Assembly (NCBI GenBank): GCA_963995505.1
Contig: OZ023189.1
Location: forward strand, 14,779,495-14,843,494
Direction: 5' to 3'
DNA from: Hypericum androsaemum
Taxonomy: Eukaryota > Streptophyta > Magnoliopsida > Malpighiales > Hypericaceae
DNA length: 64,000 nt
Part shown: piece after piece, positions 1 through 64,000 of the stretch
How positions within the stretch are numbered: the stretch's first letter is position 1
How the letters are laid out: the number at the start of each line of letters is the position of its first letter
Translations under genes and position numbers: made by a program
Notes under the pieces: model-generated
The model's database searches: none
Seen by the model: the letters and a program-made list of their open reading frames with translations, nothing else
Told to the model about the DNA's origin: nothing

Positions 1-729
1 AAGTAAAAGCGAAAAGGCAAATGAGGCAGGAAGGAGCAATGAAAAGGGAGAGAGCACTTGCTTATGCATTGTCTCAACAGGTAATTAAGCTCAAATTCTT
101 GAGCTTCATCCAACTGTCATTTCATTACTGCTCTGCTTTGTCTCATTGGTTACTTGCAGCAAGCAAGAGCATGCCCTAGCCCTTTGAGAAGGACGAACAA
201 GGTCGCAATGCCTTTGAAGCATCAAAGGCCGGATAGCAGCACCGCTAGCTGGACCTGGCTAGATCGGTGGATGGCTAACAAGCCGTGGGAGAACATCCCC
301 GGAAACACTGTCAATTCCCAATTGCATAAAATTTCGTCGGAGAATTCATTTTCGAGGAAGAGTGAAGATAACATTGCTGCATTCTACTCAGATATGGCCA
401 AGCATGGTGCAGTAAATGTGCGAAGGAATGGTGTCACCTCCAAGGTACTCGCAAGGCCTCCTGCTGTCAGGGATGTTCTGCAATCATCATATTCTGCACC
501 GAGTTCTGAAACCTTCCGCGACGAAAATTCTGCCTCAACCTCATCCACATCTGCTTCCCCAATTCCATTATCAAGAAACAAACTGTCACTGAACAAAGCA
601 GTAGAAGAGAACTATAACAGGAAACCGAGCTACATGAATCCCCCAGAGTCGATCAAGGCGAAGCAGCAGAAAGCTAGCTGGTACTCTACACACAAAGTTC
701 GAAGGCCGACAGGGAGGCACACTTCATGA
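1..729 (+). CDS. IQD (IQ67-domain) protein, 3' end, two exons
   Basis: IQD proteins are plant calmodulin-binding scaffolds tied to microtubules and plasma-membrane domains. Only the C-terminal part is here. Exon 1..80 reads in frame to MKRERALAYALSQQ, the conserved end of the IQ67 helix region, and ends CAG|GT. An acceptor at 158-159 opens the last exon, 160-729. That exon has the family tryptophan motif WTWLDRWMANKPWE and, near its end, the DUF4005 motif KPSYMNPPESIKAKQ, then a basic tail and TGA at 727-729. Between them lies a Ser/Thr-rich low-complexity stretch. Phase is kept across the 79-bp intron. The IQ motifs themselves lie before the window, so the paralogue number cannot be given. 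No damage is visible in the part seen. Confidence 0.9.
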
Positions 730-1965
730 AGGATCAAGGAAGGTCATAAAACATGTTCGAGCTGCGGTTTTCTGCATCTGTCAACTTCAACTGCTTGTTG
801 CTATTGCTTTATGTATTGAATTCTACTGCTTACTCGCATCAAATATGGGATTGATGCTGAGGACCAATTTACAGCCTTTGACCCTATTATATACATATAC
901 ATGTACATGTACATGTAGTAGTATATATATACTTTGAGCGAGGAATAGTATTGTATTGCCCTGCCTGCGCTCTCAGTTTGTAGAGTGACCCTTTTGATTG
1001 CATATGAATGCTATTATGGCAATTGATTTCCGATGCTACATGTTTCTTGATTCTGTCTGATTCATTGTCTGAAGATAAAATGCAGACCAAAATGGTGACC
1101 ATGATAAATGTCCTACATTCTGAATATACAAAAGAATCTCTTCCTGTATGCTTTTGTCGGAACCACCTTGTATTCAGACATCTAACTAGACCGACTAATC
1201 TATTTTAAAATTAGGTTAGACCACAAAATAAGAAAACCCAATAATTGAATTTTTAATCTCTTGCATGTTTATTCAAGTGTCCACTTGGACTCATAATCTA
1301 AACAAGTGACCTCCAAGAGAACTAGATAGTCCTAATTGAGAAGTTCATGCATGAGCTCAGACATTTCCCTGATATCATATTAGTCATCTCTACCAATTTC
1401 CTGTCCATCCCATTGAACTAATCAAAATCAATGAGAGCTCCCCTTTCTGTTTTTGGTGGAAAATGGAAGCTTCCTTTTCTAAGCGACTTCTGCTTCTTTA
1501 TAGGACTTGGAACATTATGAACCTCATAAGGAAGAGAACATGAAAGAAGAGAACCAAAATAGAATTCAACTCTTTTAATACTGTTCTTAATTTACGTCTC
1601 TCAAATAAAAATACATCTTCGAGAGACCTATTCTTATATAAAATTCAATAATGCTCGATTTACGAGTCATAGTTGGAAGTTGGAACACGGTTGAAGCAAA
1701 TTTAACAAGTTACCCATCTTCAAAGCCAAGATATAATTGAATCTTGGAGTTACTCCTGAGTTACTAGTCATATTGTGGGATTGAGTAGCGTGTTTCTTTC
1801 CAATTACGTGTAATTTACTAAATCAGATTTCATTAATCTTTGCCCATCCGTCAGTATCTAATTATGATCTCCTCCCTCATCAATACTAATCCTAATGTTG
1901 ATTGCTTTTATCTCACTCATTTTACATGTGTTACCAACAAACAGTAGAAAGTATTATGGAATATT
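730..1965. other. IQD 3' flank and AT-rich intergenic DNA
   Basis: Probably holds the 3'UTR of the IQD gene in its first few hundred bases; a short TA/CATGTA simple repeat lies near 890-930. No convincing gene or mobile element was seen in the rest. Confidence 0.5.
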
Positions 1966-2330
1966 AGAGTCATTCTTATATAATTTATAAACATACATCT
2001 GACTATCAACAACATAATACAATAATGTAAATGTAGCCGCAATACTAATCGGGTACTCTTTCTCTATTACGATATTTTTAAAACATTTTACCGTAATAAG
2101 ATTTTAATGAGATACCGGTGCAACCTATCACCCGCGATATAAAGGAAATTCACACCCATCCCACATGTATTATGTAAGTACTATTAATTTACCGATTAAA
2201 AATAATATAAGTTAAAATGCTAATTTAGAAATTATCCAACCATGCACTACATGTTAGTCAATCAATCTGCGAAAACAAACAAACATTTAACGGCACTTGG
2301 TGACGAGAGTCCTGCATAAAGAGTTAAATA
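1966..2330 (+). repeat. 365-bp direct repeat, copy 1
   Basis: Begins TTAGAGTCATTCTTA and runs to GCATAAAGAGTTAAA. It matches 3666-4035 in the same orientation with scattered substitutions and small indels. The two copies flank about 1.3 kb that contains the hAT-type MITE at 2607. The ends are not TG...CA, so LTRs are not supported. A segmental duplication or the arms of an unrecognised element are both possible. Confidence 0.65.
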
Positions 2331-2606
2331 AATTACCGCAAAGTATTTTTGATACGTCTTCTGGACATGAGTAGTGATATAGGACATGACAATACTGGAC
2401 AGACTTGGTTGTTCTTGCTGTCATGTCCTATGTTTGGTAACTTCAGTATATGATTAAATATTTAGTCAAGTTTTATGTTTGGTACAGTAGTATTTAAGTC
2501 TAAAATTTTGTTAAAGACAAAATTACCCTTCATGACAAAAAAAAAAATTCATTAATTCGAGTAAAATCGATCATTACAGTTATTAAAAATTATTGTACAA
2601 CAAAAC

Positions 2607-3042
2607 CATGGTTTTAAAAAATGCGGTCCGACCGGTGGACCAACTGGTTGGACCGCGAAACGGGCACTAGACCGGGTCGTTTTTAGGCTTTTGACCGGGG
2701 TCTGTACTAACCGGACCAAATCCAGTCGGACCGGCCAATTTTGAGGTCCATCCTGACCGGTCGAACCCGGTTAGTACAAAAATGGGCGAAATTGACTTTT
2801 TTGGTAGTTTTCGAGAAAAAAAAATTGATTTGACAAATTTATAAAGTAATAAATAAATAAATAAAATAGATTTATAGAGTGGAGAGATAAAAAATTAAGT
2901 CTACTTTTTTTGTATAGAAAATAAGTATATTTTAACCTACATATATATATTATTTAAAAATAAAATTTTTTTGGTCCGACCGGTCGACCCGGAGGATGGG
3001 AGAAATCCCGGGTCGGCCTCCGGGTCATTTTTTAAAACCATG
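2607..3042. mobile_element. hAT-type MITE, GGTCCGACCGG family
   Basis: Perfect terminal inverted repeats CATGGTTTTAAAAAATG / CATTTTTTAAAACCATG enclose about 436 bp. They are flanked by the 8-bp TSD AACAAAAC at 2599-2606 and 3043-3050. Subterminal GC-rich blocks resembling GGTCCGACCGGT face each other at both ends around an AT-rich centre. An 8-bp TSD is typical of the hAT superfamily. There is no coding capacity, so it is non-autonomous. Confidence 0.85.
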
Positions 3043-3665
3043 AACAAAACGAAATCCTTTCATTAAAAAATTCAAAACTAAATCCTTCAAACAAATTCTT
3101 ACACATTTGGATCATCGTAATTATAATACGAATATTTTTAATATACCATCACATAATTGATAAATATGTATATTTTTTGTAAATGTATAAATATTATTAA
3201 GAATTCTTAGTACATGTACAAGGTACAATCACGTCGTGTGTTGAATTCTCTAATACGAAAGCTTCATTAAAATACTATAGTGATAAATATGTATGTATTA
3301 ATCAAATATCTGAATTAACTATTTTATATCTTTATATGGATTTGTATCCAAAATATAAATTTTTAAAAGAAATAAATGAGTATACAAATATTGAATATTT
3401 GAATTCGAATTGAAATTTTTTGTATATGAGACCAAAAAATTATATATTAGAAAAAATGATTAGTTTTAATTTAGTTAAACTTGGTAAAGACATAAAAAAA
3501 GGAAAGAGTCTAGGATAATATGGTAAAAACTTAATATAAGAAATTTATGTCCTTGGACTGGGACAAACTTCCAATTTTGTTCCGTCCATTTCCTACGCCA
3601 AACATAAGCTTGGACAAAAATCTATGTCCAGTCTTGTCCAAACCATGGAAACAAATGCAGTCTTA

Positions 3666-4035
3666 GAGTCATTCTTATAAAATTTATAAACATACATTTG
3701 ACTATCAACTACATAATATAAGAATATAAATGTAGTCGCAACACTAACCGGGTACTCTTTCTCTATTACAAATTTTTAAAAATATTTTACCTTAATAGGA
3801 TTTTAATGAGGTACCGGTGCAACCTATCACCCACGGTATAAAGGAAATTCACACCCATCCCATATGTAATATGTAAGTACTATTAATTTACCGATTAAAA
3901 AAACCTACATAATATAAGTTAAAATGCTAATTTAGAAATTATCCAACGATGCACTACATGTTACTCAATCAATCTGTGAAAACAAACAAACATTTAACGG
4001 CACTTAGTGATGAGAGTCATGCATAAAGAATTAAA
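3666..4035 (+). repeat. 365-bp direct repeat, copy 2
   Basis: Second copy of the unit at 1966-2330, starting TTAGAGTCATTCTTATAAA and ending near GCATAAAGAATTAAA. Divergence is visible throughout, so the duplication is not recent. Confidence 0.65.
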
Positions 4036-5619
4036 TTGCAATCTTAACATGTCTTAAAGAGTTAAACAAAATTGTAGACTCGACTCAAATGGAAAAAAAA
4101 TAGAGACTCAATATTAGAAATAAGTTCACCACACATTGCAATCTTAACATATCTCTTCAAACGAAATTTATGAAGTTAAAGTTTGCACGATTTTTTACTT
4201 CACCAATCAATATAATATGAGACGAGAAACGTGAGAGCAACATCGGGTTACATGACCAACATGCTCTCGTACCATGTTAGGATGTTCATATTTAACTCAA
4301 AACTTCAATATGTGGTAGATTTTCACACTTATTAAACAAACTCATCACACTTATAATTAGCTATGTTACCATGCGAATATATAATCAAAATCATGTAATT
4401 ATAATGGTCCCGACATTCACGCATACAAAGAAGAAATTAAGGACCACAATGCATCAACATCAAGTCTTACCCGAATACGTACTTGCGGATCGCTTAATCA
4501 ATCTGTTTATCTCCCAAGCAAGAACGAGAAAAAGGAAAAGAGAGATTGCCCCGGAACACAACACAATTTTGTGAGCAATATTATGGTATTTGCTCGAAGT
4601 TTCACAATCAAATATGGTTCAGAGGTCAATTTCCAGTGGTGGCTAATTGCAATTGGTGCTTCGTTTGACCGTTTTCAAGTTCGTTGGAGTTTGACTTACA
4701 TTTTGTACATGATTTGGACTAACGTAATGTTGTACGTGTAGCTTGGGAATGGATAGTTTGGCTATGAAGTTTCCCACGTGGGAATCTTGGGCCTTCTAGG
4801 GCAAGAAAAAATTGGGGTTTTTCTTCTTCTAGTGGATGTGGACGTGTCTTGTGGGAATTTTTTTATGGTTTTGTTTTTTTAATGTCTAACATTCATAATC
4901 GAAAACGTTAGATCTTTTTTAGCAAGGTTTAAAAAATATATGTTTTGACAAGTTGGACTGCAACATGAGATCAAACTTGAGTCATTTTTTCCTAAACCTG
5001 GATGGTAGTTCAACTGACCTGTGTTCAATCGGTCAGATTGATCAGTTTACCCGGTTAGACCGATTAGTCTTCACAAAAAGCTTTGATTTTTGTGAGCATT
5101 ATTAGATTATAAGTGATTAAAAATATATGTAAATTATTAATTTTGTAGTAAAATTACAATATATTTATAGTTATTTGACATTTCAATACTAAATAAATTT
5201 TATAATATATTTTTTATTTAAAAAATCTCTTGTCCAATCAACAGCCAGACCAGTTAGACCTAATAAACTGAAAAACGGGAAAAATTTTGGGTCGTCCTCT
5301 ATTCGTTCTTAAAATATTGATATATAGGAGGCATCTCTCAAAATTATTTTCTGAAATGTACAAATTTTATTCTACATAATCAACTCGAAGTACATAAGTT
5401 CAGCTCCGGTACAACAACTGAGAATGCTCAAGACAAGCATTCGAAAAGAATAGAGTTACAACTCCAATTTCAGGCGCATAGGCCCATTGGAAGCAAGAAA
5501 GGAAATGCATCCACTAAGCTCTCTTACATTCGTAATTAAAGTCTGTAATCACTTTGAACCATTTTTTATCGGTGATAATATTGTTATTCGGGAGGAATAG
5601 ATGAGAGATAAGTGATGGA
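4036..5619. other. AT-rich intergenic DNA with a degenerate MITE
   Basis: No gene seen. A worn relative of the GGTCCGACCGG family lies at about 4925-5315: paired ggttta/ttaaaa ends and facing gaccggtt-like blocks, but no TSD recognised. Confidence 0.4.
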
Positions 5620-5925
5620 ATTGGTGCCACTGAGTGATGGTCTAGTGATTAAGGGTGGGAAATGAATTGATAAAACTCCAGCCTACTAGGTTTGAATTTC
5701 GGATTAAGCACAAATGTGTAATAATTTGTTTGAGATATAGTTCAAGTAATAAAAAAAATAAGAATATGAGTTTCGAATTTAGAGCGGAGAACCATGTTCA
5801 AATAATTGAAGAGTTAAAAAATTACTCAGTGCGGAAAATTGGATTGGAGTAAACCATAGTTCAAATAATAGTAGAGTTAAAAAATTACTCAGTGAGGAAA
5901 ATTGGATTGGAGTAAACCATAGACT
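5620..5925 (+). repeat. SINE-like tRNA-derived unit followed by a ~70-bp tandem duplication
   Basis: GATGGTCTAGTGATTAAGG resembles a pol III A box and GGTTTGAATTTC, about 40 bases later, resembles a B box. Just downstream a ~70-bp unit (GTTCAAATAATNGNAGAGTT ... GGATTGGAGTAAACC) occurs twice in tandem between about 5793 and 5925. The box spacing suits a tRNA-derived SINE, but the 5' end and TSD were not fixed. Confidence 0.45.
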
Positions 5926-7004
5926 TTCTTACATGGGCGTTGCTATGAAGAGAAGGGAAGCCAAATTAATGCGGGAATCGTACAGTATACTGTAATTTGG
6001 CTGGACCACCTGATCGATGTCCCGGGTGTTTTTTTTTTGTTTTTTATCAATTAATATCTAATAATATTTTCGCTCAAGATTCTTTCATCTTGATAATACA
6101 ATCACTAAAAACTAATTTAGAGTAGTGTATTGTGCATGGCTAATACAAATACTAAAAAACTACCAATAAGTATTTTAAATCAAACGGTGATAAAATTATT
6201 CTAATTTAATTAAGAAATTCCGAGTTCGAGCATTTGTGAACTTGACGATGTTAAATATTTGTTGAGAGACTGCTGTCACCTTTCAAAAATTATGTCTGGC
6301 TCGAAGCTAGATTAGTAACCAGATATGTGTCCGCATACTGGGTAGTATAGACAAAAAATTCTAACAACTAATTTAGTGGAGGATATTATTTTCCTTGGAA
6401 CCGGGATGAAAGTGACACATACCAAAACCAATCTTGCGCAATAGAGGACAAAGAATTACATAAGCCATATCCTTGCATGTACTTGGTTGTGATTGCTCAT
6501 TTTATAAATACGGCAAGAGACGAAAACGCCCGCAGCTATTGATCTATGATGGATGAGCAAACGAGGCAATGGAGTATTAATTGTTGCATGTGCATACATT
6601 AAATCAATTGGGAATCTTGTTAGGCCCTATGTCTTCCTTCGCAAGCGTTCCAGGCTTTTACTTTACCCTTTCGGAATCAAGAACCATAGATAAACCGAGG
6701 CCCCGTTAGTGTCCGGATATACATTTAACCTAATCCAAGTTTGAGTATTCTGATTATGAGGATAGAAAAATTTCTAGTACTTGATTTTTTTTTGAAGGAT
6801 ATGACTTTAGAAGTATTTCATTAAGTAGTAACGTTACAATACGAAAATACGGTGTGCATAAACCACAGTATGAGAACAAATAAGAAAGACATAACAATAC
6901 AACAGATAGTGTTGTGTACAATCCCGTCGTAGACAGTGTGGTCAAGTTGGTAAAGTTTTGGGTGGGTGGCTAGGGGTGGAGATCGGATTGAGTGGGAATT
7001 AAAA
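5926..7004. other. Intergenic, nothing recognised
   Basis: AT-rich sequence without a plausible reading frame, RNA gene or clear repeat on either strand. Confidence 0.4.
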
Positions 7005-7262
7005 AAAATTTATCTCCAGGTGGGGACTAAATTTTGAGCCGTCAGATTCGATTGTAAAATAATATCTTTAAATCTGATAGTCAATAACCTATTAGGTGAT
7101 AATAATTTGTATGCGAAGTGATATTGGTTTGCATGTGTAGTGATATTGGTATGATATTGGTTTGCATGCGAAGCGATAATAGTTTGCATGTATAGTAATA
7201 TTGGTTTGCATGTGGCCGTGATATTGGTTTGCTTTAGTCCCCACCAAATCTGCCCCCAGATG
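7005..7262. mobile_element. MITE-like unit with internal minisatellite
   Basis: Short inverted ends built around GGTGGGGACTAAA (left, ~7020) and TTTAGTCCCCACC (right, ~7232) surround a run of imperfect ~22-30-bp repeats with core GATATTGGTTTGCATG (about 7100-7230). The TSD was not determined. The internal repeats resemble in style those of the elements at 10538 and 59754. Confidence 0.5.
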
Positions 7263-7830
7263 GGTGTGTGGGTGTGTGTGTGAAAATGCCTAGATGGGTA
7301 TAAAAAATGATTTAATAAAATGTGTTCGGATCATGCCTTGGGGCCAATCTCGGTTCGATTTAACCCAAATTACGTCTCTTGTTTAAATGGTAGTCAATAA
7401 CGTTGACCACCGGTTCAACTAGTCAGACTAGCCGGTTAACTTGGTTATACCGGTCAGTCCAAAAAAAGTAAATTTTTAAATAATTTATATTTTAAAATAA
7501 CTTTTTAGACCTTGTCAACATTTAAGAATGCACTTGAGATGTACACTTTTGAAGGAAAAGCCATTTACAATAACCTCGTGGCTTTTAGCGTGCATGATGG
7601 TGAGTATTAAATCTACAGAGATATAACATCTGTACAAGAAAAATGTTTTATTATCTCCAAATATTAAGTCAAGAACATAAGAAATAGCGCCACATCAAGT
7701 ACGTAACTATTTTTGTTTAAGTAAAGTACGTAACCATTATTAGAATAATCGACCAGCATTTCTTTCTGGGTCTGACGAATTTCGAGTCGGAGTAGAATTT
7801 TTGTATGCTCTCAAAACTTTACAATAAGTA

Positions 7831-8213
7831 CGGTCTTAAAAAATGCGGTCCTACTACTCAGGACCAACCTCGTGTCATTTGACCCCAAATCTGGCTCTAG
7901 TTCAATCGTTGTTGACCACTGGTTCAACTAGTTAGATCGACCAGTTTATTTGGTTAGACCGGCCGTCCCAGCCAAAAATACTTTTTTAAAAAACTTATAT
8001 TTTGAAATTTAAAAATGATTGAATTATAATTTTGATACTTATACGTTATAATTTTGCAATAAAATTAGATAATATTGATAATTATTTCCTATTTTAATAA
8101 TAAATATAGTAAATAACATATATTTTTAATATAAAACTCTAGTCTGACCGATAGGACCCGATGACAAGAGAAATCACTCATGGACCTCCATGACAATTTT
8201 TTAAAACCATGCC
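7831..8213. mobile_element. hAT-type MITE, GGTCCGACCGG family, diverged
   Basis: Ends CGGTCTTAAAAAATG and CAATTTTTTAAAACCATG are worn versions of the 2607-3042 terminal repeat. AATAAGTA on the left and AATAAATA on the right are a possible 8-bp TSD with one mismatch. A further fragment of the same family with facing accggtt blocks lies at about 7330-7530. Confidence 0.6.
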
Positions 8214-10528
8214 AATAAATATTTAACAATGATGAGTTCTCAATAACTCAAACTCTTACCTCTTAGTTAACTTAAAACAATTCTATTGTCATTCAATCTC
8301 CAAATGCTTATTAGTGCGTGTATATAATGTACAAAAGATGTAGATATTAGCGTTAGTGGCGCTTAATTAATTTTTAGGTAGGCCGTAATTTTCAGCCAAA
8401 TGCTCAAATTAATTACAATTAGCCCTCTTCCCAATGTTGACAACCCAGCTAAACGTTTTATGTTAATGTCAAGACAATGAAAATCATTGCTTGTAAATCT
8501 CCCATCGTGACCAAATTCTTAACTCTAGGAATATTTCCCGTTTGAATTATATATCAGCAGTCACTTTTTTAATTGTTTAATTTCATATATATAGTATGTA
8601 TTCTTCATCTAGCGAGAGCACAAGTAGGTGGTGGAGATGAAAAGCCAGTCCATTAACAAGTTATTATGGCACAAGTCCCAAATTCAACTGCGATTTTGAT
8701 GTTTGGTAAGAAAAGGAAATTAACTATTAGTTAATTATGGAAAGATCAGATGAGAAATTAATACATTCTAGTTACAATTGTATTGAGTTTATTTATAAGT
8801 GTGGAACTTTGTTTACTTATTGTTTTAAGATTTTGATTTTGATATAAAAATTCTAACAATGTATCAAATCAAATCAGGATGATCCGTTGCCCATTGTTCT
8901 TTTAACAAGTCAAAGTTTATTTATTCGAAAAAATAATCACCAATATCTGTGGTGCTGTTTGCACGAACAATGTCTCATGACAAATTGACGAAGTTAAAAC
9001 TCTTGTAAACATCGACTTGGCGAGCTTCATTTGAGGGACCGCATGAGCCTTGTGTTAACACGTTGACAAAGTTAAAACTCGTACAAATTTTGACTCGATA
9101 AGATTCATTTGAATGAACGTATTAAGATTATATGATAGTTGTGTGTGTGGTAAATTAGTTTGTAGGTATGGTAAATTCAAGTACGCATAATATCTTTGAG
9201 TTCACACACATATATTTGCATCCCCAATAAGATATTTATCACATATGGCAATCATCCTTATTTTACTCCATCGAGAAACTTTTACAGAAGTGCATGCCCT
9301 AGCTAGCTAGCTAAAGTTAATGCATTGCTTTATCAATTATATGCATAGCTAAAAATATTGACATGCATGGATTTGCCAGCTAATTAAGATGCACGCCAAA
9401 TAGATCAGTTTGCTACCGAGAAGGATATGAGTCATCAATATTCATTCCAACGATTGAGTTTTTTTAAAGGTAAAAGTGTGTTAATAGAATAATATTTACA
9501 TATTACACAAAAAGCGTGCGTACAATTCTCTCACACAATCCAAAGATTGACCTTGTACAATAATTGAGCTAAGTGTATGCACTGGAGCTGTTTTTCTTTT
9601 CTTTTTCGGAAGTATTTTATGATGGTTTTTGTGGAACATGAGAGTGATTATGCATTCTTTTATTAATAAGAATGGGCCTAGTGCCCTACTTTAAAAAAAA
9701 TAACGGCATTGCAAAATTTATATTAATGAAAATTTGATAAAATTTAATAAAAAGTTGAAAGATATATGGTGATTATATTAATATTTTTTGTGAGACTGAG
9801 CTACTTTATGATAACAAGACAAGGACAATCACACACATTAACTTTGGGAAGTAGTTGGGACCATCTTTCATCGGGAAATTTGAGCTGTTTATTAATGGTA
9901 AGAATTCTCCTGCGGATCGTTTTGAACCGGACTGAACTTATTTTTTTTAAAGAAAAATATTTATGGACATCAACTCAACTAATTAATTTATATTTTAGTT
10001 GATTAAAATTTTTGAACGACAAACCAAATAATCCTTCTCGCTTCCTGTTTATGTCGAGAAATTGTGAGGCTAGCCTGCGGTTGATTATTTATATAATGTT
10101 AAGTTAGAACTTATCAATAATCTCTTTAATTAACGATGTTTCTTAAATATGTTATTATCTTTTTTTATTTAGGCCACGCGTGTTCACAAGTAATAAATAA
10201 TAAATTTAATTATTTATTATTTTGGCGATTATTTTTTGATAAATAAAATTGTACTTGCATCGGATTATGCTGAAAAGCCTGGTGTAATCGGATGGCTCGG
10301 CAACCCCGGTGTAATCTTTGTAAGTCCTGCTTATTTTTAATGAAAGTCGTTTTATCTTTCAAAAAAATATATTACAAAGGATAGCAAACTCTAAAAGAAA
10401 TTGAATTTCAAATTCAAGTTGAAGTTGAAGTACATATTGTCTTTTTTTTAAATAAAGTCATTTTATCAATCACTCCACTTATGTACATCAATGGACATCT
10501 ATCGCAATAAATTCTCGTGTGATGCTCC
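8214..10528. other. Intergenic, no gene seen
   Basis: AT-rich. At 10255-10375 the text TTGTAAGTCCTGCTTATT followed by an A-run looks like the 3' tail of a LINE or SINE, without a recognisable body. No other feature could be supported. Confidence 0.35.
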
Positions 10529-10537
10529 AAGAAAAAC

Positions 10538-10940
10538 GGGTTTGGATTGGGTACGAAATATTCCCATTCTGAACCGTTTGAAGTGAAGACATTCAGAAGT
10601 TTTTTGTAAAAATGCTAAAATACGGGGACCAAAATGAAAAAATTTACGTAGGCTGGTATCTTAAACGGAACATGCTAGTATCGCAAACACATGCCGGAAC
10701 AAAGGTCGGTATCACATAACGGCACATGCTGGTATCGTGACCTGGTTATGCCGGTATCGTGACCTGGTTATGCCGGTATCGCAAAACAAAGGCCGGAACA
10801 AAGATTGGTATTACATAACGGCACATGTCGGTATCGTGACTGGGGCATGCCGGTATCGTAAACGGAAAATGCTGGTGCGGTCTTCTTTCACTCCAAACCG
10901 TTCGGAATAAATTTCTTTACTCTGGACCCAATCCACTGCC
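10538..10940. mobile_element. TIR element with ATGCCGGTATCG internal repeats
   Basis: Terminal repeats GGGTTTGGATTGGGTACG (left) and the complement of CTGGACCCAATCCACTGCC (right), then a facing copy of the gaaccgttt/aaaccgttc block. About 9-bp TSD: AAGAAAAAC / AAGAAGAAC (one mismatch). The centre holds tandem-like repeats of GGCATGCCGGTATCGT type. Same family as 56106-56408 and 59754-60313. Confidence 0.75.
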
Positions 10941-11169
10941 AAGAAGAACATCTTGATGTCCATTAGAATCAATCTGGAGCACACTTTAAAAGACAAGAAA
11001 GTCCTAAAAAAATCAAAAATAAAAGATAATTGATACAAGTAGTAACAAATTTGATATTTTTTTATACGTAGAAGTTTATTGACAATGTAATAAGCAGTAT
11101 ATTTACAAGTATAGAACCTAAGAAAATTAGTACAAATAGTAACCAACTTGAATTCTTTTAAGGAGATCT

Positions 11170-11300
11170 TGAATTCAAACTTTTTTTGGAAAGGTAAATT
11201 TTTTATACCAAGAATTACACGGTGCCACGACTTGGATTATGAATCTCTGTCAAATTATCCTACAGGCTACATCTTGTGCCGTTGAGCCAAGTGCCTTTTG
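11170..11300 (-). repeat. SINE-like element
   Basis: Read on the minus strand, TTGGCTCAACGGCACAAG stands where a tRNA A box would be and GAGATTCATAATCC where the B box would be, ending in TTGGTATAAAAAATTTACC. It aligns over its whole length with the copy at 13385-13495, whose B box is canonical, so the two define a tRNA-derived family. Confidence 0.5.
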
Positions 11301-13384
11301 GCAGCTTGAATTCAAATTTTAAGGATAAAAAATACAATTTAAAGAGCCGCCCTAAATAGATTATGAATGCTTAACTGAATAACAGAGTTAAAAATATATT
11401 TTTGTTTTATAAGCATGCGGAAAATTTTATAACGCCTCGATGGATTACAAAGGAGGGAAAAAGAACAAATAATTGTCCAAGAAAGGCAACCATAGACTCC
11501 TAGAAATCATTACAAAGTAAAAAAAAACTATATGAACATTTTTTTAGTTTAATCAAAAAATATTGAGTTTATATTCTTGAGAGTGAAGGAGTGTTTAATA
11601 CTTGTTGAGAAAAATTTACTACATTTTAAAAGTTCATCTAACTCGAACATAAATTAATTAGCTCACTACTATTAGAATATCAAATTTTCTAAGAAAAAAA
11701 GTAAAGAACAGAATTCTATCAGTGTTAGAGCTCGGCCCAGTTCATTGTATCTGGTTAACGCAGCCATAATGACATGCTTTGGTACGTAGTTATTATGTTT
11801 TACCTCTATGCCGGTCGACGATGATTCTTATCATATCATTGGGATTTTTCAACTTAAATTTAGATAAATCGAATTAACAAGTATTTGAATCTGTTCTAAA
11901 TAATATTATATTTTTTCAATCGGAAAACCCATTTCTTATTCATTTGTCTCATATTCCTCTGATAGTTAGTTGCTGAATTTCAGAAAATAATATGACTTCC
12001 TAATTTTTTTTGCTGATTGAGTTTGGCCTCATTTGACTAATTGCATATAATATACTAAGAACAAATTTTAAAGAAAATATATTGATTTTGGAAAACGAAC
12101 AATTACTTTAATTTATTTGATACCATGTACACTGACTCGCATAGCTTGTAGAAATATTCTACAAAGCTTTTGACCGATGAAAATATCTTTCAAGCTCCTA
12201 ACAAATACATGGTAAAAGACAATAATGTCCTTAAAAAATATTTCAAAAAATAAATTGCGGAAAATAGGCCCCTCTTGTTTTTTAGAGAATTCTTGTCTTC
12301 TCCCAATACATTTTCGTCAGCCTATTTGTTAATTTTTTTATAAAACTAAAATGCAGGTAGTTATATCTAATCCTAAATTTCTTTCTCCAAAATTTTATTA
12401 AAAATCAACGATAAAAATATTCACAATCAGGTCACAGAGATGACCATAAATTACCTCAATTATTGGAACATCTATGAAAAGTGCAACTAAAGATATGGAA
12501 ATAAACTGGATGCACTTTTTTTCCTGAGCTTTTCTTTTAAAACTTTTTTATTTCCTGATCTCTACATGCAATTTAAATTGGATTGTGCCACGACGAGAAA
12601 AAATGGATTTTGACTGTCAAGCTGTTGTGGCTACATTGGGGAGTAGTTGGACTTCATACTTTCTGATTTTGATTTTATCAAAAGAGTAAAATTCAAATTT
12701 TGAAAATTTTTTGACGGTGCTAGTGGTGATGGACCAATTAGTACAATTTTGCGAACGTTAGAGAGTAATTACACTATACGAAAGATGAGACTAACCATGC
12801 ATTAGTACAAAGTTAAGGACATGGTAGTATTTTTTCTGTTAAAATATCAACACTATGAATTGGAAAAATTCGTTTACACTCTTGTTTCAAGATTTGAATT
12901 ATGAACGTAAATTTCAATACTCATAAATTTTCACCGCAGCTTATGTTATTAGAGCTAAGTTTCAAGATTGAGATTATATGCGTTCAATCAACTACTACAT
13001 TCACCGTCAGAATTTAGATTTTTTGTTTAGCGATTTTTCTACGTGATATAAAATATCGGGAACGTTTATTGAAAAAAAATTAAGTTTCAAGGGCTAATTA
13101 ATAGAATCGAAATGCAAGTCCTAGATGGACCTTTGAATACAAAACTAAGGAGGGGGGAGGATCCACCAGCAAATTTCTGGTGGCCCTTTGGAAAATAGTA
13201 CATGCATGCATAAACGTGGTAAAAGCTAGCCAGCCCCGCGTAGACGCACGTCCCTTTTAATGTAACGAATAAAGGAAAGGCAAATTTAAGGATAATTAAA
13301 TTTCAATTTCATCCATAACCACTAAAATCAACCCGAGCGAGAGAGTTGTTCTATCTTAATTAAATACGGGTTCGAGTTTTTCTG
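11301..13384. other. Intergenic, nothing recognised
   Basis: AT-rich, no reading frame of interest, no repeat pair found by eye. Confidence 0.4.
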
Positions 13385-13495
13385 TAAAGATAATTTTTTA
13401 TACCAAGAATATACCTTATCAGGATTTGAACCCCGGACCTCCGTCAAATCGTCTTATACTTTGTACAGCTAGGCCGAAAGACCTTTGGTCAGATT
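13385..13495 (-). repeat. SINE-like element with canonical B box
   Basis: Minus-strand reading shows CGGCCTAGCTGTACAAAG (A-box-like) and GGGGTTCAAATCC (a good pol III B box), then a tail ending CTTGGTATAAAAAATT. It shares layout and tail with 11170-11300. It lies about 520 bp upstream of the MYB start codon. Confidence 0.6.
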
Positions 13496-13611
13496 CGAGT
13501 TTTTGAAAATGTATTAGTGTTAAATATTTGTTGAAAAAGTTTTACCACCTTTCAAAACTTCTACTCGACTCAAATTTGAATTAGTCAATTTACTAACTAA
13601 ATAACAAGTGC

Positions 13612-13618
13612 TATAAAA
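13612..13618 (+). promoter_or_regulatory. Possible TATA box of the MYB gene
   Basis: TATAAAA about 400 bp upstream of the start codon, followed by AT-rich leader and a GA-rich run (13980-14011) just before ATG. The long leader is plausible for this family, but the transcription start is unknown. Confidence 0.3.
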
Positions 13619-14011
13619 CCGAAAAAATAATCAATTTCCTACCAAAACCCTCGCCATTATAAGCCATACATCTCCTCCAGGGACTACTCTGCAGCTTTTA
13701 TACTTTTTTTCCACATCAAACCCTAACTGGGCCACCACCATTTCTCTGTACTGCTCCCTACCATTAAATTCCTCACAGCTATATCCCTCTCTAAGCTGAC
13801 CCAGTACTCTCTCCCTTATATCATCATATATTTTTGCTGTTACATTTTCTGATATCCCATAGTACTTGTAGTAAACATGCATAATAATAATATTATTATT
13901 ATTCTTGGTTCCTCCAATGTCAAAGTGATTGTACTACTGATTCTCTAAATTGTTATATGTAATTATAGTGCATGATTTTAGAGAGAGGGCAGAGAGAAGA
14001 GAGAGAGAGAG

Positions 14012-15547
14012 ATGGGTCATCACTCTTGCTGCAACAAACAGAAAGTGAAGAGAGGGCTTTGGTCACCCGAGGAAGATGAGAAGCTCATCAACTACATCTC
14101 CACCTACGGCCATGGCTGCTGGAGCTCCGTCCCTAAACTTGCTGGTATATATATATTTATATACAGATACATCAATTTCTTCTCATATTTATTGATCAAC
14201 CCGGATAAGAAATCACACCGACACCGAGGACGGACGAGGTTGCCGCTGTCAGCCTCGTCAATTTCTTCTCATGTTAATTTCCCTAGAACACAAAAAACCA
14301 AAACTACATATTATTTAGTTTTTTACCTACTTGTCAATTTCTTCTCCATGAATGCACTCAAATCATTAACTTCTTCCACTAGATTGTCTTTTGTATCTTT
14401 ATAATTAAATATTTGGTTTGTGTACGAATATTCATATGATGGCAGGCCTCCAGCGATGCGGAAAGAGCTGCAGATTACGATGGATAAACTACCTGAGGCC
14501 TGATCTCAAACGTGGAAGCTTTTCTCCTCAAGAAGCAGCGCTCATCATTGAACTCCATAGTGTTCTTGGCAACAGGTGTTTATATACAATTATATTAATT
14601 ACAGATAGTACAAGTTAATCATATAGAAAAATTGTACAACTCAATGATTATGTCGTTGAGAATTTGAATGTTGCAATTAGTTTAAAGTCTCAAATTAATT
14701 AATTCGGATATGTGCGTAATTCCCTTTAAATCATGGGTGCAGGTGGGCTCAGATAGCCAAGCACCTACCCGGAAGGACAGACAACGAAGTGAAGAACTTC
14801 TGGAACTCGAGCATTAAGAAGAAGCTCATATCTCACGACCATTTTGTTCCTGCCTTGGCCACTTTCGCCGGCGGCCGTGGTCCGAACAGCTCCGACGAGT
14901 CTTTCTTCTCTCTCAACCCGACAAACCCTAACAGCCACCTCATCTTTACCGGTCCCGGAGCTCCTCAGGATCACCACCAGCTCTACCTCCCTAGCCTTAA
15001 CAATGGAGATTGCTTCAAGCTTGATCTTCAATATCCTGGTTGTTACAATGTTGATTTGATCCATTTTGGGCCATCCCACCAAGTTGGTAATTTCCCTCCT
15101 CCATTACCAAGCAATTCTCCCTCCTCATCACTTGATCCACTATGGCCATTATTACCTAGCAATTTTCTGGCCCAACGAGAGGATCACCAGGTCCAAAGCA
15201 ATGGGACTAGCCCATATTACAATATTAATGGAGATAATAAGGTGATGCCCTTTTGTGAGAGCCAGGAAGTGAACAACAATTTGGTTCCTATCATTGATGG
15301 CAATCCTTGCACAATATTCCCATCTTCTGACCCACTAGCCACACTTGTGTGCTTCCCTTCCAGTTCGTATCCGCCAGAATCACACGTGGCGGCCGCAGAT
15401 CAGTCCGAGTACATTGATCCCATCATGTCATCGGTGCCATTGTCGTCGTTGTTGTCGCCATCGTCCTCATCGTCACTGCTGGCATTCCCAAATGGTCAAT
15501 TTGTTGGAAACCCTATAGTTCCTCCTCCAAGCTGCTGGACTGCCTAG
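14012..15547 (+). CDS. MYB103: R2R3-MYB transcription factor, MYB103 type, 3 exons
   Basis: Exons 14012-14144, 14446-14575 and 14743-15547 join in phase to 355 residues. The R2 repeat starts at [12 protein letters not shown] with regular tryptophans; intron 1 falls in the usual R2R3 place just before [12 protein letters not shown], and intron 2 before [20 protein letters not shown] of R3. The N-terminus [17 protein letters not shown] and the R3 end [13 protein letters not shown] match Arabidopsis MYB103, a nuclear activator in the secondary-wall network linked to syringyl lignin, as recalled from the family. The C-terminal half is Pro/Ser/Asn-rich, typical of an activation region, with no stop or frameshift. 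Splice sites are GT-AG. MYB80 and other MGHHSCC MYBs are the alternatives, less likely from the R3 text. Confidence 0.9.
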
Positions 15548-17672
15548 AGAAGAGGTGCATGGAATTTTGGGTGCTAGCTAATGGAGGGGGTATATGGATT
15601 GAAGTACATAAAAATGGTATGAGATATACAATTTGGGTTTTTTATATATATTGGGATATATACAAGGAATTAATATTTGGTTTTCCTGAAGCAAGCATAA
15701 GATGGTGAGTGCAACTCTGTGGGGGAAACCTAAGTATTGCTAGTTCAGGTTGTTTGGTAAGGAACGCTTTGATGAGGCCTCATAAATGTTATGTAAGCTA
15801 TTTCACATGTTTGTCACCTATATTATATAATAAATCTCCTTTTCCATGAATGGTTTTCACAAACTCGATGTGGTAAGAGATTTAAATTCGATGTCTTTGG
15901 TTCAAACTTTACTAAGAGAAAAGATATAATTGAGAGAATCACTCTGACGGTATTCAACTCTGGATATAAGAAGTTCATGAAAACAATGTGTGTATTCATG
16001 ATTATTTAATTACGCTCTTCATATAACTTGCTCGGATTCTGCAATACGTTAATTATTCAGTGTACAGATCAGCATATCTGATATATTTTCTCTAAGTAAG
16101 GGAGATGGTGGATCCTTTGAGAGGGACTGAGGAAGCTGGTATTGGTTGCAACTTGCAATGCACAAGCCAGTTAAAAAAAATCAGATAATTGAAAATATTT
16201 TTGATCCACTTTCCTCGACCTGAAGTTAGTCTTTACTCAGTTTCGGGATACCTATTCTTTTAGTTTTGAACCTGAAGTTACTTCTACCTCTCTTTTTTTT
16301 TGGTAAAGTTTGACAGTGTTCAGTAATAGAATTAATCATAAAAGTAATTGTTGCCTATAAATATAACAAAATTATACAGGAGGATATAGGTAATAAAATA
16401 TAGTAACACGTTCATGGGAAGATTCGTAATTCATCCTCTATAAATAAATATTGGACAGGTAGAAGTTGGCCATTATTCCTCCAAAGGAGATGCTAATGCC
16501 AATAAAACTGTGCCTGTTTCTGGGCTGGTCCAACTAGCTGGGCTTAGAAGAGACCATCTGAGGGTGCGAAGTTTGTTAAAATTCTCCTATCGAATCCAAA
16601 ATTTTGAGATAACGATTAAATAATTTTCAATACTTATAATCAAGCTCAAAACATTCATAACTATAATGTGATAATATGGAAAGAGAGATTTTTTCTTAGT
16701 AGCATTATACCGGCATATTCTGGAAAATAATTTTTCAATCATTTGGCCCAGGCCCAGGCCCAGAGCCCACGTTTGGTAGCCACCCAGGAGAGTGGTGAAC
16801 ACTAAATACCACATTTATATTATATTATGGCTGACCTTCTCTTATACTACTCACGCAGCCATGCATTGAGCACAGCGAACTATTCTTTCGCCTTTTATTA
16901 AATAATACCGTGTACTCGTTGCAATCAGTGACATTTGCATGTCCATTAAAGCCAGTTAAAGTTTTTTGTGACAAAGTTAATCCGCAGCAGCAGCTAGAAT
17001 ATGTATAATACTAAGTGACCAAGTGCCCATAAATTTCTCACCTGGAACTTCGCATGAACACTCGAACAAATTAAACGATGATCAAAATCTCAGTGCACAC
17101 AGCGCCACTGCTATGAGCAGATAGCTAATTGTCTCAAGTTCGAATTGGCTAAAGAAGGCTAGTGTGAAGAGAAGAGATCCTCTCATTGGCAAGTCCGATT
17201 TCTAAGGTTTAACAGGAATTAAGAATCGGAAGCACATTTCTTTTCTAGCAGAAGTTGATGAGCGGTCACACACAGATAAGTCGAAGGTTGACGCATCAGC
17301 CGAGAGTAATCCGGCGACAAGGCACGAGCAAGCTATGGTTTCGTATTAGATGAAAGATAAGCTGACTAGCAGTAGCATCAGGCAGGCAGTTTATAGTACG
17401 AGCCATCAGAGTAACGAGTTAATTGAACTCCAATGATCACAAAGAAATTATCCAAAGTCCCCAACACACTACCGGAACCGGATCAGCAATCAAGATACAT
17501 GGTATCCCATCGCAGTTCCTAATCCTAACAGAAAATTCAAACTGATCAAGTCCTGGTATAGAGCTAGCTCTAAACTGCATTGTGAGCCTTACATCGGCAG
17601 TGAGGTGCGAGCATATTGCAGCTCCGAAACACGATTCTTCCCCTCGCGCTTCCTACTCCAACGAGTCACACG
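15548..17672. other. Intergenic between MYB gene and bL34m gene
   Basis: The first ~290 bases are probably MYB 3'UTR. The last several hundred before 17673 may be the 3'UTR of the convergent bL34m gene. No further gene or clear transposon was recognised. Confidence 0.45.
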
Positions 17673-18264
17673 CTACGCAGTGATCCTCGAGCGACCTTTC
17701 GCTATTCTCCGAGCAATCACTCTGCGGCCGCCTTTGGTCGCCTTTCTGCTCGTACACACCATAATCACCACGTTAAGCACCACGGTTTCCACCAAATCAA
17801 GCAAACACAACAGGGAAGACAATGATAGTACCGGGCGAAGAATCCGTGCTTCCTCTTGCGGCGGATGAGGCTGGGCTGGAATGTCCTCTTAGGGAACAAC
17901 AGCATCGGCTCGTCGGACCCGTCAACTGCCACCCGAGACACACGAAAGCGACGCCGCATTAGACACATTGGATTAGGAACCCTAGAAACAAAAATTGAAG
18001 TGAAAGAGCGGAGATTGAGGTACCGTCCGGGAGGAAGAAGGGGAGAGAGGGGAGGCCGAAGGGGTAGACGAATCTGGCGGCGGCTGCGTCGGTGTGGGGG
18101 AAGTGGAGGGGCGGCGGTTGGGATTTGGAGACGGAAGGGAACAGGTTTGGGGTGGTTGCGATCCGGTCGACTACCTGCCGGTTCGCGGTCTGGTTCTGGC
18201 TCGACAGGTATAGCACCCGGTTCATCATCGACGCTCCGGTACGGATCAAACTTTTGGCCGCCAT
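17673..18264 (-). CDS. Mitochondrial large-subunit ribosomal protein bL34m, 3 exons
   Basis: Minus-strand exons 18264-18024, 17925-17832 and 17745-17673 (GT-AG) join in phase to 135 residues. The N-terminal ~80 residues (MAAKSLIRTGASMMNR...) are Ser/Arg-rich and suit a mitochondrial presequence, followed by GLPSLPFFLPD, common to plant bL34m precursors. The mature part carries the bL34 signature: KRTFQPSLIRRKRKHGFFAR across exon 2, then KATKGGRRVIARRIAKGRSR in exon 3. bL34 is a very small, Arg/Lys-rich protein of the large subunit close to the rRNA core. Individual exons are too short to stand out as open frames; the identification rests on the spliced reading. No defects are seen. Confidence 0.93.
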
Positions 18265-18387
18265 TTTTTTAACAAGAATTTTTTTTTTTTTGGGTGTTGG
18301 TTCGATGTCGAGGTGGAGGAGAAACTAAAACCCTACTACTCGACGGAGAAGATGGGAGAGGAGATGGAGAGAGAGAGAGAGAGAGCG

Positions 18388-18430
18388 TATGGGCCGAGTG
18401 CAGGCCCACTTGTTAGGTGTATTGGGCCAG
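18388..18430 (-). promoter_or_regulatory. Site II (TGGGCC) cluster upstream of bL34m
   Basis: Three GGCCCA/TGGGCC motifs within 43 bp (near 18389, 18402 and 18423), 120-170 bp upstream of the bL34m start codon. Such site II motifs, bound by TCP factors, are a known hallmark of plant ribosomal-protein and mitochondrial-biogenesis promoters. A GA-repeat leader lies between them and the ATG. Confidence 0.65.
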
Positions 18431-18668
18431 ATACCTGGACTGGAAATTAAAAAGTAAAAACGGATCGGGAAATAGACATGGAAATTTTATTTTTTTTCCC
18501 GATTCGTCTTTTTTTTTTTGAGAGAAAAGTCGTCCAATTAGACTGACCGTATTTAAAAAAGATTAAATAATAATATTTAGTACTAAATGTCAAAGTCTAA
18601 GTATCCTCTAGTTTGATTACAAAATTTATCTTACCTTTGTTAACAAAACTCTACAACAAACTACAGAA

Positions 18669-21534
18669 TTACAAACCAAAACTAATCTCCACCAGATGCT
18701 CTTGGAAGATAATTATATGATTCTGGGGAGCAACTAGGTTGCTCACTGGATCCACTGCTTCTTGAGAAATTCTTGCTTTGCGCTCAACATGCACCCAGTT
18801 ATTAACTCCTCTCCGGTCTTCCCTAAACGAGGGAGTACACAAGGGGCTGTCGGTATTGTTCGGGTCTTTCTTATCATTGCCCAAGTCGATGCTCATATCG
18901 CTTGCACCACTCCATCTTCTCAGGACAGCCTTTTCAGCTGCATATGCAGATGATACATCTGAAGATAGTCTCCTAAGCTCCACAGATTTGCCAACAACCA
19001 AAGGTTTACTGCCTGCGTTCTCTTTTTGCTTGTTCTCAAACAGGCTTATTCTGTCCTCCACACTTAGTCGCCTGGACGGCTGGCTTGGTAACACGTCTGG
19101 AGAATCTTCCTCTTTTTTATCCTCTTCTTTCTTGCTTTCTTTGTTAAGCTGATTCGGGGCTCGTACATCTGGCAATTAATGTTCTTGGGAGGCCTGCTGT
19201 TGCGGCTGTTTCTGTTGGAATGAAGGTAGGCGGGCCCTGGTATCGTGGGACGGGCTAAATTCATCATTTGTGTCATCAATGGTCATGTCAGATTCCCATG
19301 AGGCCCTCACTAACGGGTCATCAAAGGCTTCCATATAAGATCTGGTCTTCTCCGGCACAGTGAAATGTATTTTGTACAAGCTTCACTGTTCAAGACAGCC
19401 AACAAGAATAATATTATCATATCATGCAAAACTGAATAACCACACTGGAAAGGAAAAAAAAATGGAGCTAGAAACTGAAAAGGTGACAAGTCCAAAGATA
19501 TTGCATAAAGATGAGACATAAGTCGCACCTATCTCAGCAATTTAGGTATTGGAATATAGTCACCTGATTATATTATCAAGGTAAATTACTCTCAGGTCCC
19601 TGGTTTATAGTTTTATTACTCACAGGTCCCTGGCTTTCGGAAATAGTGTTTGAGGTCCCTGCTTTTTAAGAAAATATTGGTCTGAGGTCCCTAGTCACCG
19701 GATCGATATCCGGTGACTAGGGACCTCAGACCAATATTTTCTTAAAAAGCAGGGACCTCATACACTACTTCCGAAAGCCAGGGACCTACGAGTGATAAAA
19801 CTATAAACCAGGGACCTGAGGGTAATTTTCCCTATTATCAATGAAAAGCCTTCTGACATGGAACCTATCAGACTCTTTAGCTAACTGTCTACCAAACTAA
19901 GCCTCAACTAATGGTAACATAGCCTGATCATATGTCCCACTTGTCTCCGGAAAAATAAACAAAGAATTGATAAGCGCCAAATGCTTGTCTTTATCGATTA
20001 TAGACTACTAAGGTGTATGGCAGAAAGAATATATGCATCACAGAAGTGTGTACTGTCAAACAAGTATGGTTAAGTGTGTACTGTCAAACAAGTATGGTTT
20101 TGGTAAAAATGATTTGTTAGAGCTCTTACTTCAAGCGATGGGCACCAAAGCAATCTGCAAATGACTGGAGTTCTGAAACAGAGTCTGGATTAAAGCCAGC
20201 AGCAGATGCATGACTACACGCTGTGGTTAAATCTTGCTTCACTGCAGTAAGGCGTACGCCAATTGCCCTCAGAAGCTCTTTCCTGCAAAATTAAACATGA
20301 CAATCAAATTGAGAGCACATAAAGAGTAAGGGTGCATATAAAGAATGAGGACTTGTAAAAAGAGGGTACGTCCTTGAGCTAGATATTTGAGCATATTTCA
20401 ATGCAAGTGTTTCGCCACATCTCACAGTAACAACCATTTCACAAACTCATGACTTCCAGTCTAAAGGAGTCGTCTAAAGCTTCTCTGACACTATATTTAG
20501 AGTACCCTCCTATGCCAGTTTGACTTTAAGTTTGGAAAGCACATAAAGTTGAACCAAATGAAGGAAAATTACTTTGTTGCGTCAGTTCCGACTGAAGTTC
20601 CTGGTACATCACCACCTGAACAAATTTTCACAGATGGGTTAAGAAAACATGAAGTAAACCATACCCACGAGCATATTTAGCAAAATAAATAGGCAAGAGC
20701 ACAATAAGATAGATAAAGATGTATGTACAAAAGGTACTATGGCACTGATCATCTAAAACCTTTTCTGGGTTGAAAAAAAAAATCTAACCAGGATGACATG
20801 CTTTGACGCTAACGAACCACTCAAAAAATCATAAGGAAAGAATCATATGATAAAACAATGTAGATTTTGGATGATGACTATAAAAGAAGCCCAAGAAAAG
20901 CCAGATAGGAGAAAAAGACTCACCTCCAGATGGCTAGTCTTCAGGAACCTAAACAGAAAATTTCAGAATTCAGAAATTGTACACAGAAATATGAGAAGAT
21001 TCATGTGATTCAAACAAGAAAAGTATTACCTAAGAATATATCTTCCGAGCTCCTTCTAACTGAGACATCTCTGCATCAAGCGTGTTGACCATCTCCAAAA
21101 TCTCAGGAGTGCTAACAAACCGTACAACCCTAAAAAGATGAGGGAGGCCATATAGAATCACAGGTTACATGTATAGAGGCAATACAATCTCATAGGGAAA
21201 ACCAGGATAACCTTTCGCAAGTTCTTTTAGTAAACCAACTCCCGACATCCGTGCGTCTTTCAACTTCAAGCTTGACCAAGTTGGCTGCTTGGGCAACCTG
21301 CTCTTCTACAATTTTCAAGTGCGTAACAAATGGCTTCACTAATCCCGAAGCAAGCTTCTCTGTATTTCCATCGCTAGAAATGAGCAATTCACAGCTGCGC
21401 GACAAAAAAAAAGTCAGCAAGGACCATGAATTGCTCAAAACAAGAATGTGGAACAAATTGATATGATATCCTCACCGAGAGCCTTTTCCGGACAGCAGAA
21501 ACACAGCATAGTCAAGAGGCGTGTTAGACTTCAT
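18669..21534 (-). pseudogene. CIP7-like (COP1-interacting-protein-7-like) pseudogene
   Basis: Minus-strand exons were traced at 21534-21476 (MKSNTPLDYAVF...), 21394-21212 ([17 protein letters not shown]), 21129-21030 ([13 protein letters not shown]), 20948-20924, 20615-20573, 20282-20130 ([17 protein letters not shown]) and 19385 downward, including [19 protein letters not shown] and [20 protein letters not shown]. These are strong hallmarks of the short CIP7-like family, whose role is poorly known. The frame is broken by TAG at 21032-21030 at the exon 3 donor, TAG at 20936-20934, a frameshift near 19336 and TAA at 19178-19176. The C-terminus after SPLCTPS is unlike the family and short. Introns are kept, so this is a duplicate that decayed, not a retrocopy. 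A 253-bp MITE sits in its last large intron. Confidence 0.8.
19580..19832. mobile_element. 253-bp palindromic MULE-MITE, AGGTCCCTG family
   Basis: Nearly perfect foldback: the two halves are complementary along their whole length except for a central CGAT near 19707. Ends GGTAAATTACTCTCAGGTCC and the complement of GGACCTGAGGGTAATTTTCC. A perfect 9-bp TSD TATTATCAA lies at 19571-19579 and 19833-19841; 9 bp is the Mutator signature. It lies in an intron of the CIP7-like pseudogene. A transcript would form a very long hairpin. Confidence 0.9.
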
Positions 21535-22587
21535 TCCCGTTCCACTATATGTAAACAACAAAGCTTCTCATGTACACCAATGTCTTCCCACAAGAACTCT
21601 GATCTGTTCACTGCTGACTACGCTGGTCAAAAAATAAGGAAGAACTTTAGTCCAACCGAGAAAGGAAAAAAATGTTTAGCAAGTTCAAATAAAACTAGAG
21701 GGTGCAACTGGATTGGCCAATGGCGAAATGGGTTCGACCATATTCAAATTAACTTATCGCACAAACAAAGCCAGGAAAACGGTAGTTTGCTAATGTTGAT
21801 AACTAAAACCACACATACGGATAGTGCAGACACTAACTGCATAATCAGCTAAATCCTCCAAGTGACCAGAGAACTAAATTCAGAATTCCAATTACTTTCG
21901 CATAAGTAAATGCGCAGTCAAACCCAGCAACTCACATCCGTAAATGCACGTCAATTCGAACACAACCAAAAAATGGGAAACTAATTCCTAAACCAGACTA
22001 GTCAAACAAAACCCAGAATTGACTTGACCCAAAGCCATCCAATATCCAAAATCCTAAACCATTCAAAACCCATTTCTCAAAACCACACAGAGACACTCAC
22101 CAAACAAGAAAGCCCCTAACTTCCAAACCCTAACCAACCAAAGTTCAAAACTTTAAACTGCAATGTGGGTGGGTTAGATCATACCCCAGAGCGAAGCCGA
22201 TCAGTGAGATCTTGCAGGAATATACAGCTATCTACCAACCAAGTTCCCCCAGATGGGCACCCAGCATTTGGCATTTTTCTCTACACTTGGTATCTTTTTG
22301 TACACTTCAAAGAGATAGAGAGATTGCTCCTATCTTTTTCCTCCTTTTGGTGGATATTGCAGGGTTTTCCCGCTTCCTTCGAGTTCTAAGGAAAAGTCAT
22401 AGAAATTAAAGGATGGATTTTGCTTTATTCTTCCTCCCCTCGATTGCCCGCTCTCTCTCTCTTTTGTCTTCTTTGCTTGCTTTCTATCTCTACAAGTAAA
22501 CAGTATAGGGAGAGAGAGGAGAGTGTGTTCTGTGTGGTTAATTTCTTCTGTTTTTCATGTGAGTCCACTATTGTTGTTTTTTAATTT
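21535..22587 (-). other. Leader/promoter region of the CIP7-like pseudogene
   Basis: Upstream of the pseudogene start codon on the minus strand: AT-rich, probably 5'UTR with an intron, then a CT-rich tract (22440-22500) typical of a plant leader or core promoter. No independent gene recognised. Confidence 0.4.
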
Positions 22588-23758
22588 GGGCAAATTACCC
22601 TCAGGTCCCTGTGTTATGGAAATAGTGTGTGAGGTCCCTGCTTTTTAGAAAAACGTTGATCTCGGATCCCTGACTGACGTCAGCACTCGATTTTTCATTT
22701 TTTTAGCATGAAAATGACCGATATATCCCTGCAAAAAATATATATAATACATCATCTCCAACCTCAAGTCAAGAACATCCAAACCCAGAAATTCATCCAT
22801 AATCAACAACAAAAAATTAACCCGCTCCGGAACCACCATAGTCCAACTCTGCAACCACCACCACCGCCGTCCGATCGCCAACCTCCGGTGCCCCAAACCC
22901 GCTCCAACTTTTGGACTTTTCGACGAAGCTCATTCCTCTTCCCCGAATCCAGTAGGAGATGCGATTAATCGTCCAACTCCGCATCAACTCCTTCCCCAAT
23001 ACAGTCGACATCCCACTTGTTCCATTTTAGGGTGGTGTCTCTTGGAACTTGCTGGGTCAAAATGGCGTTCATAGTCGCCGACAAGTTCGAGCGGTGTTTC
23101 AGATCTGTGCGTTCAAGAGGCATTCTTGAAAGTTTTGTACGACCATTAAATCAAACAAAAAAAAACTCGAACTCAACCGCAGAAGGAGAAGGTCTCATGT
23201 CCAGATCTGTGCGTTTGAGAGGCGTTCTCGAAGGTCCTGTCTGCAAGCGCGTTGTCGGCATCCTCCTCAGTTCCTTCTTCAAGGGCACCGTCGACGTCAC
23301 CAACTCCTAGGATCCTCCTTAGGCTTTTTCTGGATTGGATTAGGATTTGTGGGAATTTACTGTATGGATAATTTTTTTGGTGTAGTGCCTGCCGTTTGAG
23401 GAGGATTGGTTTTTAGTTTTCCAGGAACAATTTGGGTTTTGTATACTTGCTAGATTTTTGTTTGTTTGATTGGTTTGATGTTCTTATTTGTGTTCTTGAA
23501 TTTTGGTTAATTTGATCCTATTTTTGGGTTGATTTTTTGTTGTTGATGTTCTTGGCTTGAGGTTGAAGAAGATAAAGTTTTTTTTCTTTAAGGGAAAAAA
23601 TGTCATTTCCATGACAAAAAAAATGAAAAAAAAAGAATGCTGTCGTCAGCCAGGGACCCGAGACCAATATTTTTGTTAAACATAGGGACCTCACACACTA
23701 TTTCCATAACACAGGAGCCTCACACACTATAATACAGGGACCTGAGGGTAATTTACCC
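22588..23758. mobile_element. 1.17-kb non-autonomous MULE, AGGTCCCTG family
   Basis: TIRs of roughly 130 bp starting GGGCAAATTACCCTCAGGTC and its near-exact complement at the right, with a perfect 9-bp TSD TTTTAATTT at 22579-22587 and 23759-23767. The interior (about 22735-23580) is less AT-rich, of codon-like composition, and holds a ~40-bp duplicated block starting AGATCTGTGCGTT at ~23101 and ~23202. No transposase. The interior may be captured host sequence, but I do not recognise its source. It lies just upstream of the CIP7-like promoter. Confidence 0.88.
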
Positions 23759-23767
23759 TTTTAATTT

Positions 23768-24096
23768 TTATTTCCGTTTCGAATTGAAATTTTAACGACA
23801 ATTTGAAGAAGACACTAGACACAGAGGCCTTTAACTTTTGGTTGTTTGTTGATCCCTTCCGTTGATTACCGAAACGGGCCTTAAGGTGGACTTGCATAAT
23901 TACGATTAAACCCCGAGACTGTTCTCTTACAATTTGTTTTTCTTGTGTTGGGAAAGACCAAGTACAACTGTACAATAGATTTGTCAAGAATATTAAGGAG
24001 TTGAACCCTTTCGGTTAATGTCTTCCATTATCCCTTGTGTACTCTTTTGTGTCTCTTGGATTTTTTCTTTTGGTGGAAAAATTTAGATATCAATTA
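23768..24096. other. Short spacer between two MULEs
   Basis: AT-rich. Nothing recognised apart from the TSD of the next element at its right end. Confidence 0.4.
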
Positions 24097-24237
24097 TAAT
24101 TTATTGGAAAAAGTCTGATTTAATATCATTTGGTGTCGCAAAAAATTACTTAGTACTCTGTAGTAAAAAATTTATCAATCGAATCAATTCGCAGCGAATT
24201 AACATTATTTAGGTCCAGAGATAACTATCCAGATATG

Positions 24238-25821
24238 TGATGAGTGTGAAAACACTCTATCATCTATGTATGTTTTAGTGTCAATTTTCCATTGTTTCTA
24301 GTATTGTTGTGTGTTATTTATCGTTGTTTTGTTATATTTCGTGTTTTGAACGTTTTAGTATAGTTATTGTGATTTTCATTAGTTTTGTTCATTTTTATTT
24401 CAAGGAGGCTTTGTGGTGATGCGGGGAGGATATTGGTGTACTTTGGAGCGCTTCAACGATGATCGGATCAGCCTTGAAGAATGGTGCACGATCGGGAAGG
24501 CGACGACATTAGGCTAACTGACCTCGAGAGACTTAAATGCCAATAACTTTCTCATCGGAAGTCCCATGGAGACGAGTGAGGTAGTTCTGGAAAGAAGACA
24601 TCCGGGGCTACAAGTTTGTTTCTTCGGTCTTCTTCAGATTCGAAGTCTAAGAGGGTCAAAAATGCACATGAAGACGAGCTTTAAACCTGAGAACTCGCCT
24701 GACCGAAATCGGCCAAAATTCCGGGACCATTCCGGAATTTGCCATGACGATTTCTTGGCTGCCATCCCACCACCTTTTGGCTGGAATTCCACCACCTAAT
24801 TCCCCATACTCCACTACTCCCTTTGTCCCCCACTAATTCACTTTGTCTCCCACTATCTCCCACTCCACTTCTCCATACTTTGACTACAACATTCATTCAC
24901 TCTTCCTCTTCTCCAACAAGCAATTCCGTGGCTGCCTCTTCCTCTTCCTCCCAAGCAAAAAACGTGATTCACCATTGAAGAGGAGAAGAAGAGAAAAACG
25001 TGGCCAAGAAGAAGCTAGGAGAGGAAGCCATTGTTGAAGCTTGAAGAAGGAACTTGAAGAAGGAGCTAGGAGGAAGCTCTTGAAGAATCATTGAGCTTTT
25101 CTTAAACTCTCTCTTTTTGTTCATGTTCTATTCACTTTGTTCAATGGATAATTTGTGTTGTATTATGAACATGAGTGAGTAGTTAATTTGTGAGTTTGGT
25201 GCCTTGATGGCACCTACTTAGCCAATGGTTTTGTGGGGTTAATATGTTAAGGTTTATGCACTAGTTAATGAGTTTAATGCCTAATCTAGATTGATCACCT
25301 TGATTATGAACAAAGTTAATGTTAATCGTCGAGAGGGGTTAGGATTAACGGACCATTTAACTAGTTGAGTAGGAACCTATTGTTGAGAGATCACCTTAGG
25401 TGACTAGTTGTCCAAAGGATGGTGATTATAGTTGGTGATTAGTTAGATTAGGTGGCTAATTTATCGCGAGAGCGTGGTTAGTTCATCTAAGTCTAGTTAA
25501 GAATCGATTTAGACTAATCGGTCGCGGTAGCGTTGATTAGTTGCTTAAGGAACATCTGGACCATAACACGAACTTAATAAATCCCACATGCCATTTGGTT
25601 ATTTAGTTGTCATTGGCACCAAGCCCACTCTTTCCTTTATTGTTTAAATCTCCTCATTATTTAGTAGTTGTAGTAACCAATTCGTATTTGGAATTGACAC
25701 CTCCATTTATTATTGTCCTAAACTAGTGGTGAAGTCGAATTTGTGGCCTAGCTTAGTCCTTGTGGGACGACAATCCCGTACTTACTCTTTATTGCAAGAA
25801 GGGTGAAAATCCTTCCTTTCA
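24238..25821 (+). repeat. 5' LTR of the Athila element
   Basis: 1,584 bp, TG...CA ends, aligned base for base with 33565-35148. A small open frame within it (24566-24799) recurs identically in the other LTR and is not regarded as a gene. Confidence 0.95.
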
Positions 25822-25823
25822 AT

Positions 25824-25842
25824 TGGCGCCGTTGCCGGGGAC
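25824..25842 (+). promoter_or_regulatory. Primer-binding site of the Athila element
   Basis: TGGCGCCGTTGCCGGGGAC two bases after the 5' LTR, the usual form in plant Athila/Tat elements, where a host tRNA primes minus-strand DNA synthesis. Confidence 0.9.
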
Positions 25843-25959
25843 TAAGTACTAGACGCTTAATTTGGCTTACGAACTTGGATTAGGACATTTATTTTTGTTT
25901 ACTTGGTTTTTGTTACTTAGTACCTTTGTTTCTTGTCTTACAAGGTACTGATTTGTCGC

Positions 25960-28900
25960 ATGCGCTCAACTCGCTCAACGAACAACATTCCGATCGGAGT
26001 TGACGTTGACATTGGATATTTGGAAAGGGTATTGCGACAAGAGAGAAGGACACAAGCAAGGATGAATCAACAACCTCGTGTGCAAGAAGCTCCACAAGGA
26101 GCTCCGCAAGGCGATGCACAAGGAGTTGGAGTTCCTCGAAGGTCTCTCATGGACTATGCCAGGCCCACCTTGAGAGGGGCAATGTCTGGAGTTCCAAGGC
26201 CTACTATTCAAGCTAACACCTTCGAGATCAAGCCGGCGGTGATTCACATGCTCCAAGCTTCGGTCCAATTCTATGGATTACCGAATGAAGATCCCAACGA
26301 CCATATTGCTAATTTTTTGGAGATAGCTGACACCTTCAAGCACAATGGAGTTAGCGACGATGCTGTGAAGCTGAGGTTGTTCCCATTTACCTTGAAGGAC
26401 CAAGCAAAGATATGGTATAAGAATCTCGTTGGGACAACAATTACGACATGGGAAGAGCTAGCTAATGCCTTCCTTGACAAGTATTTTCCCTTCTCCAAGA
26501 CAAATAGACTCATCAAGGAGATTAACAACTTCCAACAATTCGAGAATGAGTCATTGAGTGAAGCTTGGGGGAGATTCAAGGGATTACAAAGGAGTTGTCC
26601 ACACCATAATATATCAGATGAGTCTTTACTCCAAACTTTTTACTTTGGTCTTGGACCCTCTACAAGGGGTACGGTTGATGCCGCCTCCAACGGATCCTTC
26701 TTAAGAAAATATAGGGATGATGCCCACCACATATTGGAGGAGTTGGCGGCTACAAACATTCTAATGGCCAATGAGAGAGCTAGGCAACCGAGTAAGGAGC
26801 AAGTAGAAGTGATTGATGTTGATATTGCCTCATCTATTCAAGCTCAATTGGCTTTGTTGGCAAAGAAGGTTAATGATCTAAGCTTGAACAAAAGCAATGT
26901 GGCGGCTGTGCAAACAAATTGTGAAGTTTGTGGCAATTTTGGCCATGAGATGAATGAGTGTGCCATGTTGGGCTCTTCTATGGAGCAAGTAAATTTTGTT
27001 GGTGGCCAAGGGCAAGTCCAAGTTCAAGGAGCAAATAGGATGGTAAACAACCCATATTCCTCTACCTACAATCCTGGTTGGAGAAATCATCCGAACTTCT
27101 CTTGGAGGGGTACCGGAGGAAGTAGTGGAGATAACATGGCAATTGTTCCGGATAAGGGACTTCCTCTTCGTAATGCACCTCAAGGGCCTCCTCCAGGTTT
27201 CCAACCACGTTTCTCTTTGATGGATCGGATGGGAGCTATTGAGGAGAGGATCGACAAGATGGACAAGTTCATACAAGAAGTCGGAGGGGTGGTTAGCCAA
27301 CAAGGCCAAATTTTGGCAGCCATACAACAACAAGGTGCACGACAGAACAACTTGGAGCAAATTCTCAAGGGACAAGCTACCGCGATGCATAATATGGAGA
27401 CACAACTTGGAGAAATTGCAAAGGCGAGTTCCCATAGAGCTTCCGGCTCCCTGCCAAGCTCCACAGAAACAAATCCTCGAGGAAATGTGAATGCAATTTC
27501 TTTGAGGAGTGGTAAGGAAATAGCTTCTCAAGAGGCACCCCGGAAGAACAATGACGATCCTATGGAAGCCAATGAGGAGGAGAAAGAAGTAGAGGTGGAA
27601 AAAGAGAAAAGTCCTTTTGCTGAGATTGAGGAAGAAGAGGAGTATGTGCCACCACCACCAAAGATCCCTCCTCTACCATTTCCTCAAAGAGTCAAAAAGA
27701 AGAACGTGATGGACGACAAATTTCTTGGCTTTATGGAGAAAATGAAAAATGTCCAGATTAGCGTCTCATTTCTGGAGATGTTGGATCAAGTTCCGCACTA
27801 CTCCAAGTTTTTGAAGGAACTCATTACAAAGAAGAGGAAGTGGGAAGATGGAGAGACGGTGGCCCTCACGGCGAAGTGTAGCTCTCTCATCTCAAAGGAT
27901 CTCCCGACAAAGTTAAAAGACCCGGGGAGTTTCACTATTCCTTGTTTCGTTGGAGATGTTGAGTTTCCTAAGTGCCTATGTGATTTAGGCGCTAGCATTA
28001 ACTTGATGCCTTTGTCTATTCTTAGGAAACTTGGCTTGTGTGAGGTGAAAGCCACATCTATGCGTCTCCAATTGGCGGACCAAACCATAAAGAAGCCATT
28101 TGGGGTCGTGGAGGATGTCTTGTTAAAGGTTGATAAGTTTATCTTCCCCGTGGACTTTGTGGTGCTGGATTTTGATGAAGACAAGAGTTGTCCATTAATA
28201 CTTGGCCGGCCGTTTCTTAATACGGCACGTGCCTTGGTGGATGTGCATGATGGAAGATTGGTCCTCCGAATAGGGGAGGAGAAGGTAGAGTTCAAGATGT
28301 CCAACGCAATGCGCCACCCTCTTGATGAAGGCGTGTGCATGAAAGTTGATGTCATGAAGGAATGCGTCCTCGAGTTTGGCAAGGAGAGCATATCAAGACT
28401 TGAAGATGGAATGGAGGAAGAAATAAATGAAGAACAAGAAGAGGATGACTTGGAAGAGTTCGAGGGAGAAGTTGATACAAAAAGTCTCCATGAGGATTTG
28501 GAGCTTGATTTAAAGTATCGAACTCCACCTTCCATCACTAAGGCTCCAAGCTTGGAGTTGAAAGAGTTACCCTCCCATTTGCGATATGCATTCTTAAAGG
28601 ATGAAGGAAGACTTCCCATTATCATCTCGAACAAGCTCTCTAAGGAGCAAGAGAAGAGGGTGCTTGAAATCGTCAACAAACGGATTAAGGCCATGGCTTG
28701 GCAAATATTCGATATCAAGGGGATAAGTCCCGACATTGTTATGCATCACATCCATATGGAAGAGGGAGCCAAGTCGAGGGTGGATAGGCAAAGACGATTG
28801 AATCCCAACATGAAAGAAGTTGTAAAGAAGGAGGTGATCAAGCTACTCGAAGCGGGCATAATTTATCCCATCTCGGATAGTGAGTGGGTAAGCCCGATCC

Positions 28901-31455
28901 ATTGTGTTCCAAAGAAAGGAGGAATGACTGTTGTGATCAATGATGAGGGTGAGCTCATTTCCACAAGAACTGTGACTGGATGGAGGGTATGCGTGGACTA
29001 CCGAAAGTTGAATGATGCCACACGTAAGGATCATTTTCCTTTGCCATTCATTGATCAAATGTTGGAGAGAATTTCAGGGTATTCTCACTATTGCTTTTTA
29101 GATGGGTACTCGGGTTACAACCAAATTGCAATATACCCAAGAGATCAAGAGAAGACCTCTTTCACTTGTCCTTTTGGTATTTTTGCCTATCGACGAATGC
29201 CTTTTGGATTGAGTTGTGCTCCTGCAACATTCCAACGATGCATGGAGGCTATCTTTTGGGGAATGAATGAGAGAATTATGGAGATCTTCATGGATGATTT
29301 CTCGGTATTTGGAGACTCCTTTGATAGCTGCTTGGCAAATTTGGACAAGGTCTTGGAAAGATGTGAAGAGAAGAACCTCGTTCTCAATTGGGAGAAATGT
29401 CATTTCATGGTAGATGAAGGGATAGTTCTTGGGCATAAGATCTCCCGAGCTGGCATAGAGGTGGACAGAGCCAAGACGGAAGCAATAGAGAAGATGGAAG
29501 CACCGACTTCAGTTAAAGGAGTAAGAGCTTTTCTTGGCCATGCCGGTTTCTACCGAAGATTCATCAAGAATTTTTCTCTTATCGCGAAGCCGCTAACTAA
29601 TTTGCTTGTGAAGGATGTACCCTTTGATTTTGATGAACCATGCCTTCAAGCATTTGATACTTTGAAAAAAGCTCTTGTCACAGCTCCGGTTATCTCTTCT
29701 CCGGATTGGACGCTGCCATTTGAGATGATGTGTGATGCGAGCGACATTGCACTGGGATGTGTGCTTGGTCAAAAGAAGGAGGGGAAGCTTCATGTCATCT
29801 ACTATGCAAGTAGAGTGCTGGCGGGCGCCCAACTAAATTACACAACCACCGAGAAGGAGTTGCTTGCGGTCGTGTATGCATGTGACAAGTTTCGACCATA
29901 TCTACTTGGGTCGAAAGTGATCGTCTATACTGATCATGCGGCTTTGAGGTACTTATTTTCCAAACAAGATGCTAAGCCGCGACTCATCCGGTGGATTTTA
30001 TTGCTCCAAGAATTTGACTTGTCCATCAAGGATAAGAAGGGTTCGGAAAATGTGGTCGCGGACCATCTCTCTCGACTAGAGAGCAGTGATGGAATGGAAA
30101 CTCATGGAAAGATCAAAGAAGAGTTTCCGGATGAGGAGTTGATGAGCTTGAATAATGTGGAAGCACCTTGGTATGCTGATTTCGCCAACTTCCTAGTTGG
30201 GGGGATTATTCCTATGGATTTGAGCTACCCCCAACGCAAGAAGTTCATAAGGGATTCTCAACTCTATGTTTGGGATGAGCCTTACCTTTTTAAGAGGTGT
30301 AGTGATGGGTTGCTTCGACGGTGCATTGCGGATGATGAAGTGATGAATATTCTGGAGCAATGTCATAGTACTCCATATTCCGGTCACTATGGAGCAACCA
30401 GGACAGCATCACGAGTCTTTGAATGTGGGTTTTATTGGCCTAACATTTTCAAGGATGCTCGTGAGTTTGTTGCTCAGTGCGATCGATGCCAAAGGACCGG
30501 CAACATTTCAAAGAGGAATGAGATGCCTCTCTCTGGAATTCTAGAGGTGGAACTCTTTGACGTTTGGGGGTTGGACTTTATGGGACCCTTCCCAACCTCT
30601 AATGGCAACAAGTATATCTTGGTGGGAGTGGACTACGTATCTAAGTGGGTGGAAGCCTGGGCATCACCAACCAATGATGCTAAGGTGGTCATTCGCTTTA
30701 TCAAAAAGCTCTTCTCAAGATTTGGAGTGCCGAGGGCAATCATAAGCGATGGCGGTTCACACTTTTGCAACCGACCATTTGAGATTCTATTGAAGAGGTA
30801 TGGGGTCACTCACAAGGTTGCTACACCTTATCACCCTCAAACAAGTGGGCAAGTTGAACTCTCCAACCGAGAATTGAAGAAGATCCTTGAAAAGACGGTT
30901 GGAGGAGCAAGAAAAGATTGGGCCAACAAGCTTGATGATGCTTTATGGGCATACCGGACGGCATTCAAAACGCCTATCGGGATGTCTCCATACAAACTTG
31001 TTTATGGCAAGGCGTGCCACCTCCCCGTAGAGCTAGAGCACCGAGCATTTTGGGCCATCAAGACCCTAAATTATGACTACAAGAAAGCCGGTGAGCGAAG
31101 GGTGTTGCAACTTGAAGAGCTGGACGAAATCCGTGACATGGCATTTGAGAGCTCTAGGCTTTACAAGGAGAAGACGAAAAGGTCACATGATGCCCACATT
31201 GTGAAGAAAGAGTTCAAGGAGGGTGATCAAGTACTACTTTACAACTCCCGATTGAGACTTTTTCCGGGAAAGCTCAAGTCAAAATGGAGTGGCCCATTCC
31301 AAGTTGTGAGGATATTTCCATTCGGAGCCCTTGAATTAGAAAGAAGTGATGGAGGAGTCTTCAAGGTGAATGGCCAAAGGTGCAAGATTTACCTTGGTGG
31401 GAATATTGAACGACAAGCGGAAATACAATCCATCACCTCACCCTCAAATGCATGA
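25960..31455 (+). CDS. Athila gag-pol polyprotein
   Basis: A single uninterrupted frame of 1,831 residues from the first ATG (25960). The frame opens a little upstream, but only with non-ATG codons. Gag: retrotransposon gag domain ([16 protein letters not shown] ... WYKNLV) with a CCHC knuckle [14 protein letters not shown], then coiled-coil and acidic linker. Protease: [14 protein letters not shown], with the D-L-G-A-S active-site form. Reverse transcriptase: [25 protein letters not shown] and the catalytic FMDDFSVF. RNase [15 protein letters not shown] and [10 protein letters not shown]. Integrase: H-H-C-C zinc finger ending CDRCQRTG, then a D-D-E core ([16 protein letters not shown], and the glutamate in [10 protein letters not shown]), then a C-terminal domain. 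No stop or frameshift, in line with recent insertion. No chromodomain was seen. Confidence 0.97.
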
Positions 31456-32144
31456 ACAAGGGGAGTAAAGTCAAGCTAACGACTATAACTTAGCATGTTT
31501 TTGTACCGTTCTTATATTGCTATAGTCTTTTATGTGATGTTCTTTTATGTATTGTTCTTATCCCGGTATGATTTTGTAGTGTTAGTTCATGCTTATGGGG
31601 TCTCTTGCATCTTGAAGGTGACATGGACGATTGGAAGCTCAGCAAAGATCGAGGACGAGTTGGGAAAGGAAAAAAAAATTTTGCGAAAAAAAAAAAAAAA
31701 TTTTGGCGTGGCTTTTAGCCACGGCCGTGGCAACTCTCGGTTTTCATTTTTAAATTTTTTTTTTTTAATACTCTCCCTCCCATTTCTCCCAAATCATCCC
31801 AATCAAGGGGTAGCAAGTGGCGATTGAAGGGCTCGAAGTTCAACATGGACAGGGAGCTGCGTCATCAAAGCTACTACATCCAGCACATGGTGGAGCTATC
31901 CGGATACAACATCCCACCACCACCACCCTCTCCACCTCAAGACTAAGGGAAGTTTCCTAGCATATTTTTTTTCTTTCGTTATTTTCTTGTCTTCGTGATG
32001 AATTGAGTTTGCTTTATATCTTTGTGATGTCGTGTTCTTCATGTTTGATTGTTGTTCATGCTTGCTTCTTAATGCATTTGTTAGTATAGTTCAATTGTTT
32101 AGATGTATGTGTGCTCCCTCCACCTTGAGGACAAGGTGTTCTTC

Positions 32145-32157
32145 AAGTGTGGGGGTG
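32145..32157 (+). promoter_or_regulatory. Internal polypurine-tract copy
   Basis: AAGTGTGGGGGTG, identical to the tract beside the 3' LTR, 1.4 kb upstream of it and in similar context (GAGGACAAG shortly before both). It could be a second plus-strand priming site or a relic of an internal rearrangement. Confidence 0.6.
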
Positions 32158-33551
32158 TGGTTCCACTTAGGAATCCTTTTGTATGTTTAGATATGGTTTG
32201 TCTTGTTTAGGCAATGATTTGGCATGAATTTTCAAAATTTGACCCCCTTCAAAATTCTTTAACTCGTGTTAGAAGCTTACCACACACCTAGTTAGGAAAT
32301 GAACTCGAGCACAAGGCCTAAGAACTTGTAGAAACCTCACCCTCGGTTGTTTAGACTAGTAGTCTCACTATGTAGATTAGACTAGAGGGTTGATGAGTGA
32401 CCTTGTGAGGAACTTTGAGCCGAAGGAGGAGACAACCGTCTTCATTTATTCATGAGGTGCCTACATGAGTTCGGTTGATCGAGGTATCCTACTAGTACTT
32501 GACATGGTCTTGGTTGTGTGGCGTTAGTGAATGACGGGGGCTAATCCTTTGAAATTGAGCCTAGAACTTTAGAGCCAAGAACCTTTATATCCATTGCTTT
32601 AACCCATTGAGCCTAGTCATTCATTGATCATATTATATGTATACCAACTTTAAGCCTTATATCCACCATCTTCCCAACCTTTGGTCATCCGATCCGAGGA
32701 CACGTAAGTTTAAATTTTTGGGAAATGATATGTATTGGGTTTAGTTGGTAGCTTAGTGTTCTTATGGGTTAATTCATTGAGAATGTGGGTAATTGAGAGG
32801 CCATACAAAGAAGCCGAGTTTTTGCCTACAAAATGCCAAGTTTGTGTTTGTGTTTGTATTTGTAAAAGAAAGAAAAAAAAAAGAAAAAAAGGGAAGAAAA
32901 GAAAAGAAAAAGAAAAAGTGAATGTTGAATAAGGCATTAATAATTGGCATAACTCGTGCTACACGGTCTTAGGAAATGGGTGAATTTTGGGAATGTGCTT
33001 TAGCGATTTATGGTGAAGATGTTTAGAATAGACGAGTGACTAGAGTACTTTTGTAACATGTCCTCGGATTGGGTGGTTTAACTACTATCCATACATATTT
33101 CCTCACCTTTACCTTAGCCCCATTACAACCCGATTGAAAGTCCCCGGTTCACGAGCAACCACATGACTTTGAGACACTGTTGAGTAGGACGTAGGATACT
33201 TTGAAAGACATCGATCATGTATGCGAGAGATAGGAAGTTGGCTACTTACAAATCGTGAGCTAAAATTTCCGAACCTCTGAGTGGTCAACCTTCTAGTGTC
33301 TTTTACATAGTGATAACACTTGATTAAACCATCGAGTGGTGAGATGTCTACCGGTTCTTACTCTTTGTGTTTGAGTTGATGTACTAGCTAGGTTGTGTGA
33401 TGATACTTTTGATGTGAGTTTGAAATTTTGAGGGGAGTTAATTTGTGAATTGATCATGCCTAGTCTTGTCCTTTTCATGCTTTTTTTTTCTTATGTGATT
33501 GTGATTGTGATTGTGTTTGTATGAGTATTGCTTGAGGACAAGCAATGATTC

Positions 33552-33564
33552 AAGTGTGGGGGTG
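33552..33564 (+). promoter_or_regulatory. Polypurine tract of the Athila element
   Basis: AAGTGTGGGGGTG immediately before TGATGAG of the 3' LTR, the expected place for plus-strand priming. Confidence 0.85.
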
Positions 33565-35148
33565 TGATGAGTGTGAAAACACTCTATCATCTATGTATGT
33601 TTTAGTGTCAATTTTCCATTGTTTCTAGTATTGTTGTGTGTTATTTATCGTTGTTTTGTTATATTTCGTGTTTTGAACGTTTTAGTATAGTTATTGTGAT
33701 TTTCATTAGTTTTGTTCATTTTTATTTCAAGGAGGCTTTGTGGTGATGCGGGGAGGATATTGGTGTACTTTGGAGCGCTTCAACGATGATCGGATCAGCC
33801 TTGAAGAATGGTGCACGATCGGGAAGGCGACGACATTAGGCTAACTGACCTCGAGAGACTTAAATGCCAATAACTTTCTCATCGGAAGTCCCATGGAGAC
33901 GAGTGAGGTAGTTCTGGAAAGAAGACATCCGGGGCTACAAGTTTGTTTCTTCGGTCTTCTTCAGATTCGAAGTCTAAGAGGGTCAAAAATGCACATGAAG
34001 ACGAGCTTTAAACCTGAGAACTCGCCTGACCGAAATCGGCCAAAATTCCGGGACCATTCCGGAATTTGCCATGACGATTTCTTGGCTGCCATCCCACCAC
34101 CTTTTGGCTGGAATTCCACCACCTAATTCCCCATACTCCACTACTCCCTTTGTCCCCCACTAATTCACTTTGTCTCCCACTATCTCCCACTCCACTTCTC
34201 CATACTTTGACTACAACATTCATTCACTCTTCCTCTTCTCCAACAAGCAATTCCGTGGCTGCCTCTTCCTCTTCCTCCCAAGCAAAAAACGTGATTCACC
34301 ATTGAAGAGGAGAAGAAGAGAAAAACGTGGCCAAGAAGAAGCTAGGAGAGGAAGCCATTGTTGAAGCTTGAAGAAGGAACTTGAAGAAGGAGCTAGGAGG
34401 AAGCTCTTGAAGAATCATTGAGCTTTTCTTAAACTCTCTCTTTTTGTTCATGTTCTATTCACTTTGTTCAATGGATAATTTGTGTTGTATTATGAACATG
34501 AGTGAGTAGTTAATTTGTGAGTTTGGTGCCTTGATGGCACCTACTTAGCCAATGGTTTTGTGGGGTTAATATGTTAAGGTTTATGCACTAGTTAATGAGT
34601 TTAATGCCTAATCTAGATTGATCACCTTGATTATGAACAAAGTTAATGTTAATCGCCGAGAGGGGTTAGGATTAACGGACCATTTAACTAGTTGAGTAGG
34701 AACCTATTGTTGAGAGATCACCTTAGGTGACTAGTTGTCCAAAGGATGGTGATTATAGTTGGTGATTAGTTAGATTAGGTGGCTAATTTATCGCGAGAGC
34801 GTGGTTAGTTCATCTAAGTCTAGTTAAGAATCGATTTAGACTAATCGGTCGCGGTAGCGTTGATTAGTTGCTTAAGGAACATCTGGACCATAACACGAAC
34901 TTAATAAATCCCACATGCCATTTGGTTATTTAGTTGTCATTGGCACCAAGCCCACTCTTTCCTTTATTGTTTAAATCTCCTCATTATTTAGTAGTTGTAG
35001 TAACCAATTCGTATTTGGAATTGACACCTCCATTTATTATTGTCCTAAACTAGTGGTGAAGTCGAATTTGTGGCCTAGCTTAGTCCTTGTGGGACGACAA
35101 TCCCGTACTTACTCTTTATTGCAAGAAGGGTGAAAATCCTTCCTTTCA
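33565..35148 (+). repeat. 3' LTR of the Athila element
   Basis: 1,584 bp, matching the 5' LTR. One substitution was noticed, at 34656. It is followed by TSD ATATG and then the rest of the MULE-A left terminal repeat. Confidence 0.95.
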
Positions 35149-35450
35149 ATATGCCCAAACTTTGACTGGCCAACTAAACCAGTTACGTCATCAAAATTTG
35201 ATGACGTTGTACCTCTCCACTTTCTCTTCTCTCTCCTTTTTCTCTCTCTCCTTGCCAACATCCAAGTCAAATCAGAATAGAACAAATGCCACCCAAAAAG
35301 TCGTCCAACATTAAAACTCACGAATACTCCATTTTGATCTACTCTCTAATTTTACATGCCGCTAAATAATTCAAAAAGCCCAAAACACCCTTGCAAGAAA
35401 GATGACAAAACAATAAGTGCAGCAGTAAAAAAGAGAGAAGAAAACAAAAA

Positions 35451-36644
35451 GGGAAAAGTTCACTTTAGTACCCTGTAGTATTGACTAAAATCACTTTAGT
35501 ACCCTGTGGTAAAAAACCGATCAATCGAGTCATACTTATTCCAATTAACATCAAAAAGGGCCTCGGGCAGCTGCCCGACCATGTGGAACAGCCACATCAC
35601 CAAAAATTGATGATGTGGCACCACGTGGACTCTCTCCCACTTCCCCTCTCTTCTCTTTCCTCCTTTTCCTCTTCTTCTTCTTCTTCTTCTTCTTCCCCTC
35701 TCTCACCTCTCGCCTTCCTCCATAACCCAATATTCTCCTCGTAAAGGAAAAATGTACGGAACTACGATGATGGCCGCCCTAGAGAACCTCAGGCGACAGC
35801 TCCTAGACGACAATGTTACTGATCCCCCGACGACACCCTCCAGCTCCCCATCGGACGACAGATTCAACGACCTCCTACTCGGCGAGAGCTGGGGGGAGCT
35901 GCCGCTGAAGGTGAACGACTCCGATGACATGATCGTGTACAGCGCCCTGGCCGACGCGGCCAGCTCCGGCTGGGTCCCGCCTCAAGAAGACGATCCCCTC
36001 AGGGCGGAGCCGGTGGGGTTTGTCGAGGCGGCGGCGAAGTACAAGGGCGTGAGGAGGCGGCCGTGGGGGAAGTACGCGGCGGAGATAAGGGACCCGAAGA
36101 GGAACGGCGCGCGGGTGTGGCTTGGGACCTATGACACACCCGACGGCGCGGCGATGGCTTACGACCGCGCCGCTTTCGAGATGAGGGGGTCCAAGGCCAA
36201 GCTCAACTTCCCCCACCTTATCGAGTCGAATGTGGCCGGCGCCTGTGACGGAAGGGTGACGTCACGGAAGCGGGGTTGCCCCGCTGCGCCGTCAGTGGTT
36301 GATTGTTACGATCACGGAGGCTACCGCCCGCTGTATCTGCCGGAGCCGGAGTCCAAGAGGTTGTTGGGTTATGGAGGAAGGCGAGAGGTGAGAGAGGGGA
36401 AGAAGAAGAAGAAGAGGAGGAGGAGGAAAGAGAAGAGAGGGGAAGTGGGAGAGAGTCCACGTGGTGCCACATCATCAATTTTTGGTGATGTGGCTGTTCC
36501 ACATGGTCGGGCAGCTCTGGGCAGCTGCCCGAGGCCCTTTTTGATGTTAATTGGAATAAGTATGACTCGATTGATCAATTTTTTACCACAGGGTACTAAA
36601 ATGATTTTGGGCGATACTACAGGGTACTAAAGTGGACTTTTCCC
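35451..36644. mobile_element. MULE-B: Pack-MULE carrying an ERF gene
   Basis: 1,194-bp element with long TIRs, 35451-35730 and 36364-36644 (about 280 bp each, highly similar), starting GGGAAAAGTYCACTTTAGTA. A perfect 9-bp TSD AAACAAAAA lies at 35442-35450 and 36645-36653. The TIRs contain a CTT microsatellite, a G-box core CACGTG (~35624 and its mirror) and GGGCAGCTGCCC palindromes; the right arm has an extra ~10-bp duplication. The unique middle (35731-36363, 633 bp, markedly GC-rich) is almost wholly ERF coding sequence. No transposase, so it would need help in trans. The ends match MULE-A, making both members of one family. It lies in MULE-A's interior. Confidence 0.93.
35752..36630 (+). 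CDS. Captured group IX AP2/ERF factor with TIR-encoded C-terminus
   Basis: Open frame of 292 residues inside MULE-B. Start [18 protein letters not shown] fits group IX ERFs. Residues 46-74 ([18 protein letters not shown]...) match their N-terminal motif; the AP2/ERF domain spans about 97-154 ([48 protein letters not shown]), a DNA-binding fold that reads GCC-box-like sites in stress and ethylene/jasmonate responses. All key ERF residues (RG, WG, AEIRD, RAYD-like) are present; ERF13 is the closest I recall. Residues 1-204 come from the captured segment. From Leu205 the frame enters the right TIR, giving 88 new residues with the basic run [14 protein letters not shown] (216-229), and stops at 36628-36630. 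Expression is unknown; the native C-terminus may be lost. Confidence 0.88.
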
Positions 36645-36653
36645 AAACAAAAA

Positions 36654-37235
36654 AGAGGTTAATTATTAACGGAAGGAAAAGACCCAAAACCCTCCAAGCG
36701 ACAATAGCCAAAACCTTATCTTCCTTCCCAATCCTACACACTCAGTAGCTCTCCGTCTCCCTCTCTCTCGCCAGTAAGGAGGACGAGGAAGGGCCCACTA
36801 TTGGGTAATTTTCATTCCTCAGTTTCTAGATTATTATATCCTCCTCCCGTAAGACTCGTGAATTTGGACATATGGGTTTCGTTCTTTATATCTCTGTTGG
36901 TGTATTTGTTCGGTTCCCCTGTTGGTATCTTTGTCTTCTGTTTGTTCTGTTTGGGAAATGGTGAATTTCAGGGGAAACCCATATTGGAAAGGAGTAGAAT
37001 CGTTTGCTTGAATGAGTTGGTTGGTTAGTTCAGATGTTGAGTTGGTTAGGTGCTTTGATTGATTGATTAATTTGCGGTTTTTGGGCCGTAAGAACGAGGA
37101 GAAACGGGAATGAAAGAGGTTGGGAAGAACGTAGTAAACTTCCCGGATGGATTGTTCGTTTAGTTTCCGTGGCCATTGATGCATGAACTAATAAGAGAGC
37201 AGCATCTCATGATTTGGAAATGGGAGTTGGAGTGT
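36654..37235. other. MULE-A interior, possible captured gene leader
   Basis: Contains CT-rich text (36740-36775), a GT-type donor after GGGCCCACTATTGG (~36804) and T-rich intron-like sequence, as in a 5'UTR with a leader intron. No long frame; source gene unknown. Confidence 0.4.
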
Positions 37236-37702
37236 GAAGTGTTTTCTGGTTTAACTTGGATGTTGGCAAGGAGGGAGGAGGGGAAAAAGAGAGGAGAAGG
37301 CGGAGAGGTGCCACGTCATCAAAGTGGCTGGTCTAGTTGGCCGGGCAGGTCCGAGCAAGTCCGGGCAGCTGTCCGTGGATCTAAGTAATAGTAATTGGTT
37401 ACGGTTTGATTCAATTGATGAATTTTTTATCATAGGGTACTAAAGTAATTTCTTACGATACCATGAAGTACTAAAATGGACTTTTCCCTAATTTATTTTA
37501 GCAATTTCTTATGAGAAATAATTACCTCAAATTTAATACTTCATTAAATGAACACGTTAGTTTAATAGGAGCATATTCGAGTAATAATACATTTGTACTC
37601 TTTTGAACAACTTGTGTCAGATAAGTGGGTTTTTGAACAACTTATCAAACTTAAGATTCGTAATTGGAGAATACAATACTTCGTGCAAAATTAAATAATT
37701 AC

Positions 37703-38180
37703 CATTGTTTTCAAAAACGACCCGGAACTCAACTCGGATTTTCTTCCGAACTCTGGGTCAACTGGTCCGATCGGTTGAATTGTCGGTCAGACCAGACCTT
37801 TTTTAAATAAAAAAATATTTTAAAAAATTATATATGTATAGTCGTATATGTAATTACACTCACACCTCCAAAATTAATAAAATACATGCACAAATAGAAT
37901 CAAATACTTGTTTTGGGGAAGTTTTTTAAATTTTAGGGTTGAAAATTAGAAAGAAAATGGCAAAATTCGGGTAAGTTTAGGCTCGATTTTTCACTTTTTT
38001 CCCCAAAACCTAACGAACCGGGATTTTTCGGGTCAATTTTCTGGTCCAACCATCCGGTCCGACCGGAAAATCTTCGGTTCGTAAGGTTGGCGTTCTGACC
38101 ATGTTTTTGACCCGCTAACCCTTCCGATTCGTGCTCCTACCGGTCCGACCGCCGGTCCGACCGCCGTCTCGAAAACAATG
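37703..38180. mobile_element. hAT-type MITE, GGTCCGACCGG family
   Basis: Ends CATTGTTTTCAAAAACGA and TCTCGAAAACAATG, perfect 8-bp TSD ATAATTAC at 37695-37702 and 38181-38188, and facing GGTCCGACCGG blocks. Non-coding. Confidence 0.88.
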
Positions 38181-38188
38181 ATAATTAC

Positions 38189-39660
38189 TTGTTCCAAATT
38201 GGTCAATATATGTGAACGTTGCTCTCTAAAAAAATGTGAACGTTGCAATCGGACATGAACTATCGATTTTACCCACAAAAAAATGTTTGCTCGTCCATTT
38301 GAACCAGAAAAGGTCTAATCTTGCTAATCATGCGTTAATATTTTATAAATTCAAGTGATTAATAAAATATCGATATTCTTGTTCTAAGGCTAACCTACAG
38401 TTTTTGAGTTTATGCTACAACCGTAGAAAATATTAATCCTTGTCAGGGAGTGAATTCGGGGAAAAACTAGCCTAAATACGAGTAGATATTTATGAAGCAA
38501 GTAAATTTTTGTGACCAAAGGGTACTTCTGGACTTTTGTTTGAGAGGCGCGCTAATTTCGTAGTGAAAAAAATTTAAAAAGAAGAACAACTACCGCTAAT
38601 ACGAATGGACGTGTGTGTTTATTCGGAGGCGTTTTGGTCTTACAAAACGAAATCGCTGAGAGGCCAAATCTTTGTCCACCAGAGATTATGAAATTTAATC
38701 AGATTTATTGCTAATATTAATTTATACGTACTGATAAAAATAGTAATCTAACTAACATAGTGTTTAATTGTTATGAGAATTTTGTCACAGGTGATATTCA
38801 ACTCAAACTTTGATTAATCGACTCAATAAATATATGAATGAGGAGGTGATATAAATAAATAAATAATAATTTTCTGAGAGGGAAAATTTTTTAAGAAGTA
38901 TCCTCAAACATACTTTAAGAATAGTCAAATTATTTAAGTACCTTTTTGTAAGTAACTTAAGCACAATTGAAGTTATAATAAACAACTTATGAAAATAAAC
39001 AAACACTTGATTCAATTGATAATACGGTTATTTTATCTTAACTAAGAGGTCTCAGCTTTTAAAAATCTCACATGATTTAAAATTATATTAATCAGTTCAG
39101 TGGATGTCCGAATAAAAGGTGATATTTTAAAAAAAATAAACAACTTAATACAACGACTTTCTAATATATGTTTTTTTGGGAAGCTAAATTCGTTGAACTG
39201 TAGCCCTTGTAAATGTATTAGATTTTTGTTGTTTTTTTTTTTTGCACTTTTTGGTTCATAGTATCAACGAGTAATGCATCTAATCCAAAATTTGTTTTTT
39301 GAGAAGTTCTAATCCAGAATTTTGGTATCAACTTGGACGACTTAGTTTCTTTCCTCTGAAGGCATCCAATCTGAGTTCTTGAAATATTTTCTTCTATAGT
39401 GACTAGATAATACCACATCGAATGGTATCGTATAAATTGTAGAATATTCTGAACATTAATGGTAACGTTATTCGCTAAATGATCTCGTACGTCATTGTTC
39501 TCACACGATACATGACATGACGCCAAAATGAGTCGGTATTTCCAGCAGACTGGTAGACAAAAATGTACAATACAGGTAGAGACTAACAGAATGAGTCTAC
39601 TAAAGAATCCTCATTCAGGTCTTCTGTTTTTTCCTTGAATGATTGGATTGTGCGTCCTTG
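38189..39660. other. Intergenic, nothing recognised
   Basis: AT-rich. The last ~100 bases probably belong to the 3'UTR of the PUM23-like locus. Confidence 0.4.
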
Positions 39661-42600
39661 CTAGATCGTTTCTTCACGTCCAAATTTCTTGCGTTTAGAT
39701 GCCACAGACATAGCATGATTGGTACGTTTGTTGCTGGAGACAAAGGCCAGATCAATCTCCTCCCTCATTCTCTTGATATCATTTGGATGTTCTGATGTAC
39801 TAGACTTCGGAGTACTAGAAAGAAACGAGCCACTTTTCGACGACTTGGCTTCAGTTGATCCGAATGTGGCAGAAAGCTCATTGTAAACTGATTGCTTTGA
39901 TTCTTGCTCCGACCGCCACTGGTCAGGTCGATTTGCGAAACTGTGATATGAACAAGCAGTCAGCTGAATCCAACCCGCGCAGTCAAATGCAAAAAATGAT
40001 ACATATGTAACATAATAATTGCCTTCTTGATACTTGCATAAAGAGAATACTGAACTGCAACTGCACTAGATGGAAATCTCATGAAACTATTTGTTCCATC
40101 ATGAACCACAGGCAAAGAGAAGATAGTTAAATAGATGTATAACACTGTCTAATTCCCTGAGAGGCAACAGTTCATCTAAGAAATAGAGAGGCTTACCCGT
40201 CAATATTTAGCTTCCTCAAGAGACATGGGCCTTGCTTTGTCCTTGCAAGATCAGTTCTCGCATCTGACAACTCTGATGCTATAGCCTCTCTAAGGGACAA
40301 GTTACTCGCAGAGAAGCACTTCAGTACAGTAAAAGAACTGGACGAGTGCATTGCGAGCTCTCCAAAATGTCTTTTCAACCTTCAAAAGTTCAGATAAATA
40401 TCAAGTTAGATCAAACACACGATATAACGGGTTAGTACAAAGAAAACAGGATGCATTATGGGATGGTCAGCTCTATTAATTCGCAGTTCTATACATTTTA
40501 TAAAGCGGTAAGCCAATTCAAATGAAGATCGCAATCACCCTACAAAAAACTACACAAATGAATCATTCCTCTACCAAAGTGAAGAGTAGACGTCATTTTG
40601 GTAGTGAAAGTAAATTTGTTTCTAATGTGTGTGTTATCATAGGCATAGGAAAAGCAGAAAATAACAGGAAGGAAAAAAACAATAAGCATGTTTGATGGAA
40701 ACAAATACGCACAATATTAGCAAAATCAACAGGCAATGACATAATTCATGATTAATCTGCGCTTCAGTTTTGCAGAGGCATTGCCATCTAGATATGCTTC
40801 GATTACACGTGCACCTCCAGAATCCTTCACGACTTCCAACTGTGTGGTGATCCTCCATAGATGAGATGCTTGCAGCGAACTTTTGTATGATCTCCTGCAA
40901 AGTGGAAAGAGATACATCAATGATGCTTTGCGAGAATTAGAAGTTCCAAAGCAGACATCAAGAGAATTTGAATCATGAAGGCAGCTTGACTGACACGAAA
41001 TCCAGTTAACTCAAGAAACCAAGAAACACGATCTAACAAGTGATAGTCTCGTCCAAGACAAGAAGAGTAGCTTCCTTGGGCATGCACACCAGCACAGACA
41101 TACAGATGGGCAGACATAGGCACAAAGTTCCTATGATGATTTAATCAGCAAGAAACACCAATCAAAAGATAAGTAAAAGCTACACTTGACAAGAGGATGT
41201 AGACAATCATGAGGTCAAGCATTCAACTTAACTGTGCTACACTATTCGTGAAACAGCTTACGACTGTGACAAGGAAAGTAAGATTAAGAGAAGTTGCATA
41301 CGCCACTAAATCTGAAAACTGCTTGCAGAATCCGAGAGCCGTTGATGTGCATCCTGGCACCATCTGGCCAGTCCCACTGGGGCCTGTTAGTACAGGCAAA
41401 ATAGTTATCAAGAAACAGTACCCGGGGTACTATGTTTCTCGTATCCTCATCAGGTGAAATACAGCTGCAACAAGGGCCTGAACGCACTGTGAAACAATAA
41501 CATGTACCAGAATAGCAGTCAGCGTAAACCTTTTAAAGGAGATATCAGAATTGGTCTTCATCATGAGAAAACTGGTATTGTCTTCAGTTTTCCGGAGAAT
41601 GGGAAGCATAAAGGAGATATCAAGCAACAAACCTGGCGCTCATGAATTTCAAGCCGTTGACATGCCATAAGAAGAGATACAATAACTCCTGAATGCCCCA
41701 TCTATAGAAGATCCGTAAATCTTGTACCCAGTTCTCCCCATATCAACTTTATCTGGTCCACAAATTTAAAATTGATTTTCAAACAACTCAAAAAGTGCAT
41801 TATTGTGATTTACCAAAGACAAAACAAAATACTAAGAAGGGGAGAAAATTTTCATTTGAGCATGAGATCACGGCCACGCACATGTTCATCATTTCTTGTG
41901 CGAGAAATCAATGCCTGGACAACAAAGTTACCACATTGATCGGATGAAAGCTCAAACAAGGAGCTCCTGAAAACTTTGGTCAGCATTTCTTCAAACAAAT
42001 TCTCAGGAGCCACTCCAAGGATTACCTGTAAAATTGTACATTTTAAAATACAGACAATAACATTGGAGAAGAGCAAGGAGCATCACGCAACAGATTGCAA
42101 TTTCCTGCATTAAATTCAGCATAAAACACTTAAGAGACAGCGAATGTCAACGTTTCGTGTCTCTGGTGTGCCTAAAGAAATTAAAGGGATGCACTAAATC
42201 TGCAACATAGACAGTTCTAGCCTGCCATGACAAAGTTAGCGCTGAATAGGAACAAGCTGCTAGATGACACTAGGTTGCTGATATGAAACCTAGCAAATGA
42301 GTACGCTCCAATGCAAAACTTGTCATCCATGGACAAGAAAATGGAAATCAATCTTCTTATACAGAAATTTAAGAAGTTTAGGTCCCGCAAGGCCTTGACA
42401 AAAGACAGATATCACACAATTTAAATACTACAGAGCACAAGAATGTTTGTCCATTTTAATGTGTAACGCACCTCAACCAAGTGACTATATGCAGTTTGTT
42501 TCATGAATTCTACCACGCTGCCCACTGCAGAGAGCTCTAGGACATTTCCTTCCTTCAAAGATTTCAGTCCGCTCAACAATATTGGTATTATGTTCAGCAA

Positions 42601-44435
42601 GTCTTCATCATGGCCTTCCAGTAGCTTCAGAGTCGTCTGCGAAGCAAAAAAAAAAATACCACGGTAAGAATCGAACGCATGCACAAGTTCTTCTATCAAA
42701 ACAAAGGGGAGAAAGATGTCCCTTGAGTTATTCATGCAAAAAAGGATTTAGGGGTACGAACTGGGAACAAGTCCCTGAGAAGACATCAACTTCAGATGTT
42801 TTACAAACTATGCAAAGTTGCAAACTTAGAAAATGAAACAAGGGTAGCAAGAAAATCCCGTGATACCACAAATATGAAATGCAATTTTAATATTCCAAAA
42901 GGATGGACTTTTAAGCTTCAGAAACTATTGTGTAATTAAGCAAATATACAGAAATAACTGTTGTACCAAATCCAGGAAACATGCCTCCTCCTCCTGCAAT
43001 CGACAATCTCACAGAAACCTAATCAACTGAGTCATTTGGAAATGAAGCAGAGACTCCGGCAGTGATAACAAGAAGTAATACATGTGTATCGTTTAGAAAA
43101 GAGTAGATTTTCCAAAGGAGAGCAAAAAAAGATAAATTCTTAATGTACCTGCAATACCAAACTTCCATATTGATCAACTAGTAAGATTTGAATGTCCTTC
43201 TTGCTACACTTCAACATTTCTGACACGAGGAACTTTAGCAAACTGGGGAACCTGTGCTCAACGTATTGTGAACCCCTCTCATTGAAGCGTTCTGCCGAAG
43301 CCAATGTTGACTTTACTGGATGGTACTCGGGGGAATCCAAGGGGACGACGCCAAAAAGGCAAAGAAGACTTCGAAGAACATGAGACCCATAGCGGTCACA
43401 CATCATCTTGATAGGATTCGCCATAATCACCTGAAAAGGACAGAATAGTCTAAGGTGGCGCCCGTACACAAAGTGAAATGAAAATCTTTGTTTCCTGAAA
43501 TTACAAAGAAAGCTTGCTGGTAGTTCATAGGTTCACGTGGATCAGAAATTCGCATTTATATGTCATAATTGTTGCTCATCAGATTCAGAGTACGAAAGCA
43601 TTAAGATGGACGGTGCTACTTCCAACAGTGGATTCAACAAGAAGAAAAACCTACAAAATGGCATCTCGTATAGTAGCAACAAGATGGAATACCAACGAAC
43701 AGAAAGCGTCGCCTGCTTGGCACCTTGCATGTAGATTCTAAAGTCTTTTGAACAACATGGAGTGCTTCATCATCCTGAAGATGCGCGACCAAAGACTTGA
43801 GCCCTGCCTCGGCCACATGCGAACCAGTCCGATCCATCGCATTTATAGGGAAGACCTCCGCACACCCATGTAATAAACCACAGAGATGATCTAAATCGGA
43901 CCCTTCAAGGAGGCTTTCCAAGGTATGGCTAAGTTTGTAATCAGTCGCCAACTCAAACTCCTTCCCCCTTACTTCTTCAAGAGCATTACCACATATCGCC
44001 AACCTCCCCTCCAACTCAAGCCCGCCACTTTCAAGAACATTAGAAATTTCGACAAAGTAATTCGAAGTCTCCGGATCAATCTGCTTCCTGCAACAACATG
44101 TCTTTATACCAAAACAGAATCAAAGAAACCAACTTTGCACCCCATATCTAATACATATCCACACCTTATAACAGATGGTCTTGGTTGAAATTTACTTTGG
44201 TGCTTCAATGGCTTCCTCTCTCTTCCTTCACAGTTGCCAACCCGGATGAACCCTTCTTCGAATCCTTCGCATCGAACCCGAAACTTCCTTTCTTGGGCTT
44301 CCTACCCAAACCCTTCTTCCTCCTCCCTTGCTTGTCTGGTCTGTGCTCCTCCTCCCCTCCCGTTAAGCTATCTCCTACTGTATCACAGCTTCTGCTTCTC
44401 CTCAACACCAAAGCTTTGGACCCAACAGAAACCAT
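39661..44435 (-). pseudogene. PUM23/NOP9-type Pumilio gene, decayed
   Basis: Minus strand, start MVSVGSKALVLRRSR as in Arabidopsis APUM23, a nucleolar Puf-repeat protein for pre-rRNA processing. In-phase exons: 44087-43724, 43430-43149, 42636-42472, 42025-41882, 41746-41633; then 41486 onward, ~40905-40730, ~40380-40195 and the last exon to TAG at 39663-39661. Puf-type text includes MDRTGSHVAEAGLK, CDRYGSHVLRSLLC, VDQYGSLVLQ, SDQCGNFVVQALI and DSGGARVIEAYL; the tail is basic (KRTNHAMSVASKRKKFGRE). Breaks: in-frame TAG at 41704-41702 after RFTDLL, a frameshift near 41450 (AAV versus SPDEDTRNIV), another near 40850, and no clean exon 1 junction (frame closes at ~44205). Splice sites are kept, so decay is fairly recent. 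PUM23 is usually single-copy, so a working copy is expected elsewhere. Confidence 0.85.
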
Positions 44436-44571
44436 AAACACAGAAACTAGGTACAGATTTTCCCAATTGCAACCGAGTAATTTACAATCCCTAATCCAGA
44501 AGGGAAAAAAAAGGAAAAAGCAGAAAAATAAAAACGGTTCTTTTGTCGGATTTCTAACCAACACCCTCCTT

Positions 44572-44720
44572 AAACCCTAAACGGGTTAGAAGAAGATTGG
44601 TATGGGCTTGTGACCAAGTTTTGCTGTTATAAGCCCATTACAATAGAGTCCAGGTAGGCTTTTCAATTGGACTATGATTTGGGCTCATTGCCCATTTAAT
44701 TCTCAATAGAGGGCCCCAGA
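44572..44720 (-). promoter_or_regulatory. Telo-box plus site II motifs upstream of the PUM23-like locus
   Basis: Telo-box AAACCCTAA at 44572-44580, then TGGGCT/AGCCCA-type motifs near 44604, 44634, 44690 and 44730, all within 300 bp upstream of the start codon. This pairing is typical of plant ribosome-biogenesis genes. The promoter thus looks intact although the coding frame is broken. Confidence 0.6.
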
Positions 44721-44739
44721 CCTAGAAAAGCCCAACAAT

Positions 44740-45022
44740 TGTGGCTCTTTTTTTTTTCCAATTCGGAATGTTGGAGTTGTTATTATTTAACCGAGAAATA
44801 TGAAGTTTAAATTCTTGAAGTGTTAAGTACTTAATATTCGATCTTATTCAAATTTAGATTAATCGACATACTGAATGTCTGGATACTAAATGTGTCAACT
44901 TGCCATCTATCAACTACAAGCCATTAATATATTTCAATTCAATTAATAACAAGTACATGCGCGAGGTGGATTTATATAAGTTGTATCTGCTTTATTGAAA
45001 TTTTAATTTTTTTAAACAATAG
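44740..45022. other. Intergenic
   Basis: AT-rich, nothing recognised; ends at the target site of the next retroposon. Confidence 0.4.
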
Positions 45023-45035
45023 TTATGTATGTGTG

Positions 45036-47239
45036 ATACTCGTCGCTGGCGGTGGTTCTTGCCTTTATCGGGCATTGGACTCCTCTTTCGTTAGAGCTCT
45101 TCAGGCAAGCCTATTGCCTCTCCTTCAGCTTCTCTATCCTTCTCAGACGTCGTGCCAGGGGTCTCCGGCGGCTGTAGACGTGGTTGGGGATGGTCCTAGC
45201 TCCTCTCCGGAGAATGCTTCAGATGTTATCCCTGGCAGAAACAAGGTTGGTGTTCTATCAGACAATGGAGCCACATCATATGCGGATCGTGTACGTTTCT
45301 AAGAGAAGGAATGGAAGAACAAAGGTAATTACATTAAGTCCGCACTTTTTGGAGATCAGGTTGTCGTTGAGTTGGATGAAGAGCGTTCAAATATCTGTGA
45401 GAATTTTAGTAAAAGTGTCATCATTGGAAGGCTTGTTATGCCAAAAGGCTCAAAGCCTTATTCGTCGTTTGAATTACGACAATCCATTGCCAAGATTAGG
45501 TCAATTACTTCATGGTCGGTGCTTCTTCTTGGCTCTGAGTATTTTGGGTTCAACTTCAAATCTGGGCATGATAAGAACTCAGTGTGGAGGTCTTCATTTT
45601 GGCAGCTTCCATAGGAAAGGCTTTAGTTACAACATTGGGTTCCTTTTTTCATTCGTCTAAGGCCACTACGACAAAAGCTAAGGTATGGTATGGGTTCACC
45701 TTAGTGGTTTGGGTATTGAATATATGGCTATATATATTATCTTCTGATTGGCTGCTTCGTTGAGTGAGCGTATCTGTTTGGATTCGAGTGCCCTCAACAG
45801 GTTTAATGGCGTGATTATTCGAATGTTGGTTGAGGTAGACTTGGGCAAGCCTTTGCGTGAGAAGGTGCTTTTGAAGTTGAAGAGCAGGAGTGGTATAGTG
45901 AATGTCGTGTACGAGAGCCTTCCAGCCTTTTGTGTTCATTGCACGACTTTGGGACATGTTGAGTCAAGTTATCGTAAGTTGTACCCTCGTGCAGAGGTTG
46001 TAATAACGAAAAAAGATGTTGCGAGGGGTAAGCAGACTGTGCATGATGCTGGTCCAAGTAAACTTACGCAACCAAAAAGGAATATCAATTGTTGCTTGTG
46101 GGTCTCTAATGCGGTGCATGCTTCGGCCAATCGGTTGGGGCAGGAGTGGTTTTAGTCTCGAATGTCTTTTATGCACTGAGAGAAGAGGGTGAAGTTAATG
46201 ATCATGCTGTAGAAGTCTCTTCAGTGGAAGCTTTGGTTTCAAATGCTCATAGTTATTCAAATGATCTTCGTGTTAGGAGGCAACTGTGAAGGCTGGTTCT
46301 CTTCCCATAATAGAGGATAGTTATTTACCAGTTCTACCTCCAACGAGTTTGCAAGTGGAAGAGAGCACAACATTGGCTCTAGTTACTATTTTGGAAAATC
46401 TTGTACACAAAAGAAATGCAACATATTTCGTCATATTTGGTTACAGGGTTGGAGACGGATGCGAATACGAGTTTGGGGCCTATTGCGGGGGAGCAGATTT
46501 CTGAGTTGAATTTTGAACATCTTTCGGTTGAATTCTTGCTGCCCCGTGCATACTCGAATTTAGGTGTTCTTAGTGGTGGAGTGTGTCCTGTGGCTGCCCT
46601 TGCTACTGATTTGGATATCCATCATGATGTTAGTCTCCTTTCATTGGATCCGCTTGTTTCCAATGATGAGATTGGGATACATCAGTATGCTTTGTTGGAA
46701 CTTGAGGGGCGAACTTCAAAAGTGGTACCATGAATACCCCGTGCTTTAAAGCGTAATAGAAGGCCAACTGCAAATGCTTTATATTTCTCAATCACCAAGA
46801 AAGTTTCGATTCAAACTGAAACAGTGTTATTAAGAAATTTTTTGGCTCAAACAAATCAGACAATTGAATATCTCACTCCCTCGCCACTAAAAAATGATCA
46901 ATAACAGATTTTAATCAAAAGAGTTGCTACTTCTCGAGATGTAGCTGTCCAAATTGGTGTAGATTGGGATGGTGAGCCTGCTACGGTGGTAAATGTTATC
47001 AAGCAGGCTGCTATGATGCTCAAGGATCTGGGGATGCCTCCTCCTAAATGAACTTCTACACTTGGCTTGTTTGGTCCAGAATTCAGAGTGTTATGGACAT
47101 TGCGAGATTGTATATGTAATTGGCTTGGTGTTGGATAGCATCTGAAATCTTGGCTTTGTGCTTTGGTGGGTTTTGTAAACTCATGTATCTGTAAATTTTT
47201 TCTCGCATTTTAAAAAATACAATTCTACTTATAAAAAAA
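45036..47239 (+). mobile_element. LINE-type retroposon encoding an ORF1-like protein only (degenerate)
   Basis: Flanked by a perfect 13-bp TSD TTATGTATGTGTG (45023-45035; 47240-47252) with an A-rich 3' end (ATAAAAAAAT), the hallmarks of target-primed reverse transcription. The coding relic shows DUF4283-type text (IIGRLVMPKGSKPYSSFELR, SITSWSVLLLGSEYFGFNF), an RNA-binding middle (LNRFNGVIIRMLVEVDLG), a CCHC-like knuckle FCVHCTTLGHVESSY with its last Cys replaced, and a C-terminus ending MLKDLGMPPPK before TGA at ~47050. Stops at 45300 and 45612 and several frameshifts break it. No reverse transcriptase is present. LINEs normally lose their 5' part, so an ORF1-only copy with a genuine 3' end is unusual. 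Confidence 0.8.
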
Positions 47240-47252
47240 TTATGTATGTGTG

Positions 47253-48229
47253 TACTTGGAATTGAAATCATTAGATTGTGAGTCAAGCCAAGCACGTAAG
47301 CTTCGCCTTATAATTCAAAAGTGAAATTATGCACTATCTATCTATTGCAGGAAAATTGTGGTAGAACGTCGAAACGAACTTAAGAACAGGTCTAGAGTAG
47401 TAGTCCCAAAAGCGATCAAATGAATAGGTAAAGATGGAAGAAGTATGGAAGAGAGAGAGAGAGGAGAAGATCTATAATAGAATAGTTAGAGGAGAAAAGA
47501 TTTGGTGGAGGAGCAAGAACTTTATTGAGAATGTAGGAGAGAAGCAGAGGGGAAATTTTTTTTCGTTTTTCAATGTTCAAATCTTCGAGTTCAATTTTAA
47601 TTTTATGATTCGTTAAATTTTGAACTCTCATAAACAAACTTATCGCATTGACAACTAACAAGTCGCAACAGGTCAAATGATCAAGTTGTTCTAATATTAT
47701 GGTAGAATGAGTTTTCAAAGGGCATATACTTTAACGCCACAATGCGTTAGACAAATTTAAGAAAGTTCAAAGTTTAAAACTTGACAAATATAATATAACC
47801 ATGGTATAAAATTTATCTTCCGAAAAAAATACTTAAAAAAGAATATATCACACTTACAACTATAAAAAATAATCTGCTAATAAAGTATAGTCGTAAAGAT
47901 ATATGGAATCAACCGACCGTTGAAGATAATCCATATGATTAGGTGAATAGACTATAACGAGGACATAATACAACCAGCCATTCTTAATTTATAATCCTGT
48001 GCGGTGTCCTAACGAGCAATACAAGTTTGATGTAAGTTAAAAGATCTCTTTCAAGTATATCATTTCAAAATCCTCTCTACCAAACATCAAAACTAATTAA
48101 GGCACGTCAACGGGAAACATCAATCTCTTTTTAATTCTTTGTTTGAGATGTACTTTTGATGACCAACTAATTAAGGAAAACCCGAAATGTACTTGATTCT
48201 ATTGTTTGTCGGAGGTGGTGTACTTGATT
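47253..48229. other. Intergenic
   Basis: AT-rich; a GA-rich patch near 47435-47550. No gene seen. Confidence 0.4.
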
Positions 48230-49185
48230 AGGGTCTTAGTCGAGGCAAGAGTTTAACTCCTTCTCCCTAAGATGAGATTGCCCCGTATTCAGTGCTTACG
48301 GGCTACAGCAATCGTCCACAAGATACAACGATTAGTTGCTTCCAAGATCGTAACACAACGTGTCTCGAAGCTTCGGCTAACCACTGGATACTCAGAACTT
48401 TCTTGAGAGAGAGAGAGAGAGAGAGAAGAGAGAACGACTATTTCTAATAAATGCTTATGCAATGAGTGTTCGAGGCGAGTTTGGAAGTGAGGGGGAGAGG
48501 CCTATTTATAGGCACTGGATGGGAAGGAGGCAGGCACTCCGAAGGGGCACGATGCACTTTCGAGGAGACACGTCTGTTCGGTCAGCAGGCAGGCTGCCCT
48601 TTACGTACCTCTTCGCCCAGCCAATTCGCTCGTGTCTCTTCGGTAGACATTCTGGATTCCTTCAGCAGGCAGCCCTCCACTCGTGTCCCATCGGTGGGCA
48701 TCTGAGCACAGGCACCTTTTCGCACTTCTTCATGGCCGTTCGGATGGACAGGCCTTCGCTCGCACTCCTTCGCGAGAAATCTCGCAACCCTTCGGCCATC
48801 TGGAAATCTCCGGGACGTTTCAGCCCTTCGTGCCTCTTCGTCCGAGCAGCCTGCACAGGTACGAGTGGTTTTCGAGCTTCGGCAAAACTTTAAAAGTCCT
48901 CGCGACGATGAACATGTGCAAAGTGCCAAGTACGCCACAAAGCGCCCATTGCGACATGCATCCAATGCGCCATGCGCACACGCAACGGTCCGAGTTTATC
49001 ACGTTGGGAGGCATTTTTTGTATTGATATTGGGGGATCCCTACTTTATTTCTTTTTCTTTGTATTTTGTGGAATCCCCCTCCTTTTATTCTTTCTTAAAA
49101 AATTATCCAAAATTGGCCCATTGATATCAAATCAAAGAGATTTTAATTTGTCGCTCACTCTCCCCCCTTGACTCGAATGATTTTC
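48230..49185. repeat. GC-richer island, possibly an LTR or retroelement remnant
   Basis: Composition jumps above the flanks. Present: a GA microsatellite (48404-48425), TATTTATAGG at ~48504 and many TTCGGNNNNNCTTCG-like repeats (48560-48850), then T-rich sequence. The left part (GATTGCCCCGTATTCAGTGC) has the look of a plant Copia-type LTR. Overlapping frames on both strands show no known domain, so none is called. Confidence 0.35.
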
Positions 49186-50700
49186 AAATCAGAGAGATTC
49201 CAGGACAATTAATTTTTAATCTCAACAAGTTCTTTTAAAATTTTTAATAGGAGATTCTCTTGAGACTTGAAGCTTTTTTTATGGCTAGCAAAAAGAAAGT
49301 GAGAAAAATGGAATGAAAAAATTAGAATTGATCAATCTTGAAAAAAGACACACAAAAAACCAAAAAAGACTAAGTTCTTCCATCCAAAAAAGTTTGTTTT
49401 GACTAAAAAATTATGAATGAGTTGACAATGGGAGCTGGACCTTCTAATCTAAATGAATGAGTTTCCGTATAAGATATGGTCGCAGAAAAATGTTCAAAAA
49501 AGCTATTTCAAATTGAGAGTTCTAGATGCAATAATTCTCTTTTCTTGACTATAAGTTCCCGGCATAAAGGGTGAATCAAGATTAAGTGGAACTATTGCCA
49601 GAGGGTGAATCAAGATTAAGTGGAACTATTGTATCAAGTTTAAATTAAATGATACATAGTGCGATAGAGAAAAATAAAGTATGATAATAATAATAATAAA
49701 TAGAGGTTACCCGGAACTCAAATCCTTAACCTAATTAGTAGAGCATCGTATCATTAAACATCTGAAGAAGCTACAATTGTACCAAATGAATAGACGCCAA
49801 TCCGATAACATCCTGCTCCAATAAAGGAATACAGCCAACAGGTGGGGCAACAAGAATGTGACAACCAAGAGGGAAACTAAGTGCATAATTAGAAAGCCAA
49901 TTTGCAACCCGACTGACTTCACGACAACAATGATGGACCCTCGACGCACCAATTCGAAGGGTCGAACTATTTGTCGAAAAAAATCGCAAGATCTTTGAAG
50001 TCAGTCAACACGAACTCATTCATCTTCCAACCCGAAATTTTCCAACAGAATATGGAATGAGTGAGTCCACCAGTGTCTAACTCATCTCCACTTTCCAAAA
50101 TAGAACAGAAATAGAACCACAGATCTAAAGAAAAAAACTTATTAAAAGCAATCTAATTAATGCCGCCCCCTTGACCAATGATGTCTTCTGATAATTACAC
50201 CAGTTTCTTTATAATTAAAGTTTTAATATTGCGCAAAAATTTCAGAATGGAGGTTACACCAATTGTACCAAAGTGCATTACCTAAGTTACTAAATTGACA
50301 AATAACATAGTCCTATGATAAACACAATTTGAATACATAACCAAAGATATTCCTTAGTGACCGTCAAGGCCTAAATCTAACATGTATTAACATAATACAA
50401 GATAATTTAAAAGAACTAGAGCATAAAAACAAACTAATTCAACAAAACGGATAGAACACAATAGAAAGATTTGAGCCCTTCCGATATTTGAGCTATTTCA
50501 AGAGAAAGAAGATACATGTGGACAGTTTTAAATTAGTAAGATTTGATTTTAAAAAAAATTATGAGTTAACTTTTTCGGGTAAAAATTGTCTCCATTGATT
50601 TTTGAATTGTGGACATTTTAAACAAAAGAACCAAACAAAAAATTTCAAGCTCGATACTTTTAATCAAAATATAACAACTTCATCTACATTTTGTTGCTAG
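49186..50700. other. Intergenic, nothing recognised
   Basis: AT-rich. A short direct duplication of AGGGTGAATCAAGATTAAGT occurs at 49568-49620. The last part would be the promoter of the subtilase fragment. Confidence 0.4.
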
Positions 50701-50830
50701 AATTTAAGTGTGGCTAATGAAAAAAGATACATTTAAAAGAGTGGGCCCGAGTACTAGAGTGTGGCCTTGTGTGGAAAAAAAACCCAAGAGCCATTTCCAA
50801 TTCAGTACCGCACTTCAACACAGTTCCCAC

Positions 50831-51286
50831 ATGCACTCCCTTTCTTCCACACTGCACTGTCCAAACAGAGACAGAAGTAGCAGTAATAGAACCACTTTCC
50901 TCTCTATAATCCCCACAAACTCCAAACTCAGTGTCACGAAAAAAATAGGATTTCTTTTCATTTTCCTACTTGGTTTCCTGTCGTCCGTTTCGGGTGGTTA
51001 CTCGAGCTCGGTCCCGACCACTTACATAATGCGTGTCCGAAACAACGCCAGGCCCGCCGTTTTCCCCACCCACAGGCATTGGTACGCGGCCTCACTCGGC
51101 TCAGTCTCGACGGACGACCAGTCACCCGACTCCTGCATCCTCCACACCTACGACACCGTTTTCCACGGCTTCTCTGCTAAGCTCTCCCAAGCGGAGGCCC
51201 TCGCTGTCGAGGCGCTCCCCCACTTGCTCGCTGTCATCCCCGAGCGCGTGAGGCACGTCCACACCTCGTGCTCCCCCGAGTTCCAT
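50831..51286 (+). pseudogene. Subtilase (SBT1-like) 5' fragment
   Basis: Encodes a hydrophobic signal peptide (KKIGFLFIFLLGFLSSVSGG) followed by an inhibitor I9 prodomain: TYIMRVRNNARPAVFPTHRH, ILHTYDTVFHGFSAKLSQAE and LLAVIPERVRHVHTSCSPEF, the usual lead into the peptidase S8 domain. Plant subtilases are secreted serine proteases of about 750 residues. Here the frame stops just after SPEF, where Gypsy sequence begins, and the catalytic domain is not found in the following kilobases. The frame is open further 5' but the ATG at 50831 is the likely start. A protein of about 155 residues without protease activity is all that could be made. Confidence 0.82.
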
Positions 51287-52577
51287 ACCTGCTCATAACC
51301 AAAGACTTGATCACGCCATTCAATCCTCCAACAAAACTGACCGTGAAGTATCTTTCGGTCAAGAACTCGTTCACGCTCAACATCCTCGCTTTGAGTTCTT
51401 TGAATCTCCTAGCATACTCGCTAACACTACCATTTTGCTTCAAATGGTCAAGTTCATCAATAAGATTCATTGTAAACACGGAACGGAAGTATACACTTTT
51501 TCACCAATCTCTAAACCCGCCATTTCCACCTTTTCCGGCTCATCTACCCTGGTCCTAGGGTTAGCGCTATTAACCACGGAAAAGTCTGAATCACATACCT
51601 GCTCATTACCAAGATTTGCTTCGCTGTGTCTACTTGGGCACCTGAAATGGCCAACCGACTTCTCCTCCACTGCGATGACTGGATGAGTGCCTCCCGCGCC
51701 CTCGTCCAAGCTTCTCCCCTGTAAGATTCCAGGCGGTGTCCCAAGAACACCTATTCCGTCCAATCCCCGCACCTGGAGAGTTCCAAGAACTTGGTCCAAC
51801 TTCGTGTTGATCTCCTGCTGCTTCGCGTTGATCCTCCATTGCACTTGCTCCAACTCCCTGCAAGTTTCTTGCAGTTTAGAGCTCGTATCCGTGCTCAAAA
51901 TAACGCTGGACAATTGTTCAAACACTTGGCGTGCACCGCGGCAACCACTCGTAACGTGACCAAGATCCCCTTGCCTCCAGGATGTCGCAGCCATCCCCAT
52001 CGGCGTCCCCTCTGCGGTTGAGTGTGGTGAAGCCTCCAAAATACCTTTTTCCATCACCGGCCCCGAACTTGAGCGTTACCAAAATCTCCATCTGCTCCAA
52101 CCTCGCATCGTTTTCCTCCAAGCGCGTGCAGAATCCTCCCACTTGCAAGCCCATATCTCCTGCCCTCTTGGCCATTGAAGGAGATGCGTGGTTCCGAGTT
52201 CCCGTTTCTGTTGCCATGGATGAGTCGAAAAATTTCCCTTGCCCTCCCCTTTTCTTGCGCGAAGGGTATCCGATAATTCCCCTTCAACAGCTCTAGACTA
52301 CTTGATGATAAAATTCCGTACGCTTTGATACCACTTGTCACGATCTTGATCGAGAAATTAGGAATAAGAACCCTAATTTGGTAGAATTGGGGAAATAGAA
52401 GAGAGAGGGGGGGAGAAACGAGAGAGAAATTGGGGGAAGATGGAATCAATTAATATTGATGTAAGATGACAATAACACCCCTACAATCACTACTCCTCTA
52501 GTACTTATACTACGGCTTATTACAGAATAGTCATCACTACTATTTTCTATTACCTTTACAGTCCCGAGTACGTGACA
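51287..52577 (-). mobile_element. Ty3/Gypsy fragment (LTR, PBS, partial gag)
   Basis: On the minus strand: an LTR of 242 bp (52577-52336; ends TGTCACG/CGTGACA), a primer-binding site TGGTATCAAAGC right after it, and gag-like coding text with coiled-coil (LEQVQWRINAKQQEINTKLD) and the retro-gag motif DELDHLKQNGSVSEYARRFK up to 51290. The initiator-Met-type primer site and gag layout fit a Gypsy element. The rest (pol, 3' LTR) is missing, and the truncated end abuts the subtilase fragment. CATACCTGCTCAT occurs at both 51286 and 51597, perhaps marking an internal rearrangement. Confidence 0.75.
52336..52577 (-). repeat. LTR of the Gypsy fragment
   Basis: Begins TGTCACG and ends CGTGACA; adjacent to the primer-binding site. 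No second copy in the window. Confidence 0.6.
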
Positions 52578-52724
52578 AGCCCTTCGTACTCAATTTTCTG
52601 AACATAATCATCGATACGCCTAAAACACAACTAAACAAATGAAACCGAAATTTCGAACAACATCACTAAACCTACTGACTAGATCATTCAAGTACCATCA
52701 AGCATAATCCTTGCTTCGAGTTGA

Positions 52725-52844
52725 TCAGACTCGGGACGGGCCAATACCTCGCCTGGGCTCGTCGCCCCTTGAGCGGAGACAGAGCCAACCGATGAAGGAG
52801 ACAATCGCGGAAACCGCAACAATTACTATGATGACAACGTTCAT
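52725..52844 (-). CDS. Possible small membrane peptide or transmembrane exon
   Basis: 39 residues on the minus strand. The first ~23 are strongly hydrophobic (MNVVIIVIVAVSAIVSFIGW) and are followed by a basic stretch RSRGDEPRRG, like a single-pass membrane segment with a positive-inside flank. A pyrimidine-AG acceptor (CCTCTTTTCAG) lies just upstream, so it may be an orphan exon, for instance of a receptor kinase. I do not recognise the family. Confidence 0.25.
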   Translation of the reverse strand: MNVVIIVIVAVSAIVSFIGWLCLRSRGDEPRRGIGPSRV

Positions 52845-52878
52845 CTGGCTGAAAAGAGAGGAGCAATTCATTTATTAG

Positions 52879-52941
52879 TAGAAGAAGAAGAAGAAGAAGA
52901 AGAAGAAGAAGAAGGAGAAGAAGAAGAAGAAGAAGAAGAAC
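52879..52941 (+). repeat. GAA microsatellite
   Basis: About 20 GAA units with one GGA interruption. Confidence 0.95.
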
Positions 52942-53211
52942 CTGAACTTCATACTGTAACTACCTTGGGCAAGTGGGAGTGAATTCAAGGACTTGGGTTC
53001 TAATACCTGAGCCAAGAATCTCTCAGGAATCCTGGCTCAGGCTAGGAAAATGAAACGCCAACCTAAAGATTCACCTAATTACTATAATTACGCACCCTGA
53101 TGAAATAAAGAACATGCGGGCTTCGTTCCAAATTCGGCCGGCCCAAGGAACTTTCAATTTCAAGCGCTAAATCACCAACCATATGTTCTCATATATTTAT
53201 TTTCCTTTTTT

Positions 53212-53268
53212 GGTGATAATGGAGGACTCGAACCTCCGCGCTCTTTAGCACGAGATTTTGAGTCTCGC
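53212..53268 (-). repeat. tRNA-Leu(CAA)-like fragment
   Basis: The minus strand reads GCGAGACTCAAAATCTCG (anticodon arm, CAA) through GTGCTAAAGAGCG to GGAGGTTCGAGTCCTCC (T arm). About 45 bases match plastid trnL-CAA as I recall it. The 5' acceptor and D arm do not match a working tRNA. It could be a plastid insertion or the head of a leucine-tRNA-derived SINE. Not a functional tRNA gene. Confidence 0.55.
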
Positions 53269-53284
53269 TTATCATCTTATCATT

Positions 53285-54980
53285 TTTTTTCCAAAAAGGG
53301 TGTTATATATTTTTTAACATAATCTTTTTTATTCTTTTAGTAACTAATTTTTGTGAGATTTGAATTCGTATAGAAATTCAGGAACTATGGTTCGAGTGGA
53401 AGCGACTAGATCTGACTTTGCCCCTGAAGCAACCAAGCCTCCTTCTTGCCGGCCTTCAAAAAATCTCCCTTCGCAACGAACAGCAATCAATTGGTCTCGA
53501 AGAGTCCTTTGAATATTTCGGGTTGACACAGGTATAGAAATCATGCTAGAATGCAATAGAATATTAAAAATTTGGAGGAGCACGTATGCAAGAAGGAAGT
53601 TTGAGCTTGGGGCACTTTTACCTTGAAAAATCATAGAGTTACCTCAGGGGGAGTTAGCTGCACCTACAATCGAAATTTCACTGGGGTTCGCGATGGTGGA
53701 GGAACTGGATCGGGAAAAAGAGCCATATCCTTTGTTTTTTGCAAACCAAAAAAATATTCTGAAGAGCTACAAGAAGATTTAAAAAATACAAAAATTGTAT
53801 CCAAAATTATGCGAAAAAAAATATTTTAAAAAAAACCTTGTCCTTCGTAAACCTCTTTGAGCTAAATAAGCTTTTTTATGCACTTCCATTGTCCTTTACT
53901 ATATGCAATCACAAATTCAGTGATTGAAAGATTTCATTGAAATTGTTCGTTTGGAAATTTCCCAAAAAGTTAATCATAGGTTCTTCTCTCCATCGCTCAG
54001 TAACATCGATAAATTAGATGAAATTACAGAAAGAGAGGAACAGTTCTGGCAAGCCATTGTCTGAGTATTGTTAGAAATATCCTATTTTATGCCCTTTTTT
54101 TATATTCTCTGTTAAATTTTTGATGCGGACTCTTTTCTGCTTCAAAATTATTAATAAGCTCCTAGCACTTAACTTATTGGCACCCCCACATAACTATAAA
54201 CTCATTATTCAAATGATCTCCGAATTAAATTAGGGTGAAATTTGCGCAGTATCGAATGTAAAATTCGCCATTGCCAATAAATTTGTGTGGTGGTATTTTG
54301 AATAGTGGTAAAATTGAATTATTTTTAAAGATTTACAGTTGAGAACTCTTATTCAAATTGTAATAATATTTTTATCGATTGATATAATTGGTTGTCGGTT
54401 ATTTATGCGGTTACTTAACAATAGAAAGTATTAATAGTGATTGAAAGTCAAAGTACAAAACACCCAATAAGATTGCTAAATTAATTGACTTGTGTGAAGG
54501 GACAATTAGCATTAGATTCATCTGGAGAGCTCTAATGCTATTTAGAAATTAACATACGTGTTAAATCTATATATGATATGCTTTGTGACGTGGAGTCGAA
54601 AATTTGGATCCAGGCTTGATGACCTTTATGGCTTTTTCTGTCACCAACTTTGGCGTTTACATCGGACCTCATTTTTTTAATGGATATTTATTAATCGGTA
54701 CGATATATATATATATATACACTAATTGATGTGGTGATTTTCTGAGGTTGCGATATATATACTCTGTCAAAATTTTATCACGCAAAAACAAAAAGGGAAA
54801 ATGTGTAATAGAAAAAATTACCTGATAAAATAATCTATCTTTTCTGAAGGAAAAAAAATCTATGTTAATGTTTGATATAATATATAATATCAAAATACAA
54901 TATATATATATATTGATAGATGACAAGGCGATAGTGACCTAAAAGTCCCCTTCATTATTGATCACTTCTCTTCATCATCT
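53285..54980. other. Intergenic, nothing recognised
   Basis: AT-rich with a somewhat GC-richer patch at 53380-53700 in which no domain could be identified. Confidence 0.35.
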
Positions 54981-54984
54981 CGGC

Positions 54985-55110
54985 AGAATCTCACCAACTC
55001 GTTAGTGCAAACCTTGATGGTTTTGTGGTTAGAACGCAATCTTACGTAACTACTTCGGTTCTAAACCCCGGTTGAATGGGAAAAGTTTGACGTGTTGGTG
55101 ACTACTTTGA
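54985..55110 (+). repeat. SINE-like pol III box pair
   Basis: GTGGTTAGAACGC (A-box-like) and CGGTTCTAAACCCCGG (B-box-like) about 30 bases apart. Ends and TSD not found. Confidence 0.35.
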
Positions 55111-55565
55111 AAATTTGGTGAAGTTTTACTGACAGTTATTTATTATTGTTGTATTTTTAATGATTTGATCTCGACATTTACTTAAGATAAAACAATTTAT
55201 TGAGTTAATTTGTGTGATTATCGGTAGCTACCCAGTTTCAATTACCATCAGTAGTTTATCGGTAGCTACCCAATTTCCCTTTATATATTTTTTATAAATA
55301 TTTATGAGATTCAGTTTCAAATCCTTGTGTAAAAATTTATTTTTCAAATAAAAATCTACTCATTTTAAAATGTAGGATTAAAAAGGTATAAAGGTAAAAA
55401 AAATAACTTCTTTAAATTTATTTCTTCTAGTTTTAAGCTATTGGAAATTTTTTTGACAACATTCAATACTTTAATTTTTATAAATAATAACTATATTTTC
55501 TAAATGTGTCCAATATTTTTTAAACATAGTGAATAATTTCAAATTGTATGAAAATTTTATGTTTC

Positions 55566-55997
55566 AAATCCAAGGTAAAAACACAGTCCAACCGTTTGGA
55601 CTACGAACCGATAACTTTTCTGTTTCGAGTTTAACCTACCCACTTTGTGAATCACTTGAAATTTAGTTGGACCGGATATTTTCACCAGATTTTTTACTCG
55701 ATCCACCTGGTTCGACCAGATTTTTTCCAAACTAACACAAAATAAAATAAAAAGTCGTACCACATACTAAATTTTTTCAACTCGACAAAAAATTGGACTA
55801 GATATGAAATAAATTGGTCTGCATTTTTAAAATATGAATTTTGAAACTTATATTTTAATTTTTGATATATATATATATATATTTATATTATAATATTGAA
55901 AAAGAACAATAAAAGTTTGGTGTGACTGATGATCTGACTGGTTGAACTGATCGATCCCGAGATCACACTAAATTCTGTGTCATTTTTTAAAACCTTC
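55566..55997. mobile_element. Probable hAT-type MITE, diverged
   Basis: Facing aaggtaaaaa/ttttttaaaacctt ends and GGTTCGAC-type subterminal blocks like the other family copies. TSD unclear, so ends are approximate. Confidence 0.45.
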
Positions 55998-56105
55998 ATC
56001 AAATGTCGCATTTTTAAGCGCCATAAGAATTGCTTTTTTAGAATGAAAAATTCTACAAACGACTGCATGCAGTCATTGACTAGAAAGCCTTCATATCATT
56101 ACAAT

Positions 56106-56408
56106 GGGCTTGAATTGGGTCTGGAATGAGCTCATTGCGAACGTTTGGAGTGAAGTACATGCAGGGGCTTTTTTGAAAAAAAAGTTAAAATACGAGGACA
56201 AAAATGAAAAAGTCTGTACAACAGGGGATCACCAACATGCCGATACTGATAACTGGGCGTGCCATTGTCGTAGCACGCGGGCTATTATCAATAACTGGAC
56301 TTGCCAGTGTCGTAACTGGGGCATATCATTGTGAGACCTGAGACATGCGATTCTCGATCTTTTAGTCCAAACAGTCCGTAATAATCCCTTCACTTGGGAT
56401 CCAAGCCC
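56106..56408. mobile_element. TIR element of the 10538 family
   Basis: Ends GGGCTTGAATTGGG and the complement of GATCCAAGCCC, flanked on both sides by CATTACAATG (an 8-10-bp TSD depending on where the terminal G/C is assigned). Internal repeats of CATGCCGATACTG / GCCAGTGTCGTAACTGG type. Confidence 0.78.
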
Positions 56409-56479
56409 ATTACAATGTCAATTATAATATCGCAGCTTACTTCGTTGAAAAATATTATAACTTGCAGTATACAAAAAAG

Positions 56480-57041
56480 CAATGTTTTTAAAACCGACCT
56501 AAAAGGTGACCCAGATTTTTTAATATTTCAGGTTCACCCGGTCCGACCGGTCAGGTCACCAATCGGAACGTGACTTTTATTTTTATATTACTATTATTAA
56601 ATAAGTTTTAATAAATTTAATTTAGCATAAAAATGATAAAATCTTAAATAAGTTCAAATATTTGACAACTTTGTTATACAATTTATCCAAACAAAATTTT
56701 TAAACATCAATTTAAGAAGTCTATAATTACAAGAAGATGATTATACAAGTTTTTTGTTTGACATATTAGTTCAATTCGTTTGACTTAATTGATAAATTTG
56801 TTATTGATCCAAAAGTGATGTAGACACTCCGAGCGTGGATGTTGTGGTTTTGTTTCTAAATTTGATCCGAAAAAATAAATATTAAAATTTTTAATTCGGG
56901 CAAACTGGATCACTTTAAGAACCTGACCAGACAGTCGACCGAATTTTGATTGGTCGAACTATTTGTTGAGTTTTAGGCAAAAACCAACCAAGGTTTGGTC
57001 CTGTGTGGTAGTCCGGTTGGATCGCGATTTTGAAAATGTTG
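56480..57041. mobile_element. hAT-type MITE, GGTCCGACCGG family
   Basis: Ends CAATGTTTTTAAAACCG and CGATTTTGAAAATGTTG, flanked by CAAAAAAG (56472-56479) and CAAAAAAAG (57042-57050). Facing GGTCCGACCGGTC-like blocks; AT-rich core. Confidence 0.75.
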
Positions 57042-57306
57042 CAAAAAAAGTATTGGGTCATAATTTCCGCAATTGTTCCCTCGAGAAAAAGTCAAGTTCC
57101 CGTATTACGTAATAATATAACATCTCCTTACGTATTTTGTTCTATTCTTACAATAAATTGTGCTAATAACGACAACAGGTGTTCTTGCACTTTTCTTTCA
57201 AGAAACCTGTACTTGTACTTTTGTTTTATACGTAAAGTTCTGAAAAATAAATTTTAGAAGTCCTCGATCTGTGCACCAGTAATTGTGAAAAAAGAGATTA
57301 GTTTTT

Positions 57307-57735
57307 GAGCAAATTTCCCTCAGGTCCCTAGAGTTTGCTAAAATTACTATTTTAGTTCCTGCTGTTTCAAAATCAAAACTTTGATCCCCTAGTTTGCTTT
57401 TATTGTACTCTAAGGTCCCTCGAGGTCAATTGCTGATGTCATCCAGTCAACATAATTTCAAAATGATAATTATACCTTTCTAATAAATTTTTTTTGAAAG
57501 GGCAATAAATTCAGAACGGAGAAGATGACTTGGAAAATAAATTTTTCTATTATTTTATTTTAAGAGTATAATTGTCATTTTGAAATTATGTTGACTGGAT
57601 GACATCAGCAATTGACCTCGAGGGACCTTAGAGTACAATAAAAATAAACCAGGAAGATCAAAGTTTCAATTTTAAAACAGTAGGGACTAAAACAATAATT
57701 TAAGCAAATTCTAAGGACCTAAGAGTAATTGGCTC
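57307..57735. mobile_element. 429-bp foldback MULE-MITE, AGGTCCCT family
   Basis: Long TIRs (about 165 bp) starting GAGCAAATTTCCCTCAGGTC and the complement of GACCTAAGAGTAATTGGCTC, around a short AT-rich loop. 9-bp TSD TTAGTTTTT / TTAATTTTT with one mismatch. Older relative of 19580-19832 and 22588-23758. Confidence 0.82.
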
Positions 57736-58023
57736 TTAATTTTTTGATAAGTAAAACAGAGATTGGAACTTCTCGTTGAGAAGGATTACTGCTAAGTGCT
57801 AAGCCAATTATACTATTACATTTTGGACTATGTAAATTTCTTTGGGGTCAAATTAAATTCTTCGCGGGTACATATATGCAAAACGAATCTGATTATCAAA
57901 GTAATTATTTTTTGCGTAAATAAAAAAATCAAGTGGGGATAGAGTTTTATATCAAAAAAAGTGGGGATAGAGCTGCCTCCACTAGTGAGTGACCAAGTGT
58001 TTTTATGATTACAACATTGAAAA

Positions 58024-58690
58024 TTATGGTTGATTAGATTTAATTAATAAGTGCCACAAAATTATGTGCGCTGTGGTTTCTGGTGACTGACGACAGAGCG
58101 GACATTCAACGTCCACGACCATGCCTCTTTTTGTCAGATTAGCGCTAACTGGGAGGTTGTCATCCATGGCTCTCCAAAGGAAAATTTTAATTCTAGGTGG
58201 ACAATTCAAGCGTCGCCAACTTGCCCATAAGGAGCTCAAGTTCAGCGAAGGAGCGGGTCTGTCCATCGAGGACCACCATTTGTTGAAGTCGTAATGATAT
58301 CCATTCCTTACATCATAAGAGCCATCCCTGGAGAATTTCCATCGCAGGGTGTCAGGAGTTCCACTAGAACTGAGGTAGATGGATTTAATCTTGATCACTT
58401 CATCCGGTTGGAATATCTCATCTGGCAAAACTGTGTTCCATCCTTGCCCTCCTTCTAACATCAAGTCAGCCACATATTGATAGTGATCCATTCCCGGCCG
58501 TCTGTAAGAAGGTCGACCTGCAGGGATTCCTGGTACCCAAGAATCATGCCAGATATTAACCTTCGTTCCGGTTCCAATTCTCCATTCAACGCCGTCTTCT
58601 AGTAAAGATAATCCCTCTCGTAAGCTCCTCCAGACGTAACTCGGGGAGTGACCAATCGGGGCTTGTAAGATGTTACATCGCGGAAAATAC
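58024..58690 (-). pseudogene. LINE reverse-transcriptase 3' fragment (zf-RVT)
   Basis: The minus strand reads VWRSLREGLSLLEDGVEWRI, GTKVNIWHDSWVPG, then WKFSRDGSYDVRNGYHY and LNCPPRIKIFLWRAMDDNLP with CPLCRQSPETTAHI, the zinc-binding region that follows RT in plant L1-type LINEs. The frame ends soon after. RT proper and the endonuclease are absent. The 5' truncation is typical of LINE insertion, but the poly(A) tail was not identified. Confidence 0.8.
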
Positions 58691-58929
58691 TTATGATTGT
58701 TGTGCTCGCACGATCACGACACTTTTGAAGTACGAGAGGATGTTGTTAAAGTCCAAACAAACGTAGATTTCTTTTAAAGAAGCATATTCATATTAGACCC
58801 ATTCACAACAGAGTAAAATATATTTTGTGATTGGTACGAGATTTTTTAAATTAAAGCTACGTCATTTAATGTATAGATCCAATAAAATGAATTAATTACC
58901 CCTCAAATAAACCAAATGAAGAAATTCAT

Positions 58930-59290
58930 TACTGAAGTAACAGGTTGGGGCCGGATTGGGTCCGGACTCTAATAAGTCTAATCCAGTCCGAACATCGGAT
59001 TAGATCGTGGCCGCCCACGTCATTAAAATATTGACAAGAAAAATCTAACGGCCCTTGTTTCCGAAGATATTATGGTCAAAACTCCCCTCTCTCCTCTATT
59101 CCTTCTTACTTCTTTCATAACTCTCTCTTTCTTTATCTCTCTTTCCCCTCCATTTTTCTCTCCTCTCTCCCCATTTCTCCAAGGAAGCCCTGAGATACAC
59201 AAGGATACCTCTCCTTGGCCTATAAATCTAATCTTTTTTTGGAGAAATACCTATAGATCTAATCGATCTCGTGCTTTTACTTTGTAAGTT
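58930..59290 (+). promoter_or_regulatory. Possible promoter and leader exon of the group VII ERF locus
   Basis: A CT-rich leader-like block (59080-59200) ends in ACTTTGTAAGTTTC, a good splice donor at about 59285. It would suit a 5'UTR exon of the downstream ERF relic, whose first coding part is missing. Linkage is inferred from position only. Confidence 0.25.
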
Positions 59291-59753
59291 TCAATTTCTG
59301 GTATTGTAGATCAATGATGTATGAATTTGAATTGAGATGCCATATAAATAATTGACAGAAAAATAATTTTTGTCACAAAAGGTTGTAATGAGTACATATT
59401 ATACATTACTAGTAACTATAAATTTTAAAATTTTCAAATACTCATTTTTATTAACTACGACAAAGAGACTCCCTCGAGAAAATAAATTATTTTATAAAAA
59501 TCATCTATCAATATGAAACAAAATATGTCCGTGAGAAAAAAAATCAATACAAAAAAGGCAATTATCTTAATTTATCCTACAATCAAGCACAATTATTTAA
59601 TCTAAATTTTTGTAATATTTTTCATTAATGATAAGATTCTATTCCTTAAATGCTCATTGTAGTAGATTAATGAGGTGGCCTTAGTTATCCACATATTATT
59701 AATTAATTGGTTAAGACATACTAAGTCATCAAATGACTTGGTATGTTGGGACC

Positions 59754-60313
59754 GGGAGTGGATTGAGTACGGAGTGAAGGAATCGATTCCGAACGGTTTG
59801 GAGTGAAGGGGGACCGCAGTGGCAAGCGCAGTTATGTGATAATGGCATGTGTATTTGTGACAGTGGCAAGTCCCCGTTGATGATAATGGCACGCGTAGTT
59901 TTTTTCATTTTGGTCCCCCATATTTTAGCATTTTTGCAAAAAGGTCACACTGGCATGCGCAGTTATGTGATAATGGCATGCACAGTTATGTGATACTGGC
60001 ATGCGCAGTTATGTGATAATGGCATTTGTATCCGGCATGCGTTTGTGCGTGGCTTTTTTTATTTTGGTCTCTGTATTTTAGCATTTTTGCAAAAAGGTCA
60101 CACTGGCATGCGCAGTTATGTGATAATGGCATGCACAGTTATGTGATACTGGCATGCGCAGTTATGTGATAATGGCATTTGTATCCGGCATGCGTTTGTG
60201 CGTGGCTTTTTTTATTTTGGTCTCTGTATTTTAGCGCGTTTACAAAAAAGTCCCCGCGTGTCTTCATTCCGAACGGTTCGGAATCTGAGCATTGCGTGCC
60301 CAATCCATACCTT
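59754..60313. mobile_element. TIR element with 153-bp internal tandem duplication
   Basis: Ends GGGAGTGGATTGAGTACG and the complement of TGCCCAATCCATACCTT, TSD GTTGGGACC at 59745-59753 and 60314-60322. Inside, GGCATGCGCAGTTATGTGATA repeats. A 153-bp unit starting AAGGTCACACTGGCATGCGC at 59941 is repeated almost exactly from 60094, so this duplication is recent. Same family as 10538 and 56106. Confidence 0.85.
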
Positions 60314-60649
60314 GTTGGGACCAACATAAAATTTTTCGAACCAGCGGGGATCAACTTGCATATCCCATTTAGGGGGAGAGTATTTATTTATTGGGTAGCT
60401 AACTACTCTTTTTACTATATTTTCATGCAAGTTGGATTTAACAATATCACTATATATTTAACCAAATAAAGTGGGCTCTAATATTATAATATTCCGAATT
60501 ATTTGTAAAATCTTTTGAGTACTAATCCCACATTTCGAGTCAAATAATTGACCTATAGGCCCGCTACTCCTATATTGAATCATTAGGTGTAACAATGTGA
60601 CTAACAGGTCAAACACTTTTCATAGACATGCTTTTTTTTTTTATTTTAG

Positions 60650-61359
60650 GAACCTTCAACACTGCTGAGGAAGCTGCAAGAGCTTATGATGCTGAGGCAC
60701 GTCGGATCCGGGGCAAGAAAGCTAAAGTGAACTTCCCTGATGAAGCTTCCCGTGCTTCACCTAAGCGTCAGTCCAAGGCAAACTCTCAGAAAGCAGCTCC
60801 TAAGGCTAACATGAACCAGAATTTTGGTACCACGAGCATGGAAGATGATTTCTTCAGTACTATGAACTTTGTTGAGGAGAAACCATCAATTGATCAGTTC
60901 AGGTTTTCAGAAGCCTACATGACCACTGGAGATGATGGGGTCAAGTCTCTCGCTCCATGCGATGATGCTCGTATTCTTTTCAGTTCTGACCAGAACTCAT
61001 TTGATTGTTCCGAGTTTGGCTGGGGAGAATAGGCACCAAAGACTCCTGAAATCTCATCTGTTCTCTCAGCCACTGCAGAAGTTGATGAATCTTTGTTCAA
61101 GGAGGATGCTAACCCAAAGAAGAAACTGAAACCCTGCTCTGACGATGACGCTGTTGTTGCTAGAGGCAGCGATGAATCAATGTCCGAGGATTTGCTGGGG
61201 TTCGACAACTCTATGAACTTTCAGATGCCATTTCTTGAGAACAACTGGGCCGCTTCACTTGATAGCTTCCTTAATGGAGACTCGACTCAGGATGGCGAAA
61301 ACGGAATGGACCTTTGGAGCTTCGACGATATTCCTGCCTTTTTCGGCGGGGCCTACTAA
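60650..61359 (+). pseudogene. Group VII ERF (RAP2.2/RAP2.12-like) 3' part, with in-frame stop
   Basis: Begins within an AP2 domain ([33 protein letters not shown]) right after a T-rich tract ending TTTTAG, so the exon may start inside the WLG|TF turn. The tail carries group VII features: [33 protein letters not shown] and the terminal LWSFDDIPAFF. These factors activate hypoxia genes and are normally controlled by an N-terminal MCGGAI degron. That N-terminus and the first half of the AP2 domain are not found upstream, where a TIR element sits, and TAG at 61030-61032 breaks the frame after FGWGE. I see no way to make a working DNA-binding domain. An upstream exon lost to deletion is the simplest reading. 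Confidence 0.82.
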
Positions 61360-62589
61360 GCAAGCATACCATCAATCTTTTTCCAAGCTTTTGTAAATAA
61401 GGCTACAAGCTCGTGAGTTCGCCCCTCTAATAGGTTTATTTAGTTCATATAACTACGTATACAACGTCTTTGTTCGTCGCAATCAAGCGTTCTTCTCATC
61501 CTTTCGCTGCGTTGTTGGGATGGATGGTTGCCCTGGTGTGAAGAAGAAGAAGTTCGGAGTTGCAGTTATCGCTGAACATGCTCATGCTCCTTGTATTGTC
61601 CATCTAGTTAGGTTCTTGCACAACATTTTGCGACATTTGACTTGGACTTTGGATGTTGAACTTGACTGGTTTTGTGTATGTAATTTGTATTGGAAAACTA
61701 AAACTGTATAATTCTCAAGCTTGCTGTTGCTATTACTATTTAAGGTCTAACATGAGGCTGAGGCCACCATTTTTGAACGTTCGTGGCTCAACTTTACCGA
61801 CTCCAACCTGTATGATTTTGAGGCAGGATTAGGTGCTTTCGAGGTTAAACCCCTCGTGTTTCTTTTTCTTGCTTTGAGGCAAAATATTTTTCTTCGACTG
61901 AAAAAAAATAATGCGTGGTGGCAGATTGACTGTCCAATGATAAAAAAATGGTAAAATGTAATGAATAAAGAGTGCATGACATTTACCATTTGGTGTAGTT
62001 TGTCGAAAAACTGAAAGTTCAAATTTTTTTACGGGGTGGTAAGAATAAGTCATTTTTGGTAGATGGTATTATTCAAATGGTAAAATTCTATTCATCGAAC
62101 CTGGAGAAGCTAGTTTTTTTTTACCGTTTCTTGTTATTGTTTGGACTTTGACCAAGGGGTCTGAAAATGTCAAAGCTTTTAATTTGTCCAACTTGGTAAC
62201 TACGCGTACTAGAGCTTTTTGTTTTGAATAATGCCCAATGGACGACAATTTCGTGATTAGTCTTTTGGTTTTCTCTATCGTCCTTGTCGCCCGGCAAGCA
62301 ATCAAATGTATAAGCGAAATGCAATGAACTTCGAAATAGTGCTTTAATTTACCATCCAAAATAATTCGATAAAAATCGAATCTAAATACTGAAAACTTAC
62401 CCAAAAAATAATAATGTGTAGACACGTGGGAGGGAAAAAATGCAACCAAAAAAGCTGATGGGAGTGCAAGTTTTTAGGTACAATCATACCAGTACTAATG
62501 CATTCGATTTAGTCAAAATTCCAAAATTAAACATGTTTGGAAGATAATAGTATTAGAATAGGTTGTTATAAATTCAGCAACTTCGAGAA
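61360..62589. other. ERF-relic 3' flank and intergenic DNA
   Basis: Probably former 3'UTR up to about 61730, then AT-rich sequence without a recognised feature. Confidence 0.4.
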
Positions 62590-62945
62590 CAAAATGCGCA
62601 AAGAATACGGACACAAGAGATTACGTAGTTCGGCCTAATGACTACGTACACAGAAAGAAAATATAACTTTTATTGATGAATCCGAGTCACAAAGCCATAC
62701 AAAACCTTGAGTAACACGTCCCTATATAATGGACGAATTCTTGGAGTACAAAAAACCATTATAGTTCATTCCATGAGTAAAAAATAAGAGTCCGAGCAAA
62801 ATAGAAAAATTCTTGCAGTGCACCTTAGTGGCGCTAGTCTCTTAGCGGTTGCTACTTGCTGGGCCTTCAAAAATCTCACATTTTGTACTCTACCCTTGCA
62901 AGTGCTAGGACTCTAGCGACCGCTAGGCCTGCCACTTATCCACAT
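62590..62945. repeat. Possible retrotransposon LTR remnant
   Basis: GAGATTACGTAGTTCGGC followed by GACTACGTACAC resembles a block found in many plant LTRs and TRIM elements. No second copy, PBS or TSD in the window. Confidence 0.35.
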
Positions 62946-63023
62946 TATTGATTTTGTCGATATTTCGAGTTTTTGCCCAATATGGTGTTATTGTAGACGT
63001 ATAATACCCAAAAAGGTGTTATT

Positions 63024-64000
63024 GTTCGAAAAATTCCCAAAATGGTGTTCCTTTTCCAGTTCGAAAAAAAATTCGACATGGGGACCTTAGATCAAATTTT
63101 TTTTCCGACCTGGGATCAAATCGAAAAAAGGATTCGAATTCCGTGGTCGAACGCGTGTTTTCGACCTGGGACCAAAATCGAAAAAACATTTCGACCTGGG
63201 ACCAAAATCAAAATTTGTTTCGACCAAGGACCAAATTTGCCTTATATTTTTGAAAAATAGGTCTGAGTTTATTTAAATATCTTTTTTTCTGTAATTTTAA
63301 ATTTTTGGGTGGCTCGCGTTAGTTTGTATATTTGACACGCTAACTAATATAAATCATATGTCGGTACGAGACCCAAAAATTCTGATTTTATTAATATGAA
63401 GGTCTTTTTAAATTTACATTTTCAAATTTAAATTCTAACAAACTAATGCGACATACAGTTTATATTAGTTGGCATGTCAAATATACAAACTTGAGCTACC
63501 AAAAAATTTAAAAGTACAAAAAAAGAAATTTAAATAAATTCAGAACCTTTTTCAAAATTTTAATACAAATTTGATCCGAGATCGAAAAAAATTTTGATTT
63601 TGGTCCCAGGTCGAATTTTTTTTCGATTTTGGTCCCAAGTCGAAAAGATTCTTTCGATAATTATTTTTTCAATTTTCGGCATGCATGTGAAATTCCAGGA
63701 CTACTGTACTGATAAGTATATTTTAACTTACATTTATATATGTATATATATTATTTAAAAGATTAAAAAAGAAACCGTGTTTCAACCTAGGGACTTTGTC
63801 GAATTTTTTATTCGATCGGGGACCCAGGTCGAAATTTTTTTTCAACCTGGGTACCAGGCCGAAAACAAGCGTTCGACCATGGAAGTCGAAACCTTTTTTC
63901 GATTTGATCCCAGGTCGAAAAAAAATCGATCTAAGGTCCCCAGGTCGAATTTTTTTTTCGACCTGGAAAAGGAACACCATTTTGGGAATTTTTCGAACAG
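63024..64000. mobile_element. Large foldback element, right edge at or beyond the window
   Basis: The left arm starts TGTTCGAAAAATTCCC and the window ends in the complement GGGAATTTTTCGAACA. The arms share TTCGACCTGGGACCAAAAT-like blocks and, nearer the centre (~63400), a paired stretch around GTTTGTATATTTGACA. The right arm is longer through a ~110-bp insert near 63655-63770. TSD not visible because the right edge is cut. Non-coding. Confidence 0.75.

Follow-up and report, generated by a model that had tools for sequence, protein, structure and literature searches.

A Mutator-like element carrying the start and AP2 domain of an ERF gene at three sites in the genome of Hypericum androsaemum

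Positions 35451-36644 of the window, the whole stretch of 64,000 nucleotides analysed here, form a complete non-autonomous Mutator-like element (MULE) with a GC-rich insert of 633 bp between inverted ends. Three whole elements of this kind were found in the genome: the window copy on C10, a second at C5:18286149-18287377 with target site duplication (TSD) AAAAATTAA, and a third on the minus strand at C7:2723350-2724600 with TSD TATAAAAAA. What had been noted of this element holds, and to read its structure as a Pack-MULE is right, while the functional reading of the captured ERF is unproven. We regard the element as very probably a young, multicopy, non-autonomous Pack-MULE whose explanation requires no function in the host.

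Structure of the element and its insertion site

The features of the window copy and of the sequence around it are given below.

About 35152-35274, plus strand: partial left terminal inverted repeat (TIR) of an outer element, score 139, with 100 shuffles reaching no more than 73
About 35275-35441, plus strand: outer cargo on the left side of the ERF element, matching C20 sequence that lies upstream of an mTERF ORF, gappy by the junction
35442-35450, no strand: left copy of the TSD AAACAAAAA, perfect over 9 bp by direct reading
35451-35730, plus strand: left TIR, 280 bp, of a family present genome-wide
35728-36360, plus strand: donor-derived stretch, 24 leader bases and 203 codons of the ERF gene on C1 by alignment, 97% DNA identity to that gene
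35752-36630, plus strand: ORF of 292 amino acids, ERF part and TIR-encoded tail
36037-36216, plus strand: AP2 DNA-binding domain, residues 96-155, amino acids the same as in the donor
36361-36627, plus strand: tail read from the right TIR, 89 codons, with a Lys/Arg-rich run
36364-36644, minus strand: right TIR, 281 bp, its inner reach extending to 36357 by comparison with sister elements
36645-36653, no strand: right copy of the TSD AAACAAAAA, perfect over 9 bp by direct reading
36654-37223, plus strand: outer cargo on the right side of the ERF element, a 79% match to C20:2816602-2817134, upstream of the mTERF ORF
About 37224-37488 (inner edge approximate), minus strand: right TIR of the outer element

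MULEs are recognised by long TIRs and by a TSD of 9 bp (8-11), and both are present here, with a different TSD at each of the window, C5 and C7 copies. The element begins with GGGAAAAGTTCACTTTAGTACCC, which has its inverted counterpart at the other end, and its arms (280 vs 281 bp) show 9 mismatches in 271 aligned bases together with 19 indel columns. Alignment of the arms and direct reading of AAACAAAAA thus bear out the long TIRs and perfect 9-bp TSD of an earlier note on this DNA. The same note placed the insert at 35731-36363; its size of 633 bp and its GC-richness stand, but its edges move, since the donor part is 35728-36360 and the final TTG belongs to the TIR. In sister elements the inner TIR, without the ERF cargo, reads CATAACCCAACAACCTCAAAAATCCC. 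As a separate observation, the mismatches between the arms cluster outward, seven of the nine falling in the outer 68 bp (35451-35518 vs 36577-36644) with the inner part nearly identical. The copies on C5 (9 of 11 mismatches in the outer 100) and C7 (6 of 7 in the outer 65) lean the same way, perhaps through conversion between the arms.

Two further properties make a MULE a Pack-MULE. One is cargo from a host gene elsewhere in place of a transposase, and here AP2 is the sole Pfam domain in the ORF and a donor free of TIRs lies on C1. The other is transposition after capture into several copies, which is seen in three whole elements with three TSDs. The chimera recurs at two further sites, each with a different TSD, and is therefore not an assembly artefact, one of the two outcomes that the earlier note had said would undo its reading. 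Neither outcome occurred, because the genome does contain a donor, and related MULEs as well. A wrong joining of TIRs or insert is scarcely conceivable given one chimera at three sites, each with its own TSD, a TIR-free donor, and on C20 a diverged counterpart of the locus without the insertion, though gappy beside the junction.

The window copy is itself nested in an older, decayed Pack-MULE at 35152-37488, the outer left end of which is missing. That this is a Pack-MULE inside a Pack-MULE follows from the C20-matching cargo and the outer TIRs, which flank the ERF element on both sides. On C20 the ORF next to the matching sequence encodes an mTERF protein (Pfam E 7.6e-60). The C20 sequence continues past the insertion point with no ERF element and is therefore a diverged equivalent of the unoccupied site, in an alignment that is gappy beside the junction and carries no shuffle control. 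Elsewhere in the window, one uninterrupted frame of 1840 amino acids (25933-31455) resembles, on inspection, the polyprotein of a Gypsy-type retrotransposon, 14789-15544 is a MYB exon, and 60628-61032 is an AP2-type exon, by eye like a group VII ERF and unrelated to the captured gene.

The donor gene, the capture and the TIR family

The host genome (385 Mb) was searched at the DNA level, with 40 of 2819 first-look candidates scored, so that counts from this search are lower bounds. At least 151 matches to the element were found, most of them to the TIR. One match, C1:26077222-26077857, covers the insert only and has no TIRs. This is the donor that the earlier note had proposed to look for in the host: an intact single-exon ERF gene with an uninterrupted ORF of 239 amino acids, 96% identical to the copy, and a TATAAA 84 bp upstream of its ATG. 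When the genome was scanned at the protein level, with 150 of 253 candidates scored, the donor and the three copies ranked first at 96-100% identity, and the next locus was another ERF, at 66% identity, about 8 kb from the donor.

The captured piece has 24 leader bases, 3 of which the TIR also has, and continues from the ATG through the N-terminal conserved region and the entire AP2 domain for a total of 203 codons; the donor's TATA box and its last 35 codons were left out. The earlier description of a whole ERF start and DNA-binding domain is accurate for these two parts, but the ERF is not whole, as its 35 C-terminal codons are absent. One donor codon is missing from all three copies, which argues for a single capture followed by transposition, and the C5 and C7 copies have 9-bp TSDs of their own, so the element moved after the capture. 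At the junctions the TIR and the donor share CAA (3 bases) on the left and CCTC (4 bases) on the right; these microhomologies fit, and may reflect, template switching during gap repair. Among animal Pack-TIRs, according to the excerpted text of PMC8277862, 190 (67.6%) have microhomology at one or both breakpoints.

The events may be put in order as follows. A MULE of a multicopy TIR family would have copied the 5' part of the single-exon ERF on C1 into itself, once, probably by switching template at short microhomologies in gap repair. A transposase acting in trans presumably mobilised the chimera, now present at three sites, and the window copy was inserted into an older Pack-MULE. That the frame is open is probably due in the main to the youth of the element and to the capture of one clean exon. 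If the element is transcribed, the transcript would most likely start from the TIR and would yield part of an ERF followed by a basic tail that the TIR encodes.

In a protein tree built from 101 of 120 listed matches (the others were dropped for rank, length or AP2 motif number), the ERF branch measures 0.98 against a median of 0.08 and is the second longest of 102 rows. Decay after capture was rejected as the cause of this long branch: the donor is intact and 96% identical to the copy, and most of the divergence therefore predates the capture. A separate difference lies at codon 49, where the donor (L030 3618-4334) has Lys, the three copies have Glu and nearly all of 101 relatives have Asp or Glu; here the transposon copies may keep an older state of the gene.

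Twenty stretches were fetched, namely the donor, the C5 and C7 copies and 17 other loci of the family. Paired TIRs with a perfect 9-bp TSD are present in 16 of the 19 non-donor stretches and, with other cargoes, in 14 of the 17 other family loci. Two loci (L036 and L042) showed no paired end within the fetched stretch, and at a third (L037) the script found no TSD. The cargo of L035 is the start of a SEC23 gene (L035 1189-1638; PDB Sec23A E 6.8e-28, also Pfam) and that of L033 the start of a UBA_4 protein (L033 1304-1678; E 7.5e-13). That of L034 (1565-2056) is the start of a protein without an assigned identity, L037-L041 carry cargo likewise unassigned, and the cargo of L043-L049 is rich in simple repeat. 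In L034 and L035 the frame also passes from an ATG into the TIR. Adjoining the SEC23 cargo is a piece of 211 bp (L035 1683-1893) that is 93-94% identical to L037 and L038, which suggests serial capture into one lineage.

Elements of this Pack-MULE kind are already well known in plants. Those of rice and other plants were reportedly described by Jiang et al. in 2004 and 2011, and the present element shares with them its non-autonomous nature, long TIRs, 9-bp TSD, GC-rich cargo from a host gene elsewhere and copies with distinct TSDs. It differs from them in carrying nearly the whole coding sequence of a transcription factor with its start codon, open in 3 of 3 copies. The Pack-MULE work of Jiang et al. 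is cited in PMC13317346 and PMC4858842. The Genic-MULEs of Oryza, as excerpts of PMC4858842 present them, are likewise MULEs with an ORF from a parental gene and GC-rich parental sequence, but they are defined on annotated intact transcripts, whereas our evidence is the DNA. Capture of GC-rich gene sequence is already documented in those excerpts, and the present capture is therefore typical. Junction microhomology and repeated transposition, seen in distinct TSDs, are shared with the Ssk-FB4 Pack-MULEs of Drosophila and animal Pack-TIRs, in the account excerpted from PMC8277862; unlike our element, those are found in animals, and most single-copy Pack-TIRs are thought to arise without transposition. 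The titles and abstract openings among the literature matches listed, a scope outside which most subscription journals fall, name no ERF carried by a Pack-MULE.

Coding capacity and change among the copies

In the 204 codons from the ATG the GC content is 0.64 and GC3 is 0.81, in a window with a GC content of 0.387. One frame of the insert is free of stops while the other five have 5-10 each, and the 612-nt frame stays open in 3 of 2000 mononucleotide shuffles. From the ATG at 35752 the ORF crosses the right TIR and ends at a stop near the TIR end (36628-36630). A Pfam search identified AP2 (PF00847, E 2.3e-15, residues 96-147) and no other domain in the ORF, and with the donor alignment it confirms what the earlier note had read as a natural ATG, a full AP2 domain and an open frame. 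Relatives with solved structures include AtERF1 and ERF096. Among the best 120 of 6533 protein matches the relatives are mostly ERF13-, ERF1- and ERF2-like by name, and none is near-identical. The gene had been called a group IX ERF, and these matches fit that assignment.

All 60 residues of the AP2 domain in the window copy are those of the donor, and the C5 copy is equally unchanged; the C7 copy has one change, V100M, at a column that is invariant in an alignment of 11 rows. The protein is not complete as in the donor, its last 35 codons being replaced by 89 TIR-encoded codons in the window copy. This tail has 86 codons in the C5 copy and 92 in the C7 copy, the tails differ between the copies, and among 18 candidates no protein sharing the tail was found at E up to 1. 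Upstream of the ERF start there are ATGs at 35581, 35610 and 35613, and none between 35613 and 35752.

Against the majority ancestor, the three copies show 24 changes, of which 10 alter an amino acid and 14 are silent; those of the window copy include changes at codons 30, 37, 39 and 83. A neutral simulation with randomly placed changes of matching mutation type and CpG context expects 14.3 +/- 2.35 amino-acid changes, so that the observed number has a one-sided P of 0.05, with values of 0.13-0.34 copy by copy. No stop is met in 50% of the simulated neutral histories, and the open frames are unsurprising because the copies carry few changes. Naive counts look stronger, both when restricted to the copies (N 10, S 10, omega 0.37-0.41, P 0.039-0.049) and over every branch, donor included (N 15, S 16, omega 0.35-0.39, P 0.004-0.009). 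We do not rely on them, because the donor branch represents a separate gene and because C:G to T:A makes up 20 of the 24 changes among the copies of a GC3-rich gene; constraint inferred from them was not accepted beside the matched simulation. Changes inside the AP2 domain (1 N, 4 S) do not differ significantly in kind from those outside it (9 N, 10 S; P 0.36). With gap columns, the GCAGCTGCCC indel region and a microsatellite left out, variable sites are not significantly different between TIR (22 of 420) and insert (24 of 633; P 0.28), nor are variable G/C sites (17 of 186 vs 23 of 407; P 0.16). On these figures the copies may be under weak constraint.

Possible consequences of the captured frame

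The view of the ERF as a passenger has against it that all three frames are open and that all three AP2 domains are nearly unchanged, with the one change on C7, and that amino-acid changes are fewer than expected. The earlier note saw in the frame a credible new regulatory gene. On such a view the TIR would drive a truncated ERF that retains the conserved N-terminal region and the AP2 domain but not the C-terminus of the donor, and that would act at the sites of the donor's family or compete for them. The intact AP2 domains, the lack of an ATG between 35613 and the ERF start, the borderline deficit of amino-acid changes and the TIR promoters of other MULEs, which drive internal sequence according to the excerpted part of PMC3310237, all lend themselves to such a gene. 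We nevertheless think it unlikely: the simulation gives no more than the P values above, half of the neutral histories stay free of stops by chance with so few changes, the TATA box of the donor was left behind, V100M on C7 strikes an invariant column and the TIR tails differ from copy to copy. Equally improbable in our judgement is its fullest form, a mobile transcription-factor gene that, from one capture at three loci, would make an intact ERF DNA-binding protein with a TIR-encoded C-terminal tail, under weak selection and in competition with its source ERF genes.

The element could instead be a source of silencing, in which a methylated copy makes small RNAs, from a TIR read-through hairpin or from antisense, that might act on the donor ERF through its 97% identity. 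With their 280 bp the TIRs are able to pair into a long hairpin, the excess of C:G to T:A (20 of 24 changes) is as expected from methylation, and the conflict of Pack-TYPE elements with genes through small RNAs is discussed in the available text of PMC8903248. CpG sites, however, account for 10 of these 20 changes, which is not a significant enrichment (P 0.16), and we hold this outcome too to be improbable.

A young Pack-MULE carrying part of a host gene is thus the reading that we prefer. The capture is cleanly resolved, with its donor, both junctions, three copies and a nested site, and a whole DNA-binding domain has been made mobile together with its start codon. An open frame can ride along without selection, which is not required when the capture is young and its source gene has a single exon. 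If any of the copies were translated, the element would provide a direct test of whether transposons seed new transcription factors.
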